Shown here: positions 1-42,805 of the stretch, one piece after another
How positions within the stretch are numbered: position 1 is the stretch's first letter
Layout of the letters: each line of letters starts with the position of its first letter
Assembly: GCA_021807595.1 (NCBI GenBank)
Contig: JAKBCS010000030.1
Coordinates: 1 to 42,805, forward strand
Origin: Planctomycetota bacterium
Lineage (GTDB): Bacteria > Planctomycetota > Planctomycetia > Gemmatales > Gemmataceae
DNA length: 42,805 nucleotides
Reading direction: 5' to 3'
Program-made: the position numbers and the translations under genes
Notes under the pieces: generated by a model
Database searches by the model: none
What the model was told of the DNA's origin: nothing
What the model saw: only the letters and a program-made list of their open reading frames with translations

Positions 1-580
1 TCTTCCCCTCACCCCCAACCCCTCTCCCCCTCCGGGGGAGAGGGGAGCTTCTGGGACAGACTCTAAGACGCACGACTAAGAGTCTGTTCCGAAAGCTCCC
101 CTCCCCGCTGAGTACAGGGGAGAGGGGAGCTTTCGGAACAGACTCCAAAAGCGCGCCTGCTTACGATGTCTCAACAAGAAAGCGAAGGCGGAAAGTATCG
201 CACGATAAACGACGCACTTAAAGAAGCTCGTCCGTGAGATACCGTTTACGTTGGTGCCATTCCTCTGGAAAGCGTCGCTGCTTGGAATGGGGACCGCACT
301 CGGAGAACGAGAACCTTGGCCAAGTCGGATTGAATCTCGGATTGAAAACCGTCGCCTCATACCCAGCCGCGAGGGTTCCTGCCTTCGTTCCTTCCAGAGC
401 TTGTCATTGCACCCCCCTCGCCCCGATCCCTCTCCACTCGAGTACCGAAGGCGAGGGGCATATTGGAGAGGTTCTCCGCACGATGTCCGACCGTGAGACG
501 GCCTTCGACTTCCGGTTTCGTTCTTCTCATGCGAAGAAATTGACTATCCCTTTGCGCACCGCTGCCGTACACTGGAACGC
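1..580. other. Repeat-rich gap with no credible gene
   Basis: No open frame here shows a recognisable domain or sensible composition. The stretch holds the end of a palindromic repeat copy at the left edge (about 1-65), a complete copy at 80-145, and a decayed copy near 414-458, where a 9-bp inverted repeat (414-422 with 450-458) flanks an ACTCGAGTAC centre. The remainder up to the permease start at 581 would have to carry that gene's promoter, but no convincing box was seen. Confidence 0.6.
80..145. repeat. Palindromic repeat with 24-bp perfect terminal inverted repeats
   Basis: Positions 80-103 and 122-145 are exact reverse complements, each starting from the outside with GAGTCTGTTCCGAAAGCTCC. 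The centre contains the GAGTAC word flanked by C-rich and G-rich runs. Related copies lie at 19669-19805 and 30852-30985, and a partial one at the left edge of the window, where about 40-64 reads GGGGAGCTTCTGGGACAGAC. Repetition, terminal inverted repeats and purely intergenic placement suggest a non-autonomous miniature element or a REP-like family. No transposase is present. Confidence 0.8.
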
Positions 581-2101
581 ATGAAACCTCCGTCTTCTTC
601 GCCGTCGTCGAGTCTGGTGCGGGGCTTGGGGCCGTTGATGGCGACGGCTCTGGTCGTCGGCACGGTCATCGGCTCTGGCGTATTCAAAAAACCGGCCAAA
701 ATTGCCGAGGAGATTTCGCACTTCGGCCTGGTCGCACTCCTGTGGATACTCGGCGGCGCGTTGGTTCTGGTGGGCGCTTTGGCCTATGCCGAGGTAACGG
801 TGTTGCTGCCTCGCGCCGGAGGCAACTACGTCTTTCTGCGCGAGGCGTATGGCCGATTGGCTGGCTTTCTGTGGGGTTGGGTCGATTTCTGCATCATCCG
901 TTCCGCTTCGCTGGCCGCTCTCGCCACCATCTTCACCGAATCGCTCCACGACATTCTTCGCAACGAGGCGTTTCAGCGCGCGGTTGGGTTGCCTTCCGAC
1001 ACGCATCTCGGATTCTGGCCGCAGCGCCTCGTCACCGTGTCGATCTTGGCGGCCCTGGCAGGGGTGAACATTCGTGGCGTTCGCTGGGGCGGCGTCGTTC
1101 AGTTGGTCATCACTCTCGTCAAAGTCGGCTCCTTGCTGGCCATCGCCCTGTTGCCGTTCGCGGTCCTCGTCGGTTGGATGTCGTCGCCGACTCGACCCAA
1201 TTTTGACTATTTACATCCGGTTTGGCCGGACGATTGGCGTTCGGTGTCGTTGGGCGGTCTCGGCTCCGCGTTCCTCGGCGTATTGTGGGCGTATCACGGT
1301 TGGCAAAACCTCGCTCCCGTGGCCGAAGAGGTGCGCCGACCGCAACGCAATCTGCCCTTGGCTCTACTGGGCGGCGTCGCGCTCATCATCGCCCTGTATC
1401 TCGGCGCGAACCTGGCCTACTCGCTGGTCGTGCCGCGCGACGAACTGGCCAAGCTCGGACAGACGACGGTAGCGACCGAGTTCAGTTTGCGCTTGCTGGG
1501 ATCACTCGGGGCGGCGGCGGCATCGGCGGCAGTCATGGCCTCGGTCTTCGGCGCGCTCAACGGGAATCTCCTGGTTGGCCCGCGCCTTCTGTATGCGATG
1601 GGCGAAGACGGTCTGGCTCCGCGCCGCCTGCGCGAAGTTCATGCGCGCTATCGCACGCCCGCCCTGGCCATCGCCGTTCTCGCCGCATGGTCGAGCCTTC
1701 AGATTATCACGGTGGCCTTTCTGACCTGGATCGGCGCGTTGGAAGAGAGTAAATCGCACTTCGATCGCTTGACCGATTTCGCCATGTTCGGCGCGGTCAT
1801 TTTCGAGACGTTGGCCGTCGTGTCGATCTTCGTCTTCCGCCGTCGCTATCCCAATGCCGAACGTCCGTATCGCTGTCCCGGCTACCCATTCGTCCCGGCT
1901 CTGTACGTCGTTCTCCCTGCGTTTGTGCTGGTCAATATGTTCGCCCACCAGAAGGTGGAAGCGTTGGCGGGTGTCGGATTCATCGTTCTGGGCGCGGTCG
2001 TTTACGGCGTCTTGGGTTTGGGAAGGAAGCGGCCAATTGTCGAGGGTACATGCGAAGCCGATCTCCTGGGCAAGAAGACAAACGGTCAATTGCGATTTTA
2101 G
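581..2101 (+). CDS. APC-family amino acid permease
   Basis: A 506-residue integral membrane protein of the amino acid-polyamine-organocation superfamily, expected to take amino acids across the inner membrane. The first helix carries the family signature GTVIGSGVFKKP (residues about 27-38), the unwound substrate-binding segment of APC transporters. About twelve hydrophobic segments follow, with the helix 6 region (LGVLWAYHGWQNLAPVAEEVRRPQRN) resembling the LAT/YfnA branch. Length fits the family. No clear ribosome-binding site precedes the ATG at 581; an in-frame ATG at 638 is possible but would cut off the residues before helix 1. The substrate cannot be read from sequence. The stop at 2099-2101 directly abuts the next frame, so it is probably co-transcribed with the ceramidase-like gene. 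Confidence 0.9.
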   Translation: MKPPSSSPSSSLVRGLGPLMATALVVGTVIGSGVFKKPAKIAEEISHFGLVALLWILGGALVLVGALAYAEVTVLLPRAGGNYVFLREAYGRLAGFLWGWVDFCIIRSASLAALATIFTESLHDILRNEAFQRAVGLPSDTHLGFWPQRLVTVSILAALAGVNIRGVRWGGVVQLVITLVKVGSLLAIALLPFAVLVGWMSSPTRPNFDYLHPVWPDDWRSVSLGGLGSAFLGVLWAYHGWQNLAPVAEEVRRPQRNLPLALLGGVALIIALYLGANLAYSLVVPRDELAKLGQTTVATEFSLRLLGSLGAAAASAAVMASVFGALNGNLLVGPRLLYAMGEDGLAPRRLREVHARYRTPALAIAVLAAWSSLQIITVAFLTWIGALEESKSHFDRLTDFAMFGAVIFETLAVVSIFVFRRRYPNAERPYRCPGYPFVPALYVVLPAFVLVNMFAHQKVEALAGVGFIVLGAVVYGVLGLGRKRPIVEGTCEADLLGKKTNGQLRF

Positions 2102-2125
2102 ATGTGCCATAAAGTGGAGGCCGTC

Positions 2126-3490
2126 GTGCATAGCACCTGTTCATTGCTGCTCCTGATAACCTCTTCGTTCCCCGCGGAAGAGCCAAAGCGAGCCGAGTGG
2201 AAGGCGGGCGTGGCCGTGAAGGTTATCACGCCGGATCGCCCCATGTGGATGGCCGGCTATGCCAGCCGCGACAAACCCGCCGAAGGCAAGCTGACCGAAC
2301 TGTACGTCAAGGCGTTGGCCTTGGAAGATCCGCGCGGCCAACGGTTCGTCTTGCTCACGAGCGATCTCGTCGGCATTCCGCGTTCGTTGTCCGAGCCGGT
2401 CGCCGAAGCCGTCCGAAAGCGCGTCGGGTTGCCGCGCGAACGGCTCATGCTCACCGTATCGCACACGCACTGCGGTCCCGTCCTCCGCGATTCGCTGCAT
2501 ACGATGTACGACATGCCGCCCGATGAAGCGAAGAAGGTCGGTCCCTACACCGATAAACTCCAGGAGACGATGAGCGACGCGATCGTCCGCGCGCTCGACG
2601 ATTTGAAACCGGCTCGACTCTCTTTTGGCAAGGGCACGGCGCGCTTTGCCGTCAATCGCCGCAAGCCGACCGACAAGGGCTTTATCAATTCTGCTTATCC
2701 GGAGGGCCCGGTCGATCATGCCGTGCCGGTGTTGACCGTCGAGACGGCGGAGGGGAAACTGCGCGCCCTCGTTTTCGGCTATGCCTGCCACAACACGACG
2801 CTGTCGTCCTACCAATGGTGCGGCGATTACGCCGGCTTTGCCCAGAAACGGCTCGAAGACAGGCATCCCGGCGTCACGGCCTTCTTCTGGATGGGCTGCG
2901 GAGCGGACGCGAATCCGCTGCCGCGCGGCAAAGTGGAGCTGTGCCAGAAGTATGGCCGCGAGTTGGCCGACGCCGTCGAGGATGTCCTCGCAGCCCGTCA
3001 GACTTCCATCGTCGGTGCGGGGGCGGCTAAGTATGCCACCGTCGCTCTACCCTTCGAGACGATTCCCGGCCGCGACAAATGGGAGGCGGATCGCCGTAGC
3101 AAGACCTTCTCCGTTCGCAATCGCGCCGACCATTATTTGAAACTCCTCGATTCCGGCAAGAAAATCGACCGTCAGTATCGCCATTATCCCGTACAAGTGT
3201 GGCAACTCGGCGACTTGACGTGGATCGCGTTGGGAGGCGAAGTAGTGGTCGATTACTCGCTGCGCCTTCAGCGCGAGTTGGGTCGCGATCGCCCCTTGTG
3301 GGTTGCGGGTTACGCCAACGATGTCATGGCCTATATCCCGTCGCAACGCGTCCTTAAGGAAGGCGGCTACGAAGGCGATACGTCGATGATCGTGTATGGG
3401 ATGCCGACGAAATGGGGACCGGAGGTCGAGGATAAGATTGTCGGCAAAGCGCGAGAACTAGCGCGGGCGGCGCGCGGCGGCGCGAAGTGA
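2126..3490 (+). CDS. Secreted neutral/alkaline ceramidase-like protein
   Basis: Matches the N-terminal catalytic domain of neutral/alkaline non-lysosomal ceramidases, zinc amidases that cleave N-acyl-sphingosine. Visible family features are an early G-V-A-V-K-V-I-T-P segment, the zinc-site motif SHTHCGP, and a second histidine in YACHNTTL followed by GDYAG. The protein is about 454 residues, shorter than characterised ceramidases (about 650), because the C-terminal immunoglobulin-like domain is missing; this short form is common in planctomycete genomes. The frame is open from ATG 2102, flush with the permease stop, but GTG 2126 has GGAGG at 2116-2120 and gives a clean signal peptide (HSTCSLLLLITSSFPAEE), so I prefer it. 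The true substrate is uncertain; many such planctomycete proteins are annotated only by homology. Confidence 0.85.
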   Translation: MHSTCSLLLLITSSFPAEEPKRAEWKAGVAVKVITPDRPMWMAGYASRDKPAEGKLTELYVKALALEDPRGQRFVLLTSDLVGIPRSLSEPVAEAVRKRVGLPRERLMLTVSHTHCGPVLRDSLHTMYDMPPDEAKKVGPYTDKLQETMSDAIVRALDDLKPARLSFGKGTARFAVNRRKPTDKGFINSAYPEGPVDHAVPVLTVETAEGKLRALVFGYACHNTTLSSYQWCGDYAGFAQKRLEDRHPGVTAFFWMGCGADANPLPRGKVELCQKYGRELADAVEDVLAARQTSIVGAGAAKYATVALPFETIPGRDKWEADRRSKTFSVRNRADHYLKLLDSGKKIDRQYRHYPVQVWQLGDLTWIALGGEVVVDYSLRLQRELGRDRPLWVAGYANDVMAYIPSQRVLKEGGYEGDTSMIVYGMPTKWGPEVEDKIVGKARELARAARGGAK

Positions 3491-3511
3491 TTCACGGAGG
3501 ACGTCTGGAAA

Positions 3512-4870
3512 CTATTCCACCAGTCCGAAGATGCGTTCGCTGGCGACGGGCTGGCTGCCGCTAGAGACATAAACGGAACCGGATACGGAAAGGGTATCGG
3601 AGACGATTTGCCCTCCCATCACATTGGCCGGGTTCTTGCTGGACAGCGAGACAGGGGCATGGGGTGCGTATACGGTCCCGGCGAGATTTACGCTGCCGTT
3701 TCCATTGAGGCTTATGGTCGGCCCCGGAGCGGTCGGAGTCCCTGCCTGTTGAAAAATACCGACGCCGCGATATGTGCCGCTGCTGGGTGGAATGAGGGAT
3801 ACTTTTCCGGTGCTGGACAAGTTGACGGCGGCGGTGGCGCTGCTCCATTCGTTGAAAATCATCACTCCGGCCGTCTCGCCGGGGGCCGTCATCACGGAAC
3901 CGCCCATCAATACCTGCAATCCCGTGGTGCCTTCCAAAAAGTAGATCCCTGGGGAACCGTCGGTGTTGGCGTGCAGAATCACCGTCGCCGAGCCGACGAC
4001 GCGGATGCCGCCGGAATAGATGCCTGGGTAGAGATTCATCGTACCGCTGCCAACGAGGAGATTCGTGGCTTTTGTCGTCAATCCCAATGAGGTGGAATTG
4101 GGAACGGGTAGGAATCGCAACGGATCGGGGATAGAGGAAATCGTCTTGATCGTGGGAGAGGTGCCGCCCAACCCGTGGAGTTCCGAGAGAATGCTGCCCA
4201 ATCCGGAGGACGCGCTCGCCGTCACGTTAAACTGGGATGCAGTTATTCCCGTCGAACCTGCCAGCGAAAGGATGGACGAGCTATTGGAGTTAACCGTCAC
4301 ACCGGCGCTCGTTTGGAGGCTGGACAACAGGCCGACCTGAATCGAAGGCGCAAAACTGGTGTTCATCGTGACCACCGAATTGTTCGACAGCGGGGTGGTG
4401 CGTCCGCGCGCCACGGCTCGCGCGACGACCGGCGTCGTCCCCGCGCCGAAAATCCCAGTGAACAAGTGGCTGGCGTTATACTGGACGATCACTTCGATGT
4501 AGCCTGCGGGGAGAGGTAGGCCGACATTGGGGCCCCCTTGATAATTCTGCGGAGACACACTCACGGTGACAACGGATTGCACGCCGTCGTTGGTGTAGCC
4601 GTTGGCGGAGGCCGTCGTCAACGCGCTGGCCGTCGCGGTGCCATTGGGGTCGGTTCCTTGATTGGCAATATAGTTGGTGAAGAGATCGGCCGCGCCTGCT
4701 AAAGCAGCTGCGTCCGCGCCGGCCTGAACGTGACGCCGTGCTTCCATCAGCGTGCCGCCGTCGACGACCAAGGCCACCACCCCGGCCAGAACCGATAGAC
4801 TCAGTACGGTTAACGGCAAGACGCCGCCGCTGCGCGGGCGGTGGAAATCCCTACTGAGAGAATACCCCAT
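3512..4870 (-). CDS. TadG-like protein with C-terminal repeat-rich beta domain
   Basis: A 452-residue protein. Residues about 10-60 are a TadE/TadG-type N-terminus: a short basic stretch, one membrane helix (VLPLTVLSLSVLAGVVALVVDGG), then the ARRHVQAGADAAALAGA segment typical of TadG-like Flp pilus assembly proteins. The remainder is rich in Ser, Thr, Gly, Asn and Val with short beta-forming repeats (NLAGTVYAPHAPVSLSS, GGQIVSDTLSVSGSVYVSSG), resembling the DUF7305/polymer-forming-type domain that often follows this N-terminus. A GGGGGGAG run precedes the ATG with good spacing. It converges on the ceramidase-like gene (21-bp gap) and diverges from the haem protein gene. No tadA, tadB, tadC or flp gene is nearby, so a pilus role is inference; it may be a cell-surface protein. 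Confidence 0.8.
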   Translation of the reverse strand: MGYSLSRDFHRPRSGGVLPLTVLSLSVLAGVVALVVDGGTLMEARRHVQAGADAAALAGAADLFTNYIANQGTDPNGTATASALTTASANGYTNDGVQSVVTVSVSPQNYQGGPNVGLPLPAGYIEVIVQYNASHLFTGIFGAGTTPVVARAVARGRTTPLSNNSVVTMNTSFAPSIQVGLLSSLQTSAGVTVNSNSSSILSLAGSTGITASQFNVTASASSGLGSILSELHGLGGTSPTIKTISSIPDPLRFLPVPNSTSLGLTTKATNLLVGSGTMNLYPGIYSGGIRVVGSATVILHANTDGSPGIYFLEGTTGLQVLMGGSVMTAPGETAGVMIFNEWSSATAAVNLSSTGKVSLIPPSSGTYRGVGIFQQAGTPTAPGPTISLNGNGSVNLAGTVYAPHAPVSLSSKNPANVMGGQIVSDTLSVSGSVYVSSGSQPVASERIFGLVE

Positions 4871-5134
4871 TCGTCTCCCCCCACTCTAGCCGAGCGAGAT
4901 GTCAATACGGAGCCATCGTCCGAAGGCATTGTCGAGCGCATCGCAACCCATCGAAGAATCGTTGCAAGCCTAGAGTACAACCTGTAGCGCGTCAAATGGA
5001 CGGACGAAGCGAGCAACTGCTTATTCCGTAGCGAACGAACCCGTCCCCTTCTTTCTTCTTGATCCCCTGTTCTCGATCCTCTATCCTCAAATCCATTAGC
5101 CGCCGAGATCGTTTTCACGTTTCACGAGGATCGT
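4871..5134. promoter_or_regulatory. Divergent intergenic region
   Basis: A 264-bp gap between the divergently transcribed TadG-like gene and the PVC-type haem protein gene. It must hold both promoters, but I could not identify convincing -35/-10 or -24/-12 pairs by eye. The plus-side gene has a GAGG just before its ATG. Confidence 0.4.
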
Positions 5135-8100
5135 ATGCGTTCCGTCACTCTCCGAGCCGCCTTCCTGCTCCTGCCCCTCGTCGTCTCGATCGCCACGCTT
5201 CCAACGAATGCCGAGCCGAATGTCGCCTCTTCTCCGCACCGTTCGCCGGAGGAGGAACGCAAACTTTTTCGTCTGCCGCCGGGATTCGAGATTCAACTCG
5301 TCGCCGCCGAGCCGGACATTCACAAGCCGCTCAATCTCGCCTTCGACGATCGCGGTCGATTGTGGGTGACGGATACCATCGAGTATCCGTTTCCGCCGCC
5401 GCCGGGAAAGAAATCGCGCGACAGTGTGAAGATCCTCGAAGACTTCGGCTCCGACGGACGCGCTCGCAAGATCACGAGGTTCGCCGACGATCTCATTATT
5501 CCCATCGGCGTGCTACCCCTGCCGGCTGCCAAGCCGCAAGACGCCCTGGTTTTCAGCATCCCGTCGATTTATCGTCTCCGCGACAGCAAGGGCGGAAGAC
5601 ACGCCGATAGCCGCGAGGTGATGTACACCGAGTATGGCCGGCGGGATACCCACGGCTTGACGGGGTCGTTTACCTGGGGGTTCGACGGTTGGATTTATGC
5701 CGTTCACGGTTTCTCGAACGATTCGACCATTAAGGCCAAGGACGGCAGTTCGATTCACATGCAATCGGGCAATACCTATCGCATGAGGCCCGACGGAAGC
5801 CACATCGAGTATTTCACGCACGGACAGGTCAATCCCTATGGGATCGCCTTCGATCCGCTCGGCAACTTGTACTCCGCCGATTGCCATACCCAGCCGATCT
5901 ATCAACTGTTGCGCGGCGGGTGGTATCCGAGCTTCGGGAAACCGCACGACGGCCTCGGCTTCGCCCCGGAAATGTACAGCGGCTACACGGAATCGACCGC
6001 CGTGGCCGGTCTCGCCTATTACGCCGCCGATAACTTTCCGCCCGATTGGCGCGACAGCGCCTACGTCGGCGATGTCGTCAGTCGCCGCGTCAATCAGTTT
6101 GCCATCGAATGGCACGGATCGAGTCCCAAAGGAATCCTCAAGCGATTCCTTGAGTCCGACGATCCGTGGTTTCGTCCCGTTCACGTTAAACTTGGACCCG
6201 ACGGTGCCTTGTATGTAGCCGATTTTTATAATCGTATTATCGGACATTATGAAGTGCCGCTGACTCATCCCGGACGCGATCGGGACAGCGGACGCATCTG
6301 GCGCATCGTCTACAAAGGAGACAAGCCCGCGGAGCGAGCGAAGGGCTATGGCACACCCGCCCCGCGCACCGATTGGACGACGGCGAGTGTGGCCGAACTT
6401 ATCGAGGATCTAGCCCATCCAAATTTAATGGTGCGCATCCACGCCACCAATCAACTCGTCGAACGCATTCATCCGTCCGAAGCGCAAGCGAAAAACCAAG
6501 ACCGGCAGGCTCTGCGCGATTTGTTCTCGTCGAAAGAAGCAAATGCCTGGAAGTGGATTCATGGCCTGTGGGTTCTGGAACGCATCGCAGCTGGGGGAGA
6601 ATCGCTCTTGGAGGAAGCGGCACACCACAAGGATCGCGGGGTGCGCGCACATGTGCAGCACATCCTCAGCGAGAGGACGAGGTGGACGCGGGGACAGCGC
6701 GATCTGGCGTTGGCCGCACTGAAGGACGCCGATGCCAACGTTCAGCGCGCCGCCGCCGACGCCCTTGGCCGACATCCCGACGCCGACAAGAATCTGCGCC
6801 CTCTTCTCGATCTGCGCCATACTGTGCCGAAAGACGACACGCATCTGTTGTACGTCGTTCGCATGGCCCTGCGCGATCAGTTGCGCACCGCCGACGGATG
6901 GAAGACACTGATGGGCGAAGGCCTGAGCGGACGCGATGCCTATGCCATCGCCGATGTCGCGCTAGGCGTTCCGAGGGAGGAATCCGCCGCCTTTTTGATG
7001 CGCCACCTTCGCAAATACGGCGAAAAAGACGACGTACTAATGCGTATGGTGCAGCATATCGCCCGCTACGGCGACGAGTCGTCGACGACGGCGTTATTGG
7101 CATTCGCGCGCGATCGCCAGCCCGAAGCGCAAGCGAGGGACCACCGCCATCAGCTCGCTCTGTTCCGCGCCATGCAGCGTGGCACGCAAGAGCGAGGCGT
7201 CGGATTGTCGGAGCCGGTTCGCCTCTGGGCCGTCGCGCTGACCGAGCGCCTGCTCGCTTCGAAAGCCGGTGCCGAAATTGAATCCGGCATCAAGCTGATC
7301 GGCGAGTTAAAGCTGAAAGATCGTGGGAAGGATCTGGCGGATCTGGGACGTCGCCCCGGCGCTCCGCTGGGACAGCGCAAGGCTGCCGTGGAGGCATTGG
7401 CCAATCTCGATGTCCGACAAAATGCCACGGTGTTGGGATCGATTTTGAGCGATGTGGCCTCGCCTCCGGCACTGCGCGAGGAGTGCATCAAGCTGTTGGC
7501 TCAGGCGAATCAGAATGCGACTCGCGCGGAGTTGCTCAAGTTCTTGCCGACTGCTCCGGCGCGCTTGCAGACATCGATCGCCGTCGGCTTGGCCACCAGT
7601 CCTGCGGGAGTGGAACAACTGCTCGAAGCGGTGAAAGCCGGCAAGGCTTCGGCGCGTCTGTTGCAAGATCCCACCGTGAAGCCGCGACTGGATGCCAGCC
7701 GTCTGCCGCGCTTAAAGGAACGCCTCGCCGAACTGACTGCCGGTCTGCCTCCGGCGGGCAAAGACATGCAAGACCTAATTCAACGCCGCCGTCAAGGATT
7801 TACCAGAGCGAAAAAGGATCTGAAGCTCGGCGAGGCCGCCTTCATCAAGAACTGTGCCAATTGCCATCAAGTCGCCGGCCAAGGGGCCAAGATCGGCCCG
7901 CAGCTCGATGGCGTCGGCGTGCGCGGTCTCGATCGCCTGCTCGAAGATGTACTCGATCCGAATCGCAACGTCGATCAGGCGTTTCGACAAACGGCGCTCA
8001 CCTTGAAAAACGGACAGGTTCTATCCGGTTTATTACTCAAAGAAGAAGGCGAGGTTTTGGTTTTGGCCGATTCCCAAGGCAAGGAAATCCGCACCTCTAA

Positions 8101-8245
8101 AAACGCCGTCGACGAACGCAGCGTCTCGCAAGTCTCCCCGATGCCCGGCAACTTCGCCGAACAAATCCCGGAGGGCGAGTTCCACAATCTGTTGGCGTAT
8201 CTGCTGACCTTGCAGAGTAAAGCGGAGAAGCCGATGGGGAAATGA
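5135..8245 (+). CDS. PVC-type secreted haem-binding protein with beta-propeller, HEAT repeats and C-terminal cytochrome c domain
   Basis: A 1036-residue exported protein of the planctomycete/verrucomicrobial family annotated as membrane-bound dehydrogenase plus haem-binding domain. A signal peptide (RAAFLLLPLVVSIATLPTNA) is followed by a six-bladed-propeller-type region (about 45-390: PPGFEIQLVAAEPDIHKPLNLAFDD, NPYGIAFDPLGNLYSADCHT, LGPDGALYVADFYNRIIGHYE). An alpha-helical HEAT-like region spans about 420-870. The C-terminal haem domain has CANCH at 907-911 and a probable axial Met at 1003 in SPMPGNF. Family members are thought to act in periplasmic oxidation or polysaccharide-related metabolism, with substrate unknown. 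Start: GAGG upstream of ATG 5135. It appears monocistronic; 8246-8455 carries only small imperfect hairpins. The family call is secure, the reaction is not. Confidence 0.92.
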   Translation: MRSVTLRAAFLLLPLVVSIATLPTNAEPNVASSPHRSPEEERKLFRLPPGFEIQLVAAEPDIHKPLNLAFDDRGRLWVTDTIEYPFPPPPGKKSRDSVKILEDFGSDGRARKITRFADDLIIPIGVLPLPAAKPQDALVFSIPSIYRLRDSKGGRHADSREVMYTEYGRRDTHGLTGSFTWGFDGWIYAVHGFSNDSTIKAKDGSSIHMQSGNTYRMRPDGSHIEYFTHGQVNPYGIAFDPLGNLYSADCHTQPIYQLLRGGWYPSFGKPHDGLGFAPEMYSGYTESTAVAGLAYYAADNFPPDWRDSAYVGDVVSRRVNQFAIEWHGSSPKGILKRFLESDDPWFRPVHVKLGPDGALYVADFYNRIIGHYEVPLTHPGRDRDSGRIWRIVYKGDKPAERAKGYGTPAPRTDWTTASVAELIEDLAHPNLMVRIHATNQLVERIHPSEAQAKNQDRQALRDLFSSKEANAWKWIHGLWVLERIAAGGESLLEEAAHHKDRGVRAHVQHILSERTRWTRGQRDLALAALKDADANVQRAAADALGRHPDADKNLRPLLDLRHTVPKDDTHLLYVVRMALRDQLRTADGWKTLMGEGLSGRDAYAIADVALGVPREESAAFLMRHLRKYGEKDDVLMRMVQHIARYGDESSTTALLAFARDRQPEAQARDHRHQLALFRAMQRGTQERGVGLSEPVRLWAVALTERLLASKAGAEIESGIKLIGELKLKDRGKDLADLGRRPGAPLGQRKAAVEALANLDVRQNATVLGSILSDVASPPALREECIKLLAQANQNATRAELLKFLPTAPARLQTSIAVGLATSPAGVEQLLEAVKAGKASARLLQDPTVKPRLDASRLPRLKERLAELTAGLPPAGKDMQDLIQRRRQGFTRAKKDLKLGEAAFIKNCANCHQVAGQGAKIGPQLDGVGVRGLDRLLEDVLDPNRNVDQAFRQTALTLKNGQVLSGLLLKEEGEVLVLADSQGKEIRTSKNAVDERSVSQVSPMPGNFAEQIPEGEFHNLLAYLLTLQSKAEKPMGK

Positions 8246-8455
8246 GTAGGTTGAAAGGATATGGTTCGGAATAACTTCCCGAACGAGCGGTTCGTCAAGG
8301 TGGGACGAGGTGCGAGTTCCACCCTGCAAGACTTCGAGCCGCGAACGCCGACTACGGAACTGCCTCCGAAAGTTGAGAATGGAAATACGCTAGGGATGAA
8401 CGCGGGATTCTGTGTACAGGGTTTCATCCACGGCTAGTTCTCTCAACGGGGACAG

Positions 8456-9481
8456 ATGGTGGCTACCGTTCCTCGGTTCGCCCTTTCACCTCCCCCTCTT
8501 CCTTGCGTCCCGAATCGCCGAATGGACGGCGTGCCATCGGCGAAGTGCATACGATTGACCCGAACCCGCGCGAATGCGTACAATACTCGTCTGGATTCCT
8601 CCTCGAACCGGCGAACCGTCTCGAACGGAGCGCTCGTCGCCTATGCAAAGGGCCTGTCCTTGATCCTCTTGGTTTTTTTCTTTCCCCTGGCCGTTTATCT
8701 CCTCCTTCTCGGCCTGCTGAATCGTCGCCGCCATTCGTTGCTCGTTTCGGGCATCTGGGATGGCGTTGGTCTGATATTCGGCCTGTCCGGATTCTTGTTA
8801 TTCGCCGGCCCGGCCGTCCTCAGTGCCACCAACGAGCGCTCGCGGATGTTTTGGCTCTTGAGCAAGGGCGATGCACCGCTCGGAGGGGCCGACGGTGCCT
8901 GGCAATTCTGGATCTTTTTGTCGATCCTCTACTTCGCGCTGGTGGTGGGTGGAGTAACCTTTTATTTCTGGAGACAGCGGCGCGTCACCGCCGTCTACAA
9001 CGCCGATCCGAGACAGATCGAAAACGCCTTGGTTGATATTTGCGAGCGACTCGAACTTCGGCCTCTACGTTCCGGCGGATTGTTCCTCTTCGGCTTGAAG
9101 GGAAACTGGACGGAAGCGCGAGACGGATCGAACTTCTCGCGCTTGCAGGCTCCCCACTACTTCTCGGCCTCCACCCATGCCGTGCAGGGCGAGATTTCCT
9201 CCACATCGCCCAATCGAGCGTTCGACCGCGTCTTGTTGGAGCAGACCAGCATCCTCGAAGTAGATGCTTTCCCGTTGATGAACCACGTCACGCTGCGCTG
9301 GGATCCCGTCAATTCACCGTTGCGGGAGACGGTGGAGAACGAATTGAGTCAGCGACTGTCCGAGGTGCCCCCGGCAGATTCCTCGCTCGGAAGTTTGCTG
9401 ATGACGCTGGGTTCGCTGCTGCTGATTTTGGAAGCTGCCGGCGCTTTACTCGTCCTCGCTCTGCGCTACTTGCTGCGCTAG
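8456..9481 (+). CDS. Membrane protein of unknown function, four predicted helices
   Basis: I do not recognise this 341-residue protein. Hydrophobic segments lie at about 64-88, 99-122, 148-172 and 315-340. Between the third and last lies a soluble region of about 140 residues (RQIENALVDICERLELRPLRSGG, then HVTLRWDPV near 280) with no motif I can name. The start is uncertain: ATG 8456 has GGGGACAG close before it, ATG 8522 is in frame, and the first ~55 residues are basic and low-complexity, so the real start may be later. The mature region from about residue 60 is clearly protein-like. It converges on the DUF6807-like gene 47 bp away. A membrane role is inferred from hydropathy alone. Confidence 0.65.
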   Translation: MVATVPRFALSPPPLPCVPNRRMDGVPSAKCIRLTRTRANAYNTRLDSSSNRRTVSNGALVAYAKGLSLILLVFFFPLAVYLLLLGLLNRRRHSLLVSGIWDGVGLIFGLSGFLLFAGPAVLSATNERSRMFWLLSKGDAPLGGADGAWQFWIFLSILYFALVVGGVTFYFWRQRRVTAVYNADPRQIENALVDICERLELRPLRSGGLFLFGLKGNWTEARDGSNFSRLQAPHYFSASTHAVQGEISSTSPNRAFDRVLLEQTSILEVDAFPLMNHVTLRWDPVNSPLRETVENELSQRLSEVPPADSSLGSLLMTLGSLLLILEAAGALLVLALRYLLR

Positions 9482-9528
9482 ACGAACCGGATTGCTCCGA
9501 AGCTCACGCTTCTCCCAGCGGCCGTCCT

Positions 9529-10551
9529 CTATTTCGATTTCTTGAACCATTCGTAGGCTTGAGCGACTTTGCCTTGCTCCACGTCGCCGGAATGCGGATA
9601 AATGCCGAAGCGCAGTTTGAGATGTCCGTCTTTTTCCAGGCGGACGAGATCGCGCTTGCCTCTCATATCGGGGTAGCCCGATTTGGCGCGGCCAAAGGGA
9701 TTGGCGGCCATCAGCCCGTAATCGCGGCTGTGCCAACACGAGGGTAAGGGGTTGCTGGGCGAGGTGAAGATGGCGATTCCAGCCGTTTGCCCGTCGACCG
9801 GCCCGGAATAATCGCACCATGCCGAGACGCGGCCCCAGCATTGGCTCATGCCCACTTTGCCTTCGGCGTTGGTCAGCCGGCCTTTGCCCATTTTCTCCGT
9901 CATGCTGTCGGCCACGCGCACGCCGAACGCGCCTTCCTTGGTGTCGCCGAAGACGATGGGCACAACGCTGGCATGTAAGTCGATGTCCACCACGATGAGC
10001 CGCGCCGACTCGAAATTGAAGAACTGAACGGTTCGTTTTTCGTCCATGATCTTCTCGCCGTCCGCCGTCCGCCATTCATTGTCGGTCGTTACGGAAATGC
10101 AGTGGTTCTCGCGGCGCGACTCGGACGCGCGGATGCAGACGATGCGTCCGCACCCCGGTTCCTCGGCCCAAAAGTCGATGCCCTCAACGCCCCTGCGCTT
10201 GTGCTTCAGTTTCATGCCTTCGGGGATAACGTCGCCGTAGGTGAACCACGCCGACTTTTGATGTTTGTGATCCGTCGTGCCGCCCTTCTCCGCCGCGCGC
10301 ATCGGCCAAGCGCGGGTAAGCTCGTCGCCGTTGGGTGCGAGCAATGGCCATAGGATCGGCTTGGCCAATCCGTCGCCGTATCGATAGGTCGCCGCTGGGG
10401 ACTTGCCGGAGAGAAAGGTGAAGCTGCGCTCCAGCGACGCCGGAGCGGGTGCGAACGCATCCTTGGCCGGTTCCTCGGCCTGCGAGATCTCCCACGCCGC
10501 GCAACCCAGCAACAGCGCTGCCGCGAACGCCTGACCGCTACACTTTCGCAT
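9529..10551 (-). CDS. Secreted PmoA/DUF6807-like protein
   Basis: A 340-residue exported protein resembling the planctomycete family annotated as PmoA-like or DUF6807, which is unrelated to copper methane monooxygenase despite the name. After the signal peptide (CSGQAFAAALLLGCAAWEISQAEE) come family-like segments: KPILWPLLAPNGDELTRAWPM, TDHKHQKSAWFTYGDV, WAEEPGCGRIVC, then FGVRVADSM, NPFGRAKSGYPDMRG and a final LRFGIYPHSGD. The His-rich DHKHQ segment is conserved in the family, but no reaction is established. The open frame extends to 10719, but ATG 10551 has GAGGAG at ideal distance and yields the signal peptide, so I start there. It is transcribed divergently from the next gene. Confidence 0.85.
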   Translation of the reverse strand: MRKCSGQAFAAALLLGCAAWEISQAEEPAKDAFAPAPASLERSFTFLSGKSPAATYRYGDGLAKPILWPLLAPNGDELTRAWPMRAAEKGGTTDHKHQKSAWFTYGDVIPEGMKLKHKRRGVEGIDFWAEEPGCGRIVCIRASESRRENHCISVTTDNEWRTADGEKIMDEKRTVQFFNFESARLIVVDIDLHASVVPIVFGDTKEGAFGVRVADSMTEKMGKGRLTNAEGKVGMSQCWGRVSAWCDYSGPVDGQTAGIAIFTSPSNPLPSCWHSRDYGLMAANPFGRAKSGYPDMRGKRDLVRLEKDGHLKLRFGIYPHSGDVEQGKVAQAYEWFKKSK

Positions 10552-10735
10552 GATGGTATCTCCTCGTTCACACCGTTCGAGTATACTGGCTCCCGTTTTG
10601 CCGACTTTCGCGTCGGCTGACACCTGAGGCGAGTATAAAGGGTATAGTCTTCGCGGTCTACCACCCCGTCGCGCATCCCGTCGAGGCGGGCGGCGAAGCG
10701 AATGAGTCCGAGACTTCAATCAAGGAGCGTTGTTC
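10552..10735. promoter_or_regulatory. Divergent promoter region
   Basis: A 184-bp gap between two divergently transcribed genes for exported proteins. A GAGTATAAAGGGTATAGTCT stretch near 10631-10650 is the most AT-rich part and offers TATA-like -10 candidates (TATAAA, TATAGT). I see no matching -35 and cannot assign it to one strand. Confidence 0.3.
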
Positions 10736-12337
10736 ATGCACAAACGATCGATACTGTCGGCGGCCCTGTTGGGGTTTTTCTTGACGTTGCCAACTTTGGC
10801 GTGTGCCGCCGATCGACAAGAAACCAAGAGCGATCGTCCCGCCGTTATTCTGCGTCTGGCCTCCTTCGATCAGCTGCGAGGCGATTTCGCTTATTTGGCC
10901 AACCTGATCGGCGAAGAAGAGAAAGCCAAACAGATTGACGCCCTCATCAAAGCCCAACTCGGCGACAATGGCCTCGATGGCATCGACCCGAAAAAACCCC
11001 TTGCGGCCTACGGTTCGATCGGAAGCATTGGCATTGACAGCAAGGCTATCCTCCTTCTCCCCATCGCCGACAAAAAAGCGTTCGTCGATCTCTTCACCAA
11101 CCGTTTTGACCTGAAGCCCGATAAGGGTGATGACGATGTGTATACCATCCGCATCGATAAAGTTCCCGAACCCGTCTATTTCCGCTTCGCCCACGATTAC
11201 GTCTACATCACGGTGCGGGACAAGGACGCGCTCGACAAGGATAAACTTCTCGCCCCGTCGGTCGTGTTGGCGTCCGGCAGCAAAGATCTGTTCGCCGTGA
11301 CCGTGGATGTGGCGCAAATTCCCGATAATATCAAGGAAATGGCGCTGGGAACCATCGAAAACCGTTTGGCCGACATTAAAGAACAGGAGATGCCCCAACA
11401 CACCGAGGCGCAGAAAAAGTTCCGCAACGCGGCGGTCGATGAACTGGGTACGCACATCAAAACCCTCTTCAAGCACGGCAGCGAGACGACGTTTCGCTGG
11501 AACCTCGACCGTAAGGCCGGAGATTTCTCGCTGACGATGAGTGTTGCCGGGAAGGCCGATTCGCCCTTGGCTCAGTCGATCCGCGATTTGGGCAAGGTAA
11601 AAAGTTTGACGGCCGCACTGTCGCAACCTAACTCGACCGTTAAGGGCGAGCTAAACGTCCGCCTGTCGGAGAATCTGCGGAAGCTGATGGAACCGGCCCT
11701 TCGGGACGCGGAGAAGCAGGCTTTGTCCCACGCCAAGAACGACGGCGATCGACAGGTCGTGAACGCGATTTTGAACGGTGTCATGCCCACTCTCAAAGCT
11801 GCCGAACTCGACACCACCTTCAACCTGCTAGGCCCCAATGCCAAAGGAATCTACACCTTCGTCGGCGGCGTCAAAGTCAAAAAAGGCGAGCAGCTGGAAC
11901 AGACCGTTCGCAAGATGTTCGCGCATCACGAAGAGGTGAAGCTCGACATCGAGAAGGTGGACGGCGTCTCCATCCATCGCGTTTCGCTCAAGAATGTGGA
12001 CGCTGGTATCCGCCGTGTAATGGGCGACGGACCCATGTACGTTGCCATCCGGTCGGATGCGGCATTCGTCGCGCTGGGCGACAAGGGCCTCGAAGCCGTC
12101 AAACGAGCGGCTGCCACCGCTCCAACGACGGGGAAGCTGATGGAGTTCCAGTTAGCGTTCGCACGCCTTGCGCCACTGCTCAACGCCGTCGAGCCGGCGC
12201 GAAAAGCCTTCGGCGACGACAAGGACGCCGATCGCATCCACTTGGAGCTGGAGGGGGGCAAAGCGTTGACCTTTCGGCTGACAATGAAAGCGAAACTGCT
12301 TGAGTTCACAACACGGATGCGAAAATCGCAACAGTAA
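10736..12337 (+). CDS. Exported protein of unknown function
   Basis: A 533-residue protein with a clear signal peptide (HKRSILSAALLGFFLTLPTLACAAD). ATG 10736 has AAGGAG at 10722-10727; an in-frame TTG at 10730 is less likely. The mature part is soluble, charged and alternating alpha/beta (VILRLASFDQLRGDFAYLANLIGE near the start, PKKPLAAYGSIG, KAILLLPIADKKAFVDLF, then FRLTMKAKLLEF at the end). This style resembles secreted planctomycete proteins that repeat a structural unit, but I cannot name a domain and see no catalytic motif. It converges on a small gene, with a strong palindrome between them. Existence as a gene is near certain; function unknown. Confidence 0.8.
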   Translation: MHKRSILSAALLGFFLTLPTLACAADRQETKSDRPAVILRLASFDQLRGDFAYLANLIGEEEKAKQIDALIKAQLGDNGLDGIDPKKPLAAYGSIGSIGIDSKAILLLPIADKKAFVDLFTNRFDLKPDKGDDDVYTIRIDKVPEPVYFRFAHDYVYITVRDKDALDKDKLLAPSVVLASGSKDLFAVTVDVAQIPDNIKEMALGTIENRLADIKEQEMPQHTEAQKKFRNAAVDELGTHIKTLFKHGSETTFRWNLDRKAGDFSLTMSVAGKADSPLAQSIRDLGKVKSLTAALSQPNSTVKGELNVRLSENLRKLMEPALRDAEKQALSHAKNDGDRQVVNAILNGVMPTLKAAELDTTFNLLGPNAKGIYTFVGGVKVKKGEQLEQTVRKMFAHHEEVKLDIEKVDGVSIHRVSLKNVDAGIRRVMGDGPMYVAIRSDAAFVALGDKGLEAVKRAAATAPTTGKLMEFQLAFARLAPLLNAVEPARKAFGDDKDADRIHLELEGGKALTFRLTMKAKLLEFTTRMRKSQQ

Positions 12338-12343
12338 CCGACA

Positions 12344-12733
12344 TTACCGTCCATCGCGTGGGACCGGCGGGGTGCCGGTCCCACGCGATGGGTACGTCGC
12401 CCTCCGAACGGCCTCAAAGTCTTCGCGCCAGGCGGCGATCCTCTCGCCGCGCGTCTGCCCCCCTCGGCACTTGTCGTCGTAATAGGCGTCGCCCGGTCGG
12501 CGCGTGTCGGCGCGCACCACCAGAGCGGGCAACGGCGGCATACCCATTAGGCGACAGCAATTTCCAATCTCGGCCAAAGCTCGATAGAATTGTGGATTGC
12601 GATGGTGAACCCATCCGAAATCGTCTCCGGCATCGCGCGCCAGCTCGGCCAACTCGGCGTAGGTGATGCGCGGATCGTCCAACAGTGTGCGGCGGCGGAG
12701 AATGTCGTAAACAACCTCGGCTAAGGGACTCAT
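12344..12733 (-). CDS. Small conserved-looking protein of unknown function
   Basis: A 129-residue soluble protein. The N-terminal part (PLAEVVYDILRRRTLLDDPRITYAELAELARDAGDD, residues 3-37) looks like a winged-helix or other small helical fold. The middle reads MGMPPLPALVVRADTRRPGDAYY. From memory, a PPL-ALVV-TG-PG pattern recurs in uncharacterised bacterial proteins of similar size; I could not check this. The last ~14 residues (SRGTGTPPVPRDGR) are encoded by the palindrome at 12351-12391, so the original C-terminus may have been replaced by repeat sequence. No strong ribosome-binding site is seen. It stands alone between a convergent exported-protein gene and the nucleotide-sugar cassette. 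Confidence 0.6.
   Translation of the reverse strand: MSPLAEVVYDILRRRTLLDDPRITYAELAELARDAGDDFGWVHHRNPQFYRALAEIGNCCRLMGMPPLPALVVRADTRRPGDAYYDDKCRGGQTRGERIAAWREDFEAVRRATYPSRGTGTPPVPRDGR
12351..12391. repeat. Perfect 18-bp inverted repeat between convergent genes
   Basis: 12351-12368 and 12374-12391 are exact reverse complements around a 5-nt loop (GGGGT). The palindrome starts 14 bp after the stop of the exported-protein gene and lies inside the 3' end of the opposing small gene, encoding its C-terminal tail. It has no T-run, so it is not a classical terminator. A bidirectional transcription stop or a REP-like element are both possible. Confidence 0.85.
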
Positions 12734-12877
12734 CGATCACTTTACATCCGTCGGGACATCAAAATGCCGTAGCACAGCGGTGCGGCAGCCCGAATCTCTG
12801 GGTATTCCTTGACGAGCAACCCACCGACTCGCTATTGTCATGCGAGTGAACTATCGCTTTCTAACCTAGGAAGGGTC

Positions 12878-14871
<1,994 letters not shown>

Positions 14872-14874
14872 CGA

Positions 14875-14938
14875 ATCCGATACCGCGACCGCGAAGCAGT
14901 AATCCAAACGGTTGCCGCCTCGCGTTCGCGGCTCGGAT
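14875..14938. repeat. Imperfect inverted repeat between gmd and the reductase gene
   Basis: 14875-14894 and 14920-14938 are near reverse complements (ATCCGA, then CCGCGA, then CGCGA shared, with small mismatches and one length difference), enclosing about 25 nt. It sits in the short gap inside an otherwise tight cassette and belongs to the general pattern of intergenic hairpins in this window. It could shape mRNA processing between the two genes. Confidence 0.6.
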
Positions 14939-14946
14939 AACACCGA

Positions 14947-15912
14947 ATGAGTATTGCCATGCGCATCCTGGTGACGGGCATAACGGGTTTTGCCGGAGGC
15001 CACCTCGCCGAGGCGCTGCTGGCGCATGGAGACCATCGTGTGGTCGGCGTGTCGCGGGGAGGGGAATGGTCGCAGGCATGGCGTCATTTAGCCGATCGAG
15101 TGCAACTGTTTCCAGCCGACGTGTCGCAGCGCGATTCGATCGATGAGATCTTGCGCTCGGTGGAGCCGGAACAAATCTACCACCTGGCCGGCTATCCCCA
15201 TGTGGGTCGCTCCTTTCAAGAGGCGGACGCCGCATGGCAAGGCAACCTCGCGGCCACGCGCAATCTGTACGACGCCGTTGCGCGCTGGGGAGGCAAGACT
15301 CGCCTTCTCTTCGTCGGCAGCGGATTGGTCTATGGAGGGAGCAACACGGGCGAGCGTGGCTGCACCGAAAACGATCTCTTGAAGCCCGATAATCCCTATG
15401 CCGCCAGCAAAGCAGCGGCGGATCTCATGAGCTACCAGTACGTTTGCGCGCCCGGTTTGGACATCGTGCGTGCCCGCCCGTTCAATCATATCGGCCCGCG
15501 CCAGTCGCCGCAGTTCGCCGTACCCAACTTTGCACGACAACTTGTGGCCATCGAGCGCGGCCAGCAACCGCCCATCCTGGAGACTGGGAACCTTCAAACC
15601 CGACGCGATCTCACCGATGTCCGCGATATGGTTGCCTCGTATCTTCTCCTCATGGAACGGGGGCGAAACGGCGAGGCGTACAACGTCGGATCCGGACAGA
15701 GTTCGAGCATTCAATCCGTATTGGAGCGATTGATCGAACTTTCCGGCATCGCCGTCGAAACGAGGCAAAAAACGAGTCTACTCCGCGCCCAAGACGCTGC
15801 CGTGTTGCGCGCGGACTCCAGCAAACTGCGGCGTGAAACCGGTTGGAAGCCGCGCTTCAGCCTCGATCACACTCTGAAAGACATTCTCGACTATTGGCGG
15901 CAACAATCCTGA
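14947..15912 (+). CDS. rmd: GDP-6-deoxy-D-mannose reductase-like SDR
   Basis: An extended short-chain dehydrogenase/reductase of 321 residues, best matching GDP-4-keto-6-deoxy-D-mannose reductase (Rmd), which would give GDP-D-rhamnose from the Gmd product. Visible: [16 protein letters not shown] (10-25, NAD(P) site), [21 protein letters not shown], Tyr151/Lys155 in YAASK, then [23 protein letters not shown], a motif characteristic of Rmd and related reductases, and [15 protein letters not shown] 14947 lacks a clear ribosome-binding site; ATG 14959 (MRILVTG) is an equally good start. Position directly after gmd supports the specific assignment, but a different NDP-sugar epimerase cannot be excluded from sequence alone. 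Confidence 0.82.
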
Positions 15913-15940
15913 CAACCAACGAAGGATAAGGAAACGGATA

Positions 15941-17260
15941 ATGAAGATCGCGGTTATCGGCACGGGCTACGTCGGCCTGGTCACAGGCACTTGCTTCGCC
16001 GAGTGCGGCAACGAAGTGACGTGCATCGACAAGGATGCGCGCAAGATCGAGATGCTCAAGGAAGGCCAATTGCCCATTTACGAACCGGGGTTGTTGGAAT
16101 TGGTGCAGCGCAATTGCCGCGAAGGACGGTTGCATTTCACGACCGACTTGCCAGCGGGAGTCGAGCTGGCCCAGGTCGTGTTCATCGCTGTCGGCACACC
16201 GCAATCCGCCGATGGCTCCGCCGATCTGTCCACGGTCTGGGCCGTTGCCGACGCTTTAGCCGCTACCGTTACGGGACCGAAAATCGTCGTCGTCAAAAGT
16301 ACGGTGCCGGTCGGTACCAATCGCGGTGTCCTCGAACGCATCGCCGCTCGCAATCAATACCCCATCGAAGTGGCCAGCAATCCGGAGTTTCTCAAGGAAG
16401 GGGCGGCCATTGAGGATTGCATGAAACCCGACCGCGTCGTCGTCGGCGTTCGTCGCCCCGAAGTCGCCGAGGTGCTGCGCGAACTGTACGCGCCGTTTCT
16501 CCGCACCGAAAGGCCGTTCCTCGTCATGTCGCCCGAAAGCGCCGAGATGACCAAGTATGTGGCCAACGCCATGTTGGCCACGAAGATCAGTTTCATCAAC
16601 GAGATGGCCAATCTGTGCGAACCGGTGGGAGCCGACATCAACGACGTGCGCCGCGGCATCGGCCACGACGGACGCATCGGCTTTCAGTTCTTATTTCCAG
16701 GGGCGGGTTACGGGGGGAGTTGCTTCCCAAAGGATATTCGCGCTCTCTTAAGTATGTCAAAAGCCTTGGCGGCACCCTCGCATCTCATGGACGCCGTGGA
16801 TCGCGTCAACGAAGCGCAGAAGCAAGTGCTGGTACGCAAAGTGAGACAACATTACGGCGATGCCTTGAAAAATAAAACGCTGGCCGTTTGGGGCTTGGCA
16901 TTCAAGCCGCGCACCGACGACATTCGCGAAGCCCCGGCCCTGGTGTTCATCGACGCCATGCTCGAATCCGGCGCGAGGCTGCGCGTCCACGATCCGGAGG
17001 CCATGCCCAACGTCAAGGCGATATACGGCGACAAGTTGGCATACTGCGATCGCCCCTACGGAGCGCTGGAGGGAGCCCACGGCCTGGTAATCGTCACGGA
17101 ATGGCAAGAGTTTCGCAATCCCGATTTCGAGGTGATGCGCCGACTCCTGAACGAGTGCGTCATTTTCGACGGTCGCAATCTGTACGATCCCAAAACGCCG
17201 GCGAGTTTCGGCTTCATCTACCATTCGATCGGCCGCAAGACTGCCAGCGCCGAGGAGTGA
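15941..17260 (+). CDS. ugd: UDP-glucose 6-dehydrogenase
   Basis: Oxidises UDP-glucose twice with NAD to UDP-glucuronate, a precursor for acidic polysaccharides and for UDP-xylose or UDP-galacturonate. 439 residues with the N-terminal Rossmann motif [44 protein letters not shown], the central helical linker, and the catalytic Cys261 in [12 protein letters not shown]. The C-terminal domain has [16 protein letters not shown]. All expected residues are intact and the length is standard for the TuaD/UDP-GlcDH family. AAGGATAAGGA precedes the ATG. It follows rmd by 28 bp on the same strand, making it the last gene of the nucleotide-sugar cassette. Confidence 0.96.
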
Positions 17261-17278
17261 TGAGCCGCAATCCAACAG

Positions 17279-17298
17279 GAGCGCGAGACTGCGCGCTC
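17279..17298 (+). terminator. Possible terminator-like hairpin after ugd
   Basis: GAGCGCG (17279-17285) pairs with CGCGCTC (17292-17298) around a 6-nt loop, 18 bp after the ugd stop. There is no T-run, so factor-independent termination is doubtful. Confidence 0.3.
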
Positions 17299-17415
17299 TC
17301 CCTCGGAGCGTGGCTGAAATCTTCGGCCGAGTATCTGTTCGAGATCATCATCCGGCGTTACGAGACGCTTTCTACAATGATGACCTCGAATCGGCCCTTG
17401 GAGGTTTGGGGCAAA

Positions 17416-17784
17416 CTAATTCGCGATGTGCCTCGCGCCGGGGCGATCCTGGACCGTTTCCTGCACCATGTGGAGATCGTGCAGATAACGGGTAAGAGTT
17501 ACCGTTTGCATCCGCAGCGCGGCAAGGGCAAGGAGTCTGCGGCGTATCTCCCACGACGTATCATCTTCCGGAACGAACGGCCGATCGCTGTAGGCAACGA
17601 TGCGGACGCCGGGTTCGCGTCCTGTGTCGTAGGGTTCGGCGATCTCCACTTCCATGGCCGCCAACTCGGGGACGGACTGTAGCGCAGGGCCGATCCTTTG
17701 CCGCATCTCTTTTTCCATCTCCAACTCGGCGATGTGAGCGGCGGCATTGGGATGGATCGTCAACGACACGCTGGCCGAGGGCAT
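17416..17784 (-). CDS. Small protein of unknown function
   Basis: I do not recognise this protein of about 122 residues (MPSASVSLTIHPNAAAHIAE at the start). It has an amphipathic, charged middle (AELEMEKEMRQRIGPALQSV), then a beta-like part (VRIVAYSDRPFVPEDD) and a helical end (IRRRLLALAALRMQTVTL). Composition is protein-like and the opposite-strand frames are not. The frame is open back to 17937, but that would run through the start of the divergent dioxygenase gene at 17888, so ATG 17784 is preferred; no strong ribosome-binding site is visible for it. It converges on ugd. The gene call itself is moderate. Confidence 0.5.
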   Translation of the reverse strand: MPSASVSLTIHPNAAAHIAELEMEKEMRQRIGPALQSVPELAAMEVEIAEPYDTGREPGVRIVAYSDRPFVPEDDTSWEIRRRLLALAALRMQTVTLTRYLHDLHMVQETVQDRPGARHIAN

Positions 17785-17887
17785 CGTTTCGTTTACGTCG
17801 TTTTCTCTTGGAAATAGAGGCGACGCGCTTTCGAGTGGTATTGCGGGAACGCTGGTTTTTTGACGGACGTTCGAGATAATAGACAAC

Positions 17888-18826
17888 ATGCTCACACAAG
17901 CGATTACCGATGGCCGGGCTTGGCGCGCGAACACCATCGACGAGCGCCGAGCGTGGTATTATTCCCTATCGTCCGCCTTTCTGGCGGCGTTGGAAGAGAC
18001 GATTCGCCGCCTGCGAGATCGCCCGCGTCCTTTTTCCGAGATTTGCCTTGCCGAGGAACCGTGCGTCGAATTCGCCCTCGAACTTCAGCCGGTGCGAACG
18101 GCTCTCGAAGACGGTCGCGGCTTTGCCATCGTCGTGGGACTGGCGAGCGATCGCCTCGCGGCATCCGAGATGCAAGTTTGTTATTGGCTGGTCGGTCAAA
18201 TGCTTGGCCGGCCCGTCGAACAGAATGTGCAGGGCACGCTACTCTACGACGTGCGCGACGGGGGGCAAGACGTTCGTTATGGCGCGCGTTTCTCCGTCAC
18301 CAACGCCGAGAGCAGTTTTCATACGGACAACTCGTTCGGCGAAGACATTGTGGACTATGTGGGTCTGTTATGTCACCGTCCCGCGAAGTGCGGGGGAATC
18401 AGCCAGGTTATCAGCGGGTATAGCGTTCACAACGAACTCCTGGCGCACAGACCTCACGAGTTGGAGCTGTTGTACCGAGCGTATCCCATCGACCGTCGCG
18501 GCGGACTGCGTATCGGCGACGCTCCCACGGCGAAATATCCCATCCTTTCGTGGGACGGCGACGGCTTGACATATCGCTATCTGCGTTATTGGATCGAATC
18601 TGGGTACGAGAAGATTGGCAAGCCGTTGGGCGAGGCCGAGCGACGGGCATTCGACGCGCTCGACGAAACAGCGAACGATCCGGCACTGCGCGTCGAATTC
18701 TCGCTGACCCCGGGCGATCTGTTCTTCGTCAACAATCGTTGGATCTTGCACAACCGCACGATGTTTGAGGATTTCGCCGAGCCGGAGCGGCGACGCCATC
18801 TGGCACGCCTCTGGCTTCGCCGCTGA
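17888..18826 (+). CDS. TauD/TfdA-family Fe(II)/2-oxoglutarate dioxygenase
   Basis: A 312-residue protein of the clavaminate synthase-like/TauD fold, which couples 2-oxoglutarate decarboxylation to hydroxylation of a substrate. The metal triad is visible: His145 and Asp147 in FHTDNSF and a distal His288 in WILHNRTMFEDF, with the 2-oxoglutarate arginine in the final PERRRHLARLWLRR. LTPGDLFFVNN precedes the distal His, as usual. The N-terminal third (WRANTIDERRAWYYSLSSAFLAALEETIRRL) is a helical part seen in subfamilies acting on amino acids or unknown substrates. Start ATG 17888 has only a weak purine stretch before it. The end is 3 bp from the convergent MBL-fold gene. The substrate is unknown; there is no linked sulfonate transporter, so taurine is not implied. 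Confidence 0.85.
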   Translation: MLTQAITDGRAWRANTIDERRAWYYSLSSAFLAALEETIRRLRDRPRPFSEICLAEEPCVEFALELQPVRTALEDGRGFAIVVGLASDRLAASEMQVCYWLVGQMLGRPVEQNVQGTLLYDVRDGGQDVRYGARFSVTNAESSFHTDNSFGEDIVDYVGLLCHRPAKCGGISQVISGYSVHNELLAHRPHELELLYRAYPIDRRGGLRIGDAPTAKYPILSWDGDGLTYRYLRYWIESGYEKIGKPLGEAERRAFDALDETANDPALRVEFSLTPGDLFFVNNRWILHNRTMFEDFAEPERRRHLARLWLRR

Positions 18827-18829
18827 GGT

Positions 18830-19633
18830 TTACTTACCCTTCGTCTCCCAGTTCAGAATGGCCACGATCGGCTCTTCAGGCGGCTTGGCCTTGGGGTCGA
18901 TGGCGATTTCATTGGTGCGCGGAAAGCGTTCGACCTTACCCATCTTTTGATCTCCGAGGAAATAGGTCAAATCGAGCAGATCGGTGTAGACGCGGGTTCC
19001 GTAGTGCATGGGCACGATGTAGCGCTTCGGCTTGAGCTGTTCGACCACTTTTTGCGCTTCGAGTCCGTTCAGAGTGTAGACGCCGCCCACCGGGATCAAC
19101 AAGACGTCGATGGGCATTAGTTCTCGCGGTTTGTCGTCGCTCTTTCGGATCTTTCGGATCTGATCGAGACTCAGTTTGTGGCCGAGATCGCCCAGATGCA
19201 CGATGCGCAGGCCATCCACATCGAGAACGAACACGCCGTTTTTGCCGCGCTGCGTGCCGGCCATTTCGTCGTGATAGGTGGCGACCGTCTGAATGCGGAC
19301 GTCCTTGAATTTCTCGTCGATGAGATTCCAGGTATCGCGGCCCCCTTCCTCTTTTTTCAGGGCGTTGATCTGTTTGGCTTCCTTGAGATTGGTGATGGCG
19401 TCGGTGCGCGTGTGATCGACGTGGAAGTGCGTCATCAGCACGAGATCGGCCTTGATCTGCGGTCGGCCATAGGCCTCTAAGGCGTGCGGATCGGTGACGA
19501 TGCGCGTTCCCTTGGTCGAGATGATCTCGAAGAACGATTGGCCGTGCCAGCGAATGACGACATTTTTGTCGTCGGCGGACGCCGCGCCGGCGATCAGGAG
19601 AAAAGCGGCCAAGGCGGGAAGAAAGCGCATCAT
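18830..19633 (-). CDS. Exported metallo-beta-lactamase-fold hydrolase (UlaG-like)
   Basis: A protein of about 267 residues with a signal peptide (RFLPALAAFLLIAGAASADD) and an MBL domain of the UlaG/YtnP-like type. Zinc ligands are in MTHFHVDHT (HxHxDH), HLGDLGH and VPMHYG. The start WHGQSFFEI, ending in TDPHALEAYGRPQIKADLVLMTH, is typical of the L-ascorbate-6-phosphate lactonase-like branch, but export argues against that cytoplasmic role, so only a metal-dependent hydrolase can be claimed. ATG 19633 (or 19630) has GGAG upstream; the frame is open to 19816, but that extension is translated from the palindromic repeat at 19669-19805 and is not coding. It converges on the dioxygenase gene. Confidence 0.88.
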   Translation of the reverse strand: MMRFLPALAAFLLIAGAASADDKNVVIRWHGQSFFEIISTKGTRIVTDPHALEAYGRPQIKADLVLMTHFHVDHTRTDAITNLKEAKQINALKKEEGGRDTWNLIDEKFKDVRIQTVATYHDEMAGTQRGKNGVFVLDVDGLRIVHLGDLGHKLSLDQIRKIRKSDDKPRELMPIDVLLIPVGGVYTLNGLEAQKVVEQLKPKRYIVPMHYGTRVYTDLLDLTYFLGDQKMGKVERFPRTNEIAIDPKAKPPEEPIVAILNWETKGK

Positions 19634-19668
19634 GGTTGAAGACTCCAAGGGGCCAGAAAATCTACCGA

Positions 19669-19805
19669 GAGACTGTCTCATAAGCTCCCCTCTCCCCTGA
19701 GTCCAGGGGAGAGTGGTCGAGAGTTGAGGGGCAAGAAATCGCGAAATCCTCGACCCCCTCACCCCAACCCCTCTCCCCCCTGAATACAGAGGGAGAGGGA
19801 CTTCT
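19669..19805. repeat. Diverged copy of the CTCTCCCC/GAGTAC palindromic repeat
   Basis: Begins GAGACTGTCTCATAAGCTCC, a diverged form of the terminal repeat at 80-103, and contains an inner hairpin, CTCTCCCCT at 19690-19698 with AGGGGAGAG at 19705-19713. A second CCCTCTCCCC... block with a GAATAC centre occupies 19769-19799. The right end is more decayed than in the other copies. It fills the gap between the MBL gene and the MFS-PlsC gene, upstream of the former. Confidence 0.7.
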
Positions 19806-19834
19806 CGGATCGCCACTGAGTTGATGATAGCGAA

Positions 19835-21679
19835 TTATTCTGGCTCACCCAACAATACCGGCAAGCCTAGATACCGACGACATTCGAGGCATTTGCGCAT
19901 GAGATAATGACGTGTCATCTGTTGATCGGCGAGGATTTTCGGCTCGATGGGATTGGGTTCATCGACGGCGATGTCGATGCGCCGCCTCCAATCGAGTCGT
20001 TTCCCTCGTAGAGGCGGGCCGTTGAAATACGACGTGAAACTGCCCCAGCCGCCTTCGATCCAACAGACCAACACTGGGGTCTCCGGCAACTCTTGCAAGA
20101 TGCGCCAGACGCCTTGTCCGAAGAGGCGCAGCGGTTGCTCCTCGCGCCGCCGCAGTTGGGCTTCGGGAAAAATTAACACGCAGCCGCCGCCCTGCAGAAC
20201 GCCGATCGCTTCCTTTAACTCCGGCGCTTCGCGGCGGAACTTCGACATGGGCACGCGAATGGCTTGGACGATGTGAACCATGCACCAACGGATGAAGGGC
20301 TTGTCGTAAAACAGACTGGTCATCATCGGCGTGACCTTTCGCGGCACCGCCTTGGACAGCCAGAACGGATCGAGATAGGCCGCGTGATTGGCGACGATGA
20401 GCAACGGTCCTCCTCGTCGCAAATGCTCACAACCCGGACCGAACAGCCGAACTCGGTAGAGGGGCGTCAAGAAGATTTCCAGGATCTGCTCGACGGTCTG
20501 GGGATACCACTGATACCAAGCCCACACGACGGCGAGGGCTACCAGTCCCGCCAAGAGGCCGAGCTGCGAGGACGAGCCGGGTAGCACTCCGAGGCGAATC
20601 AGACCAACCATTGTCAGCGACAGCGCCGTAGTACAGACGTAGATGGCGGTGTTCATCGCGGCCATGCCATTGCCGCGCGCGTCGCGCGGCGTAGCCGCTT
20701 GATAGGCGGCCCGCAGCGGCACATTGATCGCACCTCCGGCGAAACCCAGGAGAAAGCTCGGCAACCAACTCCCGCTCTCGGTTGGAGCAAACATCCTCCA
20801 CGCCAGAGCGAAGAAGAGACCGCCTGCCGCGGGAGGCACCAGACCGAGACTACGGCGCGGATGTCCCTGCCAAGCCGCAGTCAGGCAACCCAGCCCCGCG
20901 CCCGCGCCCAGCCACGCCATCGTTTGAAGGAGGCCTTGCGACAGATCGAGGTCGAGAACGTGCAACACCATGGCTCCCGATCCGGCGGTAACGATGGCTT
21001 GAAAACAGGCGAGGGCGAACAAACTGCCGCGCGCATCGGGCACTCGGCCAATGCGTAGACTATCGCGGAAGAAGCTGGCCAGCGCTCGTCCGGGTGGTTC
21101 CGGTCGCCGCAGGTCCGAAGGGAACGAAGCGGGCAAAGCGGCGAGGAAGCTGAGAGCATTGAGCGCGAGCAAGAGAGGGATCAACAGCCCGGCCAAGGGC
21201 ATGCCCGAATCGACATCGGTCGCCCAGCCCAATGCCGCTCCGCCGACGATGGCCGACGCACCTCCCATCTCGATCCAGCCGTTGACGCGCGGCAAGGGGA
21301 TGCGGGTATCCTCGGCCACGGCCGGCAACATCGCATAGCGTGCCGGACTGTAGACCGCCGACCCCAGGGCGACTGCGCCGAGGCAAACCATCCACGACCC
21401 CTGCGCCGCCGCAAACAAACAAACAACCGCCAGCGTATATGCCGCCGAGCCGGCCAACACCCAGCGACGCGGTAGGCCGTTGTTGATGCAACCGTTTATC
21501 GGCGACAGCAACACGAATGGCGCAATGAAGACTGCGGTGGCGACGTACCAGGCATCGCCCGCCGATCCCGCACCGCGATACCACAGCAAAAACGCGGCGA
21601 CGCGCAGGCACCAATCGGCCAGCACGCGCGCCGTCTGCGACAACCACAACGAAATCAACCGAATGCGCGCACCGTACAC
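19835..21679 (-). CDS. MFS transporter-PlsC acyltransferase fusion
   Basis: A 614-residue fusion. Residues about 10-400 form a major facilitator domain with roughly ten to twelve helices, resembling LplT, the lysophospholipid flippase (SPINGCINNGLPRRWVLAGS early, FAGGAINVPLRAAYQAATPRDARGNGMA in the second half). Residues about 400-614 form a PlsC-type acyltransferase with the HX4D catalytic motif NHAAYLD (His432, Asp437), the FPEA variant of the FPEG motif, and VPMSKFRRE. In Escherichia coli LplT works with Aas, whose PlsC domain is fused to an acyl-ACP synthetase; other bacteria fuse all three. Here the synthetase is absent. A role in lysophospholipid import and re-acylation is inferred. Start ATG 21679 lacks a strong ribosome-binding site. 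Confidence 0.88.
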   Translation of the reverse strand: MYGARIRLISLWLSQTARVLADWCLRVAAFLLWYRGAGSAGDAWYVATAVFIAPFVLLSPINGCINNGLPRRWVLAGSAAYTLAVVCLFAAAQGSWMVCLGAVALGSAVYSPARYAMLPAVAEDTRIPLPRVNGWIEMGGASAIVGGAALGWATDVDSGMPLAGLLIPLLLALNALSFLAALPASFPSDLRRPEPPGRALASFFRDSLRIGRVPDARGSLFALACFQAIVTAGSGAMVLHVLDLDLSQGLLQTMAWLGAGAGLGCLTAAWQGHPRRSLGLVPPAAGGLFFALAWRMFAPTESGSWLPSFLLGFAGGAINVPLRAAYQAATPRDARGNGMAAMNTAIYVCTTALSLTMVGLIRLGVLPGSSSQLGLLAGLVALAVVWAWYQWYPQTVEQILEIFLTPLYRVRLFGPGCEHLRRGGPLLIVANHAAYLDPFWLSKAVPRKVTPMMTSLFYDKPFIRWCMVHIVQAIRVPMSKFRREAPELKEAIGVLQGGGCVLIFPEAQLRRREEQPLRLFGQGVWRILQELPETPVLVCWIEGGWGSFTSYFNGPPLRGKRLDWRRRIDIAVDEPNPIEPKILADQQMTRHYLMRKCLECRRYLGLPVLLGEPE

Positions 21680-22027
21680 GAGGCACTCCTCATCGAGTTC
21701 CCATCCACGCTTCTATCCGCGCTACTCCCTCTCCTCCCTCTCGATCTGCCGGGGCGATCCCTATCGGCAGGGAAGGGAAAACCGATCGAACTTCAACCTC
21801 CGCCCGGCCGGGCACACAAGCGCGCGCATTTGAGGCGTAGGCGATCGACGGAAATCGGTCGTTATGGAAATCTCGATCGAAGGCCGATCTGAGCCGGCTG
21901 CCATTGACCCCGGAACCGTCGAGGTGGAATCCATTCGTCCGTGTCCATATGTCCTCCAAGGGCATCCCACCTACCTCTGCAAACGATCGCCTGCTCCGAT
22001 ATCACGATCGAAAGCGATTTTGACGCA
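21680..22027. other. Gene-free gap
   Basis: 348 bp between the start of the MFS-PlsC gene and the end of rpiB, both on the minus strand. Frames here have non-coding composition. It should hold the MFS-PlsC promoter and the rpiB terminator, but no clear element was seen. Confidence 0.5.
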
Positions 22028-22471
22028 TCACGTTCCAAGTTCGTAGCGGGCAATTTTTTCCACCCGTCGGGCGTGGCGTCCGCCTTCGAAGGGGGTTTCC
22101 AACCAGGTGCGGACCATGCGGTCGATCAGCTCTTCGCCGAGGAGATCGGCGGAGAGGCACAAGACGTTGGCGTCGTTGTGTCGTCGGCTCATCTCGGCGG
22201 TGATGCAATCGTGACAAGGGGCGGCGCGGACGCCGGACACCTTGTTGGCGGCGATGCACATGCCGATGCCAGTACCGCAGATCAAGATGCCCCGTTCGGC
22301 GCGCCCTGCGCTTACGGCTTGGGCCACTTCGAAAGCAAAGTCGGGATAGTCCACGGACTCGCGCACTTGAGGGCCGACATCGAGAACCGCGTGGCCGAGC
22401 CGATGGAGGATGGACACAATGCGAGATTTGGCTTCGAAACCGCGATGATCGCTACCGATGGCAATTTTCAT
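22028..22471 (-). CDS. rpiB: Ribose-5-phosphate isomerase B
   Basis: Interconverts ribose 5-phosphate and ribulose 5-phosphate in the non-oxidative pentose phosphate pathway. 147 residues, standard for RpiB. MKIAIGSDHRGFEAK at the N-terminus carries the phosphate-binding segment; SVDYPDFA, the active-site loop with Cys in GILICGTGIGM, and NKVSGVRAAPCHD are all present, with the usual SRRHNDANVLCLSADLLGE after them. ATG 22471 overlaps the TGA of the upstream Sua5/phosphatase gene by ATGA (22468-22471), so the two are translationally coupled. Confidence 0.95.
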   Translation of the reverse strand: MKIAIGSDHRGFEAKSRIVSILHRLGHAVLDVGPQVRESVDYPDFAFEVAQAVSAGRAERGILICGTGIGMCIAANKVSGVRAAPCHDCITAEMSRRHNDANVLCLSADLLGEELIDRMVRTWLETPFEGGRHARRVEKIARYELGT

Positions 22472-23535
22472 GGCTGAGACGCCTCCGAGGGTATGATCTC
22501 CGCAAGAAAGCTCTCCAGGTGCTGCCAAATCGCCGCCGCGCAATCGTCGTAGACCGACTGCTCGCGCCCGATGGGGTCGGCAATGTCGCCGGACGGATCG
22601 AGCAAACACGGCGCGACGATTTCCTCTCCAAAATAGTCCGCCAGTGCCCGAACGTGGTTTTCGGTCATACCGACGAGATAATCGGCATTGGCGGCTAGGT
22701 CGCCGGTCAACGGCTGACTGCGATGCGTCGAGAGGTCGATGCCGTAGCCGCGCGCAACCTGCTCGGCCTCGAAGGCGGCGTTGAATCCCGGCATTGCCGC
22801 CAGCCCCGCCGACAGCACATAGTATCCTCGCTCCGGCAAGGCCTCAATGGGACAAGCCAAACGCGCGCACAGTCGCTTTTTACACAGCGCCTCGGCCAAC
22901 GGACTACGGCATGTGTTGCCGGTGCAGACGAACACAATCCAACGGGCCGCGCGATGGCGAATCTCCTCCTCCGACATCGCGCCGGGGCGAACGATCTCCC
23001 AGCCGGCGTCGTCCACCGCTACCACGGTAGCCGGCTCGCTCAGCGACGGATCGTCGGCCACTATTACTTCGGCAATCGGCTCCCGACTCGGCTGCGCCAT
23101 CAGTACGGGATCGGGCAACTGACGCAACACTTCGCGCAGCGCTTCATGCTCGGGTAACGCCAAGCGCAGCCGTCCCGCCGCTCCCAAACGCCGGCGCACC
23201 GTCTCCGGCAATTGACTCGCCAAGCCGCTGTCGAGACCGCCGCTCACGCTCAACACGGCGCGACCGAGCAGGAGGCGGCGAGCCAAGCGCAGAGCCGAAG
23301 CACCGAGCCACGGAACCCAATTGCGCGCCTCGTCGGCTGTGCGCAGCACCACCGTCAACTCTTCGTCGCCGTGAGCCAGCCGCTCGACCGCTTCCGAAAC
23401 GAGCGCACTGGCCACGGTCGCATGGCCACCGGCACTGGGAAAGGCAACCGTAAGCCCCCGATGAAGCGAATGAACGGCATATTGGATGACGGCGCGAGGA
23501 TCGGCGACACGCTGCCAGTCGAGAATTTCAGACAT
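22468..23535 (-). CDS. Degenerate Sua5/YrdC-like domain fused to low-molecular-weight protein tyrosine phosphatase
   Basis: A 355-residue fusion. Residues about 200-355 are a low-molecular-weight tyrosine phosphatase with the P-loop CTGNTCRS (Cys204 to Arg210), GMTENHVRAL, and the acid in a DPSGDIADPIG segment. The first ~195 residues resemble a Sua5/YrdC/TsaC domain by overall plan (LRLALPEHEALREVL, ATVVAVDDAGWEIVRPGAM matching the usual STVVD-ILRPGA), but the PTDTVYGL, K-R-x-x-x-P and TSAN-type signatures are missing, so it probably does not make threonylcarbamoyl-AMP. ATG 23535 has AGAGGG before it; the TTG at 23547 is less likely. It overlaps rpiB. The Bacillus order ywlC (Sua5), ywlE (phosphatase), ywlF (rpiB) is recalled, which suggests this is a fused remnant of that cluster. 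Confidence 0.85.
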   Translation of the reverse strand: MSEILDWQRVADPRAVIQYAVHSLHRGLTVAFPSAGGHATVASALVSEAVERLAHGDEELTVVLRTADEARNWVPWLGASALRLARRLLLGRAVLSVSGGLDSGLASQLPETVRRRLGAAGRLRLALPEHEALREVLRQLPDPVLMAQPSREPIAEVIVADDPSLSEPATVVAVDDAGWEIVRPGAMSEEEIRHRAARWIVFVCTGNTCRSPLAEALCKKRLCARLACPIEALPERGYYVLSAGLAAMPGFNAAFEAEQVARGYGIDLSTHRSQPLTGDLAANADYLVGMTENHVRALADYFGEEIVAPCLLDPSGDIADPIGREQSVYDDCAAAIWQHLESFLAEIIPSEASQP

Positions 23536-23608
23536 GAACCCTCTCAAAAGTTAGGAATCATTCCGCGTCGACGCACGGCATCCACGATCGCTCTCGACTC
23601 CAACGTCG

Positions 23609-25366
23609 TTACTTTCGGCGGACATAGGCGAAGTACGCGCCGCATAGTTCTTTGCCATCCTCGTCGTAGAACCACGTTTGCATGCGCTCGCGCGCGCCGG
23701 CTCTGAGTTTGACTTGAAACACGATTTCCTTCGCGCCGGCGACCACCGGCTTGGCCTCGTCCACCTTCCCAATTTTCAATCGGGCACGGACAATGGGCAA
23801 CGCCCTGCCGGGAGGTAAGCCGCCGTCCACAGCCTTGAACGCGGGCACGCCGGCCGAGATGGCCGCGTCGGCTTCTTTCGGCCAACGGCGCAACGCGATC
23901 TCGTATTCGCCCGCGCGCTCGACCGCGAGATGCCACGGGCCGTTGCGGTTCACGCCTTGGCGCAGGTTCTGCATATTGTCGCAATACACGTTCGCCCAAT
24001 CGGCGGCAGATAGACAAACCGGGTTCTCCTTGTCCGAGCCGATGCCGATCGGGCTGAAATCGTCCAAGCGCGGCTCCACGCCGGCCCACCACTTTTCGTA
24101 GTGCGCCCGCATCTTCTTCACGATGCCGTCGTGGGTGACCGCCACATTCTCCTTTTGGCCAGGATCGCGGCCCAAATCGTACAACTCGTTGCCTTGGACC
24201 AAACGCCACTTATTCCACATTACCGCCCCGTCCCACTTCGTCGGCTTCTGCCCATATTGCACCACCAACATCCGATCGGGCAATACGTCGGTTTTGCCGG
24301 TCAACAGAGAAGCAAGACTCGTACCGTCGAACGTGGCCTTGTTCTTTTCTTTGCATCCGCACAGTTCGAGCAGCGTCGGCGCGAGATCCTGAACCTCGGT
24401 CAGCGCATCGAGATCGGCAGGCTTGCGCAACCCACCGGCGGGCCAACGGAGGAAGCAGGCGGCGCGATGTCCTCCTTCGTAATACTCCGTCTTGTGGCCG
24501 CGCATGCCGGCGTTGAACAGCTTGACTCCAGCCGTGCCGCCGTTGTCGTTGAGGAAAAGAACGAGGGTATTGTCGTACAAACCGTTCGCTTTCAGGAACG
24601 CGTCGAGCCGGCCGAGGTTCTCGTCGAGATTGGCAATCATGCCGAAGAAGCCCGCCGGTCCACGACCCTTGTACGGCTCCTTATATTTGTCGGCCACCCA
24701 GCATGGTCCGTGAGCGGCATTGGTCGGCAGATAGAGGAAGAACGGTTCGCGATTTTCGCCGCCCTCCTTCATCCAGTTCATCGCGAGATCGAACCAAACG
24801 TCGGTGCAATATCCCTTGTACTGTTTCAGTTCACCGTTGTGTCGAAATCGTCCATCGAAGCAATCGTTTTGCCACAAGTCGGCCATGGAGGTAATGCCCC
24901 AGCCGAGGAAATAGACCGACTCTTGAAAGCCGCGTTGGTGGGGCAGATTCGGATAGCTGTCGCCGAGGTGCCACTTGCCGAAGTGTCCGGTGCGATATCC
25001 GTTGGCCGCGAATAACTCCGCCAATGTCGGAATTCCCCGGCGCACAAACGAACGTCCGGCGCAAACCGAGCTTGCCCCGGTGTGCAGGGCATCGCATCCG
25101 GTCAGAAGTTGGCCGCGCGTCGGGGTACACATCGGGGCGACGTGGAAATCGGTGAGGCGAATCCCTTGCGCGTGCCATCGATCGAGATGGGGAGTCCTGA
25201 GGACCGGGTTGCCGTGGCACGAGAAATCGCCGTAGCCTTGATCGTCGCTGAGGACAATGATGACGTTGGGACGTTTCGATGGGTTCGATGGCGCGAGACA
25301 ATGGGCTTCGGCCGGCACGCACACCGCCAGACAAAAACAAGCGAAAGAGAGAGCATGGCTTTTCAT
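23609..25366 (-). CDS. Exported sulfatase (arylsulfatase-like)
   Basis: Hydrolyses a sulfate ester, probably on a polysaccharide, after export; planctomycetes carry many such genes. 585 residues with signal peptide (SFACFCLAVCVPAEAHC). NVIIVLSDDQGYGD supplies the metal aspartates (41-42), and Cys80 in CTPTRGQLLTG is the formylglycine cysteine, needing an anaerobic or aerobic maturase encoded elsewhere. YRTGHFGKWHLGD and LFLNDNGGT complete the active site. The last ~110 residues are a beta-rich tail found in planctomycete sulfatases. ATG 25366 has AGGAAAA before it; the frame is open to 25417. It diverges from nuoI across 253 bp. Substrate cannot be told from sequence. Confidence 0.93.
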   Translation of the reverse strand: MKSHALSFACFCLAVCVPAEAHCLAPSNPSKRPNVIIVLSDDQGYGDFSCHGNPVLRTPHLDRWHAQGIRLTDFHVAPMCTPTRGQLLTGCDALHTGASSVCAGRSFVRRGIPTLAELFAANGYRTGHFGKWHLGDSYPNLPHQRGFQESVYFLGWGITSMADLWQNDCFDGRFRHNGELKQYKGYCTDVWFDLAMNWMKEGGENREPFFLYLPTNAAHGPCWVADKYKEPYKGRGPAGFFGMIANLDENLGRLDAFLKANGLYDNTLVLFLNDNGGTAGVKLFNAGMRGHKTEYYEGGHRAACFLRWPAGGLRKPADLDALTEVQDLAPTLLELCGCKEKNKATFDGTSLASLLTGKTDVLPDRMLVVQYGQKPTKWDGAVMWNKWRLVQGNELYDLGRDPGQKENVAVTHDGIVKKMRAHYEKWWAGVEPRLDDFSPIGIGSDKENPVCLSAADWANVYCDNMQNLRQGVNRNGPWHLAVERAGEYEIALRRWPKEADAAISAGVPAFKAVDGGLPPGRALPIVRARLKIGKVDEAKPVVAGAKEIVFQVKLRAGARERMQTWFYDEDGKELCGAYFAYVRRK

Positions 25367-25619
25367 CGCGCGATTTTCCTGGAATCGGTCGTCGAAGAAC
25401 GACGAATAGGGCCACATCGTCTTTTATACTCAATGTTCGCGCTTCGCGGTACAGGCGCTCTCCGCCAATCTCGTTTCGAGCGATCGGTTCCCAATCGAGC
25501 CGAGCCGTCATTCGGCGCGCGAATGGCGCGCCTCACTTGCGGCTCTCCGAATCGCCCCATAGAATCGACAATGTGTTTTCCTCCTCATCCGTCAACCATC
25601 GCCCGAACGCGAGACTGCC

Positions 25620-26162
25620 ATGCGCGTCTGGTTCCGAAACGTCTACAATGCCGTCCAAACGGTCGCTCAAGGCATGTACATAACCTTATGGTACTTCCTT
25701 CAGACCTACCGGCGCAAAACCTTTACGGAGCGCTTCGAGTATCCGGAGCTGCCAGTGCCGATCAAACCGCGCTATCGCGGCTTTCATCGCTTCGATCTGA
25801 CCACCTGCATCGGCTGCGACAAGTGCGCCCGTGCCTGTCCGGTCGATTGCATCTACATCGAGAAAATGAAGAATCCCGTGGGCAAGGGCTTCCGCGTAAA
25901 TGGATTTAAGATCGACTACACCAAGTGCATGTTCTGTGCCTTGTGCGTCGATCCTTGTCCGGTGGATTGCATTTTCATGGGATCGACCCACGATCAGAGT
26001 TGCTTCAGCCGCGACGGCTGCATCGTCGATTTCGCCAAGCTGCCGGTGGAAATGGCTTGGGGCCAAGCAACGCTCAATCCCACGGCCGTGGCCGCTTCCA
26101 AACTGCAAGTTGAGCCGGTGTGGACGAAACCACCCGACCCCGCACCCGCCGCTAAAAAATGA
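25620..26162 (+). CDS. nuoI: NADH-quinone oxidoreductase subunit I
   Basis: The ferredoxin-like subunit of complex I that passes electrons through clusters N6a and N6b to NuoB. 180 residues with an amphipathic N-terminus ([20 protein letters not shown]) and two classical 4Fe-4S motifs, [15 protein letters not shown] and [15 protein letters not shown]. The Pro/Ala-rich C-terminal tail is unremarkable. Unusually it stands first in the locus, ahead of nuoA, rather than after nuoH. ATG 25620 has no clear ribosome-binding site. The following DUF2203 gene starts 66 bp later. Confidence 0.95.
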
Positions 26163-26228
26163 CGGTGATCGGCCATCGATCCAATGCGAGGACTGGCCGA
26201 GAGTTGATTGTCGAGAGGAGGTGGAACC

Positions 26229-26663
26229 GTGGTTGCATCGAAGACAGATCGAAAATTCTTTACCGTGGACGAGGCCAACAAAGCTTTGCCGCTTGTCCGC
26301 GCTATCGTGCAGGACATCACCGACTTGGCTTGCGAGTTGCGCGAACGCCACGAACGCCTGATGCGTCTCAAGCCCGACGAACGCCGACGAGTCAGCGAAG
26401 CCCACGAGGAAGAGTTAATCCAGGTGCGCTCGGAAGTGGAGCGCGGGCAAGAGAAAATGGAAGAGTACGTCCGCGAGTTGAAGGATTTGGGAGTGGAGTT
26501 GAAGGATTACTTCACCGGACTGATCGATTTTCCTAGTCTGATGAATGGACACCCGGTTTATTTGTGCTGGCGGCTCGGCGAAGCGGAAGTAGGATATTGG
26601 CACGAACTGGAAGCAGGCTTTTCGGGACGTCAGAAATTGGCTCCGAACGCCCTCCGCAGCTGA
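26229..26663 (+). CDS. DUF2203 family protein
   Basis: A 144-residue, strongly helical protein of the DUF2203 family: FTVDEANKALPLVRAIVQDI at the N-terminus, a long charged coiled-coil middle (LRERHERLMRLKP to MEEYVRELKDLGVELKD) and a C-terminal FPSLMNGHPVYLCWRLGE, GYWHELEAGFSGRQ block, all family-typical. The function of the family is unknown. GTG 26229 has a full AGGAGGTGG site at 26216-26224; a TTG at 26208 is open but lacks such a site. It sits inside the nuo locus between nuoI and nuoA on the same strand. Whether it has any role in complex I is not known; its placement could be accidental. Confidence 0.88.
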   Translation: MVASKTDRKFFTVDEANKALPLVRAIVQDITDLACELRERHERLMRLKPDERRRVSEAHEEELIQVRSEVERGQEKMEEYVRELKDLGVELKDYFTGLIDFPSLMNGHPVYLCWRLGEAEVGYWHELEAGFSGRQKLAPNALRS

Positions 26664-26705
26664 CGGCTATCGGCTAAATCCAACAGTGCGATGCGCCGAT
26701 AGCCG
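26664..26705. repeat. 11-bp perfect inverted repeat before nuoA
   Basis: CGGCTATCGGC at 26664-26674 and its reverse complement at 26695-26705 flank 20 nt, between the DUF2203 stop and the nuoA start. The word CGGCTATCGG recurs twice in tandem at 39313-39336, which suggests a dispersed repeat class rather than a gene-specific regulator. Confidence 0.7.
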
Positions 26706-26727
26706 AATTCTAAGATCGGAATGACTC

Positions 26728-27405
26728 ATGACTCCCTTGGTTGCCTATCTGCTTCTCTTCGTTGCCGTTGGCATCGGATTTATTTTTGTCCACTTGATGG
26801 CCGGCAAGCTCATTCGACCCAACAAACCGGATGCCGACAAGGGGACGACCTACGAGTGTGGCGAACCAACCATCGGCAGCGCCTGGATTCAGTTCGATCT
26901 GCGCTTTTATGTCGTGGCATTGTTGTTCGTCATTTTCGATGTCGAGGTGGCGTTCTTCTTCCCCTGGGCCGTGGTGTTCGGTAAAGCCAACGCCTTGGTG
27001 GCTTCCCCCGCGCCCGAAACCGCCGAAGCGTATCATCAATTCAACGAACAGGCTTGGGAAATGGTCCCTCCCGCCTCGAGGAACGACCACGCCGCTGCGG
27101 AACACGATTATCTTCTGGGTGTCACTTCCCAAAAGATCGATCGCTATCGAGAATTGAAAGCCGAGGAACAATCCGCGGGCAAATTGCCCCAAAATAAAAA
27201 AATGGAGTTGGATGACTTGAGCCGTTCGCAGCGAATCGTGGACGAGACTCGGCTTCGGGCGCAATTATTCTCCTGGTTGGCGCTGGGTGAAATCGTAGTG
27301 TTCTTCGGTGTACTATTGGTCGGCTTCGCGTATCTCTGGAAACGAGGCGACCTCGCTTGGGTGCGCAGTCTCGCCGCCGAGCGCCCCGGCGAACCGGCAG
27401 CGTGA
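26728..27405 (+). CDS. nuoA: NADH-quinone oxidoreductase subunit A with a long insertion
   Basis: Membrane-arm subunit at the joint of complex I near the quinone site. Normal NuoA is about 120-140 residues; this has 225. Helix 1 (VAYLLLFVAVGIGFIFVHLMA), the conserved TTYECGEPTIGSAWIQF loop and helix 2 with FDVEVAFFFPWAVV are all present, and helix 3 with its acidic residue (WLALGEIVVFFGVLLVGFAYLW, about 190-211) follows. Between helices 2 and 3 an extra ~95 residues, polar and partly helical (about 92-188), are inserted, including HQFNEQAWEMVPPASRN and ELKAEEQSAGKLPQNKKMELDD. The last few residues are encoded by the left arm of a long hairpin. A weak GGAA site precedes ATG 26728. Function as NuoA is near certain; what the insertion does is unknown. 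Confidence 0.93.
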   Translation: MTPLVAYLLLFVAVGIGFIFVHLMAGKLIRPNKPDADKGTTYECGEPTIGSAWIQFDLRFYVVALLFVIFDVEVAFFFPWAVVFGKANALVASPAPETAEAYHQFNEQAWEMVPPASRNDHAAAEHDYLLGVTSQKIDRYRELKAEEQSAGKLPQNKKMELDDLSRSQRIVDETRLRAQLFSWLALGEIVVFFGVLLVGFAYLWKRGDLAWVRSLAAERPGEPAA

Positions 27406-27455
27406 GCTGCCGGGTGTGACAAACTTTACCCGGCGGCTCACGCCGCCGGTTCGCC
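27388..27455. repeat. Long hairpin between nuoA and nuoB
   Basis: 27388-27415 and 27428-27455 are reverse complements of 28 bp with two mismatches, enclosing 12 nt. Each arm is itself palindromic around GCGTGAGC. The left arm encodes the last residues and stop of NuoA. A structure this strong in mid-operon mRNA could slow RNase decay or adjust subunit ratios, but it may equally be a mobile repeat that landed there. Confidence 0.85.
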
Positions 27456-27482
27456 AAGCAACCCTTCGTGGGAGTTTCGATT

Positions 27483-28115
27483 ATGGGATGGTTGGAAGGA
27501 CGTTTTGAAGAGAGCGTCATCACGACTTCTCTGGAACAGGCCATCAACTGGGCGCGTGAGTCGAGCATGTGGCCGATGACGTTCGGTCTCGCCTGTTGCG
27601 CCATCGAGATGATGGCCGCCGGCGCGTCGCGCTTCGACATCGACCGTTTCGGCGCGGGTGCCTTCCGGGCCACGCCGCGCCAGGCCGATCTGATGATCGT
27701 GGCCGGCACGGTCAACTACAAGATGGCCAGCCGGGTCCGCCGCTTGTACAACCAGATGCCCGATCCGAAGTTCGTCATTGCCATGGGCGCTTGCACCTGC
27801 GGCGGCGGGCCCTACTACAAATACGGCTACAACGTCGTCAAGGGCGTCGATCTCGTCGTGCCAGTCGATGTCTACGTCCCCGGCTGCCCGCCGCGGCCGG
27901 AAGCGCTGCTCGAAGGGCTGATGCGCATTCAAGACAAAGTGCGGGCCATGAAGGATCTGACTCATGGACAGCCGCTGACGGTGCCGATCCCGGCGCGGAC
28001 CGGCTACACGCTGCTCCCGCCGGAACTGAACGACCCCGATCCCGTTAAGGCGATGGAGAAACAGAACGCCTTCGCCAAAAAGAACAAGGAACTGGCCGCC
28101 CCCGCCAAGGCATAA
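27483..28115 (+). CDS. nuoB: NADH-quinone oxidoreductase subunit B
   Basis: Carries cluster N2, the last electron carrier before quinone in complex I. 210 residues; all four cluster ligands are visible: Cys38 and Cys39 in [10 protein letters not shown], Cys104 in GACTCGGG, and Cys135 in [14 protein letters not shown]. The core up to about 165 is standard; the tail ([25 protein letters not shown]) is longer and lysine-rich. A GGGAG site precedes ATG 27483; upstream in-frame codons back to 27468 are not family-like. Confidence 0.96.
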
Positions 28116-28117
28116 TT

Positions 28118-28184
28118 CGGTTAGCCGCGACGCGGAGCGGAGTACGGGATGGTCGAGCGCTCCGCTCTGCGTCGCGGCTAACCG
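28118..28184. repeat. Long hairpin between nuoB and nuoC
   Basis: 28118-28142 and 28160-28184 are reverse complements of 25 bp with one mismatch around a 17-nt loop. The arms contain GGTTAGCCGCGACGC, unrelated in sequence to the hairpin between nuoA and nuoB. It lies wholly in the 92-bp gap between nuoB and nuoC. Confidence 0.85.
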
Positions 28185-28207
28185 ACTGATAAAATGGGAA
28201 GAAACGC

Positions 28208-28738
28208 ATGACTGCCGCCGACATTACCGCACTTCTCGAACAACAGTTTGGCTCGCGCATCGCGTCGAAAAATCTCGAAGCCATCGATCCGTTCGTGGTC
28301 GTCGCCGCTGCCGATTTGCCGGATGTGTGTCGATTTCTGCGCGACGATAGTCGTTTGCAGTTCGATCTGCTCAACTGCATCAGCGGCGTCGATTACCTGG
28401 AGCCGGACCCCAAAAAAGCGCCCAAGGCCGGCTTCGATCCGCACCTGGAAGTCGTCTATCACCTGTCGAGTTTCCGCCACCGCCATCGCTTCGTCGTCAA
28501 AGTGATGTTGCCGCGCTGGAAGGACGACAAACCCGGCGAGTTGCCGGAAGTGCCGTCCGTCACCTCGCTATGGGCCGCCGCCAACTGGCACGAACGCGAA
28601 GTCTACGATCTGTCGGGCGTGTGGTTCATCGGCCATCCGGAGCTGACCCGCATCTTGCTGGCCGACGATTGGGTGGGCCATCCGCTGCGAAAGGATTACG
28701 AGTATCCGCTGGAGTATCACGGCATACGCGGTCGGTAG
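28208..28738 (+). CDS. nuoC: NADH-quinone oxidoreductase subunit C
   Basis: The 30-kDa peripheral-arm subunit, 176 residues, not fused to NuoD as it is in Escherichia coli. Signature near the C-terminus: WHEREVYDLSGVWFIGHPEL, then RILLADDWVGHPLRKDYEYPLEYHG, diagnostic of NuoC. The N-terminal part (VVAAADLPDVCRFLRDDSRLQFDLLNCISGVDYLE) matches the usual fold. GGAAGAAACGC precedes ATG 28208. Confidence 0.95.
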   Translation: MTAADITALLEQQFGSRIASKNLEAIDPFVVVAAADLPDVCRFLRDDSRLQFDLLNCISGVDYLEPDPKKAPKAGFDPHLEVVYHLSSFRHRHRFVVKVMLPRWKDDKPGELPEVPSVTSLWAAANWHEREVYDLSGVWFIGHPELTRILLADDWVGHPLRKDYEYPLEYHGIRGR

Positions 28739-28750
28739 GGAGGAGCGGAC

Positions 28751-29350
28751 ATGAAGACGAAAACGCGGAGAGGCAGCTATACCTACGAAGACTTCTGCGC
28801 GCTCATTCGTGAGGACCAGAAAGCAGATCTCATCGATGGAGTCATCTACATGGCTTCGCCCGAGAACATCGATGCCAACGATCTGTTTGGCTGGCTGTTT
28901 GCCGTGATGTCCATCTTTGCCGAGGAAAGAAAATTGGGCCGCATCTTCGGCTCCCGCGTAGCCTGTCGCCTCGACGATCACAACGCTCCAGAGCCGGATA
29001 TTCTCTTTGTCCGCCACGAACACGACGACCGCGTTTATCGCGGCGGCGTGGAAGGAGCCCCGGATCTCGCCATCGAGATCGTCTCGCCCGAAAGCGTCGA
29101 ACGCGATTACGAGGACAAACGGAAGAAGTATCAACGATTCGGTGTATCCGAATACTGGATCATCGACGAAGAGGAAAAGTCCATTTTGCTGCTTCGTTTG
29201 AGTTCTCGAGGTCGCTATCGAGAAATCAAACCTCGCGGCGGAGTATTGCGTAGTGAGGTGCTGACGGGTTTTTGGCTCGATCCCAATTGGCTTTGGCAGC
29301 ATCCACGCCCTCCGCGATTGGCAATCGTCCAGCAACTCCTCGCCGAGTAG
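28751..29350 (+). CDS. Uma2 family putative endonuclease
   Basis: A 199-residue member of the Uma2 family (formerly DUF820) with a PD-(D/E)XK nuclease core. The start YTYEDFCALIREDQKADLIDGVIYMASP is typical; the probable active site comprises Asp83 in EPDILFV, Glu109 in APDLAIEIVSPES, and the following YEDKRKKYQRFGVSEYWIIDE. These genes occur in large numbers in cyanobacteria and planctomycetes and no physiological role is known to me. It has a strong GGGAGGAG site, lies 12 bp after nuoC and 17 bp before nuoD, and so is very likely co-transcribed with both. The active-site residues look intact. Confidence 0.88.
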   Translation: MKTKTRRGSYTYEDFCALIREDQKADLIDGVIYMASPENIDANDLFGWLFAVMSIFAEERKLGRIFGSRVACRLDDHNAPEPDILFVRHEHDDRVYRGGVEGAPDLAIEIVSPESVERDYEDKRKKYQRFGVSEYWIIDEEEKSILLLRLSSRGRYREIKPRGGVLRSEVLTGFWLDPNWLWQHPRPPRLAIVQQLLAE

Positions 29351-29367
29351 TCTTTTAGGAAAATAAT

Positions 29368-30585
29368 ATGGCCACCGTCGCACCCCCCGAAGGCAAACAA
29401 GATCAAACCCTCATCGAGTTCGATGTCCGCACCGATGAGATGCTCGTCAACATGGGGCCGCAGCATCCCAGCACGCACGGCGTGTTGCGCCTGGTGTTGC
29501 GCACCGACGGCGAGGTCATCTCGGAAGTCACTCCGCACCTGGGTTATCTGCATCGCTGCGCCGAGAAGATCGGCGAGAATGTGACGCCGATTCAGTTCAT
29601 CCCCTATACCGACCGCATGGATTATCTGGCCGGGATGAACATGAACCTGGCCTACTCGTTGGCGGTCGAGAAACTGTGCGGCATGAAGCTGCCGGAGAAA
29701 GCCAACGTCATCCGCGTCCTCATCGCCGAACTGAACCGCATCGCCAGCCACCTCGTCGGCATGGGCGCATACGGACTCGATCTGGGCACCTTCAGCCCGT
29801 TTTTGTACGCCTTCCGCGAACGCGAGATGATTCTCGATCTGTTCGAGGAAGTATGCGGCGCGCGGCTGACCTACAGCTACATCACCATCGGCGGCGCTCA
29901 CGACGACTTGCCGTCCGGCTGGGTCGAACGCTGCCGCGAGTTTCTCAATTATCTGAAGCCGCGCATTCCGGAGTATCACGCTCTCTTAACGACGAATCAC
30001 ATCTTCGTGCAGCGCACGGCCAACATCGGCGTGTTATCCAGGGAGGCGGCCATCGCCCACGGCTGCACCGGCCCCATGCTGCGCGGCTCGTTGGATCGAC
30101 GCCTGGGCGATCCCGATTGGGATCTGCGTAAGATCGAACCGTACTGCGGCTATGAGACTTACGATTTCAACGCCGTGGTGCCGCCGTTCGACGATCGCTG
30201 GGGTTGGAATCCGCCCCGCGATTCGGTGATCGGCGACGCCTGGCACCGCTTCATGGTCCGCATGTTGGAAGTGATCGAGAGTATTCGTCTCTGCGAACAA
30301 GCACTGGATCGCTATCCGAACGCGCAGGGATCGCACCGCATCGAGATGCCACGCCATCTAACGGCTGGCGAAACCTACGTTGAGACCGAGTGTCCGCGCG
30401 GGCAGATGGGTTTCTACGTCGTGGGCGCGCCGGGTAAAGGCGTGGTACCGCTGCGCGTGCGGGCGCGGTCGTCGAGTTTCTGCAATCTCTGCGTCACCAA
30501 CGAAATCAGCAGCGGCTGCCTCATCGCCGACGTCCCCGCCATCGTCGGCAGCATCGACATCGTGATGGGAGAGATAGACAGGTGA
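29368..30585 (+). CDS. nuoD: NADH-quinone oxidoreductase subunit D
   Basis: The 49-kDa subunit, which with NuoB forms the quinone-reduction site. 405 residues; MGPQHPSTHGVLRLVLRTDGE, the HLGYLHRCAEKIGEN block, DRMDYLAGMNMNLAYSLAVE, AHGCTGPMLRG and the invariant end DIVMGEIDR are all present. Homologous to the large subunit of NiFe hydrogenases but without the nickel cysteines, as expected. AGGAAAATAAT precedes ATG 29368. It is the last nuo gene in the window; downstream lie a hairpin and a repeat, then a gene on the opposite strand. Confidence 0.96.
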   Translation: MATVAPPEGKQDQTLIEFDVRTDEMLVNMGPQHPSTHGVLRLVLRTDGEVISEVTPHLGYLHRCAEKIGENVTPIQFIPYTDRMDYLAGMNMNLAYSLAVEKLCGMKLPEKANVIRVLIAELNRIASHLVGMGAYGLDLGTFSPFLYAFREREMILDLFEEVCGARLTYSYITIGGAHDDLPSGWVERCREFLNYLKPRIPEYHALLTTNHIFVQRTANIGVLSREAAIAHGCTGPMLRGSLDRRLGDPDWDLRKIEPYCGYETYDFNAVVPPFDDRWGWNPPRDSVIGDAWHRFMVRMLEVIESIRLCEQALDRYPNAQGSHRIEMPRHLTAGETYVETECPRGQMGFYVVGAPGKGVVPLRVRARSSSFCNLCVTNEISSGCLIADVPAIVGSIDIVMGEIDR

Positions 30586-30593
30586 GCCGGATC

Positions 30594-30622
30594 GCCACAA
30601 GACCAACACAAGGACTTGTGGC
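30594..30622 (+). terminator. Hairpin after nuoD, possible terminator
   Basis: GCCACAAG (30594-30601) pairs with CTTGTGGC (30615-30622), with further partial pairing outside (CGGAT with ATTCCG). It lies 8 bp after the nuoD stop. There is no T-run, so it may protect the mRNA end rather than terminate. Its position at the end of the nuo genes is suggestive. Confidence 0.45.
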
Positions 30623-30851
30623 AATTCCGAAAAGGGAGAAGCACGCGGAATAAGGGTGTCTGTCCGCCGAATCGCCTTGGGGGGAGGTGGGGCGAACTGA
30701 TTTTTACTTGTTCCCAAACTGCTGGGATCGAGGAATTGCGACGGGCTTCTGCGGAAAGAAGCCTATTCTCACAGATCTTTCACCCACTCGAACGGTCAAT
30801 CCGATACCCCCCACTCCTCTGTACTCGGCGGGAGATTCGAGGAAGCACTCA

Positions 30852-30985
30852 GAGTCCGTTCCAGAAGCCCCTCTCCCCCTGAGTACAGGGGGAGAGGGGG
30901 CGAGCATCCACGGAAAAATGCACCCCTCACCCCCAGCCCCTCTCCCCTGAGTACAGGGGGAGAGGGGAGCTTTCGGAACAGACTC
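30852..30985. repeat. Palindromic element with terminal inverted repeats
   Basis: 134 bp beginning GAGTCCGTTCCAGAAGCCCC and ending in the reverse complement of GAGTCTGTTCCGAAAGCTCC, the same terminal repeat as 80-145. Inside are two CTCTCCCC-GAGTAC-GGGGAGAG hairpins in tandem (about 871-896 and 938-967 within 30 kb), so this is a double copy or the longer form of the element. It lies between two convergent genes. Confidence 0.8.
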
Positions 30986-30996
30986 TCAAACGAGTA

Positions 30997-32625
30997 TTAA
31001 GAGTTTGATTTGTTCTTATCTTCCAGCCGGGCGAAGTGAGCGACAATCCCCTTCGCCGAGCGGAGGCCGTCGACGGCGGCGCTGACGATGCCGCCGGCGT
31101 AGCCCGCGCCTTCGCCGACGGGATAGAGACCTTCGAGTCCCGGTGTTTGGCGGGTGGATTCGTCGCGGAGAATGCGCACCGGAGCGCTGCCGCGCGCTTC
31201 GGGACCGACGAGCGTGCCTTCGGGGAGGAAACGGCCGCGCCATTGATGGTCCATGATCGGCAGGCCGTGACGCAGCGCTTCGACGAGGAACGGCGGGATC
31301 AATTCGGAAATGTGAGCGGATACGGCACCGCGCGGATAGCTATTGTCGGGAATGTCGGGAGTGACGCGGTCGGCAAGGAAATCGGCGACGCGCTGGATGG
31401 GACAGAGATAATCGCCTCGGCCAATCTCGAAAGCCCGCCGTTCGTAAATCTCTTGCAAATGAACGCCGGCGAGAACATCGGAGGAGCCGAAATGTTCCGG
31501 CGGCACGGTGACGACGAGGCCGCTGTTGGCGAAGGGCGAATCGTGCTTGGATAGGCTCATGCCGTTGGTGCAGAACGCGCCGGGTTCCGACACGCTCGGC
31601 ATGATGTAGCCACCGGCGCACATGCAGAAGGTGAACAGATCGTTGGGACCATTGGCGACGAGCGAATAGTTGGCCGCGCCAAGGCGCTGTTCGAGCGGCG
31701 CGGGGCCATATTGGACGCGGTTGACGAGTTCCTGGGGATGTTCGACGCGCACACCCATTTGAAACGGCTTTTGTTCCATCGGTACGCCGCGCGCCAGTAG
31801 CATACGGTAAGTATCGCGGGCGCTGTGGCCGATGGCCAAGACGGCGACGGCTGCGGGAATATAACCCGACGAGGTGGCCAAACCGCGCAGCCGGCCGTCG
31901 GCGAACTCCAGATCCTCGACGCGACACGAGAATCGCACTTCGCCGCCCAGACTTTCGATGCGTCGGCGCAGCGCTTTGACCACGGCAGGAAGGCGATTGC
32001 TTCCGAGATGCGGACGAGCATCGTAGAGGATCGATGGTTTGCCTTTGCAGTCGGCGAACAGTTGCAAGACGCGGCGCACGTCGGGGCCGGAATTACGATA
32101 AGTCAATTTGCCATCGCTGAAGGTTCCTGCTCCGCCCTCACCGAAAAGATAATTGCTCTCCGGATCGAGGGGACCGCCGGCGTCGAAGGCGCGGACATCG
32201 TGGATGCGTTGGCGCACGGCGCGGCCGCGCTCCAAGACGAGCGGACGATAACCTTGTTCGGCCAAGAAGTACGCCGCCGTCAATCCGGCCGGTCCCGAAC
32301 CGATAACGACGGGCCGATGTTCCAAAGGACGAACGCCGGGCGATGGTGGAACGAACGGTTCCTCGGCATACCGTTCGACGCCCAACGGCGAGCGGGCGCG
32401 GCGCTGAGCGTGGGAGACGACGCGGGCCTCGTCCTCTTCGAGGGTAACTTCGATGTGATAGACGAAGCTCAACGTCTCTTTGCGTCGGGCATCGAGCGAT
32501 TTGCGGAGGATGCGCCAGAGCATCGGGGTGGAAGGAGATAAGCCGAGAAGCCGAGTTATACGCTCCAGCAATTCGGCTTCTGGTTCGTCGATACCGAGAC
32601 GGATATTGGCGATGCGAATAGGCAT
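30997..32625 (-). CDS. FAD-dependent oxidoreductase, COG2509-like
   Basis: A 542-residue flavoprotein with the dinucleotide-binding motif VIGSGPAGLTAAYFLAEQGY (about 106-126) and VLERG immediately after, and a second family block, NYLFGEGGAGTFSDGKLTYR, characteristic of uncharacterised FAD-dependent dehydrogenases of COG2509. The ending GLYPVGEGAGYAGGIVSAAVDGLRSA is the usual second FAD motif. The first ~100 residues are a small alpha/beta domain (IRIANIRLGIDEPEAELLERI) typical of this family. Substrate unknown. The start ATG at 32625 fits the family start. It is downstream of the Rrf2 gene on the same strand, with an inverted repeat in the gap. Confidence 0.88.
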   Translation of the reverse strand: MPIRIANIRLGIDEPEAELLERITRLLGLSPSTPMLWRILRKSLDARRKETLSFVYHIEVTLEEDEARVVSHAQRRARSPLGVERYAEEPFVPPSPGVRPLEHRPVVIGSGPAGLTAAYFLAEQGYRPLVLERGRAVRQRIHDVRAFDAGGPLDPESNYLFGEGGAGTFSDGKLTYRNSGPDVRRVLQLFADCKGKPSILYDARPHLGSNRLPAVVKALRRRIESLGGEVRFSCRVEDLEFADGRLRGLATSSGYIPAAVAVLAIGHSARDTYRMLLARGVPMEQKPFQMGVRVEHPQELVNRVQYGPAPLEQRLGAANYSLVANGPNDLFTFCMCAGGYIMPSVSEPGAFCTNGMSLSKHDSPFANSGLVVTVPPEHFGSSDVLAGVHLQEIYERRAFEIGRGDYLCPIQRVADFLADRVTPDIPDNSYPRGAVSAHISELIPPFLVEALRHGLPIMDHQWRGRFLPEGTLVGPEARGSAPVRILRDESTRQTPGLEGLYPVGEGAGYAGGIVSAAVDGLRSAKGIVAHFARLEDKNKSNS

Positions 32626-32635
32626 AACAGTGCGA

Positions 32636-32691
32636 TTTCCGTTTTCGGATTTCAGTTTCGTCGAGAAGAAGTAGAAACCCGAAAACGGAAA
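32636..32691. repeat. 13-bp perfect inverted repeat upstream of the FAD oxidoreductase gene
   Basis: TTTCCGTTTTCGG (32636-32648) pairs with 32679-32691, and an inner GTTTC/GAAAC pair (32655-32659, 32674-32678) extends the stem. It lies between the Rrf2 gene end and the oxidoreductase start. On the minus strand it could act as a terminator for the Rrf2 gene, or it may belong to the wider hairpin set. Confidence 0.7.
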
Positions 32692-32704
32692 ACCTCGCGG
32701 CGAA

Positions 32705-33160
32705 TCACTTGGCCGGGCGCACGACGAGATCGGAGATCTTGATCTTTTCCAGACTCTTGCGGGTTTGATCGGCGGTTTGGCCGCAGACCTGCTCGAGTTT
32801 GGGATGGAGCGAATTCCACGTCTGGTTGAACTTTTTCACCTGCGCCGGGGTATGATCCTTGTCTTTCTCCGTCGGACGATCGGGAGCATAACCGCGGAGT
32901 GGGCCATCGACCGCCTCGACGATCTCCAATAGAGTAATATCGTTGGGAGATCGGGCCAGCCGATAGCCGCCGTGCGGTCCCTTGATAGACATCAGGATAC
33001 GTTCGGAGACGAGTGGCTTAAGCACCTTGAGCAGGAATCGTTCGGGGATGCCTCGCTCGGCGGCGATGTCGTGGGATGCCACGGCGACCGTGGGCGTCTT
33101 CATCTGCGCCATGTGAACGACGGCATGGAGGGCGTAACTGGCTGCGCGTGTGAGTTTCAT
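32705..33160 (-). CDS. Rrf2 family transcriptional regulator without iron-sulfur cysteines
   Basis: A 151-residue DNA-binding regulator. The N-terminal winged helix is typical of Rrf2/IscR/NsrR: KLTRAASYALHAVVHMAQ, AAERGIPERFLLKVLKPLVSERIL and the wing SIKGPHGGYRLAR. The three-cysteine cluster that binds 2Fe-2S or 4Fe-4S in IscR and NsrR would lie around residues 90-110 but is absent (VDGPLRGYAPDRPTEKDKDH); only one Cys occurs, near 127. It therefore probably senses something other than iron-sulfur status. ATG 33160 is the conventional start; the frame is open to 33226. Target genes are unknown; the neighbouring oxidoreductase is a candidate. Confidence 0.9.
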   Translation of the reverse strand: MKLTRAASYALHAVVHMAQMKTPTVAVASHDIAAERGIPERFLLKVLKPLVSERILMSIKGPHGGYRLARSPNDITLLEIVEAVDGPLRGYAPDRPTEKDKDHTPAQVKKFNQTWNSLHPKLEQVCGQTADQTRKSLEKIKISDLVVRPAK

Positions 33161-33554
33161 GGAATCGTCGCGGCCAACCGTTTCCGGATGGCTCTTACTC
33201 CTGTGACAAATGGGACTTAAAGGCATCGTAAAACATGGTTCGACACTTCATCGGTACTGGGGCGATTGTGTATCGCTCATCCACTCGGCATTGAGGGAGG
33301 GTAGGGTGATCGCCACGGGGCCGATTGAGGATATCGAACGAGGAAAGCGTTACACCGATCCCTAATGTTTGAATATAGGTCGCTCCGAACGGCTTGGCAA
33401 TCCCACTTTCTCGACTGCAATACAACTTTTCTCCACCAAATTAGAACCCAGCCGAGTCGAAGGCCAGATGGAAGAACATATTTTCTTTTGTAGATGCGAT
33501 AGCCGGAGTGGGCGAGGACCGAGTCCGCCCTGCCACGCCGAAGAAGGGCAACGG
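33161..33554. other. Gene-free gap
   Basis: 394 bp upstream of the Rrf2 gene and downstream of the zinc-ribbon protein gene. Open frames on both strands look non-coding. It should hold the Rrf2 promoter, where such regulators often bind, but no dyad operator was recognised. A short G/C-rich dyad, GGGC...GGAC with GTCC...GCCC, occurs near 33517-33537. Confidence 0.5.
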
Positions 33555-34898
33555 CTACTGGACTTCGGGCGGGGATTTGCCGATGTCGCCGTCGTTGAAG
33601 TGGACGCCAACGACGGCGGTGGCCGAGTAGATTTTGTCCTGGAATCTCACCAATCCACGGCGAACGCGGACGCGCCACAGATACGATCCGCGATAGGACG
33701 ACCGACCGCCGTTGCCGAATAGCACCTTGACCGCTTCCGGATCGTTGCCGTTGGTGCAGACGAAGAACTCGCCCGATTCGCCCGGTTGCAGAACGTCCGG
33801 CTCATCCTTGCGACCCACCACCCACTCGCGCCGGTTCGAAGTGTCGCCGCGCGGATGCCAGTCGGCCGGCCCGCCGTAGCAGCGATACTTGTCGCCCACT
33901 TCCAAGAGCGTGAACGGAGGCCGAGCGCCGGTACGCCACGAACGGTCGAAGTAATTGTCCAAGGGGGCGAGGGCGTATTCGGTCGAGAGATTCTTCACGT
34001 CCAGATACAAAACCAACGAATCGCCCTGACAACTTTCCAGATTCGGCGTGCCTTCGACAGCCACGCGCACTCGTTCGCGCGCGACACGCTTGGGGGTGAT
34101 TTGCACGTCGCCGATCCACAATGGCTTGTTCAGCGAGGTACACAGAGATTCGGGAAGGGGCAGAGTGGGCATCTTTTGATTGTAGTCGAACAGGCTCACT
34201 TGCTTCTTCTTCTGCACGCCGGGTTTGTCCCCCTCGTCGGGCATCATCTCGAAGGGATTGCGGCGTTGTTCTTCCAAGGTTTGCATTCTCCAGTAGGCCA
34301 TCAACGCGAAGGCCGTTATCACGACGGAGTACAGCACCAGGGGGATGAAGACGAGGAGAAGAAACCAAGGCGCTTTCGGCTCCTTTCGGCGCGGCGAGCG
34401 CGCGACGGCGGACGACGATTCGACCGCGGGCGACGGCGCTTCATGGATGGGAAAATGCGCTTCCGTGGCAGCGTCGGTCATCCACGACGGCGGATGTTCC
34501 TTTGGCAGCATGGCCGTCCCGTCGCCATCGTTACTCGGTGCAAACGGTAGTGTGGGCGTCGTCGACTGCGGCGGCGCATAGGGCATCGTCGTTTCCAGCG
34601 GCCGCGGCGGAGATTGGTTCTGAAAAGGGTTGACCTCGGCCGGCTGCCGAGGGATTTCGATGCGCGGCGTCTCCCCGCGTCCAAATAAATCGTCTCCGCC
34701 GTCGTTGGGTGCAAAAATATCTTCGTGTTCGCTGCCGGAGCGAGGGCGGAACGCCTCGGTGGGAGCCGGCGGTTCGGCTGCGGGCGGTGCGACAACGATT
34801 TGTTGGCAGTGGGGACAGCGCACCTGTTGTCCGAGATGATCGCTGCCCACGCCCATGAGTTTGCCGCAATGTCCACACTGAAATTGCACCGTCTGCAT
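33555..34898 (-). CDS. Zinc-ribbon membrane protein of unknown function
   Basis: 447 residues. The first ~35 residues form a zinc ribbon (Cys8, Cys11, Cys28, Cys31 in CGHC and CPHC). A Pro/Ser-rich linker (about 40-165) leads to one membrane helix (WFLLLVFIPLVLYSVVITAFALMAYW, about 172-197). The C-terminal ~220 residues are beta-rich and probably extracytoplasmic, with segments LPESLCTSLNKPLWIGDVQITPKRV and LVLYLDVKNLSTEYALAPLD resembling a DUF4352-like immunoglobulin-type fold. Zinc ribbon, disordered linker and single helix is a common planctomycete layout; the function is not known. ATG 34898 begins the ribbon directly, which fixes the start. Confidence 0.82.
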   Translation of the reverse strand: MQTVQFQCGHCGKLMGVGSDHLGQQVRCPHCQQIVVAPPAAEPPAPTEAFRPRSGSEHEDIFAPNDGGDDLFGRGETPRIEIPRQPAEVNPFQNQSPPRPLETTMPYAPPQSTTPTLPFAPSNDGDGTAMLPKEHPPSWMTDAATEAHFPIHEAPSPAVESSSAVARSPRRKEPKAPWFLLLVFIPLVLYSVVITAFALMAYWRMQTLEEQRRNPFEMMPDEGDKPGVQKKKQVSLFDYNQKMPTLPLPESLCTSLNKPLWIGDVQITPKRVARERVRVAVEGTPNLESCQGDSLVLYLDVKNLSTEYALAPLDNYFDRSWRTGARPPFTLLEVGDKYRCYGGPADWHPRGDTSNRREWVVGRKDEPDVLQPGESGEFFVCTNGNDPEAVKVLFGNGGRSSYRGSYLWRVRVRRGLVRFQDKIYSATAVVGVHFNDGDIGKSPPEVQ

Positions 34899-34961
34899 AA
34901 TGGTTCCCTAAAGAGTCGGGCTGACGTTTCGGGCGGGAGAAAAAGCCGGTCTCTCCCAATT

Positions 34962-35219
34962 TTAGGAGATCGCCGTCGGCGGCGTACCGGTTGCTGCGGC
35001 TGCTATCGGCTGGACGGAAGTAATATGGAGTAGAGAGCAGATGCGAAATTCCGCTGGAACCCCTTCTTCCGTGTCGCCGACTCCGACGAGAAGGTCCGTT
35101 CGGGTCGGCAACGTCATCCCCGGATGACGGACCTCGTAAGACCGTCCGCTCGACATCGCGAGCCGGAAGGGTTTGAAGGGACGTTGTGTCAGCAGATCGC
35201 GGAAGGTTTGTACTGTCAT
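34962..35219 (-). CDS. Small conserved planctomycete-type protein
   Basis: 85 residues: TFRDLLTQRPFKPFRLAMSS, then GRSYEVRHPGMTLPTRTDLLVG and a final ICSLLHITSVQPI. From memory, this pattern (F-LL-PF-PFRL-S-G-Y-V-HP) recurs in short uncharacterised proteins in planctomycetes and cyanobacteria, where it probably forms a small beta-barrel-like fold. No function is known. It lies upstream of the zinc-ribbon gene on the same strand with 63 bp between. ATG 35219 is the only sensible start. Confidence 0.7.
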   Translation of the reverse strand: MTVQTFRDLLTQRPFKPFRLAMSSGRSYEVRHPGMTLPTRTDLLVGVGDTEEGVPAEFRICSLLHITSVQPIAAAATGTPPTAIS

Positions 35220-35856
35220 AATTCATTATGCTATACGTTCGCCGTCTGCGCGTCGATAATCGTTGCTTCTCCAGCCGCCGCAACACCGCTTGGGTCTCGC
35301 GCGTCTCCCGCGCCTCCGCCGCGCCATCGCTCATTGCTTCCAGACATCGATCGAATCGTAGACCCTCTCCGCAAGGCGGCTCGAACCGAGCGACCGGGAA
35401 GGGATCGGGTCGTTTCCAGTCGTTTACAAGGATTCCAACCGCCACCGCGCCCGTAGCTTGAAACCTTGCCGCGAATTCGCAGGATCTCAGCAATCAAACG
35501 AACGTCCACACCCCCAATATCAACGACGACGTGAGCATACTCAGTGGCTTGGGTACGGTGGAAATATAGGGACAAAATGCGGCATCAAAAGCATCGTCAC
35601 GATGGGTGGAACGAACCTCATTGTTACCCAGGCATGTAAGCATGTCACCATTTTTGGCGAGCGGCATTGCGTGAGCAAACCGAGAGATTGTACTCGGAGC
35701 GCTCACGCAATCCCGCTCGCCAAGTGATTTACTTTCATGCCGGGGTAAAAGCTCGATTCCATGCGAGAGTCTAGGTTGGATTTGTCCGTGACATCGTAAG
35801 TCTCGGCACGGCGAGGGCAAGAGGCGGCGACAGCCCCTTGCCCCGTTGTGTACAGC
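35220..35856. other. Gene-free gap with a large palindrome
   Basis: 637 bp without a credible gene: frames on both strands are rich in Arg, Ser and Pro with no domain. It contains the long inverted repeat at 35624-35748. The promoter of the small gene ending at 34962 must lie at its left end. Confidence 0.6.
35624..35748. repeat. 125-bp element with long imperfect inverted arms
   Basis: The left arm (35624-35676) starts TTACCCAGGCATG and the right arm (35701-35748) ends with its near reverse complement. The inner 23 bp of each arm, with GGCGAGCGG and ATTGCGTGAGC, match with one mismatch; the outer parts are more diverged. A small CCGAG/CTCGG stem forms the centre (35680-35684, 35693-35697). 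The GCGTGAGC word is shared with the hairpin between nuoA and nuoB. This is the longest palindromic element seen here and may be a miniature inverted-repeat element. Confidence 0.8.
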
Positions 35857-38442
35857 TCAACGACGCGGGCGGATAGGTAGTTCGCTTGGGAACAGCTTTA
35901 CCTCGTTGTTGTTGTTGTCGTAGCAGAGAAACTCTAGCGTCTCCGGAGGCGCGCCCAGCGTGCCTCGGATCTGTACCAGGATGCTGCCCGCTTGTTCGAG
36001 CCGGGCAATCTCTCCACGCTTTTTGTTGAGCAAATAGTTGGCCACATCGTCGGCGACGCGGATTTCGACGTGGTGGACGTGTTCGCGGTGGGCGGCCAAT
36101 TGCAGCAAACGCATGACATCGATGCTCATGCTCTCACACGTCTTCACCTGAGCCATGCCTTGGCAATAGGTACAATCCTGATAGATGCTGCGTTTCAACG
36201 AGGGGCGGATACGTTGGCGTGTCATCTCAATGAGGCCGAAGGCGGATATTTTGAGAATCTTTGTCCGCGCTCGGTCGCGTTTGACGGCGTCGCGCATGGC
36301 CTTCTCGACGGCACGGCGATGCTTCTCGTCGCGCATGTCGATGAAATCGTTGACGATGACTCCGCCCAGATCGCGCAGGCGGAGCTGGCGGGCGATCTCT
36401 TTGGCCGCTTGCAGGTTCATCTGGAAGGCGGTCTCTTCGGCGTTGTTGTCGGCGCGGAAGTTGCCGCTGTTGACATCAATGGCCACGAGCGCTTCGGTTT
36501 GCTCGATGACGATGGAGCCACCGTGAGGCAAGGGGATCTTGCGCTGTTGAATGCGAGCGATCTCTTCCTCAATGGCATAATTGTGGAACAGCGGTTCCTT
36601 GCCGTCGTACAGTTTGATGCGGTTGGCGTAGCGCGGCATGACGATCTGTAAGAACTCGTGCGCGTGTTCGTAGGCCGTTGGCTCGTCCACAAAGATCGTG
36701 TCGATATCGTTCGTGAACGTATCGCGGATTGTCCGCGTAATCATGTCGCTTTCTTGGTAGATTTCGACCGGAGCCTTGAGCTTGCGAATGCGGCGCACCA
36801 CGACTTGCCACAGGCGCGAGAGATACAGCAGATCGCGTTGCAGTTCTTTTTTGTTCTTGTCGATACCGGCCGTGCGGATGATGAAGCCGAGGCCGCGAGG
36901 CGGTTTCAATTCATTGAAGATTTCCCGCAGTCGCCGACGTTGTTCGTCGTCGGCGATCTTGCGCGACACGCCGACGCGGTTCAGCCCCGGCATCAATACC
37001 AGATAGCGGCCGGCGATGCTGATGTAGGTACTCAGCGTCGGTCCTTTGGTGCCGATGCCTTCCTTGATGACCTGCACCAACACTTCTTGACCGCGCTTGA
37101 AGATGTCTTGAATCAGCGGCTTGGGGCGTCCGAAATTGCCGCCGCGGCCTCGATCCCGCGAACCGTTGCGCCCTCGTTCGCGGTCCCGATCGCGCTCGCG
37201 TCCCGGACCATTGCGTTGGCGTCCGCGCTCGTCGTGCCGTCCGCGTTCGCGTGGTCCCCGATGCCGTTCGTGGGGACGATCTCCTTCGTGTCGCTCGCGC
37301 GGTTCCCACTCTTGTTCCGAGGGGCGGTTGTACGATCGAGAAGAGGCCGGATGAAATTCGGACTCGTTCGGTTCCTGAAGGTCGTCGGTAAACTCCGGCG
37401 TGGCGGCCTTGGTTCCGCCTCCCGGACCAACCTCGGCGGCGGCGAGATCGGCGGCCAACTCCGATTCGATGCTGCCGCGATGTTCCGAGGGTGCTGGGCG
37501 CACGCGCGGCGGCGGCGGCATGGGCGCGCTGGGCGCGGTGTACCGTACAACAGGCGGTTCCGGTTGTTTTTCCTCAACCACGCGCGGCGCTGGCTCATGC
37601 GCTCGTTCGGTTTCGCGCGGGAAGAAGAGCAGTGCGTCCTCATCGCTACCCGAATCTCCACCGGACGAGGTGATTTCGGGTTCCTCATCCGTGGTGCGGC
37701 GTTCGGCGGAGCCCATGTACGGCGGCTTCTCTCCGCGCTTCGTTTGTTCGTTCCTCCGTTCTGGAGGAGGAGAGGCTTCCGGTCCCTCGCTCGAAGTTTC
37801 GGCGGATGGGGCCGCCTTTCGAGAGCGCGAACGACCGCGCGAACGACTGCGCGAACGGCGGGCCGGTTCTTCCTCAATGCGCGTCTCGGGCAGAGCCGTG
37901 ACGGAAGGATCGACCTCGACCGTTGACTCCGGCGACGATTCGGACGAAGTTTCTTCGACGAACCTGCCGAAGCCCGTCGGTTCGGTCGATTCCAACCCTT
38001 GCTCTTCGTTGGTGATTTCCACGACTTCTTCGGGCAATTCCACCTCCAACGCGGACTCGTCCGGCAGGAGCGAGGCAGCGTCGTCGAGCGAGGCCAACGA
38101 TTCATCCAACTCCACCGTATCGAAGTCCATGGGACCGCGATGGAAGTCGCGGTCTCGATGGCGTCTGCCCCCCCGATCTCCCTGCCGCCCTTCGGTCAAG
38201 TGGCGATAATAGGTCGGCTCGACATCGGAAACGTGCAGGAAGCCATTGCGACCGACGCCGAAATCCACGAACGCGGCCTGGATGCTCGGTTCGATATTAA
38301 CGATGCGGCCCTTATAAATGTTGCCGACGTAGCTCTCGTGACTGGTGCGTTCGACGTACAGTTCCTCCAGAACGCCGTCCTCCAAAATGGCAATGCGGCA
38401 CTCTTCGGGCTGCAATACGTTAATCAACATCTCTTTTTTCAT
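35857..38442 (-). CDS. rng: Ribonuclease E/G with a large charged insertion
   Basis: Single-strand endoribonuclease for mRNA decay and rRNA processing, 861 residues. The S1 domain starts at once (SYVGNIYKGRIVNIEPSIQAAFVDFGVGRNGFLHVSDVEPTYY) and resumes after about residue 435 with PLIQDIFKRGQEVLVQVIKEGIGTKGPTLSTYISI. The DNase-I-like catalytic part has VAIDVNSGNFRADNN and VIVNDFIDM, and a zinc-link-like CTYC motif. Between the two halves of the S1 region, about 82-435, lies a low-complexity stretch first acidic and Ser/Pro-rich, then extremely Arg/Asp/Gly-rich (RDRERGRNGSRDRGRGG), probably disordered and RNA-binding. ATG 38442 has AAAGGAA before it; the open frame to 38505 is not family-like. 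Confidence 0.93.
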   Translation of the reverse strand: MKKEMLINVLQPEECRIAILEDGVLEELYVERTSHESYVGNIYKGRIVNIEPSIQAAFVDFGVGRNGFLHVSDVEPTYYRHLTEGRQGDRGGRRHRDRDFHRGPMDFDTVELDESLASLDDAASLLPDESALEVELPEEVVEITNEEQGLESTEPTGFGRFVEETSSESSPESTVEVDPSVTALPETRIEEEPARRSRSRSRGRSRSRKAAPSAETSSEGPEASPPPERRNEQTKRGEKPPYMGSAERRTTDEEPEITSSGGDSGSDEDALLFFPRETERAHEPAPRVVEEKQPEPPVVRYTAPSAPMPPPPRVRPAPSEHRGSIESELAADLAAAEVGPGGGTKAATPEFTDDLQEPNESEFHPASSRSYNRPSEQEWEPRERHEGDRPHERHRGPRERGRHDERGRQRNGPGRERDRDRERGRNGSRDRGRGGNFGRPKPLIQDIFKRGQEVLVQVIKEGIGTKGPTLSTYISIAGRYLVLMPGLNRVGVSRKIADDEQRRRLREIFNELKPPRGLGFIIRTAGIDKNKKELQRDLLYLSRLWQVVVRRIRKLKAPVEIYQESDMITRTIRDTFTNDIDTIFVDEPTAYEHAHEFLQIVMPRYANRIKLYDGKEPLFHNYAIEEEIARIQQRKIPLPHGGSIVIEQTEALVAIDVNSGNFRADNNAEETAFQMNLQAAKEIARQLRLRDLGGVIVNDFIDMRDEKHRRAVEKAMRDAVKRDRARTKILKISAFGLIEMTRQRIRPSLKRSIYQDCTYCQGMAQVKTCESMSIDVMRLLQLAAHREHVHHVEIRVADDVANYLLNKKRGEIARLEQAGSILVQIRGTLGAPPETLEFLCYDNNNNEVKLFPSELPIRPRR

Positions 38443-38464
38443 GCGATTCCTTTTTTCCAGTTCG

Positions 38465-38559
38465 TAGTTCGCAGTCCTTGGCCCGCAGTCCGCGTCGCGT
38501 GGCAACGGTCGATGCGTTTCGCCACGAGGTACGGACTACAGGCCAAGGAGCGCGAACTA
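38465..38559. repeat. 28-bp imperfect inverted repeat between rng and the DUF2344 gene
   Basis: 38465-38492 and 38532-38559 are reverse complements with four mismatches (TAGTTCGC, TCCTTGGCC, AGTCCG conserved). The right arm contains the stop codon of the DUF2344 gene. It is another member of the intergenic hairpin pattern, again unrelated in sequence to the others. Confidence 0.75.
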
Positions 38560-39285
38560 TGTTTCATCGTGCAACTCGAGTCGGCTGCGTTCCAAGACGA
38601 AACCGGCATCGAGCAAATCTTCGAGTCCCAAAAGGCTCAAAATTTCTTCAGGCCGAGCTGTCCCGGCAGAGGTCAAGCGAAAAACCATCTCCAACACTGC
38701 GGATTGCGACGATCCGCTTCGTTGGTGAATCGACAGATCCGCGAGAAAAGGCCGCACATCGAGTCGCCGTTCCGGCTTGCGCGATTGCGGGCGACGGCGA
38801 TCGATCCAACATTCGGCGCAAGCGAGGATTTCGGTGATACGGCGCGGTAGATCGAGCGTGCGCTCCGCGGGGACTGGGAGGGCGTATGCCAGATGGCGGA
38901 CTTGGGCGGTAAACCCAACGGGAATGCGTTGAACGGAGAGAATTTCCAAGCCCGGCGGCGTTTGTCTGGCCAGTCGAAAGTGAATCTCGTCGGGATCGAT
39001 GCGTTCGCAGAGTTCGAGTTCGACGACTTCATCGCGGCCGACGACGCCCAGAGGCAGCGACAGCGCGAAAACGAGGCGCGGCTTGGGATGGAATCCTTGG
39101 GAACGATGGAAGGGTAGTTCGCTCCGCCGCAATAACCGCTCGAAGGTGCGCAGCAAGTCGTGATGGCTAAGCAGACGCAAGGCCCCCCTCTTGACGAAGC
39201 GGATGCGGGCCTTGTCGATCGGCCGTTTGGCGCGCTCGACGGGCGGCACTGTCTCGGTGGATCGTATCTCGGATGCCCCAGGCAC
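38557..39285 (-). CDS. DUF2344 (TIGR03936) radical-SAM-associated protein
   Basis: 242 residues. After a ~25-residue leader comes ARIRFVKRGALRLLSHHDLLRTFERLLRRSELPFHRSQGFHPKPRLVFALSLPLGVVG, the signature of DUF2344/TIGR03936. This domain is usually found beside, or fused to, a B12-binding radical-SAM protein, and often next to rng and the L21/L27 ribosomal genes; here rng follows directly. The radical-SAM partner is not in the window. GTG 39285 has GGGGAAAG upstream. Its function is unresolved; a link to tRNA or rRNA metabolism is inferred from context. Confidence 0.9.
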   Translation of the reverse strand: MPGASEIRSTETVPPVERAKRPIDKARIRFVKRGALRLLSHHDLLRTFERLLRRSELPFHRSQGFHPKPRLVFALSLPLGVVGRDEVVELELCERIDPDEIHFRLARQTPPGLEILSVQRIPVGFTAQVRHLAYALPVPAERTLDLPRRITEILACAECWIDRRRPQSRKPERRLDVRPFLADLSIHQRSGSSQSAVLEMVFRLTSAGTARPEEILSLLGLEDLLDAGFVLERSRLELHDET

Positions 39286-39312
39286 GGTCTTTCCCCATGC
39301 GGGGGGAACAAA

Positions 39313-39350
39313 CGGCTATCGGTTTTCGGCTATCGGTTTTCGGCAATCGG
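39313..39350. repeat. Short tandem repeat of a 14-bp unit
   Basis: CGGCTATCGGTTTT occurs twice in tandem (39313-39326, 39327-39340) with a partial third unit CGGCAATCGG (39341-39350). The same CGGCTATCGG word forms the inverted repeat before nuoA. It lies in the gap between ptsI and the DUF2344 gene; the following AGCCGAGAGCCG could pair with it. Confidence 0.75.
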
Positions 39351-39380
39351 CTGTCGATGTAAGCCGAGAGCCGAGGTGCA

Positions 39381-41150
39381 TTAGTCGAAAGCCGAGGGAA
39401 GAATGCGTCGCGTTTGTTCCCGCAAATAATTGTTTACATCACGGGCCGTTTCCAGCCTCATGGCTTCTTGGGCCACCTTAACGGACTCCTCGACCGTCGC
39501 GGAGCGCACCACGCGCTTAATGGTGGGTATACTGTGCGGCGTCACGCTTAGCTGGCGTATCCCCAGGCCCAAAAGCAACATCGTATAAAGGGGGTCGCCG
39601 CTCATCTCGCCACAGACGTTGACCGTCACGTTGTATTTGGCGGCAGCCCGCACGACACCATCGATCAAACGGAGAACGGCCGGATCGCCAGGGCTGTACA
39701 ACGTGGACACCGTCTCATTGTTGCGGTCGGCGGCCAACGTGTATTGAATCAAGTCGTTGGTACCGATGGAAAAAAAGTCCACTTCACGAGCCAGCAACTC
39801 GGCCAGGAGAGCCGCCGAAGGCACTTCGATCATCGTGCCGACCGGCAGGCGAGGATTGAAGGCAATTCCTTCTTCCTCTAAATCTTCCTTCACCTCCGCC
39901 AGAATCATCTTGCATTGGCGCAGTTCCAGCAATGTGCTTATCATCGGAAACATGATGCGAACATCGCCGAAAGCACTCGCTCTCAGAATGGCACGCATTT
40001 GCGTTTTGAACAAGGTCAAATTCCGCAGACACAGCCGAACGCTCCGTAAACCCAAGAATGGATTGCGCTCTGGCGCGGCGCGCCAAGCGCTCGATTCCGC
40101 CCCGACACCGAGCGGCAAAAACTTATCCGCACCCAGATCCAGGGTGCGAATGACGACCGGACGATGCGACTCCATCGTCCGTAAAACCGTCAGATACGCT
40201 TGCAAATGCTCCTCTTCGCTGGGATGACTCTGTTTGCCCAAATAGAGAAATTCGGTGCGATACAGTCCGACCCCTTCGGCTCCCCGTTCCAGACAGGGCG
40301 TACCCTCTTGGGGAAATTCGATGTTGCCTAGAAGCGTTATGCGCGCGCCGTCGCGCGTTTGCGCCGGAAGAGGACGCAGTTCGTGGAGTTTACTCTCCTG
40401 ACTGCGGAACGTGGCGCGCACATGCTTGTAGCGCTCCAGCGTTTCCTCGTCGGGATTGATGATGAGCAAGCCGTGATGGCCGTCCACCACGAGGACATCC
40501 CCTCCCGACACGTCGGTCAGGAAAGGCCCGACGCCAACAACCGCAGGAATGTCGAGAACCCCGGCGACGATTGCGGTGTGGCTGGCTCGCCCTCCGGCTT
40601 CCGTAACGAAAGCGTGTACGCGGCGCGGATCCAGTTCGGCAGTCTCACTGGGCGACAGATCGTGCGACAGTACCACCACCGGCTCGGAAAGGTCGCGCAG
40701 CTGTTCGCGGCGCAGGCCGAGGAGATGGCGAAGAATGCGCTTCTCGATGTCGAACAGATCGGCAACGCGCTCGGCGAGATAGCCCCCTTCAATGCTTTCC
40801 AAGGCCTTGGCGTAGCGGCGCATGGTACGGCTGACGGCGTACTCGACGGCAAAGTTCTCGTTGCGAATCAGCGATTCGATCTCTTGCACCAAGGTCGGAT
40901 CCGTGAGCATGAGGGCGTGCGCCCCGAAGATGGCCCCGTATTGGGGACCGAGCTTGGCGGTGACGGCTTCTTCATTGGCGCGCGTTTCGGCGGCGGCTTG
41001 AGCCAAGGCCACGCTTAGACGGAGGCATTCTCCATCGACCTGATTCTGAGGGACTGTGCGCTGCGGGATGCGGAACCATTCGGTATCCAACACGAGGGCG
41101 GGACCGATGGCGACGCCGGGAGAGACAGCGATGCCGCGTTTAATTTCCAT
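39381..41150 (-). CDS. ptsI: Phosphoenolpyruvate-protein phosphotransferase (enzyme I)
   Basis: Transfers phosphate from phosphoenolpyruvate to HPr. 589 residues, standard length for EI. The N-terminal phosphohistidine domain has GGRASHTAI with His191; the C-terminal PEP-binding domain has GVGLYRTEFLYL, EVPSAALLAELLAREVDFFSIGTNDLIQYTLAADRNNE and the catalytic Cys in VNVCGEMSGDP. No GAF domain precedes it, so this is ordinary EI rather than PtsP. ATG 41150 starts the family-typical EIKRGIAVSPGVAIG; the frame is open to 41291, where it would overlap ptsH. Last gene of the hpf-ptsN-ptsH-ptsI operon. Confidence 0.95.
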   Translation of the reverse strand: MEIKRGIAVSPGVAIGPALVLDTEWFRIPQRTVPQNQVDGECLRLSVALAQAAAETRANEEAVTAKLGPQYGAIFGAHALMLTDPTLVQEIESLIRNENFAVEYAVSRTMRRYAKALESIEGGYLAERVADLFDIEKRILRHLLGLRREQLRDLSEPVVVLSHDLSPSETAELDPRRVHAFVTEAGGRASHTAIVAGVLDIPAVVGVGPFLTDVSGGDVLVVDGHHGLLIINPDEETLERYKHVRATFRSQESKLHELRPLPAQTRDGARITLLGNIEFPQEGTPCLERGAEGVGLYRTEFLYLGKQSHPSEEEHLQAYLTVLRTMESHRPVVIRTLDLGADKFLPLGVGAESSAWRAAPERNPFLGLRSVRLCLRNLTLFKTQMRAILRASAFGDVRIMFPMISTLLELRQCKMILAEVKEDLEEEGIAFNPRLPVGTMIEVPSAALLAELLAREVDFFSIGTNDLIQYTLAADRNNETVSTLYSPGDPAVLRLIDGVVRAAAKYNVTVNVCGEMSGDPLYTMLLLGLGIRQLSVTPHSIPTIKRVVRSATVEESVKVAQEAMRLETARDVNNYLREQTRRILPSAFD

Positions 41151-41250
41151 AGCGTTACGTTTCGCGGATTCACTTCCCCATCGAACTCGATCGATCGTCG
41201 AACACCGCGTTTGTGTCACCGACGAAGGCCTCGAGCTGGGAAGGAATCGA

Positions 41251-41547
41251 TCACACGGACGAGGCCGTTGTTTCTTCCTCCGGCGGGGCATTCAACAAAC
41301 GAACCAAGGCCGACAGGGCGTCCTCGGCATCGGAGCCGGTCACTTCCAGCATCAACTCTGTCCCTTGCACGGCGGCCAGGAGCATCAGGTCGAGGATACT
41401 TTTGCCGTTGACCGTCTGTCCCTCTCGGCTGACCTTGACGCTGCTCTCGAAGCGCGAGGCCAGCTGGGCGAAAGCGCCCATCGGCCGCAGGTGAAACCCT
41501 TGTGGGTTGTTGATGACCACGTTCTGTTTTAAGGTTGGCCCGTTCAT
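41251..41547 (-). CDS. ptsH: Phosphocarrier protein HPr
   Basis: Accepts phosphate on a histidine from enzyme I and passes it to EIIA proteins. 98 residues with GFHLRPMGAFA (His19, the counterpart of His15) and VNGKSILDLMLLAA, whose Ser50 matches the regulatory Ser46 of HPr, though no HPr kinase gene is present here. ATG 41547. The C-terminal end (NAPPEEETTASSV) is slightly longer than usual. It lies between ptsN (54 bp upstream) and ptsI. Confidence 0.95.
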   Translation of the reverse strand: MNGPTLKQNVVINNPQGFHLRPMGAFAQLASRFESSVKVSREGQTVNGKSILDLMLLAAVQGTELMLEVTGSDAEDALSALVRLLNAPPEEETTASSV

Positions 41548-41601
41548 AGCAATCCGCTCTTGTCTCTCGGCTTTCGGCTTCGGCCGATCGTCGATGGCCC
41601 T

Positions 41602-42063
41602 TTAATGTTCGGCCTTATCGAGCAAGGCAATGATTTCTTCGCGCGTCGAAGCGGAACGCAGCGCGACGACGAACTTGTCGTCGCGCAATGAGCGGGAAAC
41701 ATTTTCGAGGGCGCGCAGATGATCGCCGGGTCGATCTTGAGGCGAAATGAGCAGCACGAAGACGTGAACGGGTTCGCCGTCGAGACTGTCGAACGCAATG
41801 CCTTTGCGCGAGATGGCGACCGTGCCGATGAGGCGTTCGACGCTGTTGTGCTTGGTATGAGGGATGGCGACACCGCGGCCAATTCCCGTCGACCCCAGGA
41901 ACTCGCGCTTCAGAATGGCGCGGATGATGTCTTCGAGATCGGCCCCTCGAAACTGGCCGGCAGCGCGCAGACTTTCAACCATCTCGCGGATTACGCCTTC
42001 TTTGTTCGTGGCCGCGAGATCGGCAATTATCGCGTCTCGCGCCACGAAGTCGGACATTCGCAT
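41602..42063 (-). CDS. ptsN: PTS EIIA component of the nitrogen-type (PtsN) family
   Basis: 153 residues of the EIIA-fructose/Ntr family, a phosphate acceptor used mainly for regulation. The phosphorylated His69 lies in GVAIPHTKHNSVERLIG; the segments FLGSTGIGRG and VHVFVLLISPQDRPGDHLRALENVSR are typical. There is no EIIB or EIIC domain here or nearby. ATG 42063 (GGAG at 10 nt) or ATG 42057 may be the start. It sits between hpf (13 bp away) and ptsH, the arrangement seen near rpoN in many bacteria. Confidence 0.94.
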   Translation of the reverse strand: MRMSDFVARDAIIADLAATNKEGVIREMVESLRAAGQFRGADLEDIIRAILKREFLGSTGIGRGVAIPHTKHNSVERLIGTVAISRKGIAFDSLDGEPVHVFVLLISPQDRPGDHLRALENVSRSLRDDKFVVALRSASTREEIIALLDKAEH

Positions 42064-42076
42064 GCCAACGTCTCCG

Positions 42077-42430
42077 TCATTCCTCGCCGGACTTTTCCAC
42101 CGTGGGCGCGCCGGCTACTTCGCCGACTGAGGGTGTCCGGCGATGGTCCTGAATTTTCTCTTTATAGCGACGCAGCTGGAGGGCGATTTTATCCAGCGCC
42201 AAATCCACCGCCGCCATCAAATCGGCGTGGCTGTCGTGGGCCACCAAGTCGTGTTTATGTTCGGCTTGCACCAGAAATTCGACCAACTTCTGGTCTTTCT
42301 TCATGTCCACCGTGACCTCGATCATGGTGAGGCGGTCGAAGTAATGCAGCAGTTTCTCGGCTTTGTCGCGGATGAGCTGCTGCGTGGCGTCGCTGATATG
42401 TCCATGCCGCACGGAAATTTTGATCTGCAC
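42077..42430 (-). CDS. hpf: Ribosome hibernation promoting factor
   Basis: A 117-residue HPF/RaiA protein that binds the decoding region of the 30S subunit in stationary phase and stops translation. Starts QIKISVRHGHISDATQQLIRDKAEKLLHYFDRLTMIEVTVD and has the usual HADLMAAVDLALDKIALQLRRYKEKIQDHR. It lacks the C-terminal dimerisation domain of long HPF. GTG 42430 has AAGGAG at proper spacing and matches the family start; the frame is open to 42481 without such a site. Confidence 0.93.
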   Translation of the reverse strand: MQIKISVRHGHISDATQQLIRDKAEKLLHYFDRLTMIEVTVDMKKDQKLVEFLVQAEHKHDLVAHDSHADLMAAVDLALDKIALQLRRYKEKIQDHRRTPSVGEVAGAPTVEKSGEE

Positions 42431-42481
42431 AGACCCGCTCCTTCTATCCATTCGGCCCGGTTGGTAGCCGTCTCGGTTCAA

Positions 42482-42700
42482 TCAACGCAATTCTAGCCCA
42501 AGGCAAAGGTTTCTTCAATGGTTCCCTCGCGCCAACGTCCATTCGGCCACTCGCGTCCGCTCGCTCGGCAGCCGCGCGTCAACCTTCGGCCGCCCAACTA
42601 CCGAGAAACGAAGGCATCCTCTGGCACACCCGTTTCATAAATATATAATCATATAATTCCGAGAATGTTCATTCCGTACTCGCACTTGAGAATGTCCCCG
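42482..42700. promoter_or_regulatory. Divergent upstream region with an AT-rich core
   Basis: About 220 bp upstream of hpf. An unusually AT-rich stretch (CATAAATATATAATCATATA near 42637-42656) stands out from the GC-rich surroundings and could carry promoters for the hpf operon, a plus-strand gene at the window edge, or both. I cannot assign specific boxes. Confidence 0.35.
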
Positions 42701-42805
42701 ATGACTTCCTCTTATAGCAATCGCCCCCGCCGAACGACCCACGCCATCAGGACGGTTTATGCTCCGACTCCACCAATGCCGAAATCGCAGCCGACGAACG
42801 AATCG
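42665..42805 (+). CDS. Possible start of a plus-strand gene, cut by the window edge
   Basis: A frame opens at ATG 42665 (other in-frame ATGs at 42692 and 42701) and stays open to the end. From 42701 it reads TSSYSNRPRRTTHAIRTVYA and continues for 15 more residues. It is too short to recognise; the only support is that it follows an AT-rich, promoter-like stretch and contains no stop. It may be non-coding. Confidence 0.3.
   Translation, partial: MFIPYSHLRMSPMTSSYSNRPRRTTHAIRTVYAPTPPMPKSQPTNES

Follow-up and report, generated by a model that had tools for sequence, protein, structure and literature searches.

A long TM2-TM3 insertion in NuoA of planctomycete complex I: a candidate lineage-specific periplasmic extension

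Few core subunits of complex I are as small as ND3/NuoA, whose outer loop is usually almost absent. Among 30 distinct PDB sequences matched as NuoA relatives, 29 are 110-154 amino acids long; the remaining one has 279 and was matched at its residues 175-246, so that its surplus looks N-terminal. Extensions have been described in other core subunits. In Paracoccus denitrificans, hairpins of ND4 and ND2 are presented, in the available part of PMC11522691, as stabilising a domain where NDUFA8 and NDUFS5 are found in mammals, and the insertion between TMH14 and TMH15 of ND5 as flexible, with 44 disordered residues. Escherichia coli NuoG carries a ‘G-loop’ of 94 residues, to which a stabilising effect on the peripheral arm is ascribed (PMC8357420, excerpts). 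As to planctomycetes, no title or abstract in the literature that we found deals with an insertion in NuoA or with enlarged periplasmic loops in complex I; PMC11588811, PMC8567305 and PMC10632474 refer to NADH dehydrogenase or nuo genes of planctomycetes, and the sections available note no insertion.

The stretch of DNA analysed here (the window, 42 805 nucleotides, from a Planctomycetota bacterium of the family Gemmataceae) contains a nuoA gene at 26728-27405, encoding 225 amino acids. It lies in a common cluster with nuoI (25620-26162, a 4Fe-4S protein) and is followed by nuoB (27468-28115), nuoC (28208-28738) and nuoD (29368-30585), all on the plus strand. Two further genes on that strand interrupt the series: a DUF2203 gene (26208-26663) between nuoI and nuoA, and a Uma2-type gene (28751-29350; PF05685, putative restriction endonuclease) between nuoC and nuoD. 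The former has matches in 68 of 141 nuoA loci, some of which are one genome counted twice, and the latter in four of the 141, among them the window's own locus (L065); the others are L069 and the pair L001 and L066, which come from one genome. In L001, from the same genus, the Uma2-type gene occupies the same position as in the window (8049-8645).

The window protein shares with NuoA, ND3 and Nqo7 (Oxidored_q4) the three transmembrane helices, the ECGE motif (residues 43-46), the acidic TM2 residues D71 and E73 and the adjacent nuoB; what sets it apart from them is the TM2-TM3 loop, enlarged by 94 residues. The landmarks of the family, which the initial annotation had called intact, are indeed invariant in 28 aligned NuoA sequences: Y42-E43-C44-G45-E46, D71, E73, P79-W80-A81, W204 and W211. 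The Pfam match passes the gathering score amply (104.6 bits, cut-off 23.3), albeit in two stretches, the better of which ends at residue 88; likewise, a search of the genome with Oxidored_q4 returned nuoA in two pieces, 26785-26991 and 27271-27360. Against the NCBIfam equivalog PRK07756.1 (NF005839), the protein scores 93.4 bits for a cut-off of 163, with its best stretch at residues 8-87, a shortfall that the split match probably explains. We therefore assign it to Oxidored_q4 and make no claim to NF005839. Annotators should be warned that the window protein falls under the cut-offs of all NCBIfam NuoA models that it matched.

Relative to E. coli NuoA, the alignment shows a gain of 94 residues between TM2 and TM3 and none between TM1 and TM2. 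The insert comprises amino acids 92-185 (27001-27282), in good agreement with the insertion of about 95 residues at 27000-27290 read initially from the letters alone, and it is polar as stated there, with 12 K+R and 16 D+E among its 94 residues. Its GC content is 0.55, versus 0.57 for the rest of nuoA, and its GC3 0.61 versus 0.70. An assembly artefact is unlikely because another genome from this genus (G039; L001/L066) has an insert of equal length, 81% identical over 83 compared residues and gapless.

On which side of the membrane the insert lies follows from the preceding loop. The TM1-TM2 loop (amino acids 30-51, 26815-26880) contains Cys44 and lies on the quinone side, as judged by alignments and by the accessible parts of PMC11522691 and PMC6206036, the latter placing the ND3 TMH1-2 loop at the ubiquinone pocket. 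In the alignment of the window protein to the Paracoccus chain 8qby, residue 8 pairs with 11 and, with no gap in between, Cys44 with 47. PMC3990385, in the part available, agrees on the matrix side for the Cys39 loop but locates it between the second and third segments; we follow PMC6206036 and the window alignment, which place it between the first and second. Since a single helix, TM2 (amino acids 52-81, 26881-26970), separates this loop from the insert, the insert faces the periplasm, a position that rests on alignment to proteins of known topology. The charges of the E. coli NuoA loops agree with it (1 K+R on the periplasmic side, 14 on the cytosolic side).

The insert is predicted to be helical, as the initial annotation had partly supposed. 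In an AlphaFold2 model built from 28 sequences (mean pLDDT 81.8), helices are predicted at residues 99-111, 121-130 and 134-150, joining TM2, whose helix continues to residue 92, to TM3 (about amino acids 184-205, 27277-27342), whose helix begins at 155. The means of ten-residue blocks are 90-97 over residues 81-190 and lowest in the TM1-TM2 loop and at the C-terminus; the input is shallow, with three close sequences covering the insert, so the high helix values may mislead. A relative of 453 residues (L016) is also predicted mostly helical, with 298 of its residues at pLDDT 70-90. Fold comparisons used the whole NuoA model rather than the insert alone, and we claim no novelty of fold: Foldseek returned nothing at E 0.001 or better (best E 0.48), and the best VIA-align Z of 7.0 is within the range common for helical models and uninformative. 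NarQ and a QseG-QseE complex among the VIA-align rows were taken as generic helical bundles. No Pfam domain scored above cut-off in the window insert or in two long inserts of relatives, and the best match of the window insert in a PDB sequence search had an E of only 0.4.

The reading we prefer, with a probability of roughly 45%, is that the insert is a built-in periplasmic extension of NuoA, lineage-specific and helical, most likely stabilising the membrane arm. TM2 and TM3 would be lengthened outward and the three extra helices would join them into a small helical cap. By analogy with core-subunit extensions elsewhere, such a cap would buttress the periplasmic side, helping assembly or stability; no catalytic role is proposed. 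It would lie next to NuoH and NuoJ. The insert is one part of a wider trait of planctomycete complex I, namely enlarged periplasmic loops of NuoA, NuoL, NuoM, NuoJ and NuoH.

The distribution of the long loop was followed in 31 loci from a first contig search and then in the class Planctomycetia, where 351 of the 397 genomes searched had a NuoA match and 80 regions were retrieved; this set was picked by similarity to the window NuoA and is thus biased to its lineage. From Planctomycetia genomes, or records titled planctomycete, we obtained 119 distinct loops of the window NuoA lineage with 12-309 extra residues; they exclude the second copy in the window's own genome (L032, 14 extra residues) and three loci (L095, L051 and L057) whose lengths could not be measured. 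At least 30 extra residues are present in 116 of them, the longest having 286 (L072) and 309 (L076), and 12-14 in the other three, from three genomes. In eleven genomes of family f3, the better-scoring NuoA copy has 0-5 extra residues (L250 by eye). Outside the class, the best 28 loci contained no long loop (0-8 extra residues in the 18 measured by pattern, the other 10 assessed by eye), in a set that was found with an uninserted query and is therefore biased against inserts. Three odd rows were examined besides: G459 has 21 extra residues, G549 none, and G598 (L319) a dissimilar insert of 161 residues at the same NuoA site, by eye unlike those of Planctomycetia. Judged by these sequences, the long loop typifies one NuoA lineage of Planctomycetia, and the TM2-TM3 site has probably been used for insertion more than once.

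Such a pattern could also be produced by neutral loop growth, in which the periplasmic helix ends simply tolerate additional residues that are functionless, or needed only via later ratcheting. This is a serious rival, quite possible although we hold it short of an even chance, and it accounts for the turnover of the insert almost as well as a structural role does. Both length and sequence of the insert turn over greatly. A BLAST search with the window insert found its own genus only (81% and about 38% identity), plus one weak match (L004/L079, E 0.057), and in 20 pairs the insert dN was 2.7-10.4 times the core dN. The minimal versions in the three genomes above, the second NuoA copies of family f3, which have 13 to 39 extra residues in 11 of 11 genomes, and the G598 insert, in which no Pfam domain was found at E 0.01, are all of the kind that neutral growth would leave. 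Neutrality is less easily reconciled with the insert dN/dS, which is below 0.45, and so well under 1, in every one of the 16 pairs for which insert dS is defined (it is undefined in 4 of the 20, and core dS in one other), or with the absence of gaps from the insert in 13 of the 20 pairs. The insert thus looks loosely constrained at the sequence level. Its base is more stable: directly after TM2, a V-F-G-K-A-x-x-L-x-D motif is widely conserved, and among 116 distinct loops the positions after PWA have Gly in 114 (position 4), Lys in 71 (5), Leu in 88 (9) and Asp in 63 (11). This motif, like the helices predicted with high confidence, also speaks against neutral growth. Further in, an ELG-type pattern is found in 35 of 61 loops of other orders versus 0 of 55 Gemmatales loops, orders having been assigned here, partly from record titles.

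The initial annotation had named three observations that would speak against a function, namely absence from sister species, high sequence variability and predicted disorder. The first is contradicted by the 119 loops, all of which have extra residues, and the second holds, given the near-limitation of BLAST matches to the genus. Disorder is a divided case: the window insert is predicted ordered, and four relatives (L014, L019, L150 and L152) have short inserts rich in Ala, Pro, Ser, Thr, Gly and Gln (fraction 0.63-0.69 versus 0.38 in the window).

The remainder of complex I was considered next to NuoA. Two sets are present in the genome, which is 95.5% complete: Ia, made up of the window and contig C233 (H, J, K, L, M and a cut N), and Ib, on contigs C68 (A to I) and C227 (J to N). 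A, F, H, L, M and N were identified by Pfam, H and J-N also by E. coli alignment; in Ib, B-E, G and I were assigned by eye. That the window and C233 encode one complex is deduced from their co-occurrence and from genomes in which such genes stand together; in G147, nuoA and nuoM are separated by 8 kb. In the genome at this completeness, and given this deduced link, no NuoE, NuoF or NuoG of its own was found for Ia. The two NuoF-type matches are in the second set (C68) and on contig C1, the latter beside NuoE- and NuoG-N-like genes (L191, 93-3052, minus strand), a cluster that, in our estimation, resembles the HoxEFU diaphorase. An 11-subunit form of complex I, which lacks NuoEFG, is conceivable for Ia. 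On C233, a PpiC-type prolyl isomerase with a SurA-like N-terminus (L186, 2769-4145, minus strand) lies beside nuoH on the opposite strand, the called ORFs overlapping.

Loop growth in both sets is strongly biased to one membrane face, which speaks against neutral growth. Relative to E. coli, the 20 internal periplasmic loops of Ia (NuoN, cut by the contig end, is excluded) have a net gain of 450 amino acids and the 23 cytosolic loops a gain of 63 (Mann-Whitney p 0.003); in Ib, 26 periplasmic loops gain 422 and 30 cytosolic loops 34 (p 2.6e-5). E. coli is the only reference for these lengths, transmembrane centres came from a hydropathy script, and long loops could be aligned only approximately. 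Set Ib has large inserts of its own in NuoH TM2-3 (+106; L187, C68, 672-2147) and NuoJ TM4-5 (+127; L188, C227, 11071-12147). As controls from the same genome, few in number, two COX1 proteins have no comparable insertion, and SecY shows, apart from an extension at its N-terminus, one internal gap of +14 and a few of 2-4. In a survey of 41 genomes of the class, in which loops were counted only if covered at both helix ends (34-40 genomes per loop; G062 and G286 lack a NuoA length, G145 a usable NuoL or NuoM), median gains were +59, +70 and +26 for NuoL TM2-3, TM6-7 and TM14-15, +27 and +76 for NuoM TM2-3 and TM6-7, +28 for NuoJ TM4-5 and +21 for NuoH TM6-7. Most cytosolic loops are not enlarged, the exceptions being NuoL loops 1, 3 and 15 (medians +10, +20 and +27).

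The idea that all this growth is peculiar to Planctomycetia held only in part. Among 14-15 loci from outside the class (subunits being the best-scoring ORFs beside NuoA in 20 regions), NuoM TM2-3, NuoL TM14-15 and NuoH TM6-7 are also enlarged (medians +67, +46 and +20). There is little or no growth at NuoL TM2-3 (+7) and TM6-7 (+9), NuoM TM6-7 (-2) and NuoJ TM4-5 (+3), although individual genomes reach +43 to +362 at these four loops. Covariation between the NuoA insert and NuoH TM6-7 was likewise not kept. Their lengths correlate, with a Spearman coefficient of 0.58 (n=33) and 0.83 in Gemmataceae (n=16), but with correction for kinship by independent contrasts r drops to 0.22 (p 0.21), and none of the 11 loops tested against the NuoA insert in this way reaches 0.05 (best NuoL TM2-3, p 0.07).

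All in all, the periplasm-biased growth, the predicted fold, the dN/dS below 0.45 and the conserved base of the insert argue for an extension with a stabilising role. The near-confinement of BLAST matches to the genus, the range of lengths, the failed covariation, the shallow alignment behind the model and the disorder reported for Paracoccus ND5 argue against it. Another possibility, which we consider improbable, is that a separate partner in the periplasm, such as another respiratory complex, a cytochrome or the envelope, docks on the insert. Polar helices predicted on the periplasmic face, and the size of the insert in some genomes (309 amino acids, predicted mostly helical), would suit such a platform; the poor conservation beyond the genus and the lack of a Foldseek match at the threshold given above do not. 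Finally, the initial annotation had placed the insert near the quinone site and the mobile TM1-2 loop. This placement is wrong: NuoA does bear that loop, with Cys44, but on the membrane face opposite to the insert (alignments; PMC11522691 and PMC6206036, both in part). A strong form of the idea, in which the insert would influence the site or the loop, is most improbable. The built-in accessory subunit, docking site or assembly element that the annotation had envisaged is still conceivable.

Precedents for a structural role are the hairpins of ND4 and ND2 in Paracoccus and the NuoG loop of E. coli. The G-loop, as far as the accessible part of PMC8357420 describes it, resembles the window insert in being a lineage-specific insertion of similar size in a core subunit; it differs in belonging to the peripheral arm, with contacts seen by structure, whereas the window insert is periplasmic and was predicted here as part of a single chain. 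The Paracoccus extensions of ND4, ND2 and ND5 are on the same face as the window insert, and the available sections of PMC11522691 give positions that overlap with those enlarged here, namely TMH2-3 and TMH6-7 of ND4/NuoM and TMH6-7 and TMH14-15 of ND5/NuoL. The overlap with planctomycetes was assessed by position, and no periplasmic extension of ND3/NuoA is named in those sections. The Paracoccus ND5 insertion is largely disordered, and therefore such inserts need not be ordered. The series of lengths from 12 to 309 extra residues within one class makes the role of the NuoA insert testable. One may go further and imagine, although we think it rather unlikely, that these bacteria form a periplasmic accessory layer from their own core subunits, with a NuoA domain of up to ~309 residues, in the place held by intermembrane-space subunits in mitochondria. 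If these extensions do stabilise the enzyme, they would represent one more solution, reached independently, to a problem for which mitochondria use supernumerary subunits.
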